Origin: Desulfatibacillum sp.
Lineage (GTDB): Bacteria > Desulfobacterota > Desulfobacteria > Desulfobacterales > Desulfatibacillaceae
Assembly (NCBI GenBank): GCA_016342355.1
Contig: JAEINP010000033.1
Coordinates: forward strand, 1-59,504
Direction of reading: 5' to 3'
DNA length: 59,504 bases
Shown here: in pieces, positions 1-59,504 of the stretch
How the letters are laid out: each line of letters begins with the position of its first letter
Numbering within the stretch: the first letter of the stretch is position 1
Program-made: the position numbers and the translations under genes
The notes under the pieces: generated by a model
Database searches by the model: none
Told to the model about the DNA's origin: nothing
Seen by the model: the letters and a program-made list of their open reading frames with translations, nothing else

Positions 1-1
1 T

Positions 2-244
2 GTGTCACTCTCTTATAAAGGCGAAAACGAGAGCGATTTTACATCACTGACTCCGGCAGATGGTACGCCGTCATTCGTAGGGCAATCGTCCATAGACATA
101 GTGTTTATGGGCGGATCCAAGCAGACGGACGCGGCCCGTCATTGGCTGGTGGATTACATCCGGGGTGCGGACTCAAACGGGGAAGGGGAAAGGTGTTTGA
201 GCTTTCAGGGCTTTATGGGGCTGGCTGGCTTCAAGGGCTGGTAA
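2..244 (+). CDS. possible C-terminal part of an unknown (phage?) protein
   Basis: An open frame runs in from the left edge to a stop at 242-244, with a GTG near the edge that could be a start but is more likely internal. I recognise no domain in the 80 visible residues. It sits just before the phage-like methylase, so it may be the tail of a phage gene. A second overlapping frame (142-399) looks no better. Coding status is uncertain. Confidence 0.25.
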   Translation: MSLSYKGENESDFTSLTPADGTPSFVGQSSIDIVFMGGSKQTDAARHWLVDYIRGADSNGEGERCLSFQGFMGLAGFKGW

Positions 245-253
245 AACAAAAAA

Positions 254-281
254 CCCCGCCTACATTATATAGTAGGCGGGG
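254..281. terminator. 10-bp GC-rich hairpin
   Basis: Arms CCCCGCCTAC (254-263) and GTAGGCGGGG (272-281) form a perfect 10-bp stem with an 8-nt AT loop. The A-run at 245-253 becomes a T-run on the minus strand, so it would read as a terminator there. On the plus strand there is no T-run. It separates the left-edge frame from the structured RNA that follows. Confidence 0.5.
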
Positions 282-295
282 CCTCTCGAAAATTA

Positions 296-369
296 GGAGC
301 AGGCGAAGGGGCGGCAACCCCTCCACCGACCCGATGCACCAACATCGGATCACGCTTTCGCGCTACTCC
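296..369 (+). ncRNA. C4-like antisense RNA (three-way junction)
   Basis: The sequence folds into a three-way junction. The closing stem has two parts, GGAG 296-299 with CTCC 366-369 and GCGAA 303-307 with TTCGC 357-361. Hairpin 1 is GGGG 308-311/CCCC 318-321. Hairpin 2 is CCGATG 331-336/CATCGG 343-348. This architecture, in the leader of a phage-type gene, matches what is known of the C4 antisense RNAs of P1/P7-like phages. CCCCTCC (318-324) is exactly complementary to the methylase Shine-Dalgarno GGAGGGG (405-411), and CCGATG (331-336) to CATCGG (435-440) inside the coding region. The family assignment is by recalled structure only. Confidence 0.5.
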
Positions 370-374
370 CGTTT

Positions 375-386
375 GCCCGCGCGGGC
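375..386. other. perfect 12-bp palindrome GCCCGCGCGGGC
   Basis: A self-complementary GC-only palindrome lies between the structured RNA and the methylase ribosome-binding site. It could end the small RNA, mark a processing stem, or bind a protein. No T-run follows. Confidence 0.4.
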
Positions 387-414
387 ACAGGGTGTATAGC
401 ACACGGAGGGGCGT

Positions 415-1173
415 ATGAACAGCCCATTGGCATACATCGGCGGCAAGAGCAAATTATCAGAAACCATCATCAACATGATGCCCGAGCATCAGGCCTATTG
501 CGAAGTCTTCGCCGGGGCAGCCTGGGTGCTGTTTCGCAAGGAACCCAGCAAGTATGAAACCATCAACGACCTGGACAGCGGCCTGGTGGCCTTTTACAGG
601 GTCTTGCAGTATCACCTGGAGGAATTTGTAAAACAGTTCAAATGGCTCCTTTCCTCCCGCGAATGGTTCGAGGATTACAAAAGGCAGCAAGACACCGGAG
701 GCCTGACAGAAATCCAACGGGCCGCCCGGTATTATTACCTTCAGAGGTTGTGCTTTGGGGGAAGGGTCAAGGCCAAGACTTATGGGGGAGGCCCCTTGCA
801 AAGGCCCCGGATCAATCTGCTTAGGTTCGAGGAGGAACTGTCCGAGGTCCATCTGCGTTTAGCCCGGGTCCAGATCGAGCATTTGCCCTGGCAGGATTTT
901 GTCAGACGCTACGACCGGCCCCAGACCTTTTTCTATATGGACCCGCCCTATTACCTGGCGCCCTACTACAACCACAACATGGCCTTGCCGGACTATGAGG
1001 CCATGGCGGCGATCCTGACGGGCGTCCAGGGCAGATTTCTCCTGAGCATCAACGACACGCCCGAAATGCGGGAGGTGTTTTCAGCCTTTACCATCGAGCC
1101 CGTGTCCCTAAAATACTCGGTGGCCAAACAGCAAAACACGGTGGGTAAAGAGTTGTTAATCAGGAATTATTGA
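415..1173 (+). CDS. D12-class N6-adenine DNA methyltransferase (Dam-like)
   Basis: A SAM-dependent adenine methylase of the D12/Dam class, 252 residues, about family length. The N-terminal SAM-binding motif reads YIGGKSKL (about residues 7-14), FAGAA follows at about 33-37, and the catalytic DPPY motif is present in YMDPPYYLAP (about residue 181). The start is set by ATG 415 with GGAGGGG at 405-411. No restriction partner is visible, so it is probably an orphan phage or prophage methylase that marks host or phage DNA. The RNA upstream could control its translation. A strong terminator follows at 1181-1213. The target sequence cannot be read from the protein. Confidence 0.88.
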   Translation: MNSPLAYIGGKSKLSETIINMMPEHQAYCEVFAGAAWVLFRKEPSKYETINDLDSGLVAFYRVLQYHLEEFVKQFKWLLSSREWFEDYKRQQDTGGLTEIQRAARYYYLQRLCFGGRVKAKTYGGGPLQRPRINLLRFEEELSEVHLRLARVQIEHLPWQDFVRRYDRPQTFFYMDPPYYLAPYYNHNMALPDYEAMAAILTGVQGRFLLSINDTPEMREVFSAFTIEPVSLKYSVAKQQNTVGKELLIRNY

Positions 1174-1180
1174 AGACTAA

Positions 1181-1213
1181 AAAAGGGGTTTAATCGTCGA
1201 TTAAACCCCTTTT
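1181..1213 (+). terminator. bidirectional terminator after methylase
   Basis: AAAAGGGGTTTAAT (1181-1194) pairs perfectly with ATTAAACCCCTTTT (1200-1213), with C/G closing a 3-nt loop. The A- and T-rich flanks make it usable on both strands. It lies 7 bases after the methylase stop. Confidence 0.85.
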
Positions 1214-1214
1214 A

Positions 1215-1655
1215 AAACCGTCTAAAACCCAAAAATCTAAATATTACAGACCATGTGTCCAGACATTACAAACCAAGTGGCGGATTACACGGGTCATGAC
1301 CAAATTGTCCTGCACCAGCGAAACGGCCATCATGATGACCTTTTTGGTGATGAATCTGCAAAAATGGCTGACCGTCATTTTTTTGCGCCTGATTTGGGGG
1401 CGTCGTTTTGGGGTGCTTTGCAGGGGTTTTTTCTGGTTGGCGACAAGACCTCAGCCCAGGCCCATGGCCTCGCTGCCAATTTAATGATTTTTTCAGTAAC
1501 CCATAAATAGTCAATGATATAAAGACGATGCAGTCGTATCTTAAAGTCTTGCTTGATAAAATAAACCTTGGCGCTCCCTTGGAGTGATGCAGTTAATAGT
1601 CAGGCATACCGGCAGCCTGGAACTGATTAGGGGGGTTACCACCTTTGTGGTATAT
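1215..1655. other. intergenic stretch without a recognisable gene
   Basis: About 440 bases. Overlapping short open frames occur on both strands (1253-1514), but none has a convincing ribosome-binding site or a recognisable sequence. The only structure seen is a small hairpin TACCAC/GTGGTA at 1637-1652 just past the stop of the downstream kinase gene. It lacks a T-run. Confidence 0.5.
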
Positions 1656-2696
1656 TTACGACTTGAGCGTTTCAGCCACTTTCAGCAACAACTGCGGTCC
1701 TGAAAAAGGTTTTTGGATAAATGGAACCACTGCCTCTCCCTTGCCTTCCGAGTTGACCATGCTTTCGGAGTATCCGGACATTAGAAGCAATTTGGCCTCC
1801 GGGTGATGCTCGGCAATCCGCCTGAAAACCTCCGGTCCTTTCATGCCAGGCATAACCACGTCGGAAAGCACCAGATTAATGGGGGCTTTATGCGAGGCGG
1901 CCAGAGCCAGTGCGTTTTCCACGTCCTTTGATTCAATGACAGTATACCCTCTGCGCCTTAAAATCATGCATGCCAGTTTGCGCACGGAAGCCTCGTCTTC
2001 AACCACCAGCACAGTACTGGCGGCAGAAAGGTCGCCATGTATAATTTCAGCGTGTTTCTCAGGGCTTGTTCCTTTATGGCTCAAGGGCAGATAAACTTTA
2101 AACGTTGTCCCCTCCCCTAGCTGGCTAGAGACCTGAATATCCCCGGAATCTTGTTTGACAACGCCATAGACGGTGGAAAGGCCGAGACCGGTTCCTTTAT
2201 CCACATCCTTGGTGGTGAAAAACGGCTCAAAGCAATTCCGGGCAACTTTTTCGTCCATACCGGTCCCGGTATCGCTGACTGCGATCATGATATATTCGCC
2301 GGGTATCATTTCCGGGCTAACCGCATTGGCTCCAGCCTCATCCAGTTCCACCAAACCGGTTGCAAAAGTCAGGCGGCCTCCGTCCGGCATGGCGTCCCTG
2401 GCGTTGACGGCTAAATTCATCAGCACCTGTCCCAACAAGGATGCATCCGCCCTTGCCGGGAGCGGAGTTGGCGCCAGTTCCAAATTCACCTGGATGTCTT
2501 CGCCAACCATTCGACCTATCATTTGTTCATATGAGCGGACTACGTCGCTAATCTCCAGAATCTTCATGGACATAATCTGCTTGCGCGCAAAAGACAGCAA
2601 TTGACGGGTCAGGTCCCTGGCACGCATTCCTGCATCGCGTATCTGTATTAGGTAGTCCACACCATGCGCATCTTGGGGCAAATCTGATATTAACAT
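1656..2696 (-). CDS. histidine kinase-receiver hybrid, C-terminal part (3' side of a frameshift)
   Basis: This frame carries the second half of the kinase dimerisation region, a HATPase_c domain ([12 protein letters not shown] as N-box, DTGTGMD as G1, [15 protein letters not shown] as F/G2) and a C-terminal receiver ([12 protein letters not shown]; phospho-acceptor Asp in [10 protein letters not shown]; Lys in IQKPF). It has no sensor and no H-box. Those are encoded in the next frame upstream (2690-3382), which ends a few codons past the H-box. One missing base near 2697-2705 would join the two into a single PAS-HisKA-HATPase-REC protein of about 575 residues. It is either a true pseudogene or a sequencing error. 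Independent translation from ATG 2696 is unlikely to give a working kinase. Confidence 0.75.
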
Positions 2697-3382
2697 GTCC
2701 GCAACCCTATGATGATCAGCAGCATGTTGTTGAAATCATGGGCTACCCCGCCTGCCAACCGGCCGATGGACTCCATTTTTTGGGCGTGGTGCAATTGGTT
2801 TTCCAGGTCCCTTTGCTTTTCCTCTGCCTGTTTATGGGCGGAAATATCGCTGATTACCATTCTGCAAACCGGATTTCCGTCTATGGTTTTAGCGATAGCG
2901 GCTTCCAGCCGCGCCCAGAATGGAGTGTCTGCATTCCTTATTAAACGTAATTCGCATACCTGGGGAGAACCTGTTTCAAAAAGCAATTTGCGGTGATGGT
3001 AGTAGATATCCTGGTCATCAGGGAGGATGAAACGGGACAAGGGCGCCTTGATCAAAGAACCCCGAGCCTGACCCAATAGGGTGGCTGCGGAAAGATTGGC
3101 CTCTGTAATCAGGCCTTTTTCATTTATGGTGCAATAACCAACCGGCGCCATGTCGTACAGTTCAAAATATCTCTCCCGCGAGGACTCCAACTCAGCCTGC
3201 GTCCGGCGAAGTTCCTCATTCTGCATTTCCAGTTCTATCTGATGCACCTGGAGTTCATGGAGCATGCGCCGCGCCTCTTCAGGGACAAGGTTTTCCTGTT
3301 TATCCAGTTCATGGGCCAACTTTTCCTCCGCCAGCATGCGCAAATGGTCAGCATAGTCCTGCGCATTTTTTGTATCCGTCAT
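2690..3382 (-). CDS. PAS sensor plus H-box, N-terminal part of the same frameshifted hybrid kinase
   Basis: Begins at ATG 3382 with GAGAGGA upstream. An N-terminal coiled coil (heptad-like, about residues 12-70) is followed by a PAS domain (about 72-190) and the start of HisKA with the H-box GGVAHDFNN. After NNMLLIII the frame runs into TAA within a few codons, where relatives continue. The continuation (ADMLISDLP and onward) is in the +1-shifted frame at 1656-2696. The sensor is soluble, so the signal is probably cytoplasmic. Its cognate receiver is fused at the C-terminus of the broken partner. Confidence 0.75.
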
Positions 3383-3384
3383 AA

Positions 3385-3924
3385 CTACGTCCTCTCAGTT
3401 AACGGCCTTTCTATGGTTACGATGGCGTAAGCATTACCGGACTTGTCAACCAATGGGGTTGCGGTCAGCAAAACATCCACAATCCGGTTGTCCTTGGATA
3501 GTCGTTGGATGCTTTGGGGCATTAAAATTTCGGCGCGGGCGGTCTCCCGGATTTTTTTCAGGGTGATTTCGTATTGATCCCCGGGAATCATCTCACGGAT
3601 GTTCATGGCAAGGGCCTCAGCTTCGGTCCAGCCGAAAATCTGCTCCGCCGCCGAATTCCATGCCATAATCCGGCCTTCCATATCCTGCACTGTAACGGCG
3701 TCGTTTACATCACGCACCACAGCGGCAAGATGGCGCGTGATTTCGGACTCCCGCAGGGCGTCCCGCATATTCCGGACTTCCGTGACATCCGTGAAGGTGA
3801 GCACTGCCCCTTCAATCACATTTTCCAGGGTGCGGTAGGGACGGATACGGAGCAGGTACCATTTTCCCGCCAGAGTCCGGGCTTCCACCTCTTTCGGAAT
3901 CAGACTATCCAGCACGGCGCTCAC
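3385..3924 (-). pseudogene. C-terminal PAS segment of an internally deleted CheB/CheR-type fusion protein
   Basis: The 179 residues start directly in the PAS region typical of CheB/CheR fusion proteins (IPKEVEARTLAGKWYLLRIR, then TLENVIEGAVLTFTDVTE), continue into a second PAS domain (about 63-175) and stop. The methylesterase and methyltransferase domains expected upstream are missing. The frame opens with GTG 3924, overlapping the stop of a 24-codon frame (3921-3995) that resembles the extreme N-terminus of such proteins. This suggests an internal deletion of more than 1.5 kb of coding sequence. It lies 2 bases upstream of the PAS-kinase frame, with which it would have formed a signalling operon. 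A solo PAS protein is a less likely alternative. Confidence 0.6.
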
Positions 3925-3995
3925 GTCCTCTCAGGCGCCGGGGAAACGAGTTTATTGTCAGGCGTTTTCGGGGCGCCCTTTTTTTTGGGGGACAT
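3921..3995 (-). pseudogene. 24-codon N-terminal stub of the deleted CheB/CheR-type gene
   Basis: ATG 3995 to TGA 3921-3923 encodes a Lys/Pro-rich peptide (starts MSPKKKGAPKTP, ends APERT). Such low-complexity leaders commonly precede the CheB domain in fusion proteins. The stop overlaps GTG 3924 of the PAS remnant. A 12-base sequence, ACGTCCTCTCAG on the plus strand, occurs at this junction (3923-3934) and again at the end of the PAS frame (3387-3398). This may reflect the recombination that removed the middle of the gene. Confidence 0.4.
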
Positions 3996-4183
3996 GGGGC
4001 CTCTTGTTCAATAAAATCTTGCAGGGCGTCTTAAAAAATGGCCCTGGACGAGTTGATTACAAAAAGTGGCGGTTCCGAATATATTACTGTACACTGGTTA
4101 ATTTTCACGTGTCCATGGAATTCCCCCCTGCGCCGGGGAATATTCTCACAAAAACGTTGTTCAACCTTATTCTCCGACAAAAA

Positions 4184-4219
4184 AAACCGGCCGCTCCAAT
4201 AATTCGGGGCGGCCGGTTT
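4184..4219 (-). terminator. Rho-independent terminator of the SDR gene
   Basis: AAACCGGCCGC (4184-4194) pairs with GCGGCCGGTTT (4209-4219). The A-run at 4179-4186 is a T-run on the minus strand. It lies about 60 bases after the SDR stop at 4279. Confidence 0.85.
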
Positions 4220-4278
4220 AATTTCATACGAAAGCCTCGGCGCTGCAAGGGCTTTCATGGGTGCGACTTTAAATCCTA

Positions 4279-5187
4279 TCAGGAAAGCAGGGGCATCATA
4301 TAACTGAAAATGCTTGTTCCGCTGTCGTGGGGCTTGCACCCTTCCAAGTCGGAGATTTTGTCGAAATTGTCCCGGATTTCTTCCACGGTGATGTCCCTTT
4401 GGGCGTCGCCAATGCACACTCCGGGGCCGGAAACCACGGCGGTTCTGCCGTACCATCCCGCGCCCATGACAAAAATCTGGCCGGTGGCCTGATTTTCTTC
4501 GGAGCAAAGATACAGCACCATGGGGGAGTTGAACTGGGGACGCAGTTTTTTGCCCATGTTCTCGTCAATGATGTCCTCGGTCATGCGGGAGTAAGCCGTG
4601 GGGGCGATGGTGTTGATTTTGATGTCGTATTTGGCCAGTTCGAGCTTGAGGGTGTTCATGATGCCGGCCACGCCCATTTTGGCTGCGCCGTAGTTGCACT
4701 GGCCGAAGTTGCCGTAAAGCCCGGAGGTGGAGGATGTGAAGATAACCCTTCCGTAGCCGTTGGCCTTCATGGCGGTAATGGCGGGCTGGGTCACGCAAAA
4801 AGCGCCCTTGAGATGCACGGCGATAACCAGATCCCATTCCTGCTCTGTCATTTTCAGGAAGGAACGGTCACGCAGAATGCCGGCGTTGTTGATGAGAATA
4901 TCCACCTTGCCGAAGGCGTCAATAGCGGTTTTCACGATATTGGCGCCGCCTTCCATGGTGGCCACATTGTCGTAGTTGGCGACGGCTTCGCCGCCCGCGG
5001 CCTTGATTTCATCCACCACGGAGTCGGCTGCGGAGGAGCTGGCGCCTGTTCCGTCCCGGGATCCTCCAAGATCATTAACCACCACCTTGGCTCCTCTTGC
5101 AGCCAATTCCATGGCGTACATCCTGCCAATACCAGCGCCTGCGCCGGTTACAATAGCCACTCTTCCGTCAAATCTGATTTCTGACAT
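4279..5187 (-). CDS. SDR dehydrogenase, MFE-2/HSD17B4 type
   Basis: A classical short-chain dehydrogenase of 302 residues that matches the (3R)-hydroxyacyl-CoA dehydrogenase domain of peroxisomal multifunctional enzyme 2. The NAD(P)-binding TGAGAGIG is at about 14-21, NNAG at 100-103, and the catalytic triad is Ser153, Tyr166, Lys170 (YGAAK). Asp39 after the second strand favours NAD+. It also has the long C-terminal extension of MFE-2 dehydrogenases. It is a close paralogue of the gene at 16688-17599, and the two proteins align almost without gaps. It is monocistronic, with its own terminator. A beta-oxidation role is inferred from the family; the chain specificity is unknown. Confidence 0.85.
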   Translation of the reverse strand: MSEIRFDGRVAIVTGAGAGIGRMYAMELAARGAKVVVNDLGGSRDGTGASSSAADSVVDEIKAAGGEAVANYDNVATMEGGANIVKTAIDAFGKVDILINNAGILRDRSFLKMTEQEWDLVIAVHLKGAFCVTQPAITAMKANGYGRVIFTSSTSGLYGNFGQCNYGAAKMGVAGIMNTLKLELAKYDIKINTIAPTAYSRMTEDIIDENMGKKLRPQFNSPMVLYLCSEENQATGQIFVMGAGWYGRTAVVSGPGVCIGDAQRDITVEEIRDNFDKISDLEGCKPHDSGTSIFSYMMPLLS

Positions 5188-5580
5188 CCTGGTCCTCTAC
5201 TTTCCGCCCTGGCCGAAGCCTTGGGCTGTTTATGTTAGGGTTCCAATTCCTGAAGCCTGAAGTTTTCCTCCAAGAGTTAATACAAAAAACACCTTATGAA
5301 AAATGAGTCAAGACAAAAATACATTAAAAATAGATGAAATGGTCAGCTTTCATCCCTAATTGGAAAGGGTGTATGCAAAAATTTCAGAACAACAGAAGAC
5401 TTGGTTCAATTTTTCCCGAAATTGAACCTCGCGATCTTTTCTATCGCTCTCTCCCCAAAACAGATTATTCATCCGCGCTTCCCGGATATGATTTTTCTGC
5501 CCCGGAATATAACCCATAGGAAATGGTCAGGTCATGACAAATTTTCAAAAACCCATCCGCAAAAACCCTGAACTGACAGT
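5188..5580. other. intergenic, no convincing gene
   Basis: About 390 bases, AT-richer than its surroundings. One short plus frame (5334-5519) has no ribosome-binding site or known motif. The stretch probably holds the promoter of the minus-strand SDR and the decayed upstream part of the kinase whose end lies at 5581-5790. Confidence 0.4.
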
Positions 5581-5790
5581 ATGGACACCAAAACACTCCA
5601 AAGAGTGCTTGAACCATTTTTTATAACCCGGACCGTGGGGGAGAAAATCGGCATAGGCCTTGCAGGTGTGTATGCCATCGTGACAGACTTGGGCGGGTCC
5701 ATTACCGCCCGCAGTCGACTTGGGAAAGGTAGTCTGTTCAGAATTCTTGTTCCCGTAATAACTGTGGACTCCCAAAAGCCTATGGTATAG
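5581..5790 (+). pseudogene. HATPase C-terminal stub of a histidine kinase
   Basis: Only the last 69 residues of a kinase ATPase domain remain. MDTKTLQRVLEPFF is the usual G1/F-box context, and KIGIGLAGVY stands where GTGLGL would be expected, so the G2 box is degraded. The frame is closed upstream by a TGA at 5569-5571, so no dimerisation domain or N-box is present. It precedes an intact receiver gene by 54 bases, which suggests the remains of a kinase-regulator pair. Confidence 0.7.
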
Positions 5791-5844
5791 GAACGAAGGA
5801 ACAAAAAAAAGAAAATATAGCGGTGCATAGTCTGGAGCATAAAC

Positions 5845-6210
5845 ATGCATAATATTCTGATCATTGATGACGAAAAAGAAATTTGCACCGTGTTCCAAAT
5901 GACCCTGGAAAGGGCGGGCTATTCTGTACGGTCTGCCCTGGATGGGGATGAAGGAATACGGCTGTTTAAGGAAAATCCGGCGGAACTCCTGATTGTGGAT
6001 ATTATCATGCCGGAAAAAGACGGCATTGAAACCATTGTGGAAATACGCAGAGCTTTCCCTGGCGTCAAAATTGTGGCAGTTTCCGGGGGAGGACGCATTT
6101 CCTCTGACGAATACCTGAAAATGGCCAAAACCCTGGGTGCGAATATTACCCTGGAAAAACCTGTCACCCGGGACGTTTTACTAAAAGCTGTTAAGGACTT
6201 ATTGGAATAA
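5845..6210 (+). CDS. single-domain response regulator (CheY-like receiver)
   Basis: A stand-alone receiver of 121 residues: acidic pair Asp8-Asp9, phospho-acceptor Asp52 in LLIVDIIMP, Ser in VAVSGG and the conserved Lys in LEKP. There is no output domain, so it would act by phosphotransfer or protein contact. The kinase directly upstream is only a C-terminal stub, leaving this receiver without an adjacent partner. It converges on dacB, with 31 bases between the stops. Confidence 0.88.
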   Translation: MHNILIIDDEKEICTVFQMTLERAGYSVRSALDGDEGIRLFKENPAELLIVDIIMPEKDGIETIVEIRRAFPGVKIVAVSGGGRISSDEYLKMAKTLGANITLEKPVTRDVLLKAVKDLLE

Positions 6211-6241
6211 TAAACTGAATTCATACCATGAAATGGTTTTC

Positions 6242-7522
6242 TCACTTTTTCAAAAGCGTCCTCGCCTGCTGTGATTCCAAAACCTTATCCAAAACCCTCC
6301 GGGCCGATCCTCCAGGTGTGTTGACAAATATGACGAACCGTCCCAGATCCTGACCTTCTCCTACCTGGAAATACCCCACCAGGGTGCTTACTCCTGTCAG
6401 GGTTCCGGTTTTGTACCAGATCCCTTCCTCCTGATGCATAAGCGTATGATAAGGCTGGAATTTTTTCAGAACCTTCATCATCTGAATCGCGGCAATCCGA
6501 TTATCCCGGGAAAGACCTGAGCCCTCGGCGATTTGTAAATCCTTGATCCCCAGTTCCTCCGAGGCAAAAGCCCTTGCTGTTTTCACGGCCTTGTCCAGGG
6601 TGGCTGGCGCACCTTCTTCCCTGGCTCCGACAGTTAAAAAGACCTGGTTCACAATAAAATTGTTGGAATATTCCAAGGCCTTTTTCACCACCTCGGACAG
6701 GGTGTAAGGCGATTCGTGGGTGAACAACAAGGTGTCGCCCGGTTCCACCTTGCCCAAAACCACGTCTCTACAAACCATTCCGTCCTGTACCAAAAAATGC
6801 CTTAACAGATGCCCGGCATACAGGGTGGTGTGTTCTTCCTCCTGAGTCAGGAGCACCCTGCCCTTGGGATATTTTTTGTCGATGATGATCTTTTGGGCAA
6901 AGGGAATCATGGGGGTCTGGGGTTCGGCGGAAACAGGCTTCCGGCCCGGCCCCCAATCAAAAAATACTGTGTTGAAATTGGCGCATAAAGCGCCCACCGG
7001 AGCATCGTAGGGATTTGCCGTGGAGCCCGTGCCGGGAATCTCCAGGGGGGATTCAAAAAAAGACGAATCCAGCACGATTTGCTTGCAGGAGGGCATGCGG
7101 CTGGCGATTTCCTTAGCCAGAGGCCCCAGGACTTCGGAAATGAGCAGAGGGTCCCCAAAACCCTTTATTTTAAGGTTATTCTCGGAATCCGTATAAATAC
7201 CCGCTGTAAAACGAAAATCCGGCTTCAGTTTTTCCAGGGCCAACAGGCTGGTGAAGACTTTAAAGGTGGAAGCGGGCGTACGGTATGCATCCTTATTATA
7301 AGCATAAACAATATTCCCCCTGGAATCCTCGACCAACAGGGAATCCCCGGAGGACAGCACCCTGGACAGGGACTTGGGCAGGGTGTTTTCCGGGGTAATG
7401 TCTTTGGACAGGACTGTGGACCCGCCAAGGGCCAGAACCACTACCCAGACCCACAGAATCATTCCAGTGCGCCCTATCCTTCCGGGCAACCCTTTTCCCG
7501 CCTTAAGTCCAAGGTATTTCAT
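6242..7522 (-). CDS. dacB: D-alanyl-D-alanine carboxypeptidase/endopeptidase (PBP4 class)
   Basis: A periplasmic class C low-molecular-mass penicillin-binding protein of 426 residues that trims or cleaves peptidoglycan peptide cross-links. An N-terminal hydrophobic segment (about 20-38) acts as signal or anchor. The active site reads STFK (Ser85-Lys88), SNN (in LEYSNNF) and KTG (in WYKTGTL). The large insertion domain between SxxK and SxN expected of PBP4 is present, somewhat shorter than in E. coli. It lies 10 bases downstream of the DedA-like gene, so the two are probably co-transcribed. Confidence 0.88.
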   Translation of the reverse strand: MKYLGLKAGKGLPGRIGRTGMILWVWVVVLALGGSTVLSKDITPENTLPKSLSRVLSSGDSLLVEDSRGNIVYAYNKDAYRTPASTFKVFTSLLALEKLKPDFRFTAGIYTDSENNLKIKGFGDPLLISEVLGPLAKEIASRMPSCKQIVLDSSFFESPLEIPGTGSTANPYDAPVGALCANFNTVFFDWGPGRKPVSAEPQTPMIPFAQKIIIDKKYPKGRVLLTQEEEHTTLYAGHLLRHFLVQDGMVCRDVVLGKVEPGDTLLFTHESPYTLSEVVKKALEYSNNFIVNQVFLTVGAREEGAPATLDKAVKTARAFASEELGIKDLQIAEGSGLSRDNRIAAIQMMKVLKKFQPYHTLMHQEEGIWYKTGTLTGVSTLVGYFQVGEGQDLGRFVIFVNTPGGSARRVLDKVLESQQARTLLKK

Positions 7523-7532
7523 AGTCTTTCCG

Positions 7533-8114
7533 TTACATCAGGTACTTGATCAGCACAAACCCGGCAATGAGCAAAATGGTGAAAATAATGGCCAACAAGT
7601 TGAAATATTTGTCTATGTACGGTTTGATGGTGGGGCCGAAATAGTAAAAGCAGCCTGCCACCAAAAAGAACCGGGCCGAACGGGAAACGGCGGAAGCCAG
7701 GCAAAATACCGGAAAATTGATTTTAAAGGCGCCGCCTGCAATGGTGAACAACTTGTAGGGAATAGGCGTAAAGCCTGCCACAAAGGTGATCCAGGCATCA
7801 TAGGTGGCATACAATTCCTGCACATGGACGAATTTATCCGTAAGGTGATAAAACTCAACAATCCTATAACCTACTGCGTCCATGAACTGCCAGCCCAGAA
7901 AATACCCGAACATCCCGCCCAAAATGGACCCCACGGAACAATACGCGGCGAATTTAAAAGCCTGCTTGGGTAGCCCCAAAGCCAACACAATCAACAGGGC
8001 GTCCGGGGGAATGGGAAAGAAAGAGGATTCTGCAAAAGCCAACACTGCAAGAGCCCAAACACCATAGGGGCTTTCCCCCCATCCGATCACCCAATTGTAC
8101 AAACGTTTCAACAT
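7533..8114 (-). CDS. DedA/VTT-domain inner-membrane protein (YqaA type)
   Basis: 193 residues with about four to five hydrophobic segments. It has the VTT-type pattern of a reentrant loop rich in Glu/Pro (AFAESSFFPIPPD, about 27-39) and the later GFTPIPYK (about 115). YqaA/DedA proteins are linked to lipid flipping and membrane homeostasis; the substrate here is unknown. The pcm-yqaA order is common in proteobacteria, but here a terminator separates them. Translation into dacB is closely spaced. Confidence 0.82.
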   Translation of the reverse strand: MLKRLYNWVIGWGESPYGVWALAVLAFAESSFFPIPPDALLIVLALGLPKQAFKFAAYCSVGSILGGMFGYFLGWQFMDAVGYRIVEFYHLTDKFVHVQELYATYDAWITFVAGFTPIPYKLFTIAGGAFKINFPVFCLASAVSRSARFFLVAGCFYYFGPTIKPYIDKYFNLLAIIFTILLIAGFVLIKYLM

Positions 8115-8185
8115 GGTTTCCTGCTTTCCTGATAGGCTGATTTAGAAAAAATGAAGTTACCGTTATAAAAGGCGGGACAGAAACG

Positions 8186-8210
8186 AAAAAAAAGGGAGCA
8201 GGCCTCCCCC
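8186..8210 (-). terminator. terminator after pcm
   Basis: GGGAG (8194-8198) pairs with CTCCC (8204-8208). On the minus strand the hairpin is followed by eight or more Ts (complement of the A-run at 8186-8193). It lies between pcm and the DedA-like gene. Confidence 0.75.
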
Positions 8211-8237
8211 CGGTTTTGCTTCAGGCATTGCAAGATA

Positions 8238-8945
8238 TTAATCTTTCCACCCCTGTTCTCCCACAAGTTTAACAAAACGGCACGCCCCAAGGTCGGATTG
8301 ATGAATGCCGTCCTCGTCCCTCACAATTTTTTTCAGGGATTGCACAGTCTGATCACCTACAGGGATGACAAGCCGGCCTCCCATGGACAGTTGGTTTATG
8401 AGCGCCTTAGGGAGGACCGGAGCGCCCGCCGTAACAATGATGGCGTCAAAAGGCGCTTCGTCCTGCCAGCCCAAGGAGCCGTCCGAACATCGGGCTACAA
8501 TGTTATGGATTCCCAATTCGTCAAAAATCTTGCGGGCGCCTATAAACAGGCTGCGAATTCTTTCAATGGTATACACCTTATAGACCAATTGGGATAAAAT
8601 AGCTGTCTGGTAGCCGCAACCGGTGCCGATTTCCAACACCCTGTCCTCTTTGCCAAGGTTCAGGGCCTGGGTCATTTCCGCCACGATATAAGGTTGAGAT
8701 ATGGTCTGGCCTTCTCCTATGGGCAGGGGAAAATCCTGGTAAGCCTGGTCCGCCAGGGCTTCACTCACAAAAAGATGCCTGGGCGTCGCATTCATAGCAT
8801 CCAGCACTTTGGGATCGCTTATCCCCCTATCCCGAATCTGGCGCTGGACCATCTGCTTACGGCGTCCGACATATTCATCATATTTGTTTGATTTCAATAC
8901 AGCCCCTGCATATGCTTTCATGTGGAAAAGATTAGAAAAAATCAT
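8238..8945 (-). CDS. pcm: protein-L-isoaspartate O-methyltransferase
   Basis: A SAM-dependent repair methyltransferase that acts on L-isoaspartyl residues of damaged proteins in the cytoplasm. The SAM motif I EIGTGCGYQTAIL is present, with the preceding GEGQTISQPYIVA stretch typical of Pcm and a GGRLVIPVGD motif near the C-terminus. The start is uncertain: ATG 8945, ATG 8921 or ATG 8852. The residues before MVQRQIRDRGI still look like the family, so one of the two longer forms is favoured. surE, the usual partner, is absent. Confidence 0.9.
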   Translation of the reverse strand: MIFSNLFHMKAYAGAVLKSNKYDEYVGRRKQMVQRQIRDRGISDPKVLDAMNATPRHLFVSEALADQAYQDFPLPIGEGQTISQPYIVAEMTQALNLGKEDRVLEIGTGCGYQTAILSQLVYKVYTIERIRSLFIGARKIFDELGIHNIVARCSDGSLGWQDEAPFDAIIVTAGAPVLPKALINQLSMGGRLVIPVGDQTVQSLKKIVRDEDGIHQSDLGACRFVKLVGEQGWKD

Positions 8946-9082
8946 GGCGCAATTAGCCTTCTCTTACCAACAACAAGCCTTGTCCGTCAAGAAAAAGCCC
9001 CTCTTTTCTACAAGTTTACAATCCCTTGTCCCTATGCTAATCATCCTTTGGAATTGTTTTCGCAAACCCGGAGGTATTCCCA

Positions 9083-9928
9083 ATGGAGGAAGCCATGATC
9101 TTTGCACAACGTCTGCTGAAAAAAATCCAGGTTGACAGCCTTGCCAACGCAGTCCGCATGACCATCAGGGCGCCCGGCGCGGACGCCAAGGTGGACAAGG
9201 AATCCATGCGGGAGTTGATCGGCATGCTGGGCTTTCAATCAACCCGGGAACGGGACATGGAAATCCAGGTGCTTAATCCGGACACCCCCGAAAGCCTGAT
9301 TATGGTCATGGACAACGAACTGGCCCTGTACAAAGGCACCTCGGTCCAGGACGTGGCCATGCGAAAAAACCCTGTGGTCAGGGAAATGGTCAAGATCCGC
9401 AATATCCGAAAAATTTTGTCGGATAAGGACGTGGTCATCAGCCGCCGTCAGGATTCCGTGGATATTATTACAAACATGATCCTGGCTGATGTGGATCTTA
9501 GTTTTGATAAAAAAGATATGGAAGAAATCCGGGATCTTTCCGCCAAGGCCCTCAATAACCTGGATATCAAGGGAATTCAGGACAGCGTTGCCATGTTTTC
9601 GGAACTTCTGGAATTTTCCGATCATCCTTTTGCCAAAACCAAGCCCATGCTGGCGGCCAAAGGGATCATGGACCGCACAGACCCGAAAAAACCGCTATTC
9701 GGGCCATGCCTGCTTTTTGACCGAAGCGATGCCAGGCTTCTGTTCCTGGAAAAGCCCATGGACCTTTCCGTCAAGGATAATCGGGAATTATTTGAGGCTA
9801 TTGTCAATGGCGACCGGCTGGCCGATCAAAGCGGCCCCCAGGTATTCGACACCCTGACCGCCATGACCCTGAATCGGTTTGGCCTGGACCAGGGGGGAAG
9901 GGCGGACTTGAAAAATAAAAATCCATGA
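9083..9928 (+). CDS. conserved-looking protein of unknown function
   Basis: 281 soluble residues, mixed alpha/beta, Asp/Lys-rich, with no signal peptide, membrane segment or motif I recognise. Two starts are possible: ATG 9083 (GGAGG at 9069-9073) and ATG 9095 (GGAGG at 9084-9088, which lies inside the first codons). The stop overlaps the start of the radical SAM gene in an ATGA (9925-9928), so the two are translationally coupled and may work together. Confidence 0.75.
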   Translation: MEEAMIFAQRLLKKIQVDSLANAVRMTIRAPGADAKVDKESMRELIGMLGFQSTRERDMEIQVLNPDTPESLIMVMDNELALYKGTSVQDVAMRKNPVVREMVKIRNIRKILSDKDVVISRRQDSVDIITNMILADVDLSFDKKDMEEIRDLSAKALNNLDIKGIQDSVAMFSELLEFSDHPFAKTKPMLAAKGIMDRTDPKKPLFGPCLLFDRSDARLLFLEKPMDLSVKDNRELFEAIVNGDRLADQSGPQVFDTLTAMTLNRFGLDQGGRADLKNKNP

Positions 9929-10854
9929 TTAATTTATTCGGGATACCGTCTTTGTTCAAAAAATTGACGATAAGGAAAAAGAATATGCATTATGAAGGAA
10001 ATATGATCCGGCCGCCCAGTGAGGCAAACAGCATCCTGCTCCAGGTCACCGTGGGATGCTCCCATAACAAATGCACTTTTTGCGGGGCCTACAAAGGCGA
10101 ACGCTTCAAGATCAAAACCGATGATATCATTATGGAAGACATCGCCTTTGCAGCCCAATACTGCAAAAGGCAAGACCGTCTTTTCCTGTGCGATGGCGAC
10201 GCCCTCATCATCCCCCAAAAAAGACTGGTAAAGATACTGACCGAAATTCAGAAACAGCTTCCGTGGGTTACCCGTGTCGGCACTTACGCCAATCATAAAA
10301 GCCTTCGCATGAAGAGCCTGGACGAACTCAGGGAACTCCGGAATCTTGGCCTGAAAATTGCCTATATGGGTCTGGAAACAGGGGACGACCAAACCCTGAA
10401 ACAGATCCGAAAGGGCGCGGATTCGGAAACAATGATCGCCATGGGCAAAAAATGCAGGGCGGCAGGAATCAAGCTCTCCATCACCGTTTTGGTGGGTATG
10501 GCGGGCAGGGAACGGTCCCTGGAACACGCCATCGCCACAGGCCGGGTTCTGAGCGCCATTGACCCGGAATATGTGGGCGCCCTCAGCCTCATGATCATTC
10601 CCGGCACAGAACTCTGGGACGAATACGAGGCGGGAAAGTTCCCTATCCTGGAACCGGAGGAGGTATTGACCGAATTGGGTACAATGATTGCCAATACCAA
10701 TCTCAGCAATGGCTTGTTCCACGCCAATCATGCTTCCAATTATCTGCCCATCAGGGCCAAGCTACCCCAGGACAAGGAAGAAACATTGACGCTCATCGAC
10801 AAGGCTTTGGCGGGAAAAGTGGCGCTCAAGCCCGAATGGATGAGGGCGTTATAA
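9925..10854 (+). CDS. radical SAM enzyme of unknown substrate
   Basis: A radical SAM protein of 309 residues. The cluster motif is Cys45-x4-Cys50-x2-Cys53 in GCSHNKCTFC, followed by GDALIIP and GLETG, which fit the SAM-binding barrel. It resembles the B12-independent Elp3/HemN-like subgroup, but no substrate can be named. ATG 9985 (MHYEGN) is an alternative start, since the first 20 residues are basic and atypical. It overlaps the unknown gene upstream by 4 bases, and mltF follows 13 bases later, so all three probably form one transcript. Confidence 0.8.
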   Translation: MINLFGIPSLFKKLTIRKKNMHYEGNMIRPPSEANSILLQVTVGCSHNKCTFCGAYKGERFKIKTDDIIMEDIAFAAQYCKRQDRLFLCDGDALIIPQKRLVKILTEIQKQLPWVTRVGTYANHKSLRMKSLDELRELRNLGLKIAYMGLETGDDQTLKQIRKGADSETMIAMGKKCRAAGIKLSITVLVGMAGRERSLEHAIATGRVLSAIDPEYVGALSLMIIPGTELWDEYEAGKFPILEPEEVLTELGTMIANTNLSNGLFHANHASNYLPIRAKLPQDKEETLTLIDKALAGKVALKPEWMRAL

Positions 10855-10867
10855 ACCAGGATTTGGC

Positions 10868-12481
10868 ATGAAACTTTTTTCAAACCGGTCAATCAGAATT
10901 ATTCTAGTGGCAGCCATGCTGACCGGTTTGGTACTGCTGTATGCCTCGGACGCCTCATCACCCATTCCCCTTCCCGAACCCCCTGATACAGACCTTCCCC
11001 CGTTAGACCAGGAGCCGCAAAAAACCGGGGAACCGCAGGAATTGGGAAAACCGGAAGATATTGACCAAGCCGTCCTAAACGAAAAAATCCTGGAACACAG
11101 GAAAACCATCGAATCCAAAATGGATGAAAATGCCCAGGAAGGAGACCATTTTACCTTGCTGGAGTCTTTTCAAAAAGACCGATTTAAAGGCGACTTGGAC
11201 CAAATTCGGGAAAGGGGAGTTTTACGCGTACTCATCAGCATGGGGCGCACCAATTTTTTCTTTTCTGATGGCAAAATCCGGGGCTTTGAATTCGAACTTA
11301 TGCGGGAGTTTGAAAAGGCCCTCAACCAGGACCTGGAGCCAGGACAAAGGCCGGTGAAGGTATTTTTTTTTCCCACCCCTTTTGACGAACTGGTGGACAG
11401 CCTGGACCAGGGCTTGGGCGACGTGATCGCCGCAGGACTCACCATCACTCCGGAACGCAACAACAGGGTCCGCTTTACCCGGCCTTATATCCGAAACGTC
11501 AAAGAGGTGCTGGTTGTAAACAAGAGCGTAAAAAACCTGCATAGCCTGGAAGACCTTTCAGGCAGGCAGGTCTATGTCCAGTCAGGCAGCAGTTATGTGG
11601 ATAGTCTGGAAATAATCAATGAGATCCTGATAGCCAAAAATCTGTCCCCTGTGACAATTGTCCAAGGAGATCCGACCCTTACCAACGACGACATCCTGGA
11701 ACTGGTTAATGCCGGGGCTGTTAAAATCACAGTGGCCGACAGCCATGTGGCCCAAATCTGGGGTAAGGCCCTGCCTGATATTCGGGTTCGGGAAAACCTG
11801 GCAATCAGCAAGGGCGGGAAAATCGCCTGGGCCGTCCGCAAAGATAACCACCAACTCCGTTCCCGGCTCAATGAGTTCCTCCAAACCCACAAAAAAGGAA
11901 CCTTGATGGGAAATATCTTTTTTGATCGGTATTTCCTAAAAACCCATTGGATTAAAAAATCAGCTATGCCCCGGGAACAGGAAAAACTCTCGCCCCTGGA
12001 AATCCTGTTTCAAAAATACGGCAGCGAATACGGATTTGACTGGTTGGCCCTGGCAGCCCAGGCCTATCAGGAATCAGGCTTTGACCACTCCAAAACCAGT
12101 CACAGGGGCGCTGTGGGCGTCATGCAGATCATGCCAAGCACAGCCGCGGACAAATGGGTCAGCATTTCGGACATAGAAAACCTGGAAAACAATGTCCACG
12201 CAGGAGTCAAATACCTCTCTTTTTTACGGGAACGCTATTTCAATTCCCCGGAAATCGCTCCTGAAGACCGCATCTTCTTTGCATGGGCCGCCTACAATGC
12301 AGGCCCAGCCCGCATCAACCAGCTTCGGCGCGAAGCCGCGCTCACGGGTCTGAATCCCAACAAATGGTTCGACAACGTGGAAAAAATCGCCGCCCTGCAT
12401 ATTGGACGCGAAACCGTGGAATACGTGGCCAATGTGAACAAATATTACGTTGCCTTCCGCCTGGGTTACGAACGCAGTTGA
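10868..12481 (+). CDS. mltF: membrane-bound lytic transglycosylase F
   Basis: 537 residues. An N-terminal signal or anchor (about 9-27) is followed by a Pro/Glu-rich linker (30-60), a periplasmic solute-binding-like domain (about 115-355) and a C-terminal SLT lytic transglycosylase domain (about 375-530). The catalytic Glu is in AQAYQESGFD, and the GVMQIMP and AAYNAGPARI motifs follow. This two-domain order is that of MltF, which cleaves the MurNAc-GlcNAc bond and forms 1,6-anhydro ends. It has no lipobox, so it is probably anchored by its N-terminal helix. It is last in the three-gene set starting at 9083. Confidence 0.9.
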   Translation: MKLFSNRSIRIILVAAMLTGLVLLYASDASSPIPLPEPPDTDLPPLDQEPQKTGEPQELGKPEDIDQAVLNEKILEHRKTIESKMDENAQEGDHFTLLESFQKDRFKGDLDQIRERGVLRVLISMGRTNFFFSDGKIRGFEFELMREFEKALNQDLEPGQRPVKVFFFPTPFDELVDSLDQGLGDVIAAGLTITPERNNRVRFTRPYIRNVKEVLVVNKSVKNLHSLEDLSGRQVYVQSGSSYVDSLEIINEILIAKNLSPVTIVQGDPTLTNDDILELVNAGAVKITVADSHVAQIWGKALPDIRVRENLAISKGGKIAWAVRKDNHQLRSRLNEFLQTHKKGTLMGNIFFDRYFLKTHWIKKSAMPREQEKLSPLEILFQKYGSEYGFDWLALAAQAYQESGFDHSKTSHRGAVGVMQIMPSTAADKWVSISDIENLENNVHAGVKYLSFLRERYFNSPEIAPEDRIFFAWAAYNAGPARINQLRREAALTGLNPNKWFDNVEKIAALHIGRETVEYVANVNKYYVAFRLGYERS

Positions 12482-12501
12482 TTACCGTCTTTTCGGTTTA
12501 C

Positions 12502-12569
12502 CCCCGATGATCGGGTAGCCCAGGCAGCTTGCTGCCTGAGTCCGAAGGACATTAGGTACGACCCGGGGC
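12502..12569. repeat. palindrome-rich intergenic element (REP/MITE-like or structured RNA)
   Basis: CGGGT (12512-12516) can pair with ACCCG (12561-12565), enclosing a perfect hairpin CAGGCAGC-TT-GCTGCCTG (12521-12538) and a second hairpin GTCC-GAA-GGAC (12540-12550). CCCC at 12502-12505 can also pair with GGGG at 12565-12568. No T-run follows, so it is not a plain terminator. It lies 20 bases after mltF. I cannot name the family. Confidence 0.5.
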
Positions 12570-12713
12570 AATAGAAAAACCAAAAATCCATGGCGAACAC
12601 CCTCTCCTACGCCATTTATTTCAAAACATAGGCTTCAGCCAGAATGACACTCCGCCAACATCTTGAATTCATGCCATAAAGCATTTAACCAATTACTTCG
12701 CACTTGATTGCTA

Positions 12714-12893
12714 TCAGGCATGTCCGTAGCCACCCAGGAATCGGGACCAATTCCCCTGGGAGTGCAATTCCTTCCGGGCGGCCGCCACAGCCTCTATCTG
12801 CAACACGTCCTTGTCCACCAAGGTGATGATTACCAGATCCTCTACGGAAGATTCCTTGTAAATGGATTGATAGCTGTTTTTCATAGCCTTCAT
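12714..12893 (-). CDS. small hypothetical protein
   Basis: About 59 residues from ATG 12893. A longer version from 12980 would begin inside the terminator of the upstream lipoprotein gene and is therefore disfavoured. The protein is soluble and mildly basic, with a regular amphipathic stretch (EDLVIITLVDKDVLQIEA). No good ribosome-binding site and no known motif are visible. It may be a degraded or chance frame. Confidence 0.3.
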   Translation of the reverse strand: MKAMKNSYQSIYKESSVEDLVIITLVDKDVLQIEAVAAARKELHSQGNWSRFLGGYGHA

Positions 12894-12923
12894 ATGAGCA
12901 AGTTTGAATGAATACGTGGGATT

Positions 12924-12972
12924 AAAAAAGCCCTGCGAACAAGAATCTTTGTTAGATTCATATTTGCAGGGC
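12924..12972 (-). terminator. terminator of the DUF4410-like lipoprotein gene
   Basis: GCCCTGC (12930-12936) pairs with GCAGGGC (12966-12972), and an inner GAATC/GATTC pairing extends the stem. The A-run at 12924-12929 gives a minus-strand T-run. Confidence 0.75.
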
Positions 12973-12997
12973 CTGTCCATAAGAAAGAGCGGTGATC

Positions 12998-13492
12998 TTA
13001 GTGAGTTGACACCAGATAATTCTTTTCCACATACTCTGCAATTTCTTCTGCTGCCTTTTCTATTGCATTGTCAAAGGATCCGCCAAAAAGGCCACTACCA
13101 ATAACGCCTTCAGTTTGAATGGTCGAAAGTTCATTTCCGGCAACATCTAAAAATGCAGCTCTAATGGTCAGGGATCCTTCACCAGAATTTCCTACCCCAC
13201 CCCACATGTAACGTTTAAACCGACTGCCTGGTTCAAATTGGATGAACGAATATGCAATTTTAAGCTCGGATCCCTTTTCCAAGGACCTTTGTTCATAAAG
13301 CATATCGCCGAGCGCTTTCTGAAAAGTGATTTTCATTTCCGTGGGGACTACCACTGTAGAATCGTTTTCTTCAAACATAACTGACGATGCGGTATATTGG
13401 GTTTTGCATGGCTCCACCACAAAGGTTCTGCCAGCCCCGCACCCGTACAATATTAATGTACTCAAAATACACAAAAAAATCAATTTTTTCAT
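12998..13492 (-). CDS. putative lipoprotein, DUF4410-like
   Basis: 164 residues from ATG 13492, chosen because GGAGG lies 5 bases upstream. An N-terminal lipoprotein signal (KKLIFLCILSTLILYGC) carries its lipobox Cys at about residue 18. The mature part has the pattern FEPGSRFKRYMWGG followed by a beta-rich segment and GSFDNAIEKAAEEIAEYV, which resembles DUF4410 lipoproteins. The function is unknown, and the outer or inner membrane location is not decided. It is monocistronic with its own terminator. Confidence 0.75.
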   Translation of the reverse strand: MKKLIFLCILSTLILYGCGAGRTFVVEPCKTQYTASSVMFEENDSTVVVPTEMKITFQKALGDMLYEQRSLEKGSELKIAYSFIQFEPGSRFKRYMWGGVGNSGEGSLTIRAAFLDVAGNELSTIQTEGVIGSGLFGGSFDNAIEKAAEEIAEYVEKNYLVSTH

Positions 13493-13504
13493 ACTTGCCT
13501 CCAT

Positions 13505-14012
13505 TGTCCTTTACTGTTATTGGTATTATCAATCAGCCAACCCAACTAATCCACGTACAACAGGCTGCATCAAAAAGAAGGTCTTATCCCTTCAGACTCC
13601 TATGATGGAGTAAAAAACTGCTACTGCATGTACTTTTTTGAAACGAAAAAATCAAGTATTCAAGATGAAAATCCGTACTCTATAGAAAGTCCGAGTTAAT
13701 CTGACGTTTCCACGCATAAATCCCCCTGCTGTTTTCCATGCCGGCATATTTAGATGTGAATCAAAAGGGCCTTGTTAATTTGGAATAACGCATATTCCAT
13801 AACCTGCTGACTAACAGCCTCTCTCGACAATTTTCTAACCGGAAATTGCCGAGGGTAAATTTGATTGTGAATAAGAAAAAAAGTTGGTTTGCCTGCCGAA
13901 CAGTAGTTCCTTCATGTCCTTGTCCAATACGATTTGACTTGCCCAAAAACTTGCTTTTACCCGCTCGTGTTAAAAATCCCCTGGACAAAAAACCCCATTA
14001 CCGGGATGATAT
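13505..14012. other. AT-rich intergenic region
   Basis: About 500 bases between the minus-strand lipoprotein and the plus-strand crotonase, and noticeably AT-richer than either. It should hold both promoters. A minus frame at 13761-13988 has no recognisable sequence and no ribosome-binding site and is not called. The only clear structure is the inverted repeat at 14013-14031. Confidence 0.5.
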
Positions 14013-14031
14013 GGGTTGATCGCATCAACCC
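14013..14031. promoter_or_regulatory. 19-bp inverted repeat upstream of crotonase
   Basis: GGGTTGAT (14013-14020), spacer CGC, ATCAACCC (14024-14031) form a perfect dyad 41 bases before the crotonase start. Its size fits an operator of a TetR-type regulator, or it may form an RNA hairpin in the leader. The arms differ in sequence from the palindrome at 16584-16602. Confidence 0.4.
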
Positions 14032-14072
14032 TCTTGAACCGGCCTATGGCCCACCCAAAACGGAGAAAATCC

Positions 14073-14876
14073 ATGAAGTTTAAGGACATCCTTTTTCAGA
14101 CCCAGGAGCGCATCGCCACGCTTACCCTCAACATGCCCGAAACCCGGAACGTCATCACCAACGCCAATACCATCCAGGAAATCGAGGAAGCCTGCAAAAT
14201 TGTCAATGACGACATGAACATCCGCGTGCTGATTATCACCGGCGCCGACCCGGCCTTTTCCGCAGGCGGCAACGTCAAAGACATGGCCAAAAAACAGGGA
14301 ATGTTTGCGGGAAGCCCGTCCCAACTCATGGACGGATACCGGAAAAACGTGCAGCGTATCCCCATGGCCGTGCATGGGGTGGAAGTGCCCACCATTGCCG
14401 CCGTGAACGGCCCCGCCATAGGCGCGGGCTGCGACCTGGCCCTCATGTGCGATATGCGGGTGGCTTCCGTCAAGGCCAGGTTCGGCGAGACATTCCTGAA
14501 CGTGGGGATTATTCCCGGCGATGGCGGAGCCTATTTCCTCCCCAGGGCCGTGGGCATGGCAAAGGCCTGCGAGATCACTTTCACCGGAGACATCATCGAT
14601 GCGGAAAGCGCCCTGGCCATGGGCATGGTCAATTACGTAGCCGAACACGACCAGCTTATGGAAAGAACCATGGAGCTGGCTGAAAAAATCGCCTGCAAGC
14701 CCCCTGAGGCCCTGCGTATGGCCAAAAGGCTTTTGTACATGGGCCAATACCTCACTCTGCCCCATCTCCTGGAACAGTCCGCCGCCTTCCAGGCCTTATG
14801 CCACAACACCAGCGACCACATGGAGGCCCTGTCCGCCATGTTCGAAAAAAGAAAACCCGAATTCAAAGGGGAATAG
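14073..14876 (+). CDS. enoyl-CoA hydratase/isomerase family (crotonase)
   Basis: 267 residues from ATG 14073, with GGAG about 9 bases upstream. The crotonase fold is evident: the oxyanion-hole segment AFSAGGNVKDM (about 65), AVNGPAIGAGCDLALMCD (about 113-130) and FLNVGIIPGDGG (about 147-158). The Glu/Asp positions around GIIPGDGGAYFLPR fit a hydratase, but isomerase and thioesterase members share the fold. The gene converges on the tandem-TetR gene, with a 7-base gap between the stops, and is the likely hydration enzyme for the acyl-CoA cluster at 16688-24181. Confidence 0.88.
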   Translation: MKFKDILFQTQERIATLTLNMPETRNVITNANTIQEIEEACKIVNDDMNIRVLIITGADPAFSAGGNVKDMAKKQGMFAGSPSQLMDGYRKNVQRIPMAVHGVEVPTIAAVNGPAIGAGCDLALMCDMRVASVKARFGETFLNVGIIPGDGGAYFLPRAVGMAKACEITFTGDIIDAESALAMGMVNYVAEHDQLMERTMELAEKIACKPPEALRMAKRLLYMGQYLTLPHLLEQSAAFQALCHNTSDHMEALSAMFEKRKPEFKGE

Positions 14877-14883
14877 GAACAGG

Positions 14884-16410
14884 CTACTTTTCCGAAAATA
14901 AAAGATCCTTTAGGCAGGGGTAAAATACGCTCATGAGCGTATCCTTGACCCACTGACGGTATTCTGCGCCTCTGGGCTCCATACCCAAAACCTGGGCGTG
15001 GTACGACGCCGCGCCCACACAACTGAACACCATGGAGCCAAACCCGAAAAGCCACATACGCACCCTTTCATCCGACTCGGGCAGGGGCAGGTATTCCCGG
15101 AACAAGTCCAGGGATTCCAGAAGAAAACCGGTCAGATGCTCAAACCCGGGCATATCTTCAAACTTGTCCAACTGGGCGATATTCTGCATGCAACCCATCA
15201 TGACATCGGGATTGTCAAAGCTGTAATCCAAAGTACGGGCCACAAAACGGGCCATGTTCTCATGCATGGAAGGGCTGTCCAAACCCTTGATGATACCTGT
15301 CACTGCAGCCCGAAACTCGTCCAGCAACTGGCTGGTGACCGCCTCAAACAGTTCCGCCTTCTTGGGAAAATAATGGTACAGAAGGGTGAAATCAAAGCCC
15401 CCTTCCTCCCCAATCATGCGAATGCTGGCCGCATTGTAAGGATATTTGGAAAACACCCGGCGAGCCACGGAAACAATCCTCCGGCGGGTGGCCTGGCCCT
15501 TGGTTTCTCCCTTGCGCACACGGCTGGGCGCCCTGCCCTTCCGCAGCATATGGGCGGATTTTTCTATGTCAGCCAACAACTTTTTAAAAGCCGGTCCCGA
15601 ATGCCCTAAGGAAAGCACGTTCCTGGCAGCCCCCCGCAACCGTTTGCGCACGGCCCCGGCGCTGTGCATGAGCGCCTCCCTGCCTTCTTCCATAAGGGAA
15701 GTATTGGGTTTGACGCTTTTACCGTTGCCTGAAAAAAACAGCCTCTTCACCGAGGGATAGAGTAAAAACACAAAAAGATCCTTGACCCACTGCCGATACT
15801 CCGGTCCTTCCGGGTCCATGTCCAGGACCTTGCAATAAAAATTGGAGGCGCCCACGCAATTGGCCAGTAAAATACTGGAGCAAAAAAACACATGGCTCAC
15901 ATTCTTGACATTGGCTTCAAAATACCCGCTGGCCGTGAACAAGGCCAGGATGTCCTCGTGGAATCCCCTCAAATATTCCATGCCGGGAAAAGCGTCAGCT
16001 ACATTATCCACGGCGCCCATGTTAAGCATCATGATGTGGAATGGGTCCGGATTTTCAAAGGAATAGCGGACAAAACGTTCGGCCAAAGCCTGTGTATTCT
16101 CATGCAAGGGACCGTTCAGGTCCATTATCATTTCACCGGAGGCTTGATAATACTTACCAATAAGGCTGCGGGAAACCTCCTCAAACAATTTTGCCTTGGA
16201 TTGGAAATGATAGCGCACAAAGGAATGGTTGAACCCCCCCTCCTGGCCTATCATTCGGATGCTGGCGGCGTCGTAGGGGTAATTGGTGAAAACCTTGCGG
16301 GCTGCGTCGGTAATCCGTTTCCGTGTGGCCTCGGTCTTAAGTTGCCGCTTGGAGGGTTTGGCCGATCCTGTCTTTATATTTCCTGAAGGGGTCATTTTTT
16401 TCTCTTTCAC
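14884..16410 (-). CDS. tandem double-TetR transcriptional regulator (two full TetR units in one chain)
   Basis: 508 residues, about 2.5 times the usual TetR length. Two complete TetR units, residues 28-227 and 307-508, align almost gaplessly over 200 positions. Each has the helix-turn-helix block (ATRKRI...AASIRMIGQEGGF and ATRRRI...AASIRMIGEEGGF) and a full ligand-binding domain (shared HEN, YSF-NPD, CVGA, EYRQWVKD). A basic linker of about 80 residues (228-306) joins them. Starts at GTG 16410 (GGAAGAG upstream) or ATG 16395. TetR proteins normally dimerise; this chain could form an intramolecular pseudo-dimer. It is divergent from the acyl-CoA operon and convergent with the crotonase, so it is probably their ligand-responsive repressor (inference). 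Confidence 0.9.
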   Translation of the reverse strand: MKEKKMTPSGNIKTGSAKPSKRQLKTEATRKRITDAARKVFTNYPYDAASIRMIGQEGGFNHSFVRYHFQSKAKLFEEVSRSLIGKYYQASGEMIMDLNGPLHENTQALAERFVRYSFENPDPFHIMMLNMGAVDNVADAFPGMEYLRGFHEDILALFTASGYFEANVKNVSHVFFCSSILLANCVGASNFYCKVLDMDPEGPEYRQWVKDLFVFLLYPSVKRLFFSGNGKSVKPNTSLMEEGREALMHSAGAVRKRLRGAARNVLSLGHSGPAFKKLLADIEKSAHMLRKGRAPSRVRKGETKGQATRRRIVSVARRVFSKYPYNAASIRMIGEEGGFDFTLLYHYFPKKAELFEAVTSQLLDEFRAAVTGIIKGLDSPSMHENMARFVARTLDYSFDNPDVMMGCMQNIAQLDKFEDMPGFEHLTGFLLESLDLFREYLPLPESDERVRMWLFGFGSMVFSCVGAASYHAQVLGMEPRGAEYRQWVKDTLMSVFYPCLKDLLFSEK

Positions 16411-16570
16411 ATTGTCTCTTCCGCCCTGTATTGAAGGCTGATCCTCGGGTCAGGGTTTTTCAATGCAAGGCTTGTCTTCCTCATGCCGCCCGGAATCAAC
16501 TCCGGTTTCCGGGCCTTGCCCCCCCTCTGCCCTAACTACCCACATTGGCCCCTGGTTATCAAATATTTTC

Positions 16571-16602
16571 TTGACAAAAATATTTTCATCCGATAGATGA
16601 AA
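16571..16602 (+). promoter_or_regulatory. promoter with overlapping TetR-type operator for the acyl-CoA operon
   Basis: A consensus -35 TTGACA (16571-16576) is followed at 17 bases by a weak -10 TAGATG (16594-16599). A perfect dyad TTTCATC-CGATA-GATGAAA (16584-16602, 19 bp) covers the spacer and -10. Repressor binding there would block the polymerase. It lies in the divergent region between the tandem TetR gene and the SDR gene. Confidence 0.5.
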
Positions 16603-16687
16603 TTTATCCATGCGTTGAAATATTAACGTTCAGCATTCCCATTGTCAAGCAATATGCCATCAAAAACCACAAATAAGGAGACAGACT

Positions 16688-17599
16688 ATGACGGACATCC
16701 GATTCGACGGCAGGGCGGCTATTGTTACCGGAGCAGGCGCGGGCCTGGGCAGGACATACGCCCTGGCATTAGCGGAACGGGGGGCCAGCGTGGTGGTCAA
16801 CGACCTGGGCGGCTCCCGGGACGGCACAGGCGCCAGCGCCAGTGCGGCAGACTTGGTGGTGGACGAAATCAAGCAGGCCGGGGGTCAGGCTGTGGCCAAT
16901 TATGATTCTGTAGCCACCATGGAAGGCGGCGCCAACATTGTCAAAACCGCCGTGGACGCATTTGGTAAGGTGGATATTGTCATCAACAACGCTGGAATAT
17001 TGCGGGACAAGAGCTTTGTGAAAATCGGCGAACCGGAATGGGACCTAGTGTTGGCTGTTCATCTCAAGGGGGCGTTTTGCGTAACTCAGCCCGCATTCAA
17101 GATCATGCGCGAAAACGGGTATGGCCGGATTGTGAACACCACCTCGGGTGCAGGCTTGTACGGCAACTTTGGCCAAAGCAATTACTGCGCCGCCAAAATG
17201 GGTCTGGTGGGCCTCATGAACAACTTGGCCATCGAGGGCGCCAAATACAATATCAAGTGCAATACCATCGCCCCCATTGCCGCCTCACGCCTGACTGAAG
17301 ACATCATGCCGCCCAACCTTCTGGAAAAACTACAGCCCGAGTTCATCACGCCTCTGGTGCTGTATCTTGCTTCCGAAGCCAATACCGATTCCAAGAAAAT
17401 TTTCAACTGCGCTGCCGGTTGGTTCAGTCGGGCCGAAGTAGTGTGCGCCCCCGGAGCTATAATCGGGGACGGCAAACGGGAAATTTCTCCCGAGGAAATC
17501 GGCGAAAACTGGGCGAAAATCATGGATATGGACGGCGCAAAACCCCTGGGGGCCGTGGGCGAATCCTTCGCCTTTTTAGGGCCTTTGCTTTCTTCGTAA
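16688..17599 (+). CDS. SDR dehydrogenase, MFE-2/HSD17B4 type (acyl-CoA operon)
   Basis: 303 residues, a (3R)-hydroxyacyl-CoA dehydrogenase-like SDR. TGAGAGLG is at 14-21, NNAG at 100-103, and the catalytic residues are Ser153, Tyr166, Lys170. The segments NDLGGSRDGTG and ILRDKSF are hallmarks of the dehydrogenase domain of peroxisomal multifunctional enzyme 2. In eukaryotes that domain is fused to hydratase-2 and SCP2; here SCP2 is a separate gene (18933-19496) and no hydratase-2 is seen. It has the ribosome-binding site AAGGAGA about 8 bases before ATG 16688. First gene of the plus-strand series, downstream of the palindromic promoter. Paralogue at 4279-5187. Confidence 0.9.
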   Translation: MTDIRFDGRAAIVTGAGAGLGRTYALALAERGASVVVNDLGGSRDGTGASASAADLVVDEIKQAGGQAVANYDSVATMEGGANIVKTAVDAFGKVDIVINNAGILRDKSFVKIGEPEWDLVLAVHLKGAFCVTQPAFKIMRENGYGRIVNTTSGAGLYGNFGQSNYCAAKMGLVGLMNNLAIEGAKYNIKCNTIAPIAASRLTEDIMPPNLLEKLQPEFITPLVLYLASEANTDSKKIFNCAAGWFSRAEVVCAPGAIIGDGKREISPEEIGENWAKIMDMDGAKPLGAVGESFAFLGPLLSS

Positions 17600-17661
17600 C
17601 TCCATAACCGGAAAAAAATGGACAGTGACCGGTTTATGACAACCTGAACGGGAGACAAAAG

Positions 17662-18843
17662 ATGAGAAGAGTCAATGTAATCGGAGTGGGCATGACCAAG
17701 TTCACCACGCCCAAAGCCAAAATTCCCTATACAACCATGGGCAAGGAAGCCGTGGTAGACGCGCTAAAGGACTCGGGGATTGATTTCAAGGAAATCGAAC
17801 ATGCCTACACCGGCTGGGTTTACGCCGATAGTTGCGCCGGACAAATGGTGCTCTACGATTTCGGCATGACCGGCATTCCCGTGTTCAATGTCAATAACAA
17901 CTGCTCCACAGGATCCAACGCCCTGTATCTGGCCCGCCAGGCTGTGGCTTCAGGCGTAGTGGAATGCGCCCTGGCCCTGGGTTTCGAGCAAATGACTCCC
18001 GGCGCTTTGGGAGTGGTCTTTAATGACCGCCCCATTCCCATGCAGACTTTTTTTGTCAAACTCTTTGAATTCCAGCCACCCAAGCCGGGTTCTGCCCCGG
18101 CCGCCATGCTCTTTGGCGGCGCAGGCATGGAATACCAACAAAAGTACGGCGCCTCGGACGATACTTTCGGAAAAATTTCCGTCAAAGCCCGCAAACACGC
18201 CCAGCATAACGAACGGGCTGTATTCCGGGATCTTTTATCCCTGGAAGAAGTCATGGCCGCGCCCCATCAATTCGGCCCCCTCACCCGTTACCAGTGCTGT
18301 CCCCCCACCTGCGGGGCTGCAGCGGCTGTGGTGTGTTCCGACGAATTCGCCGCCAAACACAACATCACCAACCCTGTGTATATTGCAGGCCAGTCCATGA
18401 AAACCGACTTTGCCAGCACTTTCGAAGGGTCCAGCCCCATGCGCATTTGCGGGTACGATCTGTCCGTGGAAGCAGCCAAGGACGTCTATGAACAGGCGGG
18501 CCTTGGACCGGAAGACGTGGACGTGGTGGAATTGCATGACTGCTTTACCGCCAACGAGCTTATCACCTATGAAGCTCTGGGTCTCACCCAGGAAGGCACG
18601 GCGGAAAAATTCATCAATGATGGGGACAATACCTACGGCGGCAAGATCGTGACCAACCCCTCGGGCGGATTGCTTTCCAAGGGCCATCCTTTGGGCGCCA
18701 CAGGCCTGGCCCAGTGCGCCGAGCTTACCTGGCAGCTTCGAGGTGAGTGCGGAGTCCGCCAGGTGGAAGGCGCTAAGGTGGCTTTGCAGCACAACATAGG
18801 GCTGGGCGGCTGCTGCGTGGTGAGCATGTACCGAAAGGATTGA
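17662..18843 (+). CDS. SCP-x/non-specific lipid-transfer type thiolase
   Basis: 393 residues. The thiolase fold has its nucleophilic Cys81 in NNNCSTGSNAL. The later motifs are HDCFTANE, GGLLSKGHPLGATGLAQ (catalytic His) and GLGGCCVVS (second Cys). This Cys-His-Cys set and HDCFT are those of the SCP-x/SCP2-thiolase subfamily, which cleaves 3-ketoacyl-CoAs including 2-methyl-branched ones. It follows the SDR by 62 bases with the ribosome-binding site GGGAGA. It would perform the last step of each beta-oxidation round. Synthase-like thiolase relatives without cleavage activity exist, so the substrate remains inferred. Confidence 0.88.
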   Translation: MRRVNVIGVGMTKFTTPKAKIPYTTMGKEAVVDALKDSGIDFKEIEHAYTGWVYADSCAGQMVLYDFGMTGIPVFNVNNNCSTGSNALYLARQAVASGVVECALALGFEQMTPGALGVVFNDRPIPMQTFFVKLFEFQPPKPGSAPAAMLFGGAGMEYQQKYGASDDTFGKISVKARKHAQHNERAVFRDLLSLEEVMAAPHQFGPLTRYQCCPPTCGAAAAVVCSDEFAAKHNITNPVYIAGQSMKTDFASTFEGSSPMRICGYDLSVEAAKDVYEQAGLGPEDVDVVELHDCFTANELITYEALGLTQEGTAEKFINDGDNTYGGKIVTNPSGGLLSKGHPLGATGLAQCAELTWQLRGECGVRQVEGAKVALQHNIGLGGCCVVSMYRKD

Positions 18844-18932
18844 TAGCCCTCACAGAATTTGTCATTGACGGTCAAACGGAAAGCCGGAAATCCGGCCTGT
18901 TGTCTTAACCTTAATGAACAAGGAGGCACGCT

Positions 18933-19496
18933 ATGGCAGCAGTACCGAATAACATCAGCATCAAGGAACTTCTGACTCAGGTCATGCCCGAAATCTCCAA
19001 AAAAGCCCTGGAAGACCAAGGCAAGGTATCGGAGCTCGCGGGAACCGAAGTCACCATGACCGTGGAGACATCCACGGAAAAGTACAGCTTTACCATCAAG
19101 GACGGCGTCAACATAAATGTGGTGGAGGGCGACATGGACTCCCCCAACGTGCGCATGACCATTTCCAATGACGATCTGCTGAAAATGATCGCCCAGGGAG
19201 AACTGGACATGCTTCTGGGTATGTCCAGCGATCTCAACGCGCAAAAGGTCAGCACCCTCAAGCAGCTTAGCGGCGCCATGAAGGTAAACCTGGCCAACGA
19301 TGACGGCAGTAGCTACACCATCCAGACCGTGTTCAACGGCGCCCTGTCCCCGGCTTGCACCATGAATCTCAAAACCTCGGACTCGGCGGCCATCATAAAA
19401 AAGGAAACCAGCCCCGTGACCCTGTTCATGGCAGGCCAGATCACCATGGACGGCGATATGGGTTTTGCCATGGGATTCCAGCCCCTGGTTACCTAA
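18933..19496 (+). CDS. SCP2 sterol-carrier domain protein
   Basis: 187 residues, soluble. A C-terminal SCP2-like domain (about 65-187) has alternating strands and the DSPNVRMTISNDDLLKMIAQGELD stretch plus a GQITMDGDMGFAMGF end typical of the fold (quoted in parts). The first 60 residues are a helical/beta extension. SCP2 domains bind acyl chains, acyl-CoAs or sterols and pass them to enzymes. In eukaryotes the domain is fused to MFE-2 or SCP-x thiolase, whose homologues are the two genes directly upstream. Ribosome-binding site AAGGAGG lies before ATG 18933. Confidence 0.82.
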   Translation: MAAVPNNISIKELLTQVMPEISKKALEDQGKVSELAGTEVTMTVETSTEKYSFTIKDGVNINVVEGDMDSPNVRMTISNDDLLKMIAQGELDMLLGMSSDLNAQKVSTLKQLSGAMKVNLANDDGSSYTIQTVFNGALSPACTMNLKTSDSAAIIKKETSPVTLFMAGQITMDGDMGFAMGFQPLVT

Positions 19497-19503
19497 TCCG
19501 TTT

Positions 19504-19577
19504 CCGGAGGAGGCCAATGGCCTTGGAATTCCCTCCTCCGGGCCTGCCCGGCCAGCCATTGGGCTGGCCAGGCAGGC
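19504..19577. repeat. two consecutive strong hairpins in the operon
   Basis: Hairpin 1: CCGGAGGAGG (19504-19513) with CCTCCTCCGG (19532-19541). Hairpin 2: 16-base arms at 19542-19557 and 19562-19577 (GCCTGCCCGGCCAGCC against GGCTGGCCAGGCAGGC), one mismatch and a 4-nt loop. No T-run follows. They sit between the SCP2 and acyl-CoA dehydrogenase genes and may act as mRNA stabiliser, attenuator or REP-type element. Confidence 0.65.
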
Positions 19578-19627
19578 TTAATCAATATTTCATAAACCCG
19601 CAGACTCATATCCGCCCGGAGGTCAGC

Positions 19628-20815
19628 ATGATCAACCTGGAACTCTCGGAAAACATGGTCAACTTGCAAAAAAATATCAAAATGGTGGCAAAAAGCATGT
19701 TTCGGCCCATATCCAGGAAATATGACCAAGCCGAGCATGAGTACCCCAAGGAACTGGATGTGTTTAGGGGCGCGCCTCTGTTCTCCCGGTCCGGGAAGAA
19801 AAAAGATCCCGCTAAATCCTCCTCCGATCAGGGAAAATCCGGCCCCAACCTGGGCCAGATACTCAGCGTGGAAGCCATGTGCTGGGGAGACTGCGGCCTG
19901 CTCATGTCCATCCCCAACGCAGGCGTAGGCAATGCGGCCCTGGTGGCGGTGGCCACAGACGAACAGATGGCGAAATGGGGACATATGTGGATCGCCTTCG
20001 CCAATACGGAGTCCGGGGCAGGCTCCGACGCCGGGTCCATCCAAACCACCGCGGACCTTGACGGGGATGAATGGGTTTTGAACGGCGAAAAAATATTCGT
20101 CACCTGCGCGGACCGCTGCGATGCCGTGGTGGTGTGGGCCACCCTGGACAAGGCTGTCGGCAAGGCTGGCATCAAACCCTTTTTGGTGGAAAAGGGCAAC
20201 CCGGGCATGAAGTTGGAACACCTGGAAAATAAATGCGGCCTGCGCGCTTCGGACACCGGCACCTTTGTGTTCACCAATTGCCGCATCCCCCAGGAAAACC
20301 TCCTGGGCGACCCGGAAATCAAGCAAACCTCCGAGGGCTTCAAAGGCGTCATGAAAACCTTTGATATGACCCGGCCCATGGTGGCGTCCATGGCAAACGG
20401 CCTGGCCAGCGCATCTTTGGGCCTTCTCAAAGAAAAAATGGCTGAAAACGGCATGCATCCGGATTACCACGCCGCCCCCAACAGTCTCAGCGCCACGGAA
20501 AAAGAATTCATGCTCATGGAAGCCAACCTGGAAGCCATGCGGCTTCTTACTTACAAAGCCGCATGGATGGCCGACAACGATCAGCCAAACAATGTGGAAG
20601 CCTCCATGGCCAAGGCAAAATCAGGCCGCACAGCGACAATCATCGCCCAAAAATGCTGCGAACTCCTGGGTCCCCTGGGATTCACCACCAAGGAACTTGC
20701 CGAAAAATGGATGCGCGACGTCAAGATCATGGATATTTTTGAAGGCACCGGCCAGATACAACATCTCATCATCGCACGGCATATTCTAAAATTATCCAGC
20801 AAAGAACTAAAATAA
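19628..20815 (+). CDS. acyl-CoA dehydrogenase
   Basis: 395 residues from ATG 19628, chosen because GGAGGT lies at 19618-19623. The frame is open further upstream, but that stretch overlaps the hairpins and the SCP2 end. FAD-enzyme motifs are present: the mid-domain FANTESGAGSDAGSIQT and the C-terminal DIFEGTGQIQ with its catalytic-Glu position (MCAD-type). The N-terminus is a little divergent and carries a low-complexity insert (GKKKDPAKSSSDQGKSG, about 60-76). It would introduce the alpha-beta double bond, passing electrons to an ETF not encoded here. Probably the third catalytic step enzyme of the cluster; 2-methyl specificity is possible but unproven. Confidence 0.9.
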   Translation: MINLELSENMVNLQKNIKMVAKSMFRPISRKYDQAEHEYPKELDVFRGAPLFSRSGKKKDPAKSSSDQGKSGPNLGQILSVEAMCWGDCGLLMSIPNAGVGNAALVAVATDEQMAKWGHMWIAFANTESGAGSDAGSIQTTADLDGDEWVLNGEKIFVTCADRCDAVVVWATLDKAVGKAGIKPFLVEKGNPGMKLEHLENKCGLRASDTGTFVFTNCRIPQENLLGDPEIKQTSEGFKGVMKTFDMTRPMVASMANGLASASLGLLKEKMAENGMHPDYHAAPNSLSATEKEFMLMEANLEAMRLLTYKAAWMADNDQPNNVEASMAKAKSGRTATIIAQKCCELLGPLGFTTKELAEKWMRDVKIMDIFEGTGQIQHLIIARHILKLSSKELK

Positions 20816-20973
20816 TTCGAGGGAACAAGACTGGTTTTTTCAACGCACCCAGTATATAATTCAACACTTGGTAATATTTAAACCAGACGGGTTCACGCAG
20901 CACTTATCAGCTTATTGAATCAGACAGTGGCCTTATTCGCCACCCTTCCCCAAACGTGATCGTGGAGGCGCCA

Positions 20974-22728
20974 ATGGGAAAATTTTCACCAAACATCATT
21001 GCAGACAATCTGGCAGCCCTGGACAAATACAACGGACAGGGCGAAGCAATTATTTACGGCGATACCCGCGTCACATGGAGCCGTTTGTATCAAAGGGTCT
21101 GCCAACTCGCTCAGGGGCTTATCCGCCTGGGCGTTAAAAAAGGGGATAAGGTGGCATTCCTGTTCCACAATACCCCGGAATTCGTGGAGGTGAACTTTGC
21201 CATCCAAGTGGCCGGGGGTATTCCCGCGCCCATGAATTACCGGCTGGTGGCGCCGGAAATCGAGTTTCAGGTCAATCATTGCGACGCCCAGGTTTTCCTT
21301 TTTGACCAAACCTGGAACGAAGAGGTGGAAAAGGCCGCTCCCAATCTAACAGCCATTCGCCATTTTATTTGCAAAGGAGTTACGGGAATTGAGTCTGCCC
21401 TGGACTACGAAGTCTTTGTGGCCGGAGAAATCGCCCAAGATCCAAGTGTGGAAACCCTGCCCCACGAGCCTGCGGTGATGATTTACACCGGCGGCACCAC
21501 GGGTTTTCCCAAGGGTGTGCTTTTGTCATACAAGGCCCACGTGGACATGCTGGCCTCGCTTGTGGCGAATATCGCCGTGTATGTGCCGGGCATGAACCTG
21601 ACTCAGGATAAACTCAAAAATCTTACCGAAAACGTGTCCATTCCTGGCTTGAGCCTTGCCCTGCCCATGATGCAGACACGGCTTTTCAAAAGCATCATAA
21701 AAAGAAACGGCGCCCTTAAGCTCATAAAAGGCACGCTCACCAGGGTCATGAATAAGCCAGGCTCCCTGCAAAGGCGTTACAAAGACCCACAAGGATTTAT
21801 GTTTCCTTCGATGCCCCTGTTTCACGATGCCGCCTACGCCATGCTCATGCAAGGCATTTTTATGGGAAATGTGCGCTTAATCCTGGTTCCGGGCCTGAGT
21901 TTTGATCCTGAAAAGGTTTTCCAGACTATTCAGGACGAAAAACCCTTTTTCCTGGCAAATGTCCCAACCGGATGGAAAAAACTGGTCAAGTTTCCCGGCA
22001 AGGATAAATACGACACCCGATCCGTCAAAACATGCATTTCCGGGGCCGGGGTATGCCCGATCGAGATCAAAAAAAAGATGTTCAGCACCTTTCCCAATGC
22101 CATAGTGGCGGACATGTTCGGACAAACGGAGATGACACCGGTCACTACCTTTAAAATAGACGCAGACGCCTCCACCCTAAAGGACCGTTCCGTGGGCAAC
22201 TCCATTGTGGATGTAAAAATCGTGGATGACCTGGGCAACGAAGTACCCCGGGGCCAGCACGGAGAAATCCTGTACCGCTCCTCCACAGTCATGATGGGTT
22301 ATTACAAGGACGAACAAAAAACCGGCGAAGCCATGGCCGGGGGATGGTTCAAGAGCGGGGATCTGGGTTATATCGACGAAGACGGCGAGGTCCGCCTGTT
22401 GGACCGGAAAAAGGAATGCATCAATACCGGCGGCGAAAAGGTCTTTCCCGTGGAAGTGGAAGGCATCATCGGCGCCCACCCTGCCGTGGAAAACGTGTGC
22501 GTTATTGGGGTGGAAGATGAGGAATGGGGATCCCGAGTCCACGCCGTAGTTCAACTCCACGGAGGCGAAAGCGTCGACGAACAGGAAATCATCGAGTTTT
22601 GCCGGGGAAAGATCGCCGGATATAAAATACCCAAATCCGTTGTTTTTGTGGAGGAATTCCCCCTGTCTCCCGTGGGAAAAATACTCCGGGCCAAAGTGCG
22701 TGAAATGATGGTGCAGCCTGTTTTTTGA
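20974..22728 (+). CDS. acyl-CoA synthetase (AMP-forming ligase)
   Basis: 584 residues from ATG 20974 (GGAGG at 20964-20968; ATG/GTG upstream is possible). ANL superfamily: P-loop YTGGTTGFPKG (about residue 166 of this form), PLFH, FGQTEMTP, and the C-terminal SGDLGYIDEDG, DRKKECINTGGEKV and the catalytic Lys in PVGKILR. It activates a free acid to its CoA thioester via an acyl-adenylate in the cytosol. The spacing between P-loop and PLFH is about 112 residues instead of the roughly 50 usual in the family, so it carries an extra helical segment there. Located between the dehydrogenase and the racemase, it probably supplies the operon with its branched substrate. Confidence 0.9.
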   Translation: MGKFSPNIIADNLAALDKYNGQGEAIIYGDTRVTWSRLYQRVCQLAQGLIRLGVKKGDKVAFLFHNTPEFVEVNFAIQVAGGIPAPMNYRLVAPEIEFQVNHCDAQVFLFDQTWNEEVEKAAPNLTAIRHFICKGVTGIESALDYEVFVAGEIAQDPSVETLPHEPAVMIYTGGTTGFPKGVLLSYKAHVDMLASLVANIAVYVPGMNLTQDKLKNLTENVSIPGLSLALPMMQTRLFKSIIKRNGALKLIKGTLTRVMNKPGSLQRRYKDPQGFMFPSMPLFHDAAYAMLMQGIFMGNVRLILVPGLSFDPEKVFQTIQDEKPFFLANVPTGWKKLVKFPGKDKYDTRSVKTCISGAGVCPIEIKKKMFSTFPNAIVADMFGQTEMTPVTTFKIDADASTLKDRSVGNSIVDVKIVDDLGNEVPRGQHGEILYRSSTVMMGYYKDEQKTGEAMAGGWFKSGDLGYIDEDGEVRLLDRKKECINTGGEKVFPVEVEGIIGAHPAVENVCVIGVEDEEWGSRVHAVVQLHGGESVDEQEIIEFCRGKIAGYKIPKSVVFVEEFPLSPVGKILRAKVREMMVQPVF

Positions 22729-22744
22729 TTCCTTTGGAAAACCC

Positions 22745-22765
22745 GCAGGGGCGTTAAGCCCCTGC
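22745..22765 (+). terminator. hairpin after the ligase gene (attenuator-like)
   Basis: GCAGGGGC (22745-22752) and GCCCCTGC (22758-22765) form a perfect 8-bp stem with a 5-nt loop, 17 bases after the ligase stop. No T-run follows, so termination is probably partial or Rho-dependent. The rest of the 319-base gap to 23048 shows no gene; it may hold a separate promoter for the racemase. Confidence 0.5.
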
Positions 22766-23047
22766 TGACAAATCCCTCGCGCATTCGTCCAACAAATGTT
22801 GGAAACATTTTATCGGAAAACAATCTTGCGCTTCCCATGCCTTTCAGGGTATTGTGATCACGATTGGATGATTTGCCGGGAGATCCTCCGGCGCTTGTTC
22901 GTCTTGGGTGGATGGCGAATTGTATTTGAAAAAGGACATTCCGGTTCAAATGCAATATTTCTGACAAACCAATAGCCATTGATCATACGCTTTTCAGGTC
23001 CAATAGACCGGATTGGCGCATTTTAGGAACTGAAGGAGGAAAAGACC

Positions 23048-24181
23048 ATGGGACCTTTGGAAGGTGTAACAATTATTGAGCTTGCTGGCATCGGACCCGG
23101 ACCCTTTTGCGGGATGATGCTGGCCGATATGGGAGCGACCGTCATCCGCGTGGACCGCACCAGCCCCGGTGGCCTGGGCTCACTGCCAAAGGATGTCCTC
23201 GCCCGGGGCCGGAAATCCATCGCCATCAATCTAAAAAATCCGGCAGGGGCCGCTTTGGTCCTGAAACTCTGCGAAAAAGCCGATGCCCTGTTCGAGGGAT
23301 ACAGGCCTGGAGTGGCCGAACGCATGGGCGTGGGGCCGCAGGACTGCATGAAGGTGAATCCCAAGCTGGTCTACGGCCGCATGACCGGCTGGGGCCAGGA
23401 AGGTCCCATGGCCAACGCCGCCGGGCACGACATCAATTATATTTCCCTGTCCGGCGCGCTCCACGCCATTGGCCGGAAAGGGGAAGCTCCTGTCCCGCCT
23501 CTGAATCTGGTGGGTGATTTTGGCGGCGGCGGCATGATCCTGGCCTTCGGAATGGTCTGCGCGCTCCTGGAAGCTCAAAAATCCGGCAAGGGCCAAGTGG
23601 TGGACGCTGCCATGGTGGACGGCTCCGCAACCCTCATGGGCATGTTTTTCACCTTCAAAAACCTGGGCATGTGGAACGAGGAACGCCAGACAAACTTCCT
23701 GGACGGAGCGGCCCATTTTTATGACGCCTACGAAACCTCGGACGGTAAATACATTTCCATAGGCTCCATTGAGCCCCAATTTTACGAATTGCTTATCCAA
23801 AAGGCTGAGTTGGACCGGGACAAGTTCGGCGTCCAGATGGATCCCACCAAGTGGCCCGAACTCAAAAAGGAAATCACCGCCATCTTCAAGCAAAAAACCC
23901 GGGACGAATGGTGCAAAATCATGGAAGGCACGGACGTGTGCTTTGCCCCCATCCTGTCCCTCAGCGAAGCCCCGGAGCATCCCCACAACAAGGCGCGGAA
24001 AACCTTTGTGGAACTGGACGGCGTGTTGCAGCCTGCTCCTTCGCCCCGTTTCAGCCGCACCCGGGCCCAACTGACCACCAGCGCCCGCACGGCAGGCCAG
24101 GATACGGACGCGGTGTTGGCCGATTTTGGTTTTTCCGCCAATGAAATCGCCAAACTCCGGGAAAACGGAGTCGTCATTTAG
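23048..24181 (+). CDS. alpha-methylacyl-CoA racemase-like CoA-transferase III
   Basis: 377 residues, CaiB/BaiF (family III) fold. The residues His127 (AGHDINY), Asp157 (LVGDFGGGG) and the Glu in GSIEPQF match the His-Asp-Glu catalytic set of alpha-methylacyl-CoA racemases in position and context, and favour racemase over CoA transferase. It would interconvert 2R and 2S methylacyl-CoAs so that the acyl-CoA dehydrogenase can accept both. Ribosome-binding site AAGGAGGA at 23032-23039. It closes the branched-chain cluster. The terminator is at 24387-24435. Confidence 0.9.
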   Translation: MGPLEGVTIIELAGIGPGPFCGMMLADMGATVIRVDRTSPGGLGSLPKDVLARGRKSIAINLKNPAGAALVLKLCEKADALFEGYRPGVAERMGVGPQDCMKVNPKLVYGRMTGWGQEGPMANAAGHDINYISLSGALHAIGRKGEAPVPPLNLVGDFGGGGMILAFGMVCALLEAQKSGKGQVVDAAMVDGSATLMGMFFTFKNLGMWNEERQTNFLDGAAHFYDAYETSDGKYISIGSIEPQFYELLIQKAELDRDKFGVQMDPTKWPELKKEITAIFKQKTRDEWCKIMEGTDVCFAPILSLSEAPEHPHNKARKTFVELDGVLQPAPSPRFSRTRAQLTTSARTAGQDTDAVLADFGFSANEIAKLRENGVVI

Positions 24182-24261
24182 ATCATGCCTAAAAAGGGGG
24201 GCCGGGTTTATTGCCCTTTAATACAACTTATACCAAATTGCTATTAACTGAGTAAGTTCCA

Positions 24262-24354
24262 CGAATTGGGGGGACACGATCTTTATCTCAACCATTTAAT
24301 TTTATTAACTATTATCGCTACTTCAAGAGATAAGAGTCGTGTCCCCCCAATTCG
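24262..24354. mobile_element. 93-bp inverted-repeat element (MITE/REP-like)
   Basis: The 28-base arms at 24262-24289 and 24327-24354 are inverted repeats with only a few mismatches. The outer part, CGAATTGGGGGGACACGA, is nearly perfect. The core is AT-rich (24290-24326) and has no gene. Ends with a G6 block and such symmetry suggest a miniature element mobilised in trans, possibly by a REP-type Y1 transposase. No target duplication is evident. Confidence 0.6.
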
Positions 24355-24386
24355 AATCTACTTTTGTGAACGCAACTTGGTATTAC

Positions 24387-24435
24387 AAAGGCCGGGGAGT
24401 CCGGACAATGCCCACGATTCCCTGGCCTTTTTTTT
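24387..24435 (+). terminator. terminator of the acyl-CoA cluster
   Basis: AAAGGCCGGGGA (24387-24398) pairs with TCCCTGGCCTTT (24419-24430), one mismatch, followed by Ts to 24435. It is the last structure before the convergent SPL-like gene. Confidence 0.75.
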
Positions 24436-24470
24436 CATTCAGGATGCTTCGGTAAAAGGAAAAAAAAAGG

Positions 24471-25577
24471 CTATAAAATTCCACAAACCCTCTGGGCGCT
24501 GTGGTCCAAAAGGGCGGGCAGGTCCGGTGTGATTTGAAAGGATTTCCGCCAGACTTCCTCGTCTTCCATGCAAAAATAGGCAGTGGTTTGGGGGGCGTGT
24601 TTTTTTAGGGCCGCGGCCATAGCTTGGAACAGCTTAATACGCAATGGTTTGAAATAACGCATTTTATTATCCAGGCCGGGTACGAACTCCCCGTAGACAA
24701 TCTTGGAGTTTTCAAATCGGGTTTCAATAATCGCTTTCAGGTCCGGCATAAACCGGAAGGTCCCCAGGCTGATCCAGGCCACATTTTCCGGTGAAACATG
24801 TTCAAAAATCTGTTCCACCACCTTTACGTAATCCTGCTCGCAACCAGGATAAATCACCATGGGATCGAAATGAAACGCCAGGGGATACCCCCACGCCTCG
24901 CACTTGGCTGCGGCGGCCAATCTGGCCTGCAAGGGCGCCGTGTTCCGTTCCTGAGTGGCGATGATTTCCGGGGTGTTCACGGACCACGCCATGATGGTCT
25001 TCCGGTTATGGTCAAGCTGATCCAGGCCCCGAATGTTCACGGTTTTGGATTTCAATTCCAGGACTGCATGGTCCTGCCTGCCAAATCGCTCCACCAGCTT
25101 ATGGGAAAGCCCTGACCAGGGTTCCCAGATCATGCTGTCCGTAAATTCCCCGGTTCCGATCCGACGGATTTCCGGGTTTCGGGAATCCAGCACTTGATCC
25201 AATTCGTCAAACAGTTCTCGATGGTTCACAAAAAACTGGAGCACCGGCGGATGAAAATATGCCTGGAGCACGCAATAAGAGCAATCCATGGTGCAAAAGG
25301 TCCCGATATGCAAAATCTGGTATCCGCAGCAGGTGTACTCCCGGGTGCCAGGGCATTTGCGCACGAAAGCCCCTTTGTTACGGGTGAGATACAGAATTTC
25401 CTTGGCTGCTGAAATGGGGTCCTTTGCGCTGGCAACGCGCCTGAAAACCGGGGTGGGACCATCCACAATGTGGCAGGGTACGCCCTTGAAATGGTCCAGG
25501 ATAGGCTGAACCGTGTCAAAATCCCGGACATCTTGATCCACATAAAGAGTATGGACATTTTTGAGGGTAGAGGTCAT
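24471..25577 (-). CDS. spore photoproduct lyase-like radical SAM protein
   Basis: 368 residues. The radical SAM motif is Cys-x3-Cys-x2-Cys in TFCTMDCSYCVLQAY, and the sequence around it (CCGYQILHIGTFC, WEPWSGLSHKL, WSVNTPEI, FHFDPM) is that of the spore photoproduct lyase family. True SplB repairs the 5-thyminyl-5,6-dihydrothymine lesion in spore DNA; nothing else here points to a spore former, so the lesion or substrate is open. ATG 25577 overlaps the ParB-like stop by 4 bases (ATGA). The pair is therefore coupled and downstream of purC. Confidence 0.85.
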   Translation of the reverse strand: MTSTLKNVHTLYVDQDVRDFDTVQPILDHFKGVPCHIVDGPTPVFRRVASAKDPISAAKEILYLTRNKGAFVRKCPGTREYTCCGYQILHIGTFCTMDCSYCVLQAYFHPPVLQFFVNHRELFDELDQVLDSRNPEIRRIGTGEFTDSMIWEPWSGLSHKLVERFGRQDHAVLELKSKTVNIRGLDQLDHNRKTIMAWSVNTPEIIATQERNTAPLQARLAAAAKCEAWGYPLAFHFDPMVIYPGCEQDYVKVVEQIFEHVSPENVAWISLGTFRFMPDLKAIIETRFENSKIVYGEFVPGLDNKMRYFKPLRIKLFQAMAAALKKHAPQTTAYFCMEDEEVWRKSFQITPDLPALLDHSAQRVCGIL

Positions 25578-26545
25578 CGGTCCAGGATTTTCCTGAGGCC
25601 TGGTTTTTCGGCGACCTCAATTATAACATTATGATTTTTAATCAAATCATTAACATTCTTAAAGCTAAACTTTAATTCATAAACCTGACCCTCAAAATGG
25701 GCCGGAGGCTCCAAACGCACCCCTTTGGGCAAATTCAGCCCCTGCACCTCGGTTTCAAATGCCTCCTGAGCCTTGGTAATGTGGGGAAACCGACGCTGCT
25801 TTAAAAACTCCCTCACCTCTCGGGATTTGAGGTTCAAATCCCTGTCCTTATCCTCCAGGAAGGCGCTTATCTCCGCACTTTCAAGAACATCCTTGCACGA
25901 AAGATCGTCCCTGGCTGCGATTTCCTTCACCAAAGTCAGGATTTCCCGCTGCTTGCCCAGGCTCAGGCCTAAACGCCTAAACACCTCGGCAAAAGCCAGG
26001 GCCTCCCCTGGGGCCATGGCTTGGAGCTTGAGCGCCACGGGAAAGGCAATGGTGGCGTCTTCCACCCCGGCCTGGATTTCCGGCGCCATGGAACACAGGC
26101 TTTCCACTTGTTCCATGTAACGCTGGTTGGGCGCCTCATCCAAAAACAGGGCGTCCATAATCATGGAAACCCGATCCTGCCAGGGAATTCCCGGCCCTAT
26201 CAAGGCTAAGGCCCGGGACATTTCCAGTAAACCCAGTTCCCGCTGTCCGGCGTTTTCCGCCACTGCCAGCATGGCGCATTCCTGATGCGGAGTCAGGGGG
26301 TCCACAATCATGGCCTGTATGCGGCGCATGTCCAGAGAGCGGCACACAGCCACTCGCCGGAACCCGGAAATAATCCGATGCATCCCTCCCCCCTTTTCCT
26401 GGACAAGAGGGGGATTAATCAGACCCAGGGATTCCACGGACCTTTTCAGGGCTGAATCATCTTTTTCCGAGCTGACCTGAAAATCCAGGTCCCGGGAATC
26501 AATGGAATCCAGGGATATCCAGTATATCTCAAATGGAGTATGCAT
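25574..26545 (-). CDS. ParB-like N-terminal-domain protein
   Basis: 323 residues. An N-terminal ParB/Srx-type domain has INPPLVQ, a box [16 protein letters not shown] (in place of GERRYRA) and AENAGQREL (ENxxRE-like), which are the nucleotide/DNA-handling motifs of ParB CTPases. A helical middle (about 110-250) could be a helix-turn-helix, and a C-terminal alpha/beta part (about 265-320) is not family-standard. No parA is adjacent, so it is unlikely to be the chromosomal partition protein. It overlaps the end of purC by 17 bases and the SPL-like start by 4. It may present DNA or a regulator to the SPL-like enzyme (inference). Confidence 0.75.
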
Positions 26546-27428
26546 CGCCCGCCAATAGTTTTAGTGCCTGAATATACTTATCCCTCGTTTTTTCCAATAT
26601 TTCCACAGGAAGTTTGGGTCCGGGAGGTTGCTTGTTGAATTTGATCTCCAGCAAATAATCCCGCACATATTGTTTGTCAAAGCTGTCCTGGGCACGGCCG
26701 GGAGCGTATTGATCTTTAGGCCAGAACCGGGAGGAATCCGGAGTCAACACCTCATCAATGAGGATGATATCCCCGCTCTCCGTGGACCCGAACTCGAACT
26801 TGGTATCAGCAATGATGATGCCTTTTTCGTTGGCAAGGTCCGCGCCCTTTTTATAAATGGCAAGGCTCAGGTCACGGAGCCTTTCGGCGGTTTCCTGGCC
26901 CACGATTTCGGCGGCCTTTTCAAAGGATATATTCTCGTCGTGCTCGCCCAGTTCCGCCTTGGTGGAGGGGGTGAACAGGGTTTCAGGCAGCTTTTCAGAT
27001 TCCTGCAAACCAACGGGCAGGCTGATGCCGCACACGCTTTGGGTTTTTTTGTAAGAAGACCACCCTGAACCGGAAATGTATCCCCGCACCACGCATTCAA
27101 TGGCCTGGGGCTCCAGTTTTTTCACCAAAATGCTGCGGCCTTCCAGGATGTCGGCATACTGCCTGCACTTGACCGGAAACTCGTCCACCTTGGCCGTGAG
27201 CACGTGGTTGTCCACAATGTCCTTCATGACGTCGAACCAGAACAGGGAAATCTGGGTCAGAACCTTGCCCTTGTCCGGGATAGGATCGGGCATGATCACA
27301 TCAAAGGCCGAAAGACGGTCCGTAGCCACCATGAGGTAGGCGTCGCCCAGGTCGTACATGTCGCGGACCTTGCCCCGTTTGGGTGCGGGAAGATCCGGCA
27401 ATTCAGTTTGCCATACGCTGTTTGCCAT
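26529..27428 (-). CDS. purC: SAICAR synthetase (phosphoribosylaminoimidazole-succinocarboxamide synthase)
   Basis: About 299 residues from ATG 27428 with AGGAG 9-10 bases upstream (a GTG at 27437 would sit on top of the ribosome-binding site). It ligates aspartate to CAIR in purine synthesis, using ATP. Signature blocks [35 protein letters not shown] and [11 protein letters not shown] are present. The length is that of the longer, roughly 300-residue form found in eukaryote-like and many bacterial groups. First gene of the purC-parB-like-SPL-like operon. Confidence 0.95.
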
Positions 27429-27500
27429 TATTTTCACTCCTTTGTGAATATGCGCTTCCTATTTATGCATTCCCACTCGGACAGTCTGTGTCGCAATTCA

Positions 27501-27520
27501 TGCCTCCGACCAAGGAGGCA
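27501..27520. repeat. hairpin upstream of purC
   Basis: TGCCTCC (27501-27507) and GGAGGCA (27514-27520) form a perfect 7-bp stem with a 6-nt loop. It may belong to the palindromic element that begins at 27531. Confidence 0.45.
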
Positions 27521-27530
27521 GTGATTTTTC

Positions 27531-27631
27531 TCCCTCCCCCTTGATGGGGGAGGGCCGGGGTGGGGGTGATATTCGTTTTATTATTATGTCATTACCCCCC
27601 ATCCTGTCCTTCCCCCGCAAGGGGGGAAGGA
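27531..27631. repeat. composite palindromic G/C-rich element
   Basis: Two hairpins, CCCTCCCCC-TTGAT-GGGGGAGGG (27532-27554) and CCTTCCCCC-GCAAG-GGGGGAAGG (27608-27630), flank a centre whose halves (GGGTGGGGGTGAT and ATTACCCCCCATCC) are themselves near-complementary. The whole 100-base block is therefore a large imperfect palindrome. Such G-block repeats are dispersed in several bacterial genomes; here it fills the gap between purC and the phosphoesterase. Confidence 0.65.
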
Positions 27632-27740
27632 ACGAAGATTGAAGGGCTTTGGCCTTCCAATGGCTGCCAATTTAATGGATAGCTGCTTATTCCATTGTAA
27701 CACAGTGAGAACATGGGAACGATATTGCCAAGCCGCCTTA

Positions 27741-27765
27741 TTGGGTTTCGCATTACTCAACCCAA
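27741..27765. repeat. REP-like hairpin TTGGGTT/AACCCAA
   Basis: TTGGGTT (27741-27747) and AACCCAA (27759-27765), followed by CCTA, resemble a widespread dispersed repeat of the form TTGGGTT-CGC-AACCCAACCTA. It lies 18 bases past the stop of the phosphoesterase gene and could stop its transcription. Confidence 0.5.
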
Positions 27766-27783
27766 CCTAAGGTGTTCGACCAC

Positions 27784-28269
27784 TCATAGGGGGATGATTT
27801 CCCCGGTTATGCCATTTTCGGTCACTGTCAGAATACCTACAGAACCTGCTTCCCTACCCATGCTATACGCAGTGTAAGCCCCGGGGTTGAACATGAGCAC
27901 CCCCTGCCTTAAATGATTGGCCGGGGTATGGGTGTGGCCGTACACAATGGCTTCCACATCGTCGAACTCGGGAAAAATCCGGTCTTCCAAACCACTTCGG
28001 GAACCCCATCCGTGGATCAGGCCAATACGAACCCCATCCACGGTTATCACTTCCTTAGGGCTCAATACCTGGGTGGAATCCCTTTCGCACATGTTGCCGC
28101 ACACAGCCACTACCTGTTTGTCATGGAATGGATCCAGCACCCGGATGCTCACCAGGTCTCCGGCATGGAGAACCATGGACACATCGCGAAACTGTTTTTC
28201 CGCCAGTTTGAACATGCGGTCATCCGGCATCCGCAAATGTGTGTCTGATATTACGCCGATCTTTGTCAT
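27784..28269 (-). CDS. YfcE/MJ0936-type metallophosphoesterase
   Basis: 161 residues from ATG 28269 (GGAGATAGC upstream; the longer form from 28284 begins inside it). The calcineurin-like metal motifs are complete: SDTHL, HAGDLVS, CGNMCERD, IHGWG and YGHTHTP. Small enzymes of this group hydrolyse phosphodiesters in the cytoplasm; the physiological substrate is unknown. The gap to queA is about 60 bases. Confidence 0.88.
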   Translation of the reverse strand: MTKIGVISDTHLRMPDDRMFKLAEKQFRDVSMVLHAGDLVSIRVLDPFHDKQVVAVCGNMCERDSTQVLSPKEVITVDGVRIGLIHGWGSRSGLEDRIFPEFDDVEAIVYGHTHTPANHLRQGVLMFNPGAYTAYSMGREAGSVGILTVTENGITGEIIPL

Positions 28270-28332
28270 GCTATCTCCTCGCAAAAACCGAAAACTCTAT
28301 TTATGTGGTCTCCATAGCATGTTGTCAATCAC

Positions 28333-29412
28333 TTATTCAATGAACATGGCGTCGCCGTAGCTGAAAAAGCGGTATTCATGGGTGACAGCTTCCCGGTAGG
28401 CTTGCAGGATCATTTCCCGGTTAGCCAGGGCTGACACCAGCATAAGCAAGGTGGACTGGGGCAAATGGAAATTGGTGATGAGAACGTCTACAATGTTAAA
28501 CTCAAACCCGGGCATGATAAACAGGTCGCACATACCGGAACCCGCAACCACCCTGCCCTTTTCCCTGGCTGCGTACTCCAGGGTGCGGACCGACGTGGTG
28601 CCCACAGCCACAACCCTTCGGCCCTGGTCCTTGGCGCGGTTAATTGCTTGCGCAGCCTCCGGCGTTATGTCGAAAAACTCGGAGTGCATGCGGTGTTCCC
28701 GCACGTCGTCCGTCCGCACGGGCATGAAGGTGCCGTAACCCACATGGAGGGTTACCTGGGCGGTTTCCACGCCCTTTTCCCCAATGGCCGCCATCAACTC
28801 GGGGGTAAAGTGCAAACCCGCCGTGGGTGCTGCCACTGCGCCCTTGTGCCTGGCGTAGGTGGTCTGGTAGCGATCCTTGTCGTTGCATGGAGGTGCCTCC
28901 CCGTCCCTGCGGATGTACGGAGGCAGGGGAATGGCGGCGATTTCGTCCAGCACCGCGCCAGGGTCCGCGGGGCAGGTGAATTCCAGCAGGCAAATCTGAT
29001 CCCGGGCTTCCACAACCCTTGCCGTCAACCCCTTGTCAAAGACCATCCTGGAACCGGGTTTTGGCTTTTTGGAAGCCTTGACCAGGCATTCGCAGCAAAA
29101 GGGTTCTCCAGGCCCTGCATCGGCCACAGGCCGATAATCCAGGATAAGGGCTTCCACCTTGCCGCCGGTGTCTTTTCTTCCTATCAATCGCACAGGAACC
29201 ACCTTGGTGTTGTTCACCACCAAAAGGTCCCCGGAGTTCAGGAGATCCGGCAATTGGGAAAAATGCAAATGGCTGGTTAAGCCCGTCTGCCTGTTCAGCT
29301 TCAGCAGGCGGGAAGAATCCCGCTTTTCAACCGGAGCCTGGGCAATGCGTTCCTGGGGCAGGTCATAGTCATAGGAAGACAGGGAATACAGGTCTGCAGA
29401 TGAATTGGTCAT
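28333..29412 (-). CDS. queA: S-adenosylmethionine:tRNA ribosyltransferase-isomerase
   Basis: 359 residues, normal length. It transfers the ribosyl part of SAM to 7-aminomethyl-7-deazaguanine at the tRNA wobble position and gives epoxyqueuosine. Characteristic blocks: YDLPQERIAQAPVEKRD, VNNTKVVPVRL, GAVAAPTAGLHFT, THEYRFFSYGDAM. A QueG-like protein for the next step is encoded at 58373-59227, although it is not the canonical QueG. The gene lies 43 bases downstream of dnaB. Confidence 0.95.
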   Translation of the reverse strand: MTNSSADLYSLSSYDYDLPQERIAQAPVEKRDSSRLLKLNRQTGLTSHLHFSQLPDLLNSGDLLVVNNTKVVPVRLIGRKDTGGKVEALILDYRPVADAGPGEPFCCECLVKASKKPKPGSRMVFDKGLTARVVEARDQICLLEFTCPADPGAVLDEIAAIPLPPYIRRDGEAPPCNDKDRYQTTYARHKGAVAAPTAGLHFTPELMAAIGEKGVETAQVTLHVGYGTFMPVRTDDVREHRMHSEFFDITPEAAQAINRAKDQGRRVVAVGTTSVRTLEYAAREKGRVVAGSGMCDLFIMPGFEFNIVDVLITNFHLPQSTLLMLVSALANREMILQAYREAVTHEYRFFSYGDAMFIE

Positions 29413-29454
29413 AATGGTCTTTGGTTCAGGCTGCTCTGTTCATATACCGGCAAG

Positions 29455-30828
29455 TTAAGCGGCCTTGCCAGGGGCGCTGACGTCGGCGCTCAGGTTGTCG
29501 AAACGGGTATAATCAGCATTGAAATACAGGGAAAACTTTCCTGTAGGGCCGCTACGTTGTTTGGCGATTTTAATCTCCGCCTCCCCGTTATTGGAGGCCC
29601 CCTCTTCCTGGGTGTAAGCGGCCTCCCGATAGATGAACATGATCATGTCCGCATCCTGTTCCAAAGCGCCTGATTCCCGAAGGTCGGCGATCTGGGGTCT
29701 TTTGTCGCTCCGTTCCTCCACCTTCCGGTTAAGCTGGGATAGAGCCATAACCGGAACGCTCAACTCTTTGGCCAAGGCCTTGAGAGACCGGGAAATCTCG
29801 GAGATTTCCAGGTCACGGCGTTCCGCCCCGGGAGGCCCCTTCATGAGTTGCACATAGTCGATGACAATAAAGCCCAGGCCTTTGTCCTTTTTCAGGCGGC
29901 GGGCTTTCGCCCTTACGTCCATGGCGGTCAACACAGGGGAATCATCAATGAAAATAGGTGCTTCGTAAAGCTGATGCGCAGCGGCGACTAGCTTGGAATG
30001 ATCGTCCTGAGCAAAAAATCCGCTGCGGAGATTGGCGGAGTTGACCCTGGCCTCGGAGCATAAAAGCCGTCTGCAAAGCTGGTCCGAGGACATTTCCAGG
30101 GAAAAAACCAAGGTAGGCGTGCCGCTTATTACCGCAGCATTTCGGGCGATGTTAAGGGCGAATGCTGTCTTGCCCATGCCGGGGCGGGCCGCCAGGATGA
30201 TAAGATCCGAAGGTTGAAGCCCTGCGGTGAACGTATTGAGACGGGTGTAGCCCGTATCCACGCCCGTTACCAGAGCTCTGTTCTCCGCCCTTTTGGCTAT
30301 GGATTCCAAGGCATGATTGATGAGCCCGCCCAACTGGTTCAAGGAAGAGCCGCCCTTGTCTTCGGCTACGGCGAAAATAGCGCTTTCAGCAAAGTCCACC
30401 ACTTCCCGCACATTGCCTTTGTCCTCGTAGGCTCTGGTGGCGATTTCCGAAGCACTGGAAATAAGCCGCCTTAACAAGGCCTTTTCCCGCACGATATTGC
30501 CGTAATACACCGCGTTGGTGGCCATGGGCACGGAATTGACCAACCTGGACAGAAACGCTGCCCCGCCCACAGCCTCCATGTCCTTTTGCTCCTGAAGCAT
30601 ATTGGCGATGGTCACCAGATCCACAGGCTCGCTTTTACTGAAGAGCTTGAGCATGGACCTATAAATTTTGGCATGGGCGTCCCGGTAAAAATCCTCCGGG
30701 TTTAAAATTTCCTGAACCTCCAGTAAGGCTTGGTTATCCAGTAAAATAGCGCTTAATATAGATTCCTCCGCCTCAATATTATGGGGCGGCAGTTTGGAAA
30801 GGGATTGATCTTTAGTGCTGGCTGCCAC
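29455..30828 (-). CDS. dnaB: replicative DNA helicase DnaB
   Basis: 457 residues. The N-terminal domain (NIEAEESILSAILLD, about 16-110) is followed by a RecA-type helicase domain with Walker A ARPGMGKTAF, Walker B IVIDYVQL and the Arg-finger region near KQRSGPTGK. It unwinds DNA at the replication fork as a hexamer. It is downstream of rplI, as in many bacteria, but a 286-base gap with a hairpin lies between them. No intein is present. Confidence 0.95.
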   Translation of the reverse strand: MAASTKDQSLSKLPPHNIEAEESILSAILLDNQALLEVQEILNPEDFYRDAHAKIYRSMLKLFSKSEPVDLVTIANMLQEQKDMEAVGGAAFLSRLVNSVPMATNAVYYGNIVREKALLRRLISSASEIATRAYEDKGNVREVVDFAESAIFAVAEDKGGSSLNQLGGLINHALESIAKRAENRALVTGVDTGYTRLNTFTAGLQPSDLIILAARPGMGKTAFALNIARNAAVISGTPTLVFSLEMSSDQLCRRLLCSEARVNSANLRSGFFAQDDHSKLVAAAHQLYEAPIFIDDSPVLTAMDVRAKARRLKKDKGLGFIVIDYVQLMKGPPGAERRDLEISEISRSLKALAKELSVPVMALSQLNRKVEERSDKRPQIADLRESGALEQDADMIMFIYREAAYTQEEGASNNGEAEIKIAKQRSGPTGKFSLYFNADYTRFDNLSADVSAPGKAA

Positions 30829-31035
30829 AGGTGGACTCCTAGGGAAACAGATTGAACGTCAACCGCCCATTCACAGTATAACTATTCCGTTTATATATAA
30901 ATACAACAATTCAGCAGACATGGTACGTGGATATAATGGTCTGAGAGTATGGGAGAGTCTATCAAAAAACTCCATTTCCCTCAAATGGAAAATGGAAATG
31001 TACAGCATGAAAATAAAAAAAGGCGCCTATGCAAA

Positions 31036-31073
31036 CAGCGGTACGTCCAGGTAAGAACCCGGGCGTACCGCTG
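31036..31073. terminator. hairpin between rplI and dnaB
   Basis: CAGCGGTACG (31036-31045) and CGTACCGCTG (31064-31073) form a perfect 10-bp stem. On the minus strand a T-run follows about 15 bases later, after a GGCGCC. It may attenuate rplI read-through. The rest of the 30829-31114 gap shows no gene. Confidence 0.5.
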
Positions 31074-31114
31074 CCACAAAAAAACCAGTCTAAAAGGGAC
31101 AAGGGACAGTATGT

Positions 31115-31561
31115 TTAGTTCTCAGGCACCACTTCCACGATGATTTCCGGTTTGATACCGGAAAAAACGCGGATGGGCACCTTAAAGGTTCCCAGAGTCT
31201 TGAGGGATTCGGCAAGCAGGATCATGCTCTTCTGCACTTCGATTCCCTTGGCGGCCAGGGCATCCTGAATGTCCTTGACCTTGATGGAGCCGTAAAGCCT
31301 GTCCTCTTCACTGACTTTGGCCTTAAGGGTAACCTTGACCCCTGCAATACGCTTGGCCATTTCTTCAGCCAGAGCTTTTTCTTTGGCTATTTTTACTTCC
31401 CACTTCACGCGCTTGAGATCTACCACTTTGCGGTTGGCTTCCGTTGCAAGCACGGCCTTTTTTTGAGGAAGCAGAAAATTCCTGGCATAACCGTCAGCCA
31501 CCAACACTTCGGTGCCGATGATTCCCAAGGAATCAATGTTTTCAGTTAAGATCACCTTCAT
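31115..31561 (-). CDS. rplI: 50S ribosomal protein L9
   Basis: 148 residues from ATG 31561 with GGAGGACAAC upstream. The N-terminal L9 globule MKVILTENIDSLGIIGTEVLVADGYARNFLLP is complete (about 1-35; quoted in part by its start), followed by the connecting helix (about 40-75) and a C-terminal RNA-binding domain. It binds 23S rRNA at the base of the L1 stalk. The start overlaps the end of the DUF2232 gene by 20 bases. Confidence 0.95.
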   Translation of the reverse strand: MKVILTENIDSLGIIGTEVLVADGYARNFLLPQKKAVLATEANRKVVDLKRVKWEVKIAKEKALAEEMAKRIAGVKVTLKAKVSEEDRLYGSIKVKDIQDALAAKGIEVQKSMILLAESLKTLGTFKVPIRVFSGIKPEIIVEVVPEN

Positions 31562-32540
31562 TGTTGTCCTCCGTAAAACCCTTTTTCTGGAGCTTTCTAA
31601 AATCCGCCCACAGATCAAATAAACCCAAGCCAGTCAGTACGGGAAGCATAATGGGGAAACCAGCTATAAAAACCATTCCCAATATCAATACCCGTTGCGG
31701 CCAGGGGATATGGAACTTGTCCATGTAAAAAGCGACGATGGCTACCCCGTTCATGACATAAATGGCCAAAACCACAATGCCAAAAACCAGGGAAATATCC
31801 TTGATCCCGCCCTGGAAGAACGTAGCGCCCCCAAAGCAGGCAATAGCCACCCAAACCAGCGGTTCAGGGGCCTTCCACAGGATGGGCGGGTCATAATCAG
31901 GATATGTCCATCCTTGTCGTGCGTACAAAAACCTGGCAATCCACACATTGAACCAAGCCACAAACAGGCCCCAAGACAATGTGAAGCCTATACTAACCAA
32001 GACCAGCAGGCGAATCGTCTGTTCTCTGTTTTCCTGCGTAATCTCCGTCCCGGACTTTTCCAGGGCGCCAGATTCCTGGAGATTGTTGAGCAAGGTGTTC
32101 AGGTCCTGGATCATTTCCTGATTTTTGGCCTCAACATACCCCTGAGATCCGCCCTGAATGACCATCATGACAAGGACCCAGGCCACAACTACGCCTGCAA
32201 GGCTGAATACCACCGTCTTTTCTAAGCTGAATCCTCTTTCCAGGCATTCCTGGGTCAAAAAACCAAGGAACAGGAGGCCGGAGTAATAAACCATATTATC
32301 TCCAGATATGGAGTTTCCTCCAAACAGGAGCATGGTCAAAATGCATCCGGCAAGTACCATGGCTCCGCCCGGCCTGCCAAAAGCCGCCCGGTAATAAATC
32401 ATGGGCAGGGGCAGCGCCAGTTTGAGAGGCATGGAATATTTTCCCAGGAAGACTACCCCGGCAATCATCACGCTGGTGGTAAGTATCCCGGAGACAAGAT
32501 CCCTGCCGGAAACTTTCATTCCGGGGGGCGCCGTCGTCAT
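31542..32540 (-). CDS. DUF2232 (YybS-like) membrane protein
   Basis: 332 residues with about eight hydrophobic segments. Pattern and position between rpsR and rplI match the DUF2232 family. The cytoplasmic loop holding NNLQESGALEKSG is the longest non-membrane part. The function is unknown; S-component-like transport and a link to ribosome-gene regulation have been suggested for the family. It overlaps rplI by 20 bases, indicating translational coupling. Confidence 0.82.
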   Translation of the reverse strand: MTTAPPGMKVSGRDLVSGILTTSVMIAGVVFLGKYSMPLKLALPLPMIYYRAAFGRPGGAMVLAGCILTMLLFGGNSISGDNMVYYSGLLFLGFLTQECLERGFSLEKTVVFSLAGVVVAWVLVMMVIQGGSQGYVEAKNQEMIQDLNTLLNNLQESGALEKSGTEITQENREQTIRLLVLVSIGFTLSWGLFVAWFNVWIARFLYARQGWTYPDYDPPILWKAPEPLVWVAIACFGGATFFQGGIKDISLVFGIVVLAIYVMNGVAIVAFYMDKFHIPWPQRVLILGMVFIAGFPIMLPVLTGLGLFDLWADFRKLQKKGFTEDNNEGDLN

Positions 32541-32561
32541 CCTGTTCCTCGCAAGCCAGCC

Positions 32562-32810
32562 TTAGGCGTCTGGCGTATTGCCCACAAAAGGCATGAGGGC
32601 GATGGCCCTGGCTCTTTTGATGGCCGTTGTCAGAGCGCGCTGATGCTTGGCGCAGGTTCCTGAAATCCGCCTAGGGACAATCTTGCCCCGCTCGGTGGTG
32701 AAGTATTTTAGAGTCCTGGGATCCTTGTAATTTATCTCAAGAGTCTTGTCAGCACAAAAACGGCAAACCTTACGGCGATGGAAAAACCTTCTTTTTCTTC
32801 TAAAAGCCAT
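32562..32810 (-). CDS. rpsR: 30S ribosomal protein S18
   Basis: 82 residues, usual length. Basic N-terminus with [13 protein letters not shown] followed by the S18 core [22 protein letters not shown]. The pair of Cys in VCRFCAD suggests a zinc-binding variant, incomplete as a four-Cys site. It heterodimerises with S6 on the 30S platform. ATG 32810 overlaps the S6 stop (TAATG), a coupling typical of this operon. Confidence 0.95.
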
Positions 32811-33382
32811 TATTTATCCTCCTCGGTGGATTCCTCTTTTTCAGCATCCTGGGCAGGCGCCTCATCAGCCGGAGCTTCCTCGGCGGGGGTTTCCTCGGCA
32901 GAGGCTTCATCGACAGGAGCTTCCTCAGCAGGGGCTTCCTCAGCAGGGGCTTCCTCGGCCTTGGCGGCTTGTTCCTCTGCCAGCTTTTCTGCTTCCAGCC
33001 TGGCGGCTTCAGCCTTTTCGGCGGCTGCTTTCTGAGCAGCTTCCTTTTCGGCATGAGCTGTGGCCACTTGTTCCTTGACCGTTTCCAGGTCTACGTCTTC
33101 GTTAGTCTGAATAGTGATGAACTTAAGAACGCGATCATCAATGCGCATGATGCGTTCCATTTCCGCTATCAGGCTTCCTTCGGCGCAGAAATCCATGAGG
33201 ACATAATACCCTCTTTTTTTCTTTTTGACTTCATAGGCGAGCTTGCGAGCTCCCCATTCGTCAAAAAAGGCTATATAGCCATTGTTCTCCGTAATCAAAC
33301 CCTGCAACCGTTCAAACAACGCTGCTCTGTTGTCTTCCGGAAGGTCAGGATCTGAAATGAAAATAGTTTCGTACCTTCTCAT
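32810..33382 (-). CDS. rpsF: 30S ribosomal protein S6 with long acidic Ala/Glu/Pro tail
   Basis: 190 residues from ATG 33382 (GGAGGAAA upstream). Residues 1-95 are a normal S6 ([25 protein letters not shown]). The tail has a Lys/Ala/Glu helix (about 103-140) and then an acidic low-complexity repeat of EEAP-like units (about 141-190), roughly doubling the usual length. E. coli extends S6 by post-translational glutamylation; here an acidic tail is encoded directly. The frame is open upstream to 33502, but it has no ribosome-binding site and crosses the promoter. Confidence 0.95.
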
Positions 33383-33439
33383 TTTTCCTCCTCTCGGATA
33401 TAGCCCTTTTCCTAAGAAAAAGAGCAAGGATAATTTCCC

Positions 33440-33457
33440 GGGGCCTGCAAAGGCCCC
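33440..33457 (-). promoter_or_regulatory. hairpin in the rpsF leader
   Basis: GGGGCC (33440-33445) and GGCCCC (33452-33457) lie between the predicted promoter and the rpsF ribosome-binding site. A leader of about 100 nt with such a hairpin could be the S6:S18 autoregulatory site known in many bacteria. The conserved CCG bulge of that motif was not established. Confidence 0.35.
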
Positions 33458-33486
33458 TTTATTTGGCAGGATAGCCAAGAGCAGAC

Positions 33487-33515
33487 TTGTTACACTCACC
33501 AAGCCGCCCTGTCAA
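33487..33515 (-). promoter_or_regulatory. sigma-70-type promoter of the rpsF operon
   Basis: On the minus strand a perfect -35 TTGACA (33510-33515) is followed at 17 bases by a -10 TAACAA (33487-33492). It would drive rpsF-rpsR-DUF2232-rplI, with a leader of about 95 nt. No gene was found in the remaining gap to 33761. Confidence 0.55.
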
Positions 33516-33761
33516 GTATTTTGGAACTTTTTACCAGATTGAGTCTTTGTATGCAAGGCTCGCATATATCCTGTCACTTTTGTTCCCTGAATAACGACCA
33601 TTATTTACAATGAAAAGACCTTGCCTTGTTTGGGGCCTTCATGTATAGGTGATCATTGATATTACCTTACCCTTAATATCCATACAGTGGCTGGTGTTCC
33701 CTTGGAAACTCCATTCCAGCCGGATGATATTATCAGATAGAGTAAAGGCTGACTTTAAATT

Positions 33762-34349
33762 TTGACATTTAAATCCCACAATAAGATCGAAATAATCACC
33801 CGTACACTTATGATCCTCATCTGCCTGGTATGCGCCGTACCCGGGTCAGTCAAGGCGGATGAAGCCAGGATTACGGATTTTGTGGTGACCAATACCCGGG
33901 ATGACCTCCTCATCTACCTGACTGTGGAGGGGTGTTTCACCAAAGATATCGAAGAGGCTATCCTCTCGGGCATTCCCACCACCTTTTCCATCTTCGCATC
34001 CCTGGCCAGATCCAGAGGCCTGTGGTTCGACAAAGAAATCGCAGACCTCACCATCACACACACAATTACCTATGACAGCCTTAAAAAAGAATTCTCGATA
34101 GTTTGTTCAGAAAAAGAGGGTCCTCCCCTTGTGACCCGGGATTTTTCCGAGGCCCGCAAAGCCATGTCCGAAGTGGACAGCCTGAAAATTGTGGCCCTGG
34201 ATAAACTGGAAAAAGGCCATAAATATCAGGTTCAGGCCAAGGCTGAACTGGACAAGGTCACCCTGCCCCTGTACCTTCACTATGTGCTCTTTTTTGTTTC
34301 TGCCTGGGATTTTGAAACAAAGTGGTATACCATAGATTTTATGTATTAG
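33762..34349 (+). CDS. DUF4390 secreted/periplasmic protein
   Basis: 195 residues. It has an N-terminal signal (about 11-31, ending near VKADEA) and a beta-rich mature part beginning with ARITDFVVTNTRDDLLIYLTVEG, with ITHTITYDSLKKEF and the end LFFVSAWDFETKWYTIDF. This is the DUF4390 family, usually located upstream of an ntrY-type kinase, as here (9 bases). The function is unknown; it may be a periplasmic partner of the kinase. A GTG/TTG start is not excluded since the ribosome-binding site is weak. Confidence 0.8.
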   Translation: MTFKSHNKIEIITRTLMILICLVCAVPGSVKADEARITDFVVTNTRDDLLIYLTVEGCFTKDIEEAILSGIPTTFSIFASLARSRGLWFDKEIADLTITHTITYDSLKKEFSIVCSEKEGPPLVTRDFSEARKAMSEVDSLKIVALDKLEKGHKYQVQAKAELDKVTLPLYLHYVLFFVSAWDFETKWYTIDFMY

Positions 34350-34358
34350 AATCCGGTC

Positions 34359-36644
34359 ATGTTAAGGCCGTGGGATAAACAACCTGAGCCCGTTGCCATG
34401 CCACTATACCCAAAAAAATCCAGGGACCTGAAAAACATTTCCGCCGCCGAAAGAAAAAAACGCCGCCGGGAATGGGTCCTGGCTGTTCTTATCATTTTCT
34501 TTATAGCCGCCCTTACCTACGCCCAAATCCAGGGAATCCAATTCGGCAAGTCCATTCCGGTTTCCAGCACTATCTTGATGTTCATCATTATCAACATCAA
34601 CCTGCTCCTGGTCATCATCCTTTTTTTCCTGGTCGTGCGCAATGTAGTCAAACTGCTTTACGAGCGCAGGAGCCGGGTCCTGGGCTCCCAGCTAAGGACC
34701 AAACTGGCCCTGTCATTCATCACCCTATCTATTGTACCCACAGCGGTCCTTTTTTTCTTTTCCCTGTTGTTCATCAGCCACAGCATCAAATCGTGGTTCA
34801 ATGTGCCTGTGCTCCAATCCCTGGAAAGTTCCCTGGAAGTTGGCCGGGAATTATACGAACATGTGGAAACCAACCACCATTTTTTTGTCCAAAGAATCGC
34901 CTACCAGATCAAAGCAAAAAACTACCTGGATGCCGAGCGCCAAAAATCTTTGAGCCACTACATTGTGGTCACCCAAAGGGAATTCAACCTGGATGCGGTG
35001 GAATTATACAGCCAGGACGCGACCCGCATCGGTGCAGCCTCTGATAAATTCCTGGAAATCAGCAACCTGCCTTCACTGAAACTTGCCGATCTCCTTAAAG
35101 AAGGAGATTCGGAAGAAAAAAGATTTTACACCTTTAATATTTCCCTTCCCGAAGGTGAACTGGTCCGAACCATCGGGCCTGTCCCCTTTACTGAAACCCG
35201 CAAGCAGGCCTTGGGTTTTGTGGCTGTTTCCACTCTCCTGCCACGAAAACTGGCCACTAATCTGGCCTCCATCAAAGGCGGGGTCGAGTCTTACCGTCAG
35301 ACCCAAATCCTGAAGGAACCCTTTGAATCCCACTTGTATGTGACCCTTTCCATTGTGGCTCTGTTGATTCTTTTTTGCGCCATATGGTTCGGCTTTTACC
35401 TGGCGAAATCTCTCACCGTGCCTATTGCTCATCTGGCGGAAGGCACCCGCAGGGTGGCCGGGGGTGACCTTGAGTTCACCCTTTTGAAAATTGCGGACGA
35501 TGAAATGGGCAGTCTGGTGGACGCATTCAACAAGATGACCCGGGATCTGCGAATGAGCCGGGAACAATTAGAATACACCGCCCTGCGGCTGGCCGAGCAA
35601 AATTCGGAAATTGAAAACCGCCGCCTGTACATGGAGGTGGTGCTGCGCAATGTTTCGGCCGGAGTCATCTCCATGGACGATAAAGGCCGGTTCGCCACCA
35701 TCAACAAATCTGCGGAAAAAATGCTGGGAATCACTGGAGAGAACATCCTGGGTCTTCGTTTTGAAGAAATGCTTTCCGGGGAATATATCCAGGTAGTGGA
35801 AGAAGCCCTGGAAAAACTGGCTCTGTCCGGGGAAAACTACTTGGAAATCCCGGTTAAACTCCTTGTCAATGAACGCTCCCGCAGTTTCCTGGTTCATGTG
35901 TCGGCCCTGAAAGACGACCAAAATCTCGACATGGGGATGGTAGTTGTCTTTGACGACCTCACGGAGTTGGAAAGGGCTCAAAGACTGGCTGCCTGGAGAG
36001 AGGTGGCCCGGCGTGTGGCCCATGAGGTCAAAAATCCCCTCACCCCGATCAAACTCTCGGCTCAAAGGCTGGCCAGAAAATTCCAGGACCAGGTGGACGA
36101 TCCCGTGTTTGGCAAATGTACAGATACCATCATTGAGCAGGTGGACGTCATACGCAACCTGGTCAACGAATTTTCAGCCTATGCCCGGTTCCCCTCTCCG
36201 GTGCCAGTACCCTGCGACCTACCTGCCCTGGTGGCGGAAGCCATGGTGCCTTATTTGGAAAGCCCGGGGGAAATCACTTTCGAACTGGCTGCGGACAAAG
36301 AGATTCCCAGTCTTATGCTGGATCACAGGCAGATCAAACGCGCCCTTATCAATCTGGTGGACAACGCCATAGCCGCCATAGAAGGGCCGGGAACTGTCCA
36401 TGTGTCCGTTTCCCACTCTCCCGGAACAAAAATCGTGCGCGTGGAAGTGACTGACACAGGCAAGGGCGTCACCGCCGAAGAAAAGGTTCGCTTGTTCGAA
36501 CCGTATTTTTCCACTAAGAAGGCAGGCACAGGCTTGGGCCTGTCCATTGTGAACACCATAGTGACAGATCACGGCGGAAGCATAAGGGTCGCCAACAACC
36601 ATCCGCGTGGCGCCCGTTTTATCGTGGATTTCCCCGTGGAATGA
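34359..36644 (+). CDS. NtrY-type membrane histidine kinase
   Basis: 761 residues. Hydrophobic segments lie at about 41-60, 70-95 and 125-147, then a periplasmic sensor region (about 150-325), a membrane segment (about 327-350), HAMP (352-405), PAS (about 425-535), HisKA with H-box RRVAHEVKNPLTP, and HATPase_c (DNAIAAIEG, DTGKGV, GTGLGLSIV). Same build as NtrY. It presumably phosphorylates the NtrX-like regulator 18 bases downstream. Signals for this group include nitrogen, redox or envelope state; none can be read here. Co-transcribed with DUF4390, with ATG 34398 as an alternative start. Confidence 0.9.
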   Translation: MLRPWDKQPEPVAMPLYPKKSRDLKNISAAERKKRRREWVLAVLIIFFIAALTYAQIQGIQFGKSIPVSSTILMFIIININLLLVIILFFLVVRNVVKLLYERRSRVLGSQLRTKLALSFITLSIVPTAVLFFFSLLFISHSIKSWFNVPVLQSLESSLEVGRELYEHVETNHHFFVQRIAYQIKAKNYLDAERQKSLSHYIVVTQREFNLDAVELYSQDATRIGAASDKFLEISNLPSLKLADLLKEGDSEEKRFYTFNISLPEGELVRTIGPVPFTETRKQALGFVAVSTLLPRKLATNLASIKGGVESYRQTQILKEPFESHLYVTLSIVALLILFCAIWFGFYLAKSLTVPIAHLAEGTRRVAGGDLEFTLLKIADDEMGSLVDAFNKMTRDLRMSREQLEYTALRLAEQNSEIENRRLYMEVVLRNVSAGVISMDDKGRFATINKSAEKMLGITGENILGLRFEEMLSGEYIQVVEEALEKLALSGENYLEIPVKLLVNERSRSFLVHVSALKDDQNLDMGMVVVFDDLTELERAQRLAAWREVARRVAHEVKNPLTPIKLSAQRLARKFQDQVDDPVFGKCTDTIIEQVDVIRNLVNEFSAYARFPSPVPVPCDLPALVAEAMVPYLESPGEITFELAADKEIPSLMLDHRQIKRALINLVDNAIAAIEGPGTVHVSVSHSPGTKIVRVEVTDTGKGVTAEEKVRLFEPYFSTKKAGTGLGLSIVNTIVTDHGGSIRVANNHPRGARFIVDFPVE

Positions 36645-36662
36645 GTAAGGAGCGGAACAGAC

Positions 36663-38018
36663 ATGTTTCCAAGCATTTTGATCGTTGATGACGAACCCTC
36701 CATCCTGGATTCCCTGGGTGGCATTCTCACGGATGAAGGCTTTGAGGTTTTCACCGCCTTGAACGGATATGAGGCCATGAAACAACTGGCTCTTATTTCC
36801 CCAGACCTCATGCTCCTGGACATCTGGATGCCAGGCATGGACGGCATGGAAACCTTAAAGGAAATCCGCAAGGAGCATCCTTCCGTACCTGTGGTGATGA
36901 TCACTGGCCACGGCACTATTGAAACCGCGGTCCAGGCCACCAAGTTGGGGGCTTATGATTTTATCGAAAAGCCCCTGTCCATCGAAAAAGTGGTGGTCAC
37001 CATCAACAATGCCCTCAACTTCCGAAAACTCCAGGAAGAAAACCTCTATCTTCGCAAAAAAGCCCTGGAAAAGCATTCCATCACAGGTTTCAGCCCCGCG
37101 ATCATGGAATTGAGAAACCAAATCAATATTGTGGCGCCCACCGATGCCCGGGTGCTTATTTCCGGAGAAAACGGAACCGGCAAGGAAATGGTGGCCCGCA
37201 CCATCCACCATCTGTCACCCCGATCCGACCATCCCATGGTGACCGTCAACTGTGCGTCCATCCCCCAAAAATTCATGGAAAGCGAATTGTTTGGGCATGA
37301 AAAAGGGGCTTTCCCCGGTGCAAATCAACGCAAGCGAGGCCGTTTTGAACTGGCAAGCCAGGGCACCTTGCTTTTTGACGAAGTGGGCGACATGGATCTG
37401 GAAACCCAGTCCAAAATTCTCAGCGTCTTGGAAAAATTGCAATTTCAAAGAGTTGGAGGAGGACGAACCATCACTGTCGATGTGCGAATCATTGCCTCAA
37501 CCAATAAGAACCTGGAAGAAGAAATAGCCAAAGGCAATTTCAGGGAAGACCTGTATTACCGACTCAATGTAGTACCCATAGCCATGCCGCCTCTGAAAGA
37601 AAGAACCCAGGATATTCCCAGTCTTTGTGAGGAATTTTTCAAGGAATTTGCCGCCGAAAACCAAAGCGAACCTAAAACCATTTCCCAAAATGCTCTGGAA
37701 GCCCTCATGCGCTATCCCTGGCCTGGCAATGTACGGGAATTAAGGAACCTGGTGGAAAGGCTGGTCATCACCACCAAGGCCACCCATGTGGACATCCGCC
37801 ATATTCCCCCGGCATACAAGGATTCCGTCGCTGAACCACCCACGGAATGTGAAGAAAACGTCTTTGATGTTGAGTCCTATAAGGAGGCCAAAAAGGCTTT
37901 TGAAAAAACCTATGTTCTCAAGCAGATGGCCAAACACGGAGATGACCTGGAAGCTACGGCCCAGGCAATTGGCATGGACAAAGTATCCCTGAAAAAAATT
38001 CTCAAAAATGTCGGTTAA
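36663..38018 (+). CDS. NtrX-like sigma-54-type response regulator with GAFPGA loop
   Basis: 451 residues. The receiver (about 3-118; Asp9-Asp10, phospho-Asp53, Lys103) is followed by an AAA+ domain (about 138-370; Walker A GENGTGKE 168-175, Walker B LLFDEVGD) and a C-terminal Fis-type HTH (about 410-450). The sigma-54-contact loop reads GAFPGA (215-220) instead of GAFTGA, which in typical activators is needed to remodel sigma-54 polymerase. Regulation without sigma-54 activation is therefore possible, as in NtrX proteins that lack the loop. Ribosome-binding site AAGGAGCGG. Followed directly by rsmD. Confidence 0.9.
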   Translation: MFPSILIVDDEPSILDSLGGILTDEGFEVFTALNGYEAMKQLALISPDLMLLDIWMPGMDGMETLKEIRKEHPSVPVVMITGHGTIETAVQATKLGAYDFIEKPLSIEKVVVTINNALNFRKLQEENLYLRKKALEKHSITGFSPAIMELRNQINIVAPTDARVLISGENGTGKEMVARTIHHLSPRSDHPMVTVNCASIPQKFMESELFGHEKGAFPGANQRKRGRFELASQGTLLFDEVGDMDLETQSKILSVLEKLQFQRVGGGRTITVDVRIIASTNKNLEEEIAKGNFREDLYYRLNVVPIAMPPLKERTQDIPSLCEEFFKEFAAENQSEPKTISQNALEALMRYPWPGNVRELRNLVERLVITTKATHVDIRHIPPAYKDSVAEPPTECEENVFDVESYKEAKKAFEKTYVLKQMAKHGDDLEATAQAIGMDKVSLKKILKNVG

Positions 38019-38019
38019 T

Positions 38020-38574
38020 ATGCGTATTATTGCAGGCACCCTCAAAGGAAGAAAACTTCAACCGATCAAGATCCCCGGGATCAGGCCCACTTCCGATAAA
38101 GTTCGGGAGGCGATATTCAGCATCCTGCACCAACGTGTGAACAATGCCAACGTGGCAGACTTATTTGCCGGAACGGGAGCCATGGGCATGGAGGCCATGT
38201 CCCGGGGGGCTTCTCAGTGCGTGTTTGTGGATGATAATCCCCTGGCGCTGGAACTCATCTCGGCCAACCTCAAAACCTTTGGTCTGGACGATAATACCCA
38301 GGCCATCCGATGGGACGCCGCCAAGAATCTCCTATGTCTGAAGCGGACCGGACTTTCTTTTGATCTGGTCTTTGCCGATCCCCCCTATGCCATGGATGCT
38401 GTCCAGAGCACTCTGGATAATCTTGCCCGGGCAAACATTCTCAATCCCGAAGCAACCGTGGTGTTTGAAACCGCCTATAACAAGAATATTTTGGAAAAGA
38501 CCGACGCCTTTTCCCGGTCAGACCAACGGAAATACGGGAAAACCCTTGTATCATTTTTCCGCTTCATGTTATGA
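38020..38574 (+). CDS. rsmD: 16S rRNA (guanine966-N2)-methyltransferase
   Basis: 184 residues from ATG 38020 (an earlier ATG 38008 overlaps the ntrX-like stop). Family start MRIIAGTLKGRKL, then PTSDKVREAIFSIL, SAM-binding DLFAGTGAMGMEAMSRG, and the catalytic ADPPY. It methylates G966 of 16S rRNA during 30S assembly. No ribosome-binding site is seen, so translation is probably coupled to the upstream gene. In many genomes rsmD precedes coaD as here. Confidence 0.92.
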   Translation: MRIIAGTLKGRKLQPIKIPGIRPTSDKVREAIFSILHQRVNNANVADLFAGTGAMGMEAMSRGASQCVFVDDNPLALELISANLKTFGLDDNTQAIRWDAAKNLLCLKRTGLSFDLVFADPPYAMDAVQSTLDNLARANILNPEATVVFETAYNKNILEKTDAFSRSDQRKYGKTLVSFFRFML

Positions 38575-38687
38575 ATTCAATTGAAATACGTTAGTTGATT
38601 CAATAGAAACATGGGGAACAGTGTTCATCAACACCCACCTTGAACCTTTTTCCTCAAATACTGATGGGTACATCATAAGACCCTAAT

Positions 38688-38727
38688 GGGCGTAAGTTCG
38701 CCCTTTAGCGGAACCCACTGGGTTTAT
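38688..38727 (+). terminator. two small hairpins after rsmD
   Basis: GGGCG (38688-38692)/CGCCC (38699-38703), then AACCCA/TGGGTT near 38712-38724, followed by a T-rich stretch. A weak double terminator between rsmD and coaD is plausible. The rest of the 262-base gap shows nothing else. Confidence 0.4.
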
Positions 38728-38836
38728 TTGATTATTTTCGTCCTTTCTACGGACGCATATGCGCAGCCTGAAATGTTTTCATAGACGTTTAGGGCATTGC
38801 GCGCACTTGAGAAACGCAAGATAAGGTCAGGAGTGT

Positions 38837-39343
38837 ATGGAAAGAACCGCCATCTATGCCGGGTCTTTTGATCCGGTCACCAACGGACATTTGGACATTC
38901 TTAAACGGGGACTCAAACTGTTTGACCATATTATTGTGGCCATCCTGATTAATCCTAACAAACAGTCCTTTTTTTCCGTGGAAGAACGCATCGACATGCT
39001 GCAAGAGGTCACAAAGGATCTCCATAATACGGAAATTGACACATTCAGTGGCCTGCTGGTGGATTATGCAGAACAAAAAAAAGCCCATGCCATCCTCCGC
39101 GGCATGCGGGCCGTATCGGATTTTGAATATGAATTCCAGTTGGCGCTTATGAACCGCCGCCTTAACCGGGACGTTCAGACCGTCTTTTTAATGACCGGTC
39201 TGCGCTGGATTTTCACCAGCAGTTCCATCATTAAGGAAGCAGCCCGCTTTGGAGGTAATATTCACGGTATGGTGCCCGAACTGGTGGAAAAGCGGCTCGC
39301 ACTCAAAATGGAAGAATTGGGTCTTTTTATCCCCAAAAAATAG
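38837..39343 (+). CDS. coaD: phosphopantetheine adenylyltransferase
   Basis: 168 residues. It forms dephospho-CoA from 4'-phosphopantetheine and ATP. Signature GSFDPVTNGHLDIL (TxGH nucleotidyltransferase motif), ILRGMRAVSDFEYE, and the C-terminal FTSSSIIKE in place of the more common ISS(S/T)xxR/K. Ribosome-binding site weak (AGGAG 38828-38832). It precedes the LysR gene by 23 bases. Confidence 0.95.
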   Translation: MERTAIYAGSFDPVTNGHLDILKRGLKLFDHIIVAILINPNKQSFFSVEERIDMLQEVTKDLHNTEIDTFSGLLVDYAEQKKAHAILRGMRAVSDFEYEFQLALMNRRLNRDVQTVFLMTGLRWIFTSSSIIKEAARFGGNIHGMVPELVEKRLALKMEELGLFIPKK

Positions 39344-39366
39344 TATAGCTCTATAAGGACGATACC

Positions 39367-40281
39367 ATGGACCTATGGCAGCTCCACATATTCACCAAAG
39401 TAGTGGAGATGGGCTCCTTTTCCAAGGCTGCCCAGGCAGTGAATTTGTCCCAACCCACTGTTAGCAGCCATATCAAGGACCTGGAAGACCACCTGAATTG
39501 CAGGCTCATAGATCGGCTGGGCCGAAAAGCCTCCTCCACCAAGGGGGGAGAATTGCTCTACTCCTTTGCCACTCGCCTGCTGGCGTTGAGGGACGAGGCT
39601 GAAAGCGCCATGTCCTCTTTCCTGGGCAAGCCCACGGGCGTCTTGGCCATTGCAGGCAGCAATATTCCCGGTTGCTATGTGCTCCCCCGGGTGATTGGGG
39701 CCTTTTCCAAGCATTATCCCGACGTATCCATTTCTCTCAAAATCGGGGATACCCGGTCCGTGGCCGAAGACGTGCTCTCCGGAACGGTGGAAATGGGCCT
39801 GGTTGGCGCTCTCTCTCCCAACAAGCAGCTTACCCAGGACATACTCATGGAGGACCATCTTACCCTTATTGTGCCTGCCAGCCACCCTCTTGCAAACCAG
39901 GAAGAGGTCAGCATTCAATCTCTGGGCAGAGAGCCCTTCATTATCAGGGAACAGGGGTCGGGCACCCGTAAATTTTTCGAAAAGGTCCTGGCCGATGCAG
40001 GCATGGGCTTGGAGAATCTGAACATAGCCGCTCAACTGGGAAGCACCGAAGCCGTACGCGAAGCCATCAAGGCAGGCTTGGGAGTTTCCATATTCAGCAC
40101 CCGGGCGGTTATGGGCGATTTGCGTTGCGGAACCCTGAAATCCATTGAAATTTCGGACTTGGATTTTCGGAGATTCTTTTACATAGTGCGGCACCGCCAG
40201 CGCACTGCTTCTCCCCTGTGCCAGTATTTTTGCGACTTCCTGACAGCCAATGTCACCCAATTAATCAGCGACATTACATAA
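39367..40281 (+). CDS. LysR-family regulator
   Basis: 304 residues. N-terminal winged HTH (MDLWQLHIFTKVVEMGSFSKAA..., shown by its first residues; helix about 18-40) and a LysR substrate domain (about 90-295, e.g. ILMEDHLTLIVPASHPLA, EQGSGTRKFFE). It resembles the selenium-metabolism-associated LysR group of sulfate reducers and clostridia, but no sel genes are present here. It is followed 22 bases later by nrdJ, so it may regulate this transcript or simply be read with it. Confidence 0.88.
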   Translation: MDLWQLHIFTKVVEMGSFSKAAQAVNLSQPTVSSHIKDLEDHLNCRLIDRLGRKASSTKGGELLYSFATRLLALRDEAESAMSSFLGKPTGVLAIAGSNIPGCYVLPRVIGAFSKHYPDVSISLKIGDTRSVAEDVLSGTVEMGLVGALSPNKQLTQDILMEDHLTLIVPASHPLANQEEVSIQSLGREPFIIREQGSGTRKFFEKVLADAGMGLENLNIAAQLGSTEAVREAIKAGLGVSIFSTRAVMGDLRCGTLKSIEISDLDFRRFFYIVRHRQRTASPLCQYFCDFLTANVTQLISDIT

Positions 40282-40303
40282 TATTTTCAGCAAAGGGTTT
40301 GCC

Positions 40304-42481
40304 ATGAGCCTCTCCTTTTCCCCCAGCGCCCTGGTTGTCTTAAAAAAACGTTACCTTAAAAAAGACAAAAACGGCAGGGTTATTGAGTCCCCGGAAAAAA
40401 TGTTCCAACGGGTTGCCGGGACCGTAGCCCGGGCAGACAAAGAATTCGACGCCTCAGCCGATGTGGAAAGATCCGAGAACGCATTCTACGATATCATGAC
40501 CAAGGGGTGGTTTATCCCCAATTCCCCTACCCTCATGAATGCGGGAAGACGCCTGGGCCAGTTGTCCGCGTGCTTTGTGTTGCCCGTGGAAGACTCCATC
40601 GAAAGCATTTTCGACTCCCTCAAGCACACGGCCATGATCCATAAAAGCGGCGGAGGCACAGGATTCTCGTTCTCGAGGATCAGGCCTGCCAACGACAAGG
40701 TTTTATCCACAGCCGGGGTGTCTTCCGGTCCAATTTCCTTTATGGCGGTTTTTGACGCCGCCACAGAAACCGTCAAGCAGGGCGGCACCCGACGCGGCGC
40801 AAACATGGCTATCCTCAGGGTGGACCATCCGGATATTGAAGCATTTATCACCTGCAAGGACAACCCTGCTTTTTTACAGAATTTCAATATTTCCGTGGGC
40901 CTTACCAGGGAATTCATGGATGCCCTGGAAAAAGGGGGCGATTATGAGTTGCAAAACCCCCGCACCCGACGCCCGGTAAAAACCCTGAATGCCGCCACAG
41001 TTTTTAACATGATCGTCAACTCGGCCTGGCAAAGCGGAGAGCCAGGCATCATTTTCCTGGACCGCATCAATGCGGCCAATCCCACGCCCGAACTGGGAGA
41101 AATGGAAGCCACCAACCCGTGCGGGGAGCAGCCCCTGCTGCCTTATGAATCCTGCAACCTGGGTTCCATCAACCTGGGGAAAATGGTGGAACGCAACCAA
41201 CTGGACAAGGAAAGGCTGTGCCAGACCGTTCGAACGGCTGTGCATTTCCTGGATAACGTGGTGGAAATCAACCGCTACCCCCTGCCTGAAATCAAAAATC
41301 AAACCCTCGCCACCCGCAAGGTGGGCCTGGGAATCATGGGATTCGCCGATCTGCTCATCAAGTTGGGCATCCCCTATGACTCCCAGGAAGCCGTGGAAAC
41401 CGCCGAAATAGTCATGTCCCTGGTTTCCAGGGAATCCAAAAATGCCTCGGCGGAACTTGGGGAAAAACGCGGTAATTTTCCGGCCTACAAAAACAGCATC
41501 TATGACAAACCCGAAACCCCATACATGCGCAACGCCACTACAACCACCCTGGCCCCTACGGGCACCATTAGCATCATTGCCAACGCGTCTTCCGGCATTG
41601 AGCCCATATTCGCCGTGGCATTCACCCGCAAGGTCTTGGACGGCGAAAGGCTGCACGAGTTCCATCCTTTGTTTGAAGAAATGGCCAAGGACCAGGGTTT
41701 TTATTCTGAGGATCTGGCTAAAAATATTGCCCTGGAAGGATCCATTCAGGAGATGACTACTATTCCCAAGGAGGTTCGCCGACTTTTTAAAACCTCCCAT
41801 GATATTTCTCCTGACTGGCATGTGAACATTCAGGCCGCCTTTCAAAAATACACGGACAACGCCGTGTCCAAAACCGTAAACTTCCCCCATTCCGCCACCC
41901 GTGAGGACGTGGATAAGGTTTTCAGGCTGGCCCGGGAAACCGGATGCAAGGGCGTTACCATCTACAGGGACGGCTCCCGGGACCACCAAGTACTGTCCGT
42001 GGCCTCCAAATCTGACAGCCTTGCCTTATCCACTGGGGAACTGGCCCCCCGAGCCCGGCCCATACGCACCCATGGGGTTACCGAACGGGTTCAGACCGGT
42101 TGCGGCAGGCTGTATGTTACTGTCAATTCCGACGAACAAGGCATGGCCGAGGTTTTCGCCCAAATGGGCAAAACAGGCGGCTGTGCTTCGTCCCAGACAG
42201 AGGCCGCGGGCAGGCTCATATCCCTGGCCCTCCGGTCCGGGGTCAAGCCCGACGCCATCATCAAACAAATCAAGGGAATCCGCTGTCCTTCTCCGGCATG
42301 GCAAAACGGCAAGATGGTTCTTTCTTGCCCGGACGCCATCGGCCAGGTGCTCCAACACTGCACGGGAGCAGGAGACGAAAAGGAACTGGCCGTGGGCCAG
42401 TGCCCTGATTGCGGCGAGTCCTTGGCCCATGAATCCGGCTGCCTGGTTTGTCACTCCTGCGGATTCTCCAAATGCTCGTAA
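40304..42481 (+). CDS. nrdJ: class II (adenosylcobalamin) ribonucleoside-diphosphate reductase
   Basis: 725 residues. It reduces ribonucleotides to deoxyribonucleotides using a B12-derived thiyl radical, suited to an anaerobe. Core motifs: GWFIPNSPTLMNAG, CFVLPVEDSIE, KSGGGTGFSFSRIRP, NPCGEQPLLPYESCNLGSIN (active-site Cys and substrate loop, quoted to its limit), APTGTISIIA. A C-terminal addition has four Cys in CPDCGES...CHSCGFSKCS, a zinc-ribbon-like tail that probably holds the reductant-accepting cysteines. The last half (after about 555) is the shorter, diphosphate-type. Confidence 0.93.
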   Translation: MSLSFSPSALVVLKKRYLKKDKNGRVIESPEKMFQRVAGTVARADKEFDASADVERSENAFYDIMTKGWFIPNSPTLMNAGRRLGQLSACFVLPVEDSIESIFDSLKHTAMIHKSGGGTGFSFSRIRPANDKVLSTAGVSSGPISFMAVFDAATETVKQGGTRRGANMAILRVDHPDIEAFITCKDNPAFLQNFNISVGLTREFMDALEKGGDYELQNPRTRRPVKTLNAATVFNMIVNSAWQSGEPGIIFLDRINAANPTPELGEMEATNPCGEQPLLPYESCNLGSINLGKMVERNQLDKERLCQTVRTAVHFLDNVVEINRYPLPEIKNQTLATRKVGLGIMGFADLLIKLGIPYDSQEAVETAEIVMSLVSRESKNASAELGEKRGNFPAYKNSIYDKPETPYMRNATTTTLAPTGTISIIANASSGIEPIFAVAFTRKVLDGERLHEFHPLFEEMAKDQGFYSEDLAKNIALEGSIQEMTTIPKEVRRLFKTSHDISPDWHVNIQAAFQKYTDNAVSKTVNFPHSATREDVDKVFRLARETGCKGVTIYRDGSRDHQVLSVASKSDSLALSTGELAPRARPIRTHGVTERVQTGCGRLYVTVNSDEQGMAEVFAQMGKTGGCASSQTEAAGRLISLALRSGVKPDAIIKQIKGIRCPSPAWQNGKMVLSCPDAIGQVLQHCTGAGDEKELAVGQCPDCGESLAHESGCLVCHSCGFSKCS

Positions 42482-42626
42482 AAAGTAGTTTTCACAAATC
42501 CACTTCGTCCTTTCTTGGTTGCAAACCGTCAGGGGGACTTTCAAAGGCCGGCTTCGTCCAATAACCAGCCCTTTCCCTCCAGGGCAGGTTAGGCGCGGGA
42601 GGGGGGCTAATGCAGTTGGAGAGTGA

Positions 42627-44885
42627 ATGGATACGCACAGGAAAAATGAATTGCCCCCCACCCCCCCCTCATCAGGGAGTAGCGCAATAAATCCACCTTT
42701 GGCCTTGGCCCTGGCCCTGTTTTTCATGGCTTTCGGCTATTCCCTCCTATCGGTATGCCTTTTCAGGATTCTATCCTTTGTTTTAAACAGCACCTCCTTT
42801 TTCATGCTCTACGTGTGCGTGGGCATGCCTCTGGGCGCCTTGTTCGCCAAGGCAAAATTCAGGAACCCCCATATCGGCGTGCGCCGCGGCATCCAGGCAT
42901 TGTTATTCCTGACCTTTTTCTTTCCGCTCATTGGCTGGATAATCGCCCAGGGCCCCTGCCCTATTCTCGAGGACATAAATTATCAGATTCGTACTGAAAA
43001 CCTCTGGAAACAACTGGCCTACATGACCCTGTTCACCAGCCCTTTGTTCATCCTATGGGGTTCGGCGGAATATTCCGGGTACGAAGCTGCTCTGGCAATC
43101 CCGAAAATCCGCAAATACTTTTACTTGCTCTTTGTGTGGGGCCTTGCCTGTGCATTGGCTGTGGGAGCCTGGACCATCCCCCATTGGGGATGGCTGCGAA
43201 CCCTTGTTCTGGCAGGTTCTTCCGGAATGGCTGCGTTAGCGTTCCTGTATCCTAATGCCGCCTTTTCCAAAACAGGAATCGCCGCCATAGTGTGCGTCAT
43301 CCTGGCCTGGGTCGTAACCGATTATCTGGAAGCGCCCTATATGCTGCGTGTCCTGCCCGGCGGCCTGCACCGGGTGGGCGGGGCATTGGAAGGCATGCAT
43401 CCCCTCACCGGCCAGCCTTTATCGCCAAGCGTGAAAACCCGCCTGCTCCATCAATCCTGGGGCAAGTATTGCCATGTGGAAATGGTGGAATTCAGGGATC
43501 AAAACGATCTCCAAATTTTGGGTTCCTACGACGGCGCATTTCTCTGGGAATGCAGGCCTGACGCAAAATACGAAGCCAGACTGGACGATTTTGCTTTTCG
43601 CACAGTGAAGGCAGGAAGTGATATCTGCATCATAGGCTCCGGGGGAGGCAAGCAGGTAGCCGTTGCCCTGGAAACCGACCCCAATACAGTAACAGCGGTA
43701 GACATCATCCCGGAGCTTTTTCCCCTTTTAAAGGGAGATTTGTCCTGGGTCAATGGCCATGTTTTTAAGGATAAACGGGTGGAATGTGTGGCTGGAGACG
43801 GCAGGCATTATCTTGAAAACTCGAACAGAACCTTTGACCTTATCCTCCTTCCCCATACGGAATCCATTGCGGCCACCAGAAAATCAGCCTTGGAGCCGGG
43901 CCGTTTTGTCCACACAGTGGAAGCCTTCATGTCCATGAAAAACCAGCTTAAACCCCAAGGAGTGCTGGCTGTCATCAAAATGGTGGACCGGGATAACAAA
44001 CTTTTTTTCACCTATGCAAACAGTTTGCAAAAAGCAGGCTTAAAGGTCCAGGGCTGGACCACATGCGGATATAGCAACGCCTTTGGGATCCATGAATTCA
44101 TCCTTTTGGCCACACGGCCGGAGTATACATTGACCGCCACCCCGGAACTCACGCGCATGCCGCCCGGCCATCCCCGGGCCTATCCGAGATATTACCAAAC
44201 CTTCCCGGAAATGGCCCCTCTTCATGACGAGTCACCCTGGACCATGGGCCTTACCGGCCTATTTTTTGAACCCAATGCCTTAAGGAAAAGCCTGGTCGCT
44301 ATCTTTGTGCTGGCTTTGGTCGGAGCTGCACTGCTGCTGTTCTTCACTTTACGTTCTCCATCCAACCAAATGGGCCCGGCTAGGTCCATCCTGGTGGTGC
44401 TTGCAGGCATAGCCATTGGATTGAACGCTGTCTACCTCGAAAACGCCCTGATCTTTTGGCTGATACCACACATGTTCAACCCGTTGTCAGCCTTTTTTGT
44501 GGGTGCGGCATTTTTTCTATTATTGTGGGGATTGTCCAGCTTTGGGCTATCTGGCTGGAAATGGATAGGAGCCTTGGGTTTGGCCGGGTCAATGGGCATG
44601 GTGGCCATGGCATGCCAATGGCAGGGAACAGCCGCTGTTTTCTTCCTTGTGGTCATGATTTTAGGCAGCGGCCTGTTTTTCCCCTTAATGAGTATCCGAT
44701 ACAGGCAATTACTTCTGGTAATTTTTGCTGCAGACGCCCTGGGCGGACTTGTGGGAGGACTATTAGGGATTTGGATTCCCATGCTTATGGGCTTTAGAGA
44801 TTACTTCAACTTCCTGCCCTGGATCTGTCTGGCGACCATCCTGCTGGCCGGGGCCTGCGCTATGAGGCAACCCGGCCAGCAGTGA
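42627..44885 (+). CDS. membrane-embedded spermidine-synthase-like protein
   Basis: 752 residues. About eight membrane helices fill the N-terminal part (about 25-265). A soluble SAM-binding domain follows (about 285-500), with IIGSGGGKQVAVALE (motif I), AVDIIPE and LILLPHTES. It is a polyamine-synthase-like Rossmann domain lacking the normal gatekeeper context. Then come seven or so helices (about 555-740). It is therefore an enzyme-in-membrane fusion of the kind annotated as spermidine synthase-like; the substrate is unknown and polyamine synthesis is not assured. Ribosome-binding site GGAGAGTGA. It converges on dnaE with 13 bases between the stops. Confidence 0.8.
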   Translation: MDTHRKNELPPTPPSSGSSAINPPLALALALFFMAFGYSLLSVCLFRILSFVLNSTSFFMLYVCVGMPLGALFAKAKFRNPHIGVRRGIQALLFLTFFFPLIGWIIAQGPCPILEDINYQIRTENLWKQLAYMTLFTSPLFILWGSAEYSGYEAALAIPKIRKYFYLLFVWGLACALAVGAWTIPHWGWLRTLVLAGSSGMAALAFLYPNAAFSKTGIAAIVCVILAWVVTDYLEAPYMLRVLPGGLHRVGGALEGMHPLTGQPLSPSVKTRLLHQSWGKYCHVEMVEFRDQNDLQILGSYDGAFLWECRPDAKYEARLDDFAFRTVKAGSDICIIGSGGGKQVAVALETDPNTVTAVDIIPELFPLLKGDLSWVNGHVFKDKRVECVAGDGRHYLENSNRTFDLILLPHTESIAATRKSALEPGRFVHTVEAFMSMKNQLKPQGVLAVIKMVDRDNKLFFTYANSLQKAGLKVQGWTTCGYSNAFGIHEFILLATRPEYTLTATPELTRMPPGHPRAYPRYYQTFPEMAPLHDESPWTMGLTGLFFEPNALRKSLVAIFVLALVGAALLLFFTLRSPSNQMGPARSILVVLAGIAIGLNAVYLENALIFWLIPHMFNPLSAFFVGAAFFLLLWGLSSFGLSGWKWIGALGLAGSMGMVAMACQWQGTAAVFFLVVMILGSGLFFPLMSIRYRQLLLVIFAADALGGLVGGLLGIWIPMLMGFRDYFNFLPWICLATILLAGACAMRQPGQQ

Positions 44886-44898
44886 TCAAACCATTAAA

Positions 44899-47800
44899 TC
44901 AGGCGCTTTTCTGCCATTTCTTTTTGCCGTTTCCATTGTTATTGGCCAGTTTGGCGGGCTGACATGCCGTGTCGTACCCTCTGGGTCCCAGGAGTTTGCG
45001 AAGATCCCGGGCAAGGTCCCGTCCTGCCGCCACATTTGTGGAGTCTGGAATTTCGATAATCGCCTCAAACTTTTCTGGTGAGACCAGGTGAAGAAATGCC
45101 TTGGACGATCCCGGATGTTTTTGGCAAACAGACCTGACCTTTTCCAAAACTCCAGTTTCCAAGCCTGTCATATCCGCCCGTATATGGACACTGGCGGTCC
45201 ATTCCGAATCCGCATCCTCAATGGGAACAATTTTGTCTGCCAGAATTTTCGCACCCTTTTCCTCTTTTTGCAGGGAGCCTTCCAAGAGAATCGGGGTATC
45301 CGCAACCAGCAAATGGGAGGAGGCCTTAAAGCATTCCGGAAAGATTACCACTTCCACTGACCCTTTCATATCTTCCAGGGTCAAAAAGGCCATGGGATCG
45401 CCCTTTTTGGTTATCAGGTTCTTGGTGGAACGAACAATCCCCCCTACCCTGACAGCGGATTTGTCCGCCCTTTCAGAAAGGGTCAGGGAATCTGCATTGG
45501 TAAATTTATTCAATATATCTTCGTACTCGCCTAAGGGATGCCCGGTTAGAAAAAATCCCAACGCCTCCTTTTCATAACCCAACTTCAGTTGGTCGTCCCA
45601 GTCTTCCAAATCAGGCAGGGTGGGCGTAAAGGAAGGCATATCCATGGCCCCAAAAAGGCCGATTTGGGGGTCTTTCTTTTCCTTGGCAATCCTCTGACCG
45701 TGATCCAGGGCGCTCTCCAGAACTGCCATCAACTGGGAACGTTTGGCTCCGGTATTATCAAAAGCCCCGCATTTGACCAGGCTTTCCAACACCCGTTTAT
45801 TCACTCTGCGCAAGTCCACCCGCTCGCATAGATCGAACAGGGTTTCATAGGGCCCGTTGGCATTCCGTTCTTCCACAATGGCTTCCACGGCTCCCTGTCC
45901 CACGCCCTTGACAGCGGCCATACCGTACACAATTTTTCCGTCCAAAACCGTAAAGGTGACTCCGCTGGTGTTCACATCCGGGGGAACCACGTCTATGTCA
46001 TGATCCCGGCATTCGGACATAAACTTGAGCACATTATCCGTGTTGTCCATTTCGCTGGTCATTAGCGAGGCCATGAACTCCACCTGGAAATGCGTTTTCA
46101 AATATCCGGTCTGGAAGGAAATCAGGGCATAGGCGGCACTATGGGACTTGTTAAATCCGTACTCACCGAATTTTTCCATCAGGTCGAACAGGGCTTCGGC
46201 CTTTTTCAGATCAAGGTTATTTTCCTTGCACCCCTCCATGAAACGAATACGCTGCTGGGCCATTTTTTCGGCAATTTTCTTACCCATTGCCTTGCGGAGA
46301 TCATCAGCCTCAGACATACTGTAATTAGCCAGGACAGATGCAATCTGCATGACCTGTTCCTGGTACACGATGACGCCATAGGTGTCCTTAAGAATGGGCT
46401 CCAGTTGGGGAATCGCATAAGTGACCGGAATCTGGCCATGCTTTCTTTTTACAAAATCGTCCACCATGCCCGAATTCAAGGGGCCGGGCCGGTATAGGGC
46501 CACTACAGCCACCACGTCTTCAAAACACTCCGGCTTGAGGCGGGCCAGAAGATCTTTCATGCCGCTGCTTTCAAGCTGGAATACGCCCGTAGTATCCCCT
46601 CGGGAAAGCAGGTCGTAGGTGGGCTTGTCCATCATGTCCAGGTGTGCGAGGTCCGGGGGAGTCCTGCCCTGTCCTTTGATGAGCTTGATGGCGTTGTCGA
46701 TGACCGTGAGGTTGCGCAGGCCCAAAAAGTCGAACTTGACCAGCCCGATTTTCTCCACCCGCTTCATGTCGAATTGAGTCACCACTTCCCCTTTTTTACC
46801 TTCGTACAAGGGGAGGTATTCCACCAGGGGCTTGTCCGCAATAACCACCCCGGCGGCATGTGTGGAAGCGTGGCGGGAAAGGCCTTCCAGGACCTTCGCC
46901 ACTTCCATAAGCTCAACTATTTCAGGCCGGTCCTTCATTATCTCAAGAAGTTTGGGTTCCTGCTCCAAGGCCTTTTTCAAGGTCATCTTGGGAGCTTCTG
47001 GAATGAGCTTGGCTATGACGTCCACCTCGCTCAGGGGAATGGCCATGGCCCGGCCCACGTCCCGGACAACGCCCCGTGCGTTCATGCTTCCGAACGTAGT
47101 GATCTGGCTTACATAATCGCCGCCGCCGTATTTTTCCACCACATAATTAAACACCCGCTCCCGGCCCAGGATGCAAAAATCCACGTCGATATCAGGCATG
47201 CTCTTGCGGCCGGGATTCAAAAACCGCTCGAAAATCAGCTTATGCTCCAAGGGATCCAGGTCGGTGATTTCCAGGGAGTAAGCCACCAGGCTTCCGGCTG
47301 CCGACCCGCGTCCAGGCCCAACGGGAATATCGTTTTTCTTGGACCATTGGATAAAATCGGCAACGATTAAAAAGTACCCTGGAAACCCCATGTCCAGGAT
47401 GACACCCAATTCATATTTAAGACGTTCCAGATACTCGTTTTCATCCACGCCCGGATTAATCGCCTTGATGACGGCCATACGCTTGTGAAATCCTTCCCAG
47501 GTCATTTCATTTAAAACTTCCGCCTCGGATTTTCCGTCCTTGATGGGAAACCTGGGAAAATGGTAGGTGCTCAGGTCAAATTCCACATGGCACATGTCCG
47601 CAATTTTTCGCGTATTTTCCACAGCACCGGGAAAACCCTTGAAAAACTCAATCATTTCATCAGGTGATTTCAAGTAAAGCTGGTCGGTACGGAACTTGAA
47701 CCGATTGGCGTCGTGGATGGTTTTATTGGTCTGAATGCATAAAAGGACTTCGTGGGCTTTGGCGTCCTTCGCCTTGAGATAATGGCAGTCATTGGTGCCC

Positions 47801-48402
47801 ACCAGGGGAATGTCCAGCTTTTCGGCCAGTTCCGCCAGTTTATGGTTCATGGCTTCCTGTTCCTGCAAGCCGTTGTTCTGGATTTCCAGATAAAACCGGT
47901 CCGGCCCAAAAAGATCCTTATAAAAAAGGGCGGCTTCTTCGGCCAATTGCATCTGGCCGTCGCTGATGTACATGGGAATCTCGCCATGAAGGCAGGCGGA
48001 CAGACAAATGAGTCCTTTGGAATATTTTTGAAGAATTTCCTTATCAATACGCGGCTTATAATAAAACCCTTTGCGCTGGGCGTCCGTAACTAAGCGGCAC
48101 AGGTTGGTATAGCCTTCCATGTTCTCGGCCAAGAGTACAAGGTGGCGGTTGTCCTTGTCCATGGGAGTTTTATCCGCCATGGTTTTACGGGCCACATAGC
48201 ACTCGCAGCCAATGATAGGCTTGATATCCTTGGATTTTGCCTTTTCATAGAATTCCAGGGCCCCGTACATGGCGCCGTGGTCCGTAATGGCGCAGGCGTT
48301 CATGCCGAATTCCGCCACCTGTTTGATGAGGGCATCCAGGCGGATAGCGCCATCCAAAAGACTGTACTGGGTATGCACGTGCAAATGGACAAAGTCAGAC
48401 AT
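44899..48402 (-). CDS. dnaE: DNA polymerase III alpha subunit
   Basis: 1167 residues from ATG 48402. PHP domain at the N-terminus (HLHVHTQYSLLDGAI, CAITDHGAMYGALEFY), palm with catalytic Asp in PDIDVDF, tau-/beta-binding region, and a C-terminal OB-fold (VRVGGIVRSTKNLITKKGD). It is the main chromosomal replicase. Length and motifs are those of the single-gene DnaE1 type. The proposed start matches other DnaE proteins (MSDFVHLHVH); the frame is open a little further. The nearest upstream gene, guaB, ends 106 bases before. Confidence 0.96.
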   Translation of the reverse strand: MSDFVHLHVHTQYSLLDGAIRLDALIKQVAEFGMNACAITDHGAMYGALEFYEKAKSKDIKPIIGCECYVARKTMADKTPMDKDNRHLVLLAENMEGYTNLCRLVTDAQRKGFYYKPRIDKEILQKYSKGLICLSACLHGEIPMYISDGQMQLAEEAALFYKDLFGPDRFYLEIQNNGLQEQEAMNHKLAELAEKLDIPLVGTNDCHYLKAKDAKAHEVLLCIQTNKTIHDANRFKFRTDQLYLKSPDEMIEFFKGFPGAVENTRKIADMCHVEFDLSTYHFPRFPIKDGKSEAEVLNEMTWEGFHKRMAVIKAINPGVDENEYLERLKYELGVILDMGFPGYFLIVADFIQWSKKNDIPVGPGRGSAAGSLVAYSLEITDLDPLEHKLIFERFLNPGRKSMPDIDVDFCILGRERVFNYVVEKYGGGDYVSQITTFGSMNARGVVRDVGRAMAIPLSEVDVIAKLIPEAPKMTLKKALEQEPKLLEIMKDRPEIVELMEVAKVLEGLSRHASTHAAGVVIADKPLVEYLPLYEGKKGEVVTQFDMKRVEKIGLVKFDFLGLRNLTVIDNAIKLIKGQGRTPPDLAHLDMMDKPTYDLLSRGDTTGVFQLESSGMKDLLARLKPECFEDVVAVVALYRPGPLNSGMVDDFVKRKHGQIPVTYAIPQLEPILKDTYGVIVYQEQVMQIASVLANYSMSEADDLRKAMGKKIAEKMAQQRIRFMEGCKENNLDLKKAEALFDLMEKFGEYGFNKSHSAAYALISFQTGYLKTHFQVEFMASLMTSEMDNTDNVLKFMSECRDHDIDVVPPDVNTSGVTFTVLDGKIVYGMAAVKGVGQGAVEAIVEERNANGPYETLFDLCERVDLRRVNKRVLESLVKCGAFDNTGAKRSQLMAVLESALDHGQRIAKEKKDPQIGLFGAMDMPSFTPTLPDLEDWDDQLKLGYEKEALGFFLTGHPLGEYEDILNKFTNADSLTLSERADKSAVRVGGIVRSTKNLITKKGDPMAFLTLEDMKGSVEVVIFPECFKASSHLLVADTPILLEGSLQKEEKGAKILADKIVPIEDADSEWTASVHIRADMTGLETGVLEKVRSVCQKHPGSSKAFLHLVSPEKFEAIIEIPDSTNVAAGRDLARDLRKLLGPRGYDTACQPAKLANNNGNGKKKWQKSA

Positions 48403-48508
48403 GGCTCTCTCTTGAAGCCGGACACGGCAGGAGATCGCCGTGCCCGGCATATATGTTACAAAAGGATTGATGACAAACCGCGCTCACCTGAAAGAAGAGC
48501 GGAGGGAA

Positions 48509-49978
48509 CTAGGAATGGTCCTGCCGGTAGTTGGGCGCCTCTTTGGTAATGATCACGTCATGTACATGGCTTTCCCTGAGACCGGATGCTGTAATTTTGG
48601 TGAATCGGGCCTTTTCACGCAGTTCCTCGATGGTCCTGCATCCCGCATAACCCATTCCCGACTTGAGGCCGCCCACCAACTGGTAGATGTTTGCACCCAG
48701 GGAACCCCGGTAAGGCACCCTACCCACAATGCCTTCAGGAACCATTTTTTCTTCTTCCACGGTATGTTCCTGGTGGTAACGGTCCTTGCTTCCCTGCTTC
48801 ATGGCTTCCAGGGAACCCATGCCCCTGTATACCTTATAACTCCGGCCCTGGAATATGATGGTTTCCCCCGGGCTTTCCTCAGTTCCGGCAAAAAGCCCCC
48901 CTATCATCACAGTGTGCGCTCCAGCGCCAATGGCCTTGGTCACATCCCCGGAATACTTGATGCCGCCATCTGCAATCAGGGGCACCTTGTATTTGTTACA
49001 TACGGAACGGCAGTTCATGATTGCCGTCACCTGGGGAACGCCTACGCCTGCTACAATGCGGGTAGTGCAAATGGAGCCTGGCCCCACACCCACCTTGACG
49101 GCGTCCACACCAGCTTCGATCAAATCCTCGGCACCCTTGCCCGTGACCACATTCCCTGCAACCAGTTCCAAATCCTTGATGTTGGACTTGAGCTCCTTGA
49201 TGGCATTGATGATGCTGATGGTATGCCCGTGGGAGGCGTCAATGAGAATAATATCGGCTCCGGCGTTCCACAGGGCATGGGCTCTTTCCATCATATCCGG
49301 ACCTATACCCACAGCAGCCCCGGCCCGTAAACGCCCAATGTGGTCTTTACAGGCATTGGGATATTTTTTAATCTTTTCAATATCCTTGATGGTTATGAGG
49401 CCCATCAGCTTACCGGCGGAGTCCACCACCAGCAATTTCTCAATACGATGCTTGTGGAGCATGGCCTTGGATTCCTCCAGGGTAATGCCCTCACGCACGG
49501 TCACCAGGTTGGACTTGGTCATGACCGACGAGACCTTTTTATCCAGGTCTGTTTCAAAACGCAGGTCCCGATTGGTTACAATACCCACCAACTGGTCGCC
49601 TTTGGTTACAGGTACTCCGGAAATCCGGTACTGGGACATGAGAGCCAGTACCTCACTCACCTTCTGGTCAGGATGAATGATCACCGGGTCTACAATCATG
49701 CCGCTTTCAGATTTCTTGACCTTATCCACTTCCAGGACCTGATCGTCGATGGACATGTTCCTATGGATAAAACCAATGCCGCCTTCCCTGGCAAGGGTTA
49801 TGCAAGTTTGGGCCTCGGTCACCGTGTCCATGGCAGCACTACAAATAGGAATGTTCATGCTCACATTACGGGTGAGGCGGGTTTTTACGTCTACGTCCTT
49901 GGGTATCACCTCGGAGTAGGACGGGATGATAAGGACGTCCTCAAAGGAATAGGAGTCTTCAGGTGGTATTTTTGTCAT
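48509..49978 (-). CDS. guaB: inosine-5'-monophosphate dehydrogenase
   Basis: 489 residues from ATG 49978 (GGAGG upstream). It converts IMP to XMP, the first committed step of GMP synthesis, and uses NAD+. The two CBS domains (about 95-220) interrupt the barrel. The active loop is [15 protein letters not shown] with its Cys, and the flap carries GYAG. A TTG at 49981 is a less likely start. It sits upstream of dnaE on the same strand. Confidence 0.96.
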
Positions 49979-50080
49979 CAAATTCCTCCATGCCGGTTAA
50001 AAAGGGTTGGGGGCTAGTTGCGCCCCTCTATCGGGGTTGGGCACTGATACCAGATGCGGCAAGCAAATTCAATGCCTGAT

Positions 50081-50108
50081 TTGGGCCTGGAATTGGCAAA
50101 AGTATAAT
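50081..50108 (+). promoter_or_regulatory. probable promoter of the YrdC-like gene
   Basis: TTGGGC (50081-50086) and TATAAT (50103-50108) with a 16-base spacer, about 126 bases before ATG 50234, in the divergent gap to guaB. Confidence 0.4.
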
Positions 50109-50233
50109 CCATTGTTAAAATTTAATATATTAAAAAAACCATTAAAGGCCGAATTGCCTGTTGACAAAGCTGTCACATACCTCTAGATTTCCAGCTTATC
50201 GAAAAAACCATTTGCCAATTAATAGAGGTCGCC

Positions 50234-50842
50234 ATGCTTTTACCTATCAATCCAGTGAACCCGGAATTCAGAAAAATCGCCCAAGTGGTGGAGGTCCTGA
50301 AAAAGGGCGGCATCATTGCTTATCCCACCGATACCGTCTATGGCATTGGTTGCGATATCATGAATAAAAAAGCCATCCAAAAAGTCTACCGCCTGAAACA
50401 AATGGACCCCACACAGCCCTTGTCGTTTATATGCTCGGACCTCCAGAACATAAGCGATTACGCCAAAGTGTCCAACTACGCCTACAAAACCATGAAACGC
50501 CTACTTCCCGGTCCCTATACCTTTATCCTGGAAGCCTCCAAGATGGTGCCCAAAATCATGCTCACGAAAAGAAAGACTGCAGGCATCCGGGTACCTGAAC
50601 ATAATATCTGTATGGAAATCGTCAAGGAGTTGGGCAACCCCATAATCAGCACCAGCGCTGCCGACCTGGACGGCAACGAATTTGCCGACCCTTCCTTTAT
50701 CCTCGACTATTACAAAAACCAGATTGACTTGGTTATTGACGGCGGCCCTGTTTCCGGCCAGCCATCTTCCGTGGTTTCCCTCATGGACGACGAACCGGAA
50801 ATCCTCCGGATAGGCGCTGGCGACGTGAGCCTTTTCCAATAG
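50234..50842 (+). CDS. YrdC/Sua5-family L-threonylcarbamoyladenylate synthase-like protein
   Basis: 202 residues. YrdC fold: KKGGIIAYPTDTVYGIGCDI, KQMDPTQPLSFICSD, RLLPGPYTFILEAS, GIRVPEH, ISTSAAD. In TsaC/Sua5 this fold makes threonylcarbamoyl-AMP for the t6A tRNA modification. The sequence is close to the YciO branch, whose activity differs, so the exact role is not settled. It has no Sua5 C-terminal domain. Transcribed alone, ending at the bidirectional terminator 50889-50922. Confidence 0.85.
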   Translation: MLLPINPVNPEFRKIAQVVEVLKKGGIIAYPTDTVYGIGCDIMNKKAIQKVYRLKQMDPTQPLSFICSDLQNISDYAKVSNYAYKTMKRLLPGPYTFILEASKMVPKIMLTKRKTAGIRVPEHNICMEIVKELGNPIISTSAADLDGNEFADPSFILDYYKNQIDLVIDGGPVSGQPSSVVSLMDDEPEILRIGAGDVSLFQ

Positions 50843-50888
50843 AATATTCTTTTTCGGAAATCTGCAGCTCTTAAGTTAAAAAAAATAA

Positions 50889-50922
50889 AAAGGTTGCCAA
50901 GGAAAATTCCCTGGCAACCTTT
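50889..50922. terminator. bidirectional terminator between the YrdC-like gene and rpsA
   Basis: AAAGGTTGCCAAGG and CCCTGGCAACCTTT flank a short AT loop. A- and T-rich flanks let it serve both convergent transcripts. Confidence 0.8.
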
Positions 50923-50952
50923 ATTGTCTTTCAGACAAGGAAAAGATGCGCC

Positions 50953-52926
50953 TTATTCCTTGTTGTCTCCTTCTTCTTCTTCTACTGCATCTTCTACTGC
51001 GGCTTCTGTTTCGGCTGCAGCTTCTGTTTCTTCGGCTGCTTCTTCGACAACATCGTCGCCATCGTCAGTCTTAGCCTGAATCTTGGCAGCTCTCTGAAAA
51101 GCTTCGCCCAGAGCGGAGCTGGCAGGCCTCATGTTGCTCATATAATCGTTCAGGTAGCCTTCCTGCTCGTCCTCTTCCAGTCGCTTGATGGACAAACCAA
51201 TCCGTCTTTCCTTGGGATTGATATTGACCACAACGGTTTCCATCGTGTCGCCAACGTTGAACTGTCCCACAGGAGTCTTGACCTTCTCCTTGGCAACCTC
51301 GGAAACATGGACCAAGCCTTCGATGCCCTCTTCCAGTTCCACAAAAATGCCAAAGTCGGTGACGCTGGTAATCAGGCCGTTCACCTTGGTGCCCACCTGA
51401 TAACGCTCGGAAATGGTTTCCCACGGATCCGGCTCAAGCTGCTTGATGCCCAGGGAGAATCTTTCGTTTTCCCGGTCAATGTGCAGCACGATGGCCCGAA
51501 CCTCATCACCCTTTTTATAAACATCGCCAGGATGATTGATGCGTTTGGTCCAGGAAATATCGGAGATGTGAACCAGTCCGTCGATTCCCTCGTCGATCCC
51601 GATAAACATACCAAAGTCGGTGATGTTTTTAATCCGGCCTTCGATGGTGGTGCCGATGGGGTATTTCTCGCCAATGACATCCCAAGGATTGGGAGCGACT
51701 TGCTTCATACCCAGAGAAACCCTGCGATTGTTGGGCTTGATGTCCAACACCACAGCGTCCAGATCATCGCCTACGGAAACCACCTTGGAAGGATGGCGGA
51801 TTTTCCGGGTCCAGGACATTTCGGACACATGAATCAGGCCTTCGATGCCTTCTTCCAGTTCCACAAATGCGCCGTAATCGGTCAGGCTCACAACTTTGCC
51901 GCTGACGCGGGTACCTACAGGATAGCGCTCGGAGGCGGTTGTCCAGGGATCGTCCTTGAGCTGCTTCATGCCCAGGGAAACTCTCTCCCTTTCCAGGTCC
52001 AGGTCCAAAACCTTAACCGTGATGGTCTGGCCCACGGAGAACAACTCGGAGGGATGCTTTACGCGGCCCCAGGAGATATCCGTGATGTGCAACAGACCGT
52101 CGATGCCGCCAAGATCCACGAATACGCCGTATTCCGTGATATTCTTGACAACCCCTTCCACAACCTTGCCTTCGTGGATGGCGGTCAGGGTGGTGGAGCG
52201 TTGGTTCTCCCTTTCCTTTTCCAGAATAACCCGGCGGGAAAGCACGATATTGCTCCGCTTCCTGTTATATTTCAGGACTTTGAAAGTAAACACCTTACCC
52301 ACCATGGAATCCAGGTCCCGTACAGGCCTCAAATCCACCTGAGACCCAGGCAGGAAGGCAGGCACTCCGATATCCACGGAAAAGCCGCCCTTGACCCGAT
52401 GGGTGATGGTTCCTTCCACAATGCCTTCTTCTTCGTAAGCGACCTTGATCTCTTCCCAAACCTTGATCTTGGAGGCCTTTTCCTTGGAAACCATGACGCC
52501 TTCGTCTTCGCTGTCCAGGCGTTCCACCATGACTTCCACTTCATCACCGATTTCGGCGGCTACTGTGCCATCCGGTTCCGTGAACTCACGAATCGGTATC
52601 AATCCCTCGGATTTGTATCCGATGTCCACCAGCACAAAATCTTTATCCACCTGGATAATTCTGCCAGTAACGACCTCGCCTTCCTCAAAACGCTTGAAGC
52701 TCTCCTCATACAGCGCCATGAAGTTTTCTTCGTCTTCCATCATCTCTTCATCGTCGTCCATATCGTCGTCCATGGAGTCGGCATCATCCATGGATTCATC
52801 CATGGATTCAGTTTCAAGATTCTGGTCTTCAGAAGCGGCCTGTGCCTCTTGTTCAGTGGCTGCGGTCTCTTGCTCGGTGATTGTGGTTTCCTGCTCTTCT
52901 GTTGATTGGTTTTGTTGTTCGTCCAT
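50953..52926 (-). CDS. rpsA: 30S ribosomal protein S1, six S1 domains with acidic extensions
   Basis: 657 residues. Residues 1-75 are very acidic and Gln/Thr-rich (runs of Glu, Asp and Met), atypical for S1. Six S1/OB domains follow from about 80 to 600 with the repeated GVFVDLGGIDGLLHITDISW-type and SLGMKQL-type signatures, and an acidic Ala/Glu/Val tail (about 615-657) ends the protein. S1 brings mRNA to the 30S subunit. The extension and tail echo the acidic tail of S6 in this genome. It follows cmk, as in many bacteria (gap 194 bases). Confidence 0.94.
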   Translation of the reverse strand: MDEQQNQSTEEQETTITEQETAATEQEAQAASEDQNLETESMDESMDDADSMDDDMDDDEEMMEDEENFMALYEESFKRFEEGEVVTGRIIQVDKDFVLVDIGYKSEGLIPIREFTEPDGTVAAEIGDEVEVMVERLDSEDEGVMVSKEKASKIKVWEEIKVAYEEEGIVEGTITHRVKGGFSVDIGVPAFLPGSQVDLRPVRDLDSMVGKVFTFKVLKYNRKRSNIVLSRRVILEKERENQRSTTLTAIHEGKVVEGVVKNITEYGVFVDLGGIDGLLHITDISWGRVKHPSELFSVGQTITVKVLDLDLERERVSLGMKQLKDDPWTTASERYPVGTRVSGKVVSLTDYGAFVELEEGIEGLIHVSEMSWTRKIRHPSKVVSVGDDLDAVVLDIKPNNRRVSLGMKQVAPNPWDVIGEKYPIGTTIEGRIKNITDFGMFIGIDEGIDGLVHISDISWTKRINHPGDVYKKGDEVRAIVLHIDRENERFSLGIKQLEPDPWETISERYQVGTKVNGLITSVTDFGIFVELEEGIEGLVHVSEVAKEKVKTPVGQFNVGDTMETVVVNINPKERRIGLSIKRLEEDEQEGYLNDYMSNMRPASSALGEAFQRAAKIQAKTDDGDDVVEEAAEETEAAAETEAAVEDAVEEEEGDNKE

Positions 52927-53120
52927 TAAAGATACTACCCCCTGTTACAGTAAATTCGCCCTGTTCCGCAACCGGACGCGGAAAGTGGCGTTGAAGTGGG
53001 ATGCATATCAGATGAGAAGACAAAAAACAACGTAATTTTTAGGTTTTACCACTCTTAACCTTCTCCTAACTGAGTACAAAACCCCGTCTTTTCAAAAGAC
53101 ATTTATATAACAGCCTTATT

Positions 53121-53792
53121 TTATGATACTATTTCCCTTACACGCCCCAGGATAACACCCACAACCTCTCCAATATTTAATTGCGTGCTATCCACTAAAA
53201 TTGCGTCTACAGCAGGTTTCAGAGGGGCCACTGCCCTTGTGGAGTCGTTTCGGTCTCTCTTTTCCATATCCCTGGCCACTTCCTCCTCGGTGGGGGCCAA
53301 GCCCTTTTCCTGCAATTCCTGGTGCCTTCTGTGCGCACGCACAGAAGGATCGGCCACGAGAAAAAACTTCGCCTGAGCCTGGGGAAAGACCACGGTTCCC
53401 ATGTCTCGGCCTTCAAAAACAGCTCCACCCTTGGCGCCCAAATCCCTTTGTATGCCCAAAAGCCATTCCCGGACCAGGGGTCTGGCCGATACGGCAGAGG
53501 CTGTCATGGAAATCTCGGGAGTGCGGAGTTGGCCAGTTATGTCCTCGCCGTTGACAATCACCTTGGTTTCTTCAACTCCCGGAACCAGGGAAAGGTCCAG
53601 ATCTTTACAAATGGCGGCAAGGGCTTCATCATCGCCAGGGTCCACGTTCTGTTGACGGACCACCACGGCAAGGCCTCTATATAGGGCGCCTGTGTCCACA
53701 TAAGTGTAACCCAGTTCCTTGGCAACCGCTCTGCTCACTGTAGTTTTTCCAGCTCCTGCCGGTCCGTCAATAGTGATTATGACTTTTTCCAT
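53121..53792 (-). CDS. cmk: cytidylate kinase
   Basis: 223 residues from ATG 53792 (AGGAGAAGGC upstream). P-loop DGPAGAGKTTVS, then YVDTGALYRG, EGRDMGTVVFP and the LID-type RDRNDSTRAVAPLKPA. It phosphorylates CMP and dCMP. A longer frame back to 53861 overlaps hisC and is not preferred. It lies between hisC (31 bases upstream) and rpsA. Confidence 0.93.
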   Translation of the reverse strand: MEKVIITIDGPAGAGKTTVSRAVAKELGYTYVDTGALYRGLAVVVRQQNVDPGDDEALAAICKDLDLSLVPGVEETKVIVNGEDITGQLRTPEISMTASAVSARPLVREWLLGIQRDLGAKGGAVFEGRDMGTVVFPQAQAKFFLVADPSVRAHRRHQELQEKGLAPTEEEVARDMEKRDRNDSTRAVAPLKPAVDAILVDSTQLNIGEVVGVILGRVREIVS

Positions 53793-53823
53793 GCCTTCTC
53801 CTTGGCAATGTTTTTTGACAGGA

Positions 53824-54921
53824 CTAAAGCGCGGCCATGACTTCCTTGAAAGCCCGGACAAAACGCTCGTTTTCGTGAGGAAGGCCCACGGTCACCCGGA
53901 TGTGGTTGTCAAAACCATAGGAGCCCAAGGGCCTGATGATTACTCCTTTATATAATAAGGCTTCATAGACTTCTCTGGCGTCCCTGCCCAGGTCTATCAT
54001 GAAAAAATTGGCCTGGGTGGGGCAACAGGTCACGTCCATGTCCTGGAGCGCATGATACAGATAGTCCAAGCCGCTGTGGACGGTTTGAAGCGTCTTTGCC
54101 ACAAATTCCGTGTCTTCCAGGGCTGCCGCAGCCCCCGCCTGGGCCGGGATATTTATATTGAAAGGCGGGCGAATACGGCCAAGCATCTGGGAAGCATGCT
54201 CAGGCATTACGCCAAAACCAATCCGCAGCCCGGCCAGTCCGTAAAGTTTGGAAAAAGTCCGCAAGGTGACCACGGTATGGTCCGCATTGAGATAATCCAG
54301 GCCGGTCACCGCCTGAGGGTCCCTGTTGAACTCGATATAGGCCTCGTCCATGACCACCACAATGGAGGGGTCCACCTTTTCCAGAAAAGGCTCGAATTCC
54401 TCCTGGGTGATGGTGGTTCCGCCCGGGTTCTGGGGGGAATTGAGAAAAATGATTTTTGTCCGGGGGGTGATGGCCCGGGCCATGGCCTCAAAATCGTGCC
54501 TGAAATCCCTGGTCAGGGGAATCTTCACCGCCTTGGCGCCCTGGGCAAGAGTGGAAATAGTGTACATCATAAAGGACGGCTCGGTCATGAGAGCCTCGTC
54601 CCCGGCATTGAGGTAGACCTTGGCCAGCATGTCAATGACCTCGTCGGACCCGTTGCCCAAAACAATCTGGCTGATTTTGCAACCCATTTTGGAAGCCAGG
54701 CCCGCCATTAATTCGGGGGCGGCTCCGTCCGGGTACCTGTGGAGGTTGGTTATGGCGTGCTCCACTGCCTGCATGGCTTTTGGGGAAGGCCCCAGAGGGT
54801 TTTCATTGGAAGCCAGCTTGATGGAATCGGTGATTCCATACTCCCGCTCCAGTTCTTCCAGGGGTTTTCCCGGAACATAGGGGGGGATGGAATAAAAATA
54901 GTCAGGGGCAGTGGGTTTCAT
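53824..54921 (-). CDS. hisC: histidinol-phosphate aminotransferase
   Basis: 365 residues from ATG 54921 (GGAGGAGATC upstream). PLP-dependent transaminase: ASNENPLGPS, LGNGSDEVID, NSPQNPGGTT, DEAYIEF and the PLP Lys in TFSKLYGLAGLRIGFG. It acts in histidine synthesis; relatives accept aromatic substrates. It stands outside any his operon and precedes cmk and rpsA, an arrangement found in other Desulfobacterota-like genomes where an aromatic role is also considered. Confidence 0.92.
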   Translation of the reverse strand: MKPTAPDYFYSIPPYVPGKPLEELEREYGITDSIKLASNENPLGPSPKAMQAVEHAITNLHRYPDGAAPELMAGLASKMGCKISQIVLGNGSDEVIDMLAKVYLNAGDEALMTEPSFMMYTISTLAQGAKAVKIPLTRDFRHDFEAMARAITPRTKIIFLNSPQNPGGTTITQEEFEPFLEKVDPSIVVVMDEAYIEFNRDPQAVTGLDYLNADHTVVTLRTFSKLYGLAGLRIGFGVMPEHASQMLGRIRPPFNINIPAQAGAAAALEDTEFVAKTLQTVHSGLDYLYHALQDMDVTCCPTQANFFMIDLGRDAREVYEALLYKGVIIRPLGSYGFDNHIRVTVGLPHENERFVRAFKEVMAAL

Positions 54922-55094
54922 GATCTCCTCCGGTACGCCGCTTGGTAAAAAATTTTCTATACACATCACGGCGCGAAAAAAAAGTAAAGGGAGGAGAGTC
55001 CATATCAGATGAAATCATGCCAGGCAAGAGCCAAGAAGCCTTTCCCCAGGGCCCTTAAAGTGAGGCTGTGATCCTCGTCAGCCCATGCCCAATG

Positions 55095-55125
55095 GCAGGG
55101 GCCGGGGTTCTGGCCCCTGCTTTTT
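55095..55125 (+). terminator. orphan plus-strand terminator
   Basis: GCAGGGGCC (55095-55103) and GGCCCCTGC (55112-55120) form a perfect 9-bp stem followed by five Ts. Both neighbouring genes are on the minus strand, so no annotated plus-strand gene ends here. A small RNA transcribed from about 54990 is a possibility. Confidence 0.6.
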
Positions 55126-55151
55126 GAATGAGTAATCGTGATTACATTTTT

Positions 55152-55859
55152 TCAGGAAATGGTAGCGGCAGCTTCTTTTAGCCTTATTTCTTCCAAATCC
55201 GCCGGGGTTACGAGGAAGGGCAGCATGGTTTTTTCCATTGAGAGCCTGCTTTCTTCAAACTGTTCGTCTGTTTCAATACCCTGGACAGATATGCAATTAC
55301 CGTATCGCAAAATGACTCGGGAAAAGGGCTTGGGCGCCATAAACCGGTCCCAGGAGTGGAAATACCACGCATTTTCCGCCTCCACATGAAAGGGGACTAT
55401 CACGGCGTCAGAATCAAGGGCCAGTCGGATGACGCCTGCCTTGATCTTCCCTGCTGGTCCCCGGGGGCCATCCAGGATGTGGGCGGCAAGCCCATTTTTC
55501 TTCAGGCTTTGGACCATGTCCGCCAAGGCTTCTTTTCCGTTATTGGAAGAAGATCCCCGCACAGGGTTCCAGCCGGTTCTTTGCGCCACCCCGGCTATCA
55601 TTTCCCCGTCCTTGCTTTTGCTAATCATCAGGGCGGGATGCCATTTTCGATATTTCCGAAAATACCGGATAGCCGAAAAAAACTGTTGATGCCAGGTGCA
55701 CAAGAGAACCCGTCCCCCGCCTTCCACAACGTCCATCCATTGTTTTTCGTTTTCCACCTTCAGGCGAATAGTGCCAAGGTAAAGACGGATGAACCAATAC
55801 AGAACTCTTAGAACAGGCCTGGTCGTAAGCAGTGGTCTTAAATCGATGCGCATTTCCAT
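55152..55859 (-). CDS. DUF374 lysophospholipid-acyltransferase-like protein
   Basis: 235 residues. Contains CTWHQQFF (the H-containing acyltransferase-like start), SKSKDGEMIAGVAQRTGWNPVRGSS and DGPRGPAGKIKAG, the signature of the DUF374 branch, which is related to KDO transferase/LPLAT enzymes. An N-terminal hydrophobic segment (about 15-30) suggests membrane attachment. It probably acts in lipid A or phospholipid assembly; the substrate is not determined. It is preceded by its own 500-base gap. Confidence 0.85.
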   Translation of the reverse strand: MEMRIDLRPLLTTRPVLRVLYWFIRLYLGTIRLKVENEKQWMDVVEGGGRVLLCTWHQQFFSAIRYFRKYRKWHPALMISKSKDGEMIAGVAQRTGWNPVRGSSSNNGKEALADMVQSLKKNGLAAHILDGPRGPAGKIKAGVIRLALDSDAVIVPFHVEAENAWYFHSWDRFMAPKPFSRVILRYGNCISVQGIETDEQFEESRLSMEKTMLPFLVTPADLEEIRLKEAAATIS

Positions 55860-56371
55860 TAGCTCTTATGTGGTGTTATAAACAGCCGGTTTCATGGCCG
55901 GGGCTTGGAATGGAGGAAAGCAATCAATGCGTCCCTTTCGCCAAACACAGGAACCAAGGCGCCCGGCGGAGATCGTCAGCGCACCTCTGTTCTTGCAACC
56001 CCGGCAACCGGTTGCCGGAGTGACCTGCCTGCAAATTTTCTTAATGAAAAGATAGGAAAATCAGGAGGGTAAAGATATGGTTTCCGAATTGCGGGTTCCA
56101 ATTAACCGGCAATGGACTGAAGCAGGTTCCAGTTCTGCTCGTTGTTTTACACTACTAAGATTGAGACGATCCTGCAATAGAGAATGAACGCCCGGAAATT
56201 TGTTGAACTGACATACTGGTCTTGATTGCCTGCTAAGGCCGTGGTATTGTGCCCGAAATCTTCCGTAAGCAAATGTTTTAAAACTGCGCACCGGACTATT
56301 TTATTATTGGATCTTGCGGCAAGGGTTTTATAAGACATATTGCCTGGATTGAAAACTCCTTTTATAACAGG
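55860..56371. other. intergenic region with an 18-bp palindrome
   Basis: About 510 bases. CCGGCAACCGGTTGCCGG (56001-56018) is a perfect palindrome. A small frame with a strong ribosome-binding site is at 56077-56187. The rest is without signal apart from the divergent promoters that must be here. Confidence 0.5.
56077..56187 (+). CDS. possible 36-residue peptide or gene stub
   Basis: ATG 56077 has AGGAGGG 8 bases upstream, the strongest Shine-Dalgarno-like site in this gap. The 36 residues are Arg/Ser-rich and have no family signature. It is either a small protein, a leader peptide for the NamZ-like gene, or the surviving start of a lost gene. Confidence 0.25.
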   Translation: MVSELRVPINRQWTEAGSSSARCFTLLRLRRSCNRE

Positions 56372-57565
56372 ATGATGAGGACCTTACCCACCATGCTCGT
56401 CAATACAGGCCTGGACAATTTACTGGAATCCCCGCCGGACTGGATTACGGGCAAACGCCTGGGGCTCCTGTTCAATCCGGCCTCCGTGGACAAGGACCTC
56501 ACTTCCGCCCACATTGCCATTGACCGGCGCTTTCCGGGCCAGCTTACCACCTTGTTTTCTCCCCAGCACGGGTATCATGCCGCCCGGCAGGACAACATGA
56601 TCGAATCGGAGCATCTGAACGATCCGGACCTGGGCGTTCCCGCATACAGCCTGTATAGCGAAACCCGCATTCCTACGCCGGAGATGTTTAAGGATATTGA
56701 CATCCTGCTCATTGACATCCAGGACGTGGGCACCCGGGTATACACCTTCATGTATAGCATGAGCTATTGTATGGAAGTAGCTAAAAAAACAAATAAAACA
56801 ATATGCGTATTGGATAGACTAAACCCCATAGGAGGCCTCACGACCGAAGGCAACATCCTCCGGGAAAACTGCGCCTCCTTTGTGGGAAGATACCCCCTGC
56901 CTATGCGCCACGGCCTGACCATGGCCGAACTGGCCCGGCTATTTAACGAAGAATACGGCATCGGGTGCGACCTGAAAATCATTCCCATGACCGGCTGGAA
57001 CCGCTCCATGTTTTACGAGGAAACCAACCTCACATGGATTCCCCCCTCCCCCAACCTGCCCATGGTGGAGTCCGCCGTGGTCTATCCGGGCCAGGTCATC
57101 TGGGAGGGAACCAACATCTCCGAAGGAAGGGGAACCACCCGGCCCTTTGAAATATTCGGAGCGCCCTACCTGGACACCCATGCTTTGCTGGAAGAACTCC
57201 ATCCCCGGGAAGTGCCGGGAGCTGTCCTTCGGCCCGTGGCCTTCGAGCCCCTTTTCAACAAATGGGCGGGCCAGCTATGTCATGGCTTTCATATTCATGT
57301 GACAGACCGCAAGGCGTTCAAGCCCTACCTCACGGCCTTGCGTTTTCTTTCGGCATTTATCAAATTGTATCCCAATGATTTTGCATGGAAGCAACCGCCC
57401 TATGAATACGAATACCACCGCCTGCCCATGGACCTGATCCTGGGAGACCGGGAAATCCGGGAGGCCCTGGAAAACCAGACCTCCCCATTTGAATTGGAAA
57501 GCCACTGGCAGGACAACCTGGACGCCTTTGTAAAAACCGCGTCCAGGTTTCACATTTATCAATAA
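56372..57565 (+). CDS. DUF1343 / NamZ-like exo-beta-N-acetylmuramidase
   Basis: 397 residues. Motifs of the DUF1343/GH171 family: LGLLFNPASVDKDL, LFSPQHGY, LLIDIQDVGTRVYTF, DRLNPIGG, EGTNISEGRGTTRPF, and the late HIHVTDRKAF. NamZ removes terminal MurNAc from peptidoglycan fragments. There is no clear secretion signal, so it may be cytoplasmic and salvage muropeptides, or the start (ATG 56372 or ATG 56393) is misjudged. The RNase H gene follows 14 bases later. Confidence 0.85.
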   Translation: MMRTLPTMLVNTGLDNLLESPPDWITGKRLGLLFNPASVDKDLTSAHIAIDRRFPGQLTTLFSPQHGYHAARQDNMIESEHLNDPDLGVPAYSLYSETRIPTPEMFKDIDILLIDIQDVGTRVYTFMYSMSYCMEVAKKTNKTICVLDRLNPIGGLTTEGNILRENCASFVGRYPLPMRHGLTMAELARLFNEEYGIGCDLKIIPMTGWNRSMFYEETNLTWIPPSPNLPMVESAVVYPGQVIWEGTNISEGRGTTRPFEIFGAPYLDTHALLEELHPREVPGAVLRPVAFEPLFNKWAGQLCHGFHIHVTDRKAFKPYLTALRFLSAFIKLYPNDFAWKQPPYEYEYHRLPMDLILGDREIREALENQTSPFELESHWQDNLDAFVKTASRFHIYQ

Positions 57566-57579
57566 ATCAAGGGAATTCC

Positions 57580-58245
57580 ATGACGGAAACCAACGGCAAA
57601 TGGGTGAGAATGGCCTTCAAAAACGGTAAGGTTTGGGCCGAAACCGATGGAAAAGGCAATTTCCTTATCAATAACGGCAAGGTTAAGATCAAGTATAAAC
57701 TGGAACAGGATCAGGAATACACCTCCCGCGCCGAGAACCTGCATCCTGTGGAGTCCCTGGCAAACCGCCCGAAAACGGTTGGAAAAGCAGTCACCAAAAA
57801 ACCCATCCCCAAACACATTGCCGAAGAAAAACCCGACCTGCCCGAAAACGCCGTCATAGCCTACACCGACGGGGCATCTTCCCATAATCCCGGCCCGGCA
57901 GGCATAGGTATTTTATTGAAATACAAGGGGCACGTTAAGGAAATCGGCAAATACATTGGCGAGGCCACCAACAACGTGGCCGAATTGACAGCCATCCAGG
58001 TGGCTTTAAAGAACATCAAGAAAAAGGAACTCCCGGTCCGCCTGTTTACGGACAGCAAATATTCGTTTGGGGTGCTTTTTCAGGGATGGAAGGCCAAAGC
58101 CAACGTGGAGCTGATTGCAAAAATCCAGACGGAAATCAGCAAGTTCAAGGACATCAAGTGCTACTGGGTCAAGGGTCACGCCGACAACCCCTATAACGAA
58201 ATCGCCGACAAACTGGCCACCGAGGCCATCAAAAACAGACAATAA
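57580..58245 (+). CDS. ribonuclease HI with an N-terminal extension
   Basis: 221 residues. A C-terminal RNase H domain (about 90-221) carries the catalytic residues Asp97 (YTDGAS), Glu (NNVAELTA), Asp (TDSKYS) and the late Asp in HADNPYNEIAD. It cuts RNA in RNA/DNA hybrids. The first 60 residues form a small, Lys/Asn-rich beta-type module (KWVRMAFKNGKVWAETDGKG) unlike the usual hybrid-binding domain, then a Lys/Pro linker (61-89). The gene is tightly linked to the NamZ-like gene, without an obvious functional tie. Confidence 0.88.
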   Translation: MTETNGKWVRMAFKNGKVWAETDGKGNFLINNGKVKIKYKLEQDQEYTSRAENLHPVESLANRPKTVGKAVTKKPIPKHIAEEKPDLPENAVIAYTDGASSHNPGPAGIGILLKYKGHVKEIGKYIGEATNNVAELTAIQVALKNIKKKELPVRLFTDSKYSFGVLFQGWKAKANVELIAKIQTEISKFKDIKCYWVKGHADNPYNEIADKLATEAIKNRQ

Positions 58246-58372
58246 TTCAGCTCTCGCAAAAGACAGTTGTCCAGTCTTATATTTAAAAATCAGGTATATA
58301 AAGGAAATGATCCTGTACGGCAGTCATTTTTTCAAATTAAACGGCCTTGTACACAATAAAAGGAGATTCTGG

Positions 58373-59227
58373 GTGGGAGCAATTGATTCTGCAAAAATAA
58401 AAAAAATGATATTGGCTGAGGGAATCGAACTTGTGGGAATCGCCGACGCCAAAGACCTGATCCTGGCCTATCCCCCTCGGCCAGCCACTAATCTCATGCC
58501 TTCGGCCCAAAGCGTCATTGTCATGGCTGTGGCACATTCCCTTGGCTCTGTCTATTCCCCGGATATCATGCTTTGGACGCGGAACAAGATGCAGACATCC
58601 CGTGTGCTGGACCAAATAGCTGAGAAAATTGGACGATTTCTGGAGAGCGAAGGATTTTTGTCCCTTCCCATTTCAGCAGACAAACCCGTGGAACTTTTCA
58701 AAAGCGACCCAAAAACAGGAGAAAAATTTCGCCAGACCCGTGCGGTTGGCTTTCTTTCCTTAAAGCACGCGGCTGTAAGTTGCGGGATGGGTCAAATAGG
58801 GCGGAATAACCTCTTACTCACTCCCCAGTTCGGCCCCCACCAGAGGTTGTGTGCAATTATTACCGAAGCGCCACTTGAACCGGATGCAAAGCAGGAATTG
58901 GATCTATGCAAAGATTGCGGCAAATGCGCTAAAGCCTGCCCTTCAGGAGCCTTGAAAAACGGCAAATACGAAGCAGACCCTTGCATGGCGTACTGGTCAT
59001 ACGGTTTTAAACGTCTGCCTCCTGCAAAACTGACTGAATGGCCCAGCTATATCAAAATGATACGGGGCCATTTCACACGGCGTGATATGCTCATGGAAAG
59101 CGGCCAGACATTCATCACCGATGTGGATAACTGCATTGAATGTATGCGCGTTTGTCCTGTGGGAAAAAGTTGGAAGAACATCCGGCCCAAGAACCTTGCG
59201 CCGCAAAAATCAGGGGGTACGGAATAA
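58373..59227 (+). CDS. QueG-like double [4Fe-4S] cluster protein
   Basis: 284 residues from GTG 58373, preferred because AGGAG stands 7 bases upstream (58361-58365); ATG 58307 is in frame but has a poor site. Two ferredoxin-like Cys sets, CKDCGKCAKACPSGAL and the later CIECMRVCPVG, and the preceding SCGMGQIGRNNLLLTP resemble epoxyqueuosine reductase QueG and related B12/FeS reductases. Whether it reduces epoxyqueuosine, B12-substrates or something else is not clear. It overlaps no neighbour and lies after the RNase H gene. Confidence 0.8.
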   Translation: MGAIDSAKIKKMILAEGIELVGIADAKDLILAYPPRPATNLMPSAQSVIVMAVAHSLGSVYSPDIMLWTRNKMQTSRVLDQIAEKIGRFLESEGFLSLPISADKPVELFKSDPKTGEKFRQTRAVGFLSLKHAAVSCGMGQIGRNNLLLTPQFGPHQRLCAIITEAPLEPDAKQELDLCKDCGKCAKACPSGALKNGKYEADPCMAYWSYGFKRLPPAKLTEWPSYIKMIRGHFTRRDMLMESGQTFITDVDNCIECMRVCPVGKSWKNIRPKNLAPQKSGGTE

Positions 59228-59257
59228 TCAGGACGATAGTGCCCTTTTTGCATCGGG

Positions 59258-59504
59258 ATGACGGACTTGTGGGAGGCGGATATTAGATTGAAAAGAGAGA
59301 AGGCATTTGAGTGGTGGTGGTGCATCCTCCAGGGCCACCCGCGCAAAACAATCGCTTTGGTTTTAACCGCCATGCATTTTTTACTTTTCAGCCAATGTTC
59401 CAAAACACCCGGCAAAGAACTTGAGGTTTATCCCAACCCCCAACCCGCAGGATGTGACCCAAAAAAACAGAGTCATTATCTTGTGAGACATTGCCATCAA
59501 AAAC
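59258..59504 (+). CDS. lipoprotein, N-terminal part, cut by the window end
   Basis: The frame is open from ATG 59258 to the right edge. TTG 59288, with GGGAGG 11 bases upstream, is an alternative start. After a short basic N-terminus, RKTIALVLTAMHFLLFSQC is a lipoprotein signal with lipobox Cys. The mature part (SKTPGKELEV...) begins a Pro/Lys-rich linker. The family cannot be judged from the visible 82 residues. Confidence 0.5.
   Translation, partial: MTDLWEADIRLKREKAFEWWWCILQGHPRKTIALVLTAMHFLLFSQCSKTPGKELEVYPNPQPAGCDPKKQSHYLVRHCHQK

Follow-up and report, generated by a model that had tools for sequence, protein, structure and literature searches.

The locus analyzed here raises the question of whether a repressor that carries two TetR units on one polypeptide could bind, as a single chain, an operator with two unlike half-sites. 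It lies in a stretch of 59,504 nucleotides from Desulfatibacillum sp. (contig JAEINP010000033.1), the whole of which is referred to here as the window. The double-TetR architecture as such is already known from a published example, Mce3R (Rv1963c) of Mycobacterium tuberculosis, which carries two TetR units on a single chain (PDB 9b7y; PMC11667970); the operator evidence presented below is new. Each Mce3R chain is described as folding into an asymmetric, TetR-like unit that sits on a non-palindromic site, with the chains then dimerising; the protein is autoregulated and has two non-palindromic operator sites upstream of a lipid-related target operon (PMC11667970). The same publication cites 204 double-TFR proteins predicted in Actinomycetes, which share the tandem TetR architecture with the family described here, found in the order of Desulfatibacillum (PMC11667970). 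An engineered single-chain TetR (PMC1797012) reportedly also has two TetR domains per chain, but is a laboratory construct, whereas the window protein is natural and its halves have diverged. In the open-access literature, we found no other studied natural double TetR besides Mce3R, and recognised no paper on the present tandem family.

One reading frame encodes two complete TetR units

The minus-strand frame at 14884-16410 is uninterrupted and comprises 508 codons when counted from a GTG at 16410. This GTG is an alternative upstream start; we place the start at the ATG at 16395, 15 bases inside it, because this ATG is conserved in the Desulfatibacillum alkenivorans DSM 16219 orthologue. The tandem TetR gene (14884..16395, minus strand) thus encodes 503 amino acids. 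Pfam PF00440 (TetR_N) scores 77.6 bits for the whole protein against a curated cut-off of 24 and matches two stretches, which places the protein in the TetR/AcrR family by its DNA-binding domain. Pfam, an alignment of the halves and an AlphaFold model delimit an N-terminal unit (residues 16–222; 15730..16350, minus strand) and a C-terminal unit (residues 291–503; 14887..15525, minus strand), which are 40% identical across approximately 200 residues. With two complete units in one polypeptide the protein is a double TFR, and not a homodimeric TetR with one unit per chain. We take the recognition helices, assigned from the TetR fold, to be GFNHSFVRYHF around H57 in the N-terminal unit and GFDFTLLYHYF around D335 in the C-terminal unit. 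The units are joined by a linker (15526..15729, minus strand) that forms low-confidence helices in the AlphaFold model. It is basic (14 K+R, 5 D+E), as the initial annotation had described it, and with 68 residues slightly shorter than the 80 given there.

In D. alkenivorans the orthologous gene is intact, and its product shares 82% identity with the window protein (N half 82%, linker 62%, C half 89%). Ka/Ks between the two species is 0.08 for the N half, 0.31 for the linker and 0.07 for the C half; the DNA-binding domains, at 0.05 and 0.03, are more conserved than the whole halves. Judged by these ratios, both halves are retained under purifying selection, and the linker less so. The intact orthologue, the Ka/Ks of both halves and 15 further tandem genes rule out an assembly fusion of two genes; the uninterrupted frame, the two TetR_N stretches and the orthologue confirm the initial reading of a single frame with two complete units.

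Tandem TetR proteins form a family within one order

Profile searches identified at least 16 tandem TetRs in nine genomes of three families, all within one order: six genomes belong to the same family as the window's, one to family f14 and two to f70. The genome of the window itself encodes three further tandem TetRs and several single TetRs of the same group. The highest number of tandems seen in a single genome was four, a difference from Mce3R. The searches covered overlapping sets of 59 genomes, 389 of the order, 389 of the class and 395 of the phylum. With the full-length profile, the class and phylum sets, in which the best four or fewer candidates per genome were scored and further tandems of a genome could be missed, gave no additional tandems among the matches listed, the remaining matches being of single-TetR length. 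In the 12 tandems measured, the linker is 31–68 residues long.

We built a tree from 16 N halves, 16 C halves and 41 single TetR rows. One group (support 99/98) holds 14 of the 16 N halves, and the C halves fall on one side of a weakly supported branch (70/6). Two N halves, from L042 and L045, lie outside the main N group; a topology that constrains all 16 to one group is not rejected (p-AU 0.43; 68 of 73 rows). Branching inside the N and C groups largely matches, with the window protein, its orthologue and L111 together, and L048, L113 and L114 together. The largely separate grouping of N and C halves is as expected from one old fusion followed by radiation, which is the outcome of the phylogeny of the halves that the initial annotation had proposed. 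As a further difference from Mce3R, each half of the tandem proteins is akin to its partner half as well as to local single TetRs.

The two kinds of half differ at the start of the recognition helix. It reads x-H-[PS] in 15 of 16 N halves (the exception, L112, has NYA) and D-[FH]-[TS] in all 16 C halves. Since most single TetRs have the x-H-P form (27/32 rows in one set and 5/9 in another, two rows being common to both), the form of the C half looks derived.

Operators of a sister lineage are asymmetric

Operators were compared at eight sister loci: L043, L047, L048, L049, L050 and L051, together with L113 and L114 from another family. Pairwise comparison revealed the word ATTTACCG-NNY-GTAGAAA twice per divergent intergenic region in the first six, with GTGGATT as its last part in L048; L113 and L114 have the same GTGGATT form. 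The operator thus takes the form TTTACCG-N3-GTAGAAA at five loci, and has GTGGATT as its right half at three. At all eight loci two direct sites lie on the same strand, 54–56 bp start to start, and TTGACA lies between them, 23–26 bases past the point where the first one starts. The two sites thus enclose the divergent gene's core promoter. The sites of Mce3R are 25 bp each and separated by 53 bp (PMC11667970).

A scoring matrix was built leaving out one locus at a time, with 200 shuffles as comparison; as the word had been chosen by eye from the pairwise matches beforehand, this test carries less weight. The two top-scoring positions were these sites at all eight loci, 15 of the 16 sites scored above the best of 200 shuffles (the exception being the second L050 site), and the opposite-strand score was below 0 for all 16. 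The sister-lineage operator is asymmetric because its half-sites, TTTACCG and TTTCTAC (the reverse complement of GTAGAAA), differ. With up to one mismatch, the GTAGAAA form was matched in six genomes at the sister loci, plus two places elsewhere in D. alkenivorans.

L048, L113 and L114, which form one clade, combine the right half-site GTGGATT with S for T in the C-half helix, the left half-site being unchanged. This co-change (T to S, GTAGAAA to GTGGATT; five and three loci) counts as one event, because one tree branch carries it.

The divergent genes fall into two groups. In four genomes a glycyl radical enzyme of about 840 amino acids lies divergent to the tandem TetR (L043:10227-12740, L047:11415-13946, L049:2128-4638, and L051 from 10962, where the copy is cut off). 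Two of these were scanned; that of L043 matches Pfam PFL-like, and both score below every listed NCBIfam cut-off. The other two were assigned by similar N-termini. In the second group the first product of the divergent target is acyl-CoA dehydrogenase-like and about 535 amino acids long (L048:9606-13633, L113 from 10184, L114 from 9874), assigned by a scan in L048 and by a similar N-terminus in L113 and L114. The next gene in L048 is an HGD-D gene (2-hydroxyglutaryl-CoA dehydratase/benzoyl-CoA reductase-like).

Operators of single TetR regulators

Single TetRs served as a control. In a motif search, 12 of 13 pooled loci had the palindrome TTTAACGATCGTTAAA (TTTAACG-AT-CGTTAAA) or a near form (f60 6/6, f35 3/3, f45 1/1, f105 1/1, f74 1/2). 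The f103 single TetRs have TTTACCGATYGGTAAR in four of four cases, as TTTACCG-AT-CGGTAAA (L157) or TTTACCGATTGGTAAG. When 50 upstream regions of single TetRs (2 of them duplicated) were scanned, 14 reached 11 or 12 of the 12 palindrome positions; for the remaining 36, no more than 5 of 100 shuffles did as well in 10 cases, and more than 5 did in 26, which makes the control partial. For the f18 singles the motif search gave mostly a stretch near the start codon, and for f74 alone and f70C it gave G+C-rich noise.

On its left side the tandem operator has the same half-site as a single TetR with an H-P helix. This suggests the N half as the reader of that side and the C half as the reader of the right half-site. 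TTTACCG is therefore probably recognised by the N half, and the second half-site by the C half. As there are single-unit relatives with palindromic sites, the change from a symmetric to an asymmetric operator is traceable and could be tested half by half. Tracing it would reveal how a dimeric repressor is released from palindromes by duplication and fusion, and the tandem family offers parts for repressors with independently changeable half-sites.

A candidate operator between divergent promoters at the window locus

Upstream of the window's tandem gene, a block at 16555..16621 is near-identical in the two Desulfatibacillum species, while the rest of the intergenic region has largely diverged; it coincides with the footprint at 16560-16620 that had been suggested initially. 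It is a candidate operator region with two candidate sites. Candidate A (TTTCATCCGATAGATGAAAT; 16584..16603, plus strand), found by pattern searches and a palindrome scan, is a palindrome with arms of 7 bp in the window and 9 bp in the orthologue. Candidate B (16602..16621), identified from the species alignment, reads ATTTATCCATGCGTTGAAAT in the window and ATTTATCCAGCCGATGAAAT in the orthologue and has unlike half-sites; either orientation is possible. The two abut and are 18 bp apart. An exact search for WTTYATCC-N4-GWTGAAAT found only the two abutting sites in each of the two genomes searched. The sister-lineage matrix picks B first in both species, within about the top 5% of shuffles and in either orientation.

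The candidate operator (16584-16621) sits between the divergent promoters of the tetR gene and an acyl-CoA operon. A putative tetR promoter, TTGACA-N17-TAATAT (16620..16648, minus strand), came from a promoter scan and is largely conserved in the orthologue. On the plus strand, TTGACA at 16571..16576 was read from the sequence as a putative -35 box of the acyl-CoA operon; it is absent from the promoter-scan output, and no good -10 box follows it. The TTTATCC of B starts 32 bases past the start of this TTGACA, a spacing similar to that of the second sister-lineage site, which in L114 starts 34 bases past its own TTGACA.

An asymmetric operator, which the initial annotation had proposed for the fused protein, is therefore strongly supported in the sister lineage (8/8 loci) and suggested as the likely reading for the window protein, where two species provide a palindromic A and an asymmetric B. 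Its other proposed site, at 14005-14035, gave no match to the operator pattern with up to one mismatch.

The related pattern TTTCATC-N5-GATGAAA was considered as the mark of a wider regulon and rejected, as the window shows no enrichment for it over shuffles (5 matches, shuffle mean 4.2, with up to three mismatches). Within the window's own genome it occurs with up to two mismatches at 34 places, against 6 for the reversed control pattern, and exactly at two, the second being C14:251-269.

The divergent operon begins with a short-chain dehydrogenase/reductase (SDR) gene (16688..17599, plus strand; Pfam/NCBIfam), followed on the same strand by an SCP-x type thiolase (17662..18843; PRK08256 lipid-transfer protein, above cut-off) and a small protein (18933..19496) that has no NCBIfam match and is presumably SCP2-like. 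An acyl-CoA dehydrogenase-like gene (19355..20815, plus strand; NCBIfam matches below cut-off) probably has its true start internally, and is followed by an acyl-CoA ligase-like gene (20956..22728, plus strand; best NCBIfam match 417 bits against a cut-off of 476). Flanking branched acyl-CoA genes, as annotated initially, are thus broadly right, but the enoyl-CoA hydratase gene is convergent in the window and missing at the orthologous locus. The SDR gene is missing there as well, the thiolase gene being first. As neither is present at the D. alkenivorans locus, the SDR and the enoyl-CoA hydratase are less certain targets.

The predicted fold resembles Mce3R over the whole chain

AlphaFold2 models, each built from an alignment of 4 sequences, reached a mean pLDDT of 72.4 and pTM of 0.72 for the window protein, and 74.1 and 0.74 for the paralogue P0004. 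The model of the window protein has the all-helical TetR fold with a C-terminal ligand domain. In Foldseek searches with both models, the only PDB match with E ≤ 0.001 was Mce3R (9b7y), over the whole chain (E 6.6e-6). The fit is loose (window protein TM 0.44/0.53, rmsd 9.4; paralogue TM 0.50/0.57, rmsd 7.9). VIA-align to 9b7y gave Z 18.8 over 367 residues (rmsd 7.0). The next-best match covers one domain and aligns the C half with DesT (PDB 3lsp; Z 13.7, the highest among single TetRs), an acyl-CoA-sensing TetR repressor which, unlike the window protein, has one TetR unit per chain. Among the rows listed, the N half is covered by the whole-chain 9b7y match.

A pairing of the two halves within one chain through a mixed four-helix bundle is consistent with this whole-chain match in two models (rmsd 7–9, 4-sequence alignments). 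The pseudo-dimer suggested in the initial annotation gains support from it, with the two halves fitting loosely.

The window protein thus shares with Mce3R the two TetR units per chain and a whole-chain structural match. Non-palindromic sites, as described for Mce3R (PMC11667970), were seen at the 8 loci of the sister lineage; the window locus offers one asymmetric candidate beside a palindromic-looking one, both from two species. By sequence the two proteins differ: in a comparison of a tandem-family profile with PDB sequences, Mce3R comes 50th (E 2.6e-8), and the 49 ahead of it are, by name and length, single TetR-type regulators. The window protein is closer by sequence to single TetRs and does not appear to be an Mce3R orthologue; the tandem family lies outside Actinomycetes and is apparently of separate origin.

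Proposed mechanism and alternatives

We consider it fairly probable that the window protein acts as a double TetR-family repressor with intrachain pairing of its halves, that its differing helices bind a non-palindromic operator, and that it represses itself and the acyl-CoA operon. The two halves would pair as the subunits of an ordinary TetR dimer do, each supplying one helix-turn-helix; as these differ, the chain would bind a non-palindromic operator, the N half probably reading a half-site of ancestral type and the C half one that has changed. The protein would most likely bind the sites at 16584-16621 between the divergent promoters, and repress its own gene and the operon for SDR, SCP-x thiolase, acyl-CoA dehydrogenase and acyl-CoA ligase until an acyl-CoA intermediate binds and the repressor lets go. 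We infer the intramolecular pairing, the assignment of halves to half-sites, the repression and the ligand, repression and acyl-CoA release being deduced from position, TetR family and gene content.

For the family as a whole, we give about even chances to a wider proposal: that after one fusion the C half came to recognise a new half-site, the N half retaining its former specificity, which yielded single-chain repressors whose operators follow a two-part code. Within one cell, paralogues would share the N-half word TTTACCG and be told apart by the C-half word (GTAGAAA for the glycyl radical enzyme, GTGGATT for the acyl-CoA dehydrogenase operon, both in genome G005), with site pairs bracketing each promoter.

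Two chains could instead pair N with N and C with C, as tied symmetric repressors with two different palindromes and two ligands. Each half is a complete TetR unit, and candidate A is palindromic, as a symmetric reader would use, and conserved in two species. We nevertheless regard this arrangement as unlikely: none of the 16 sister-lineage sites is a palindrome, and their two unlike half-sites, 10 bp apart, are needed by neither pair; palindromes with much the same geometry occur in some single relatives; and the models resemble Mce3R, in which pairing is intrachain.

The operator data fit equally well if the N-C pairing were swapped between two chains, giving the same asymmetric site with another assembly that possibly bridges the promoter-flanking sites. 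Linkers of 31–68 residues (12 tandems) look long enough for this, and Mce3R itself dimerises and can hold two DNAs (PMC11667970). Against it stand single-chain models with fair pTM, though these are compatible with swapping; we rate the swapped form as quite improbable. That only one half binds DNA, with the other a diverged partner or sensor and the operator unrelated to the halves as proposed, would agree with the strong difference between their recognition helices, but is very improbable given that both DNA-binding domains are more conserved than the whole halves (Ka/Ks 0.05 and 0.03) and that the C-half helix D-[FH]-[TS] is kept in 16/16. The preferred reading remains intrachain pairing on a non-palindromic operator.

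Other members of the group

Six single TetRs (L052, L059, L092 as row L112b, L093 as row L115, L116 and L117) lie beside the C halves in the tree, and from this placement may be descendants of tandem genes after loss of the N half. C-type palindromes were expected upstream of L052, L059, L092, L093 and L117, and none was found; either this prediction failed or the operator lies elsewhere. A search for operators of the paralogue pairs L041/L046 and L042/L045 and of L112 gave none that was convincing, and L111, without upstream DNA, falls outside the operator comparison. Upstream of L042 (about 4510-4540) and L045 (about 3285-3310), a conserved inverted GTGAA-N4-TTCAC is present before TTGACA.
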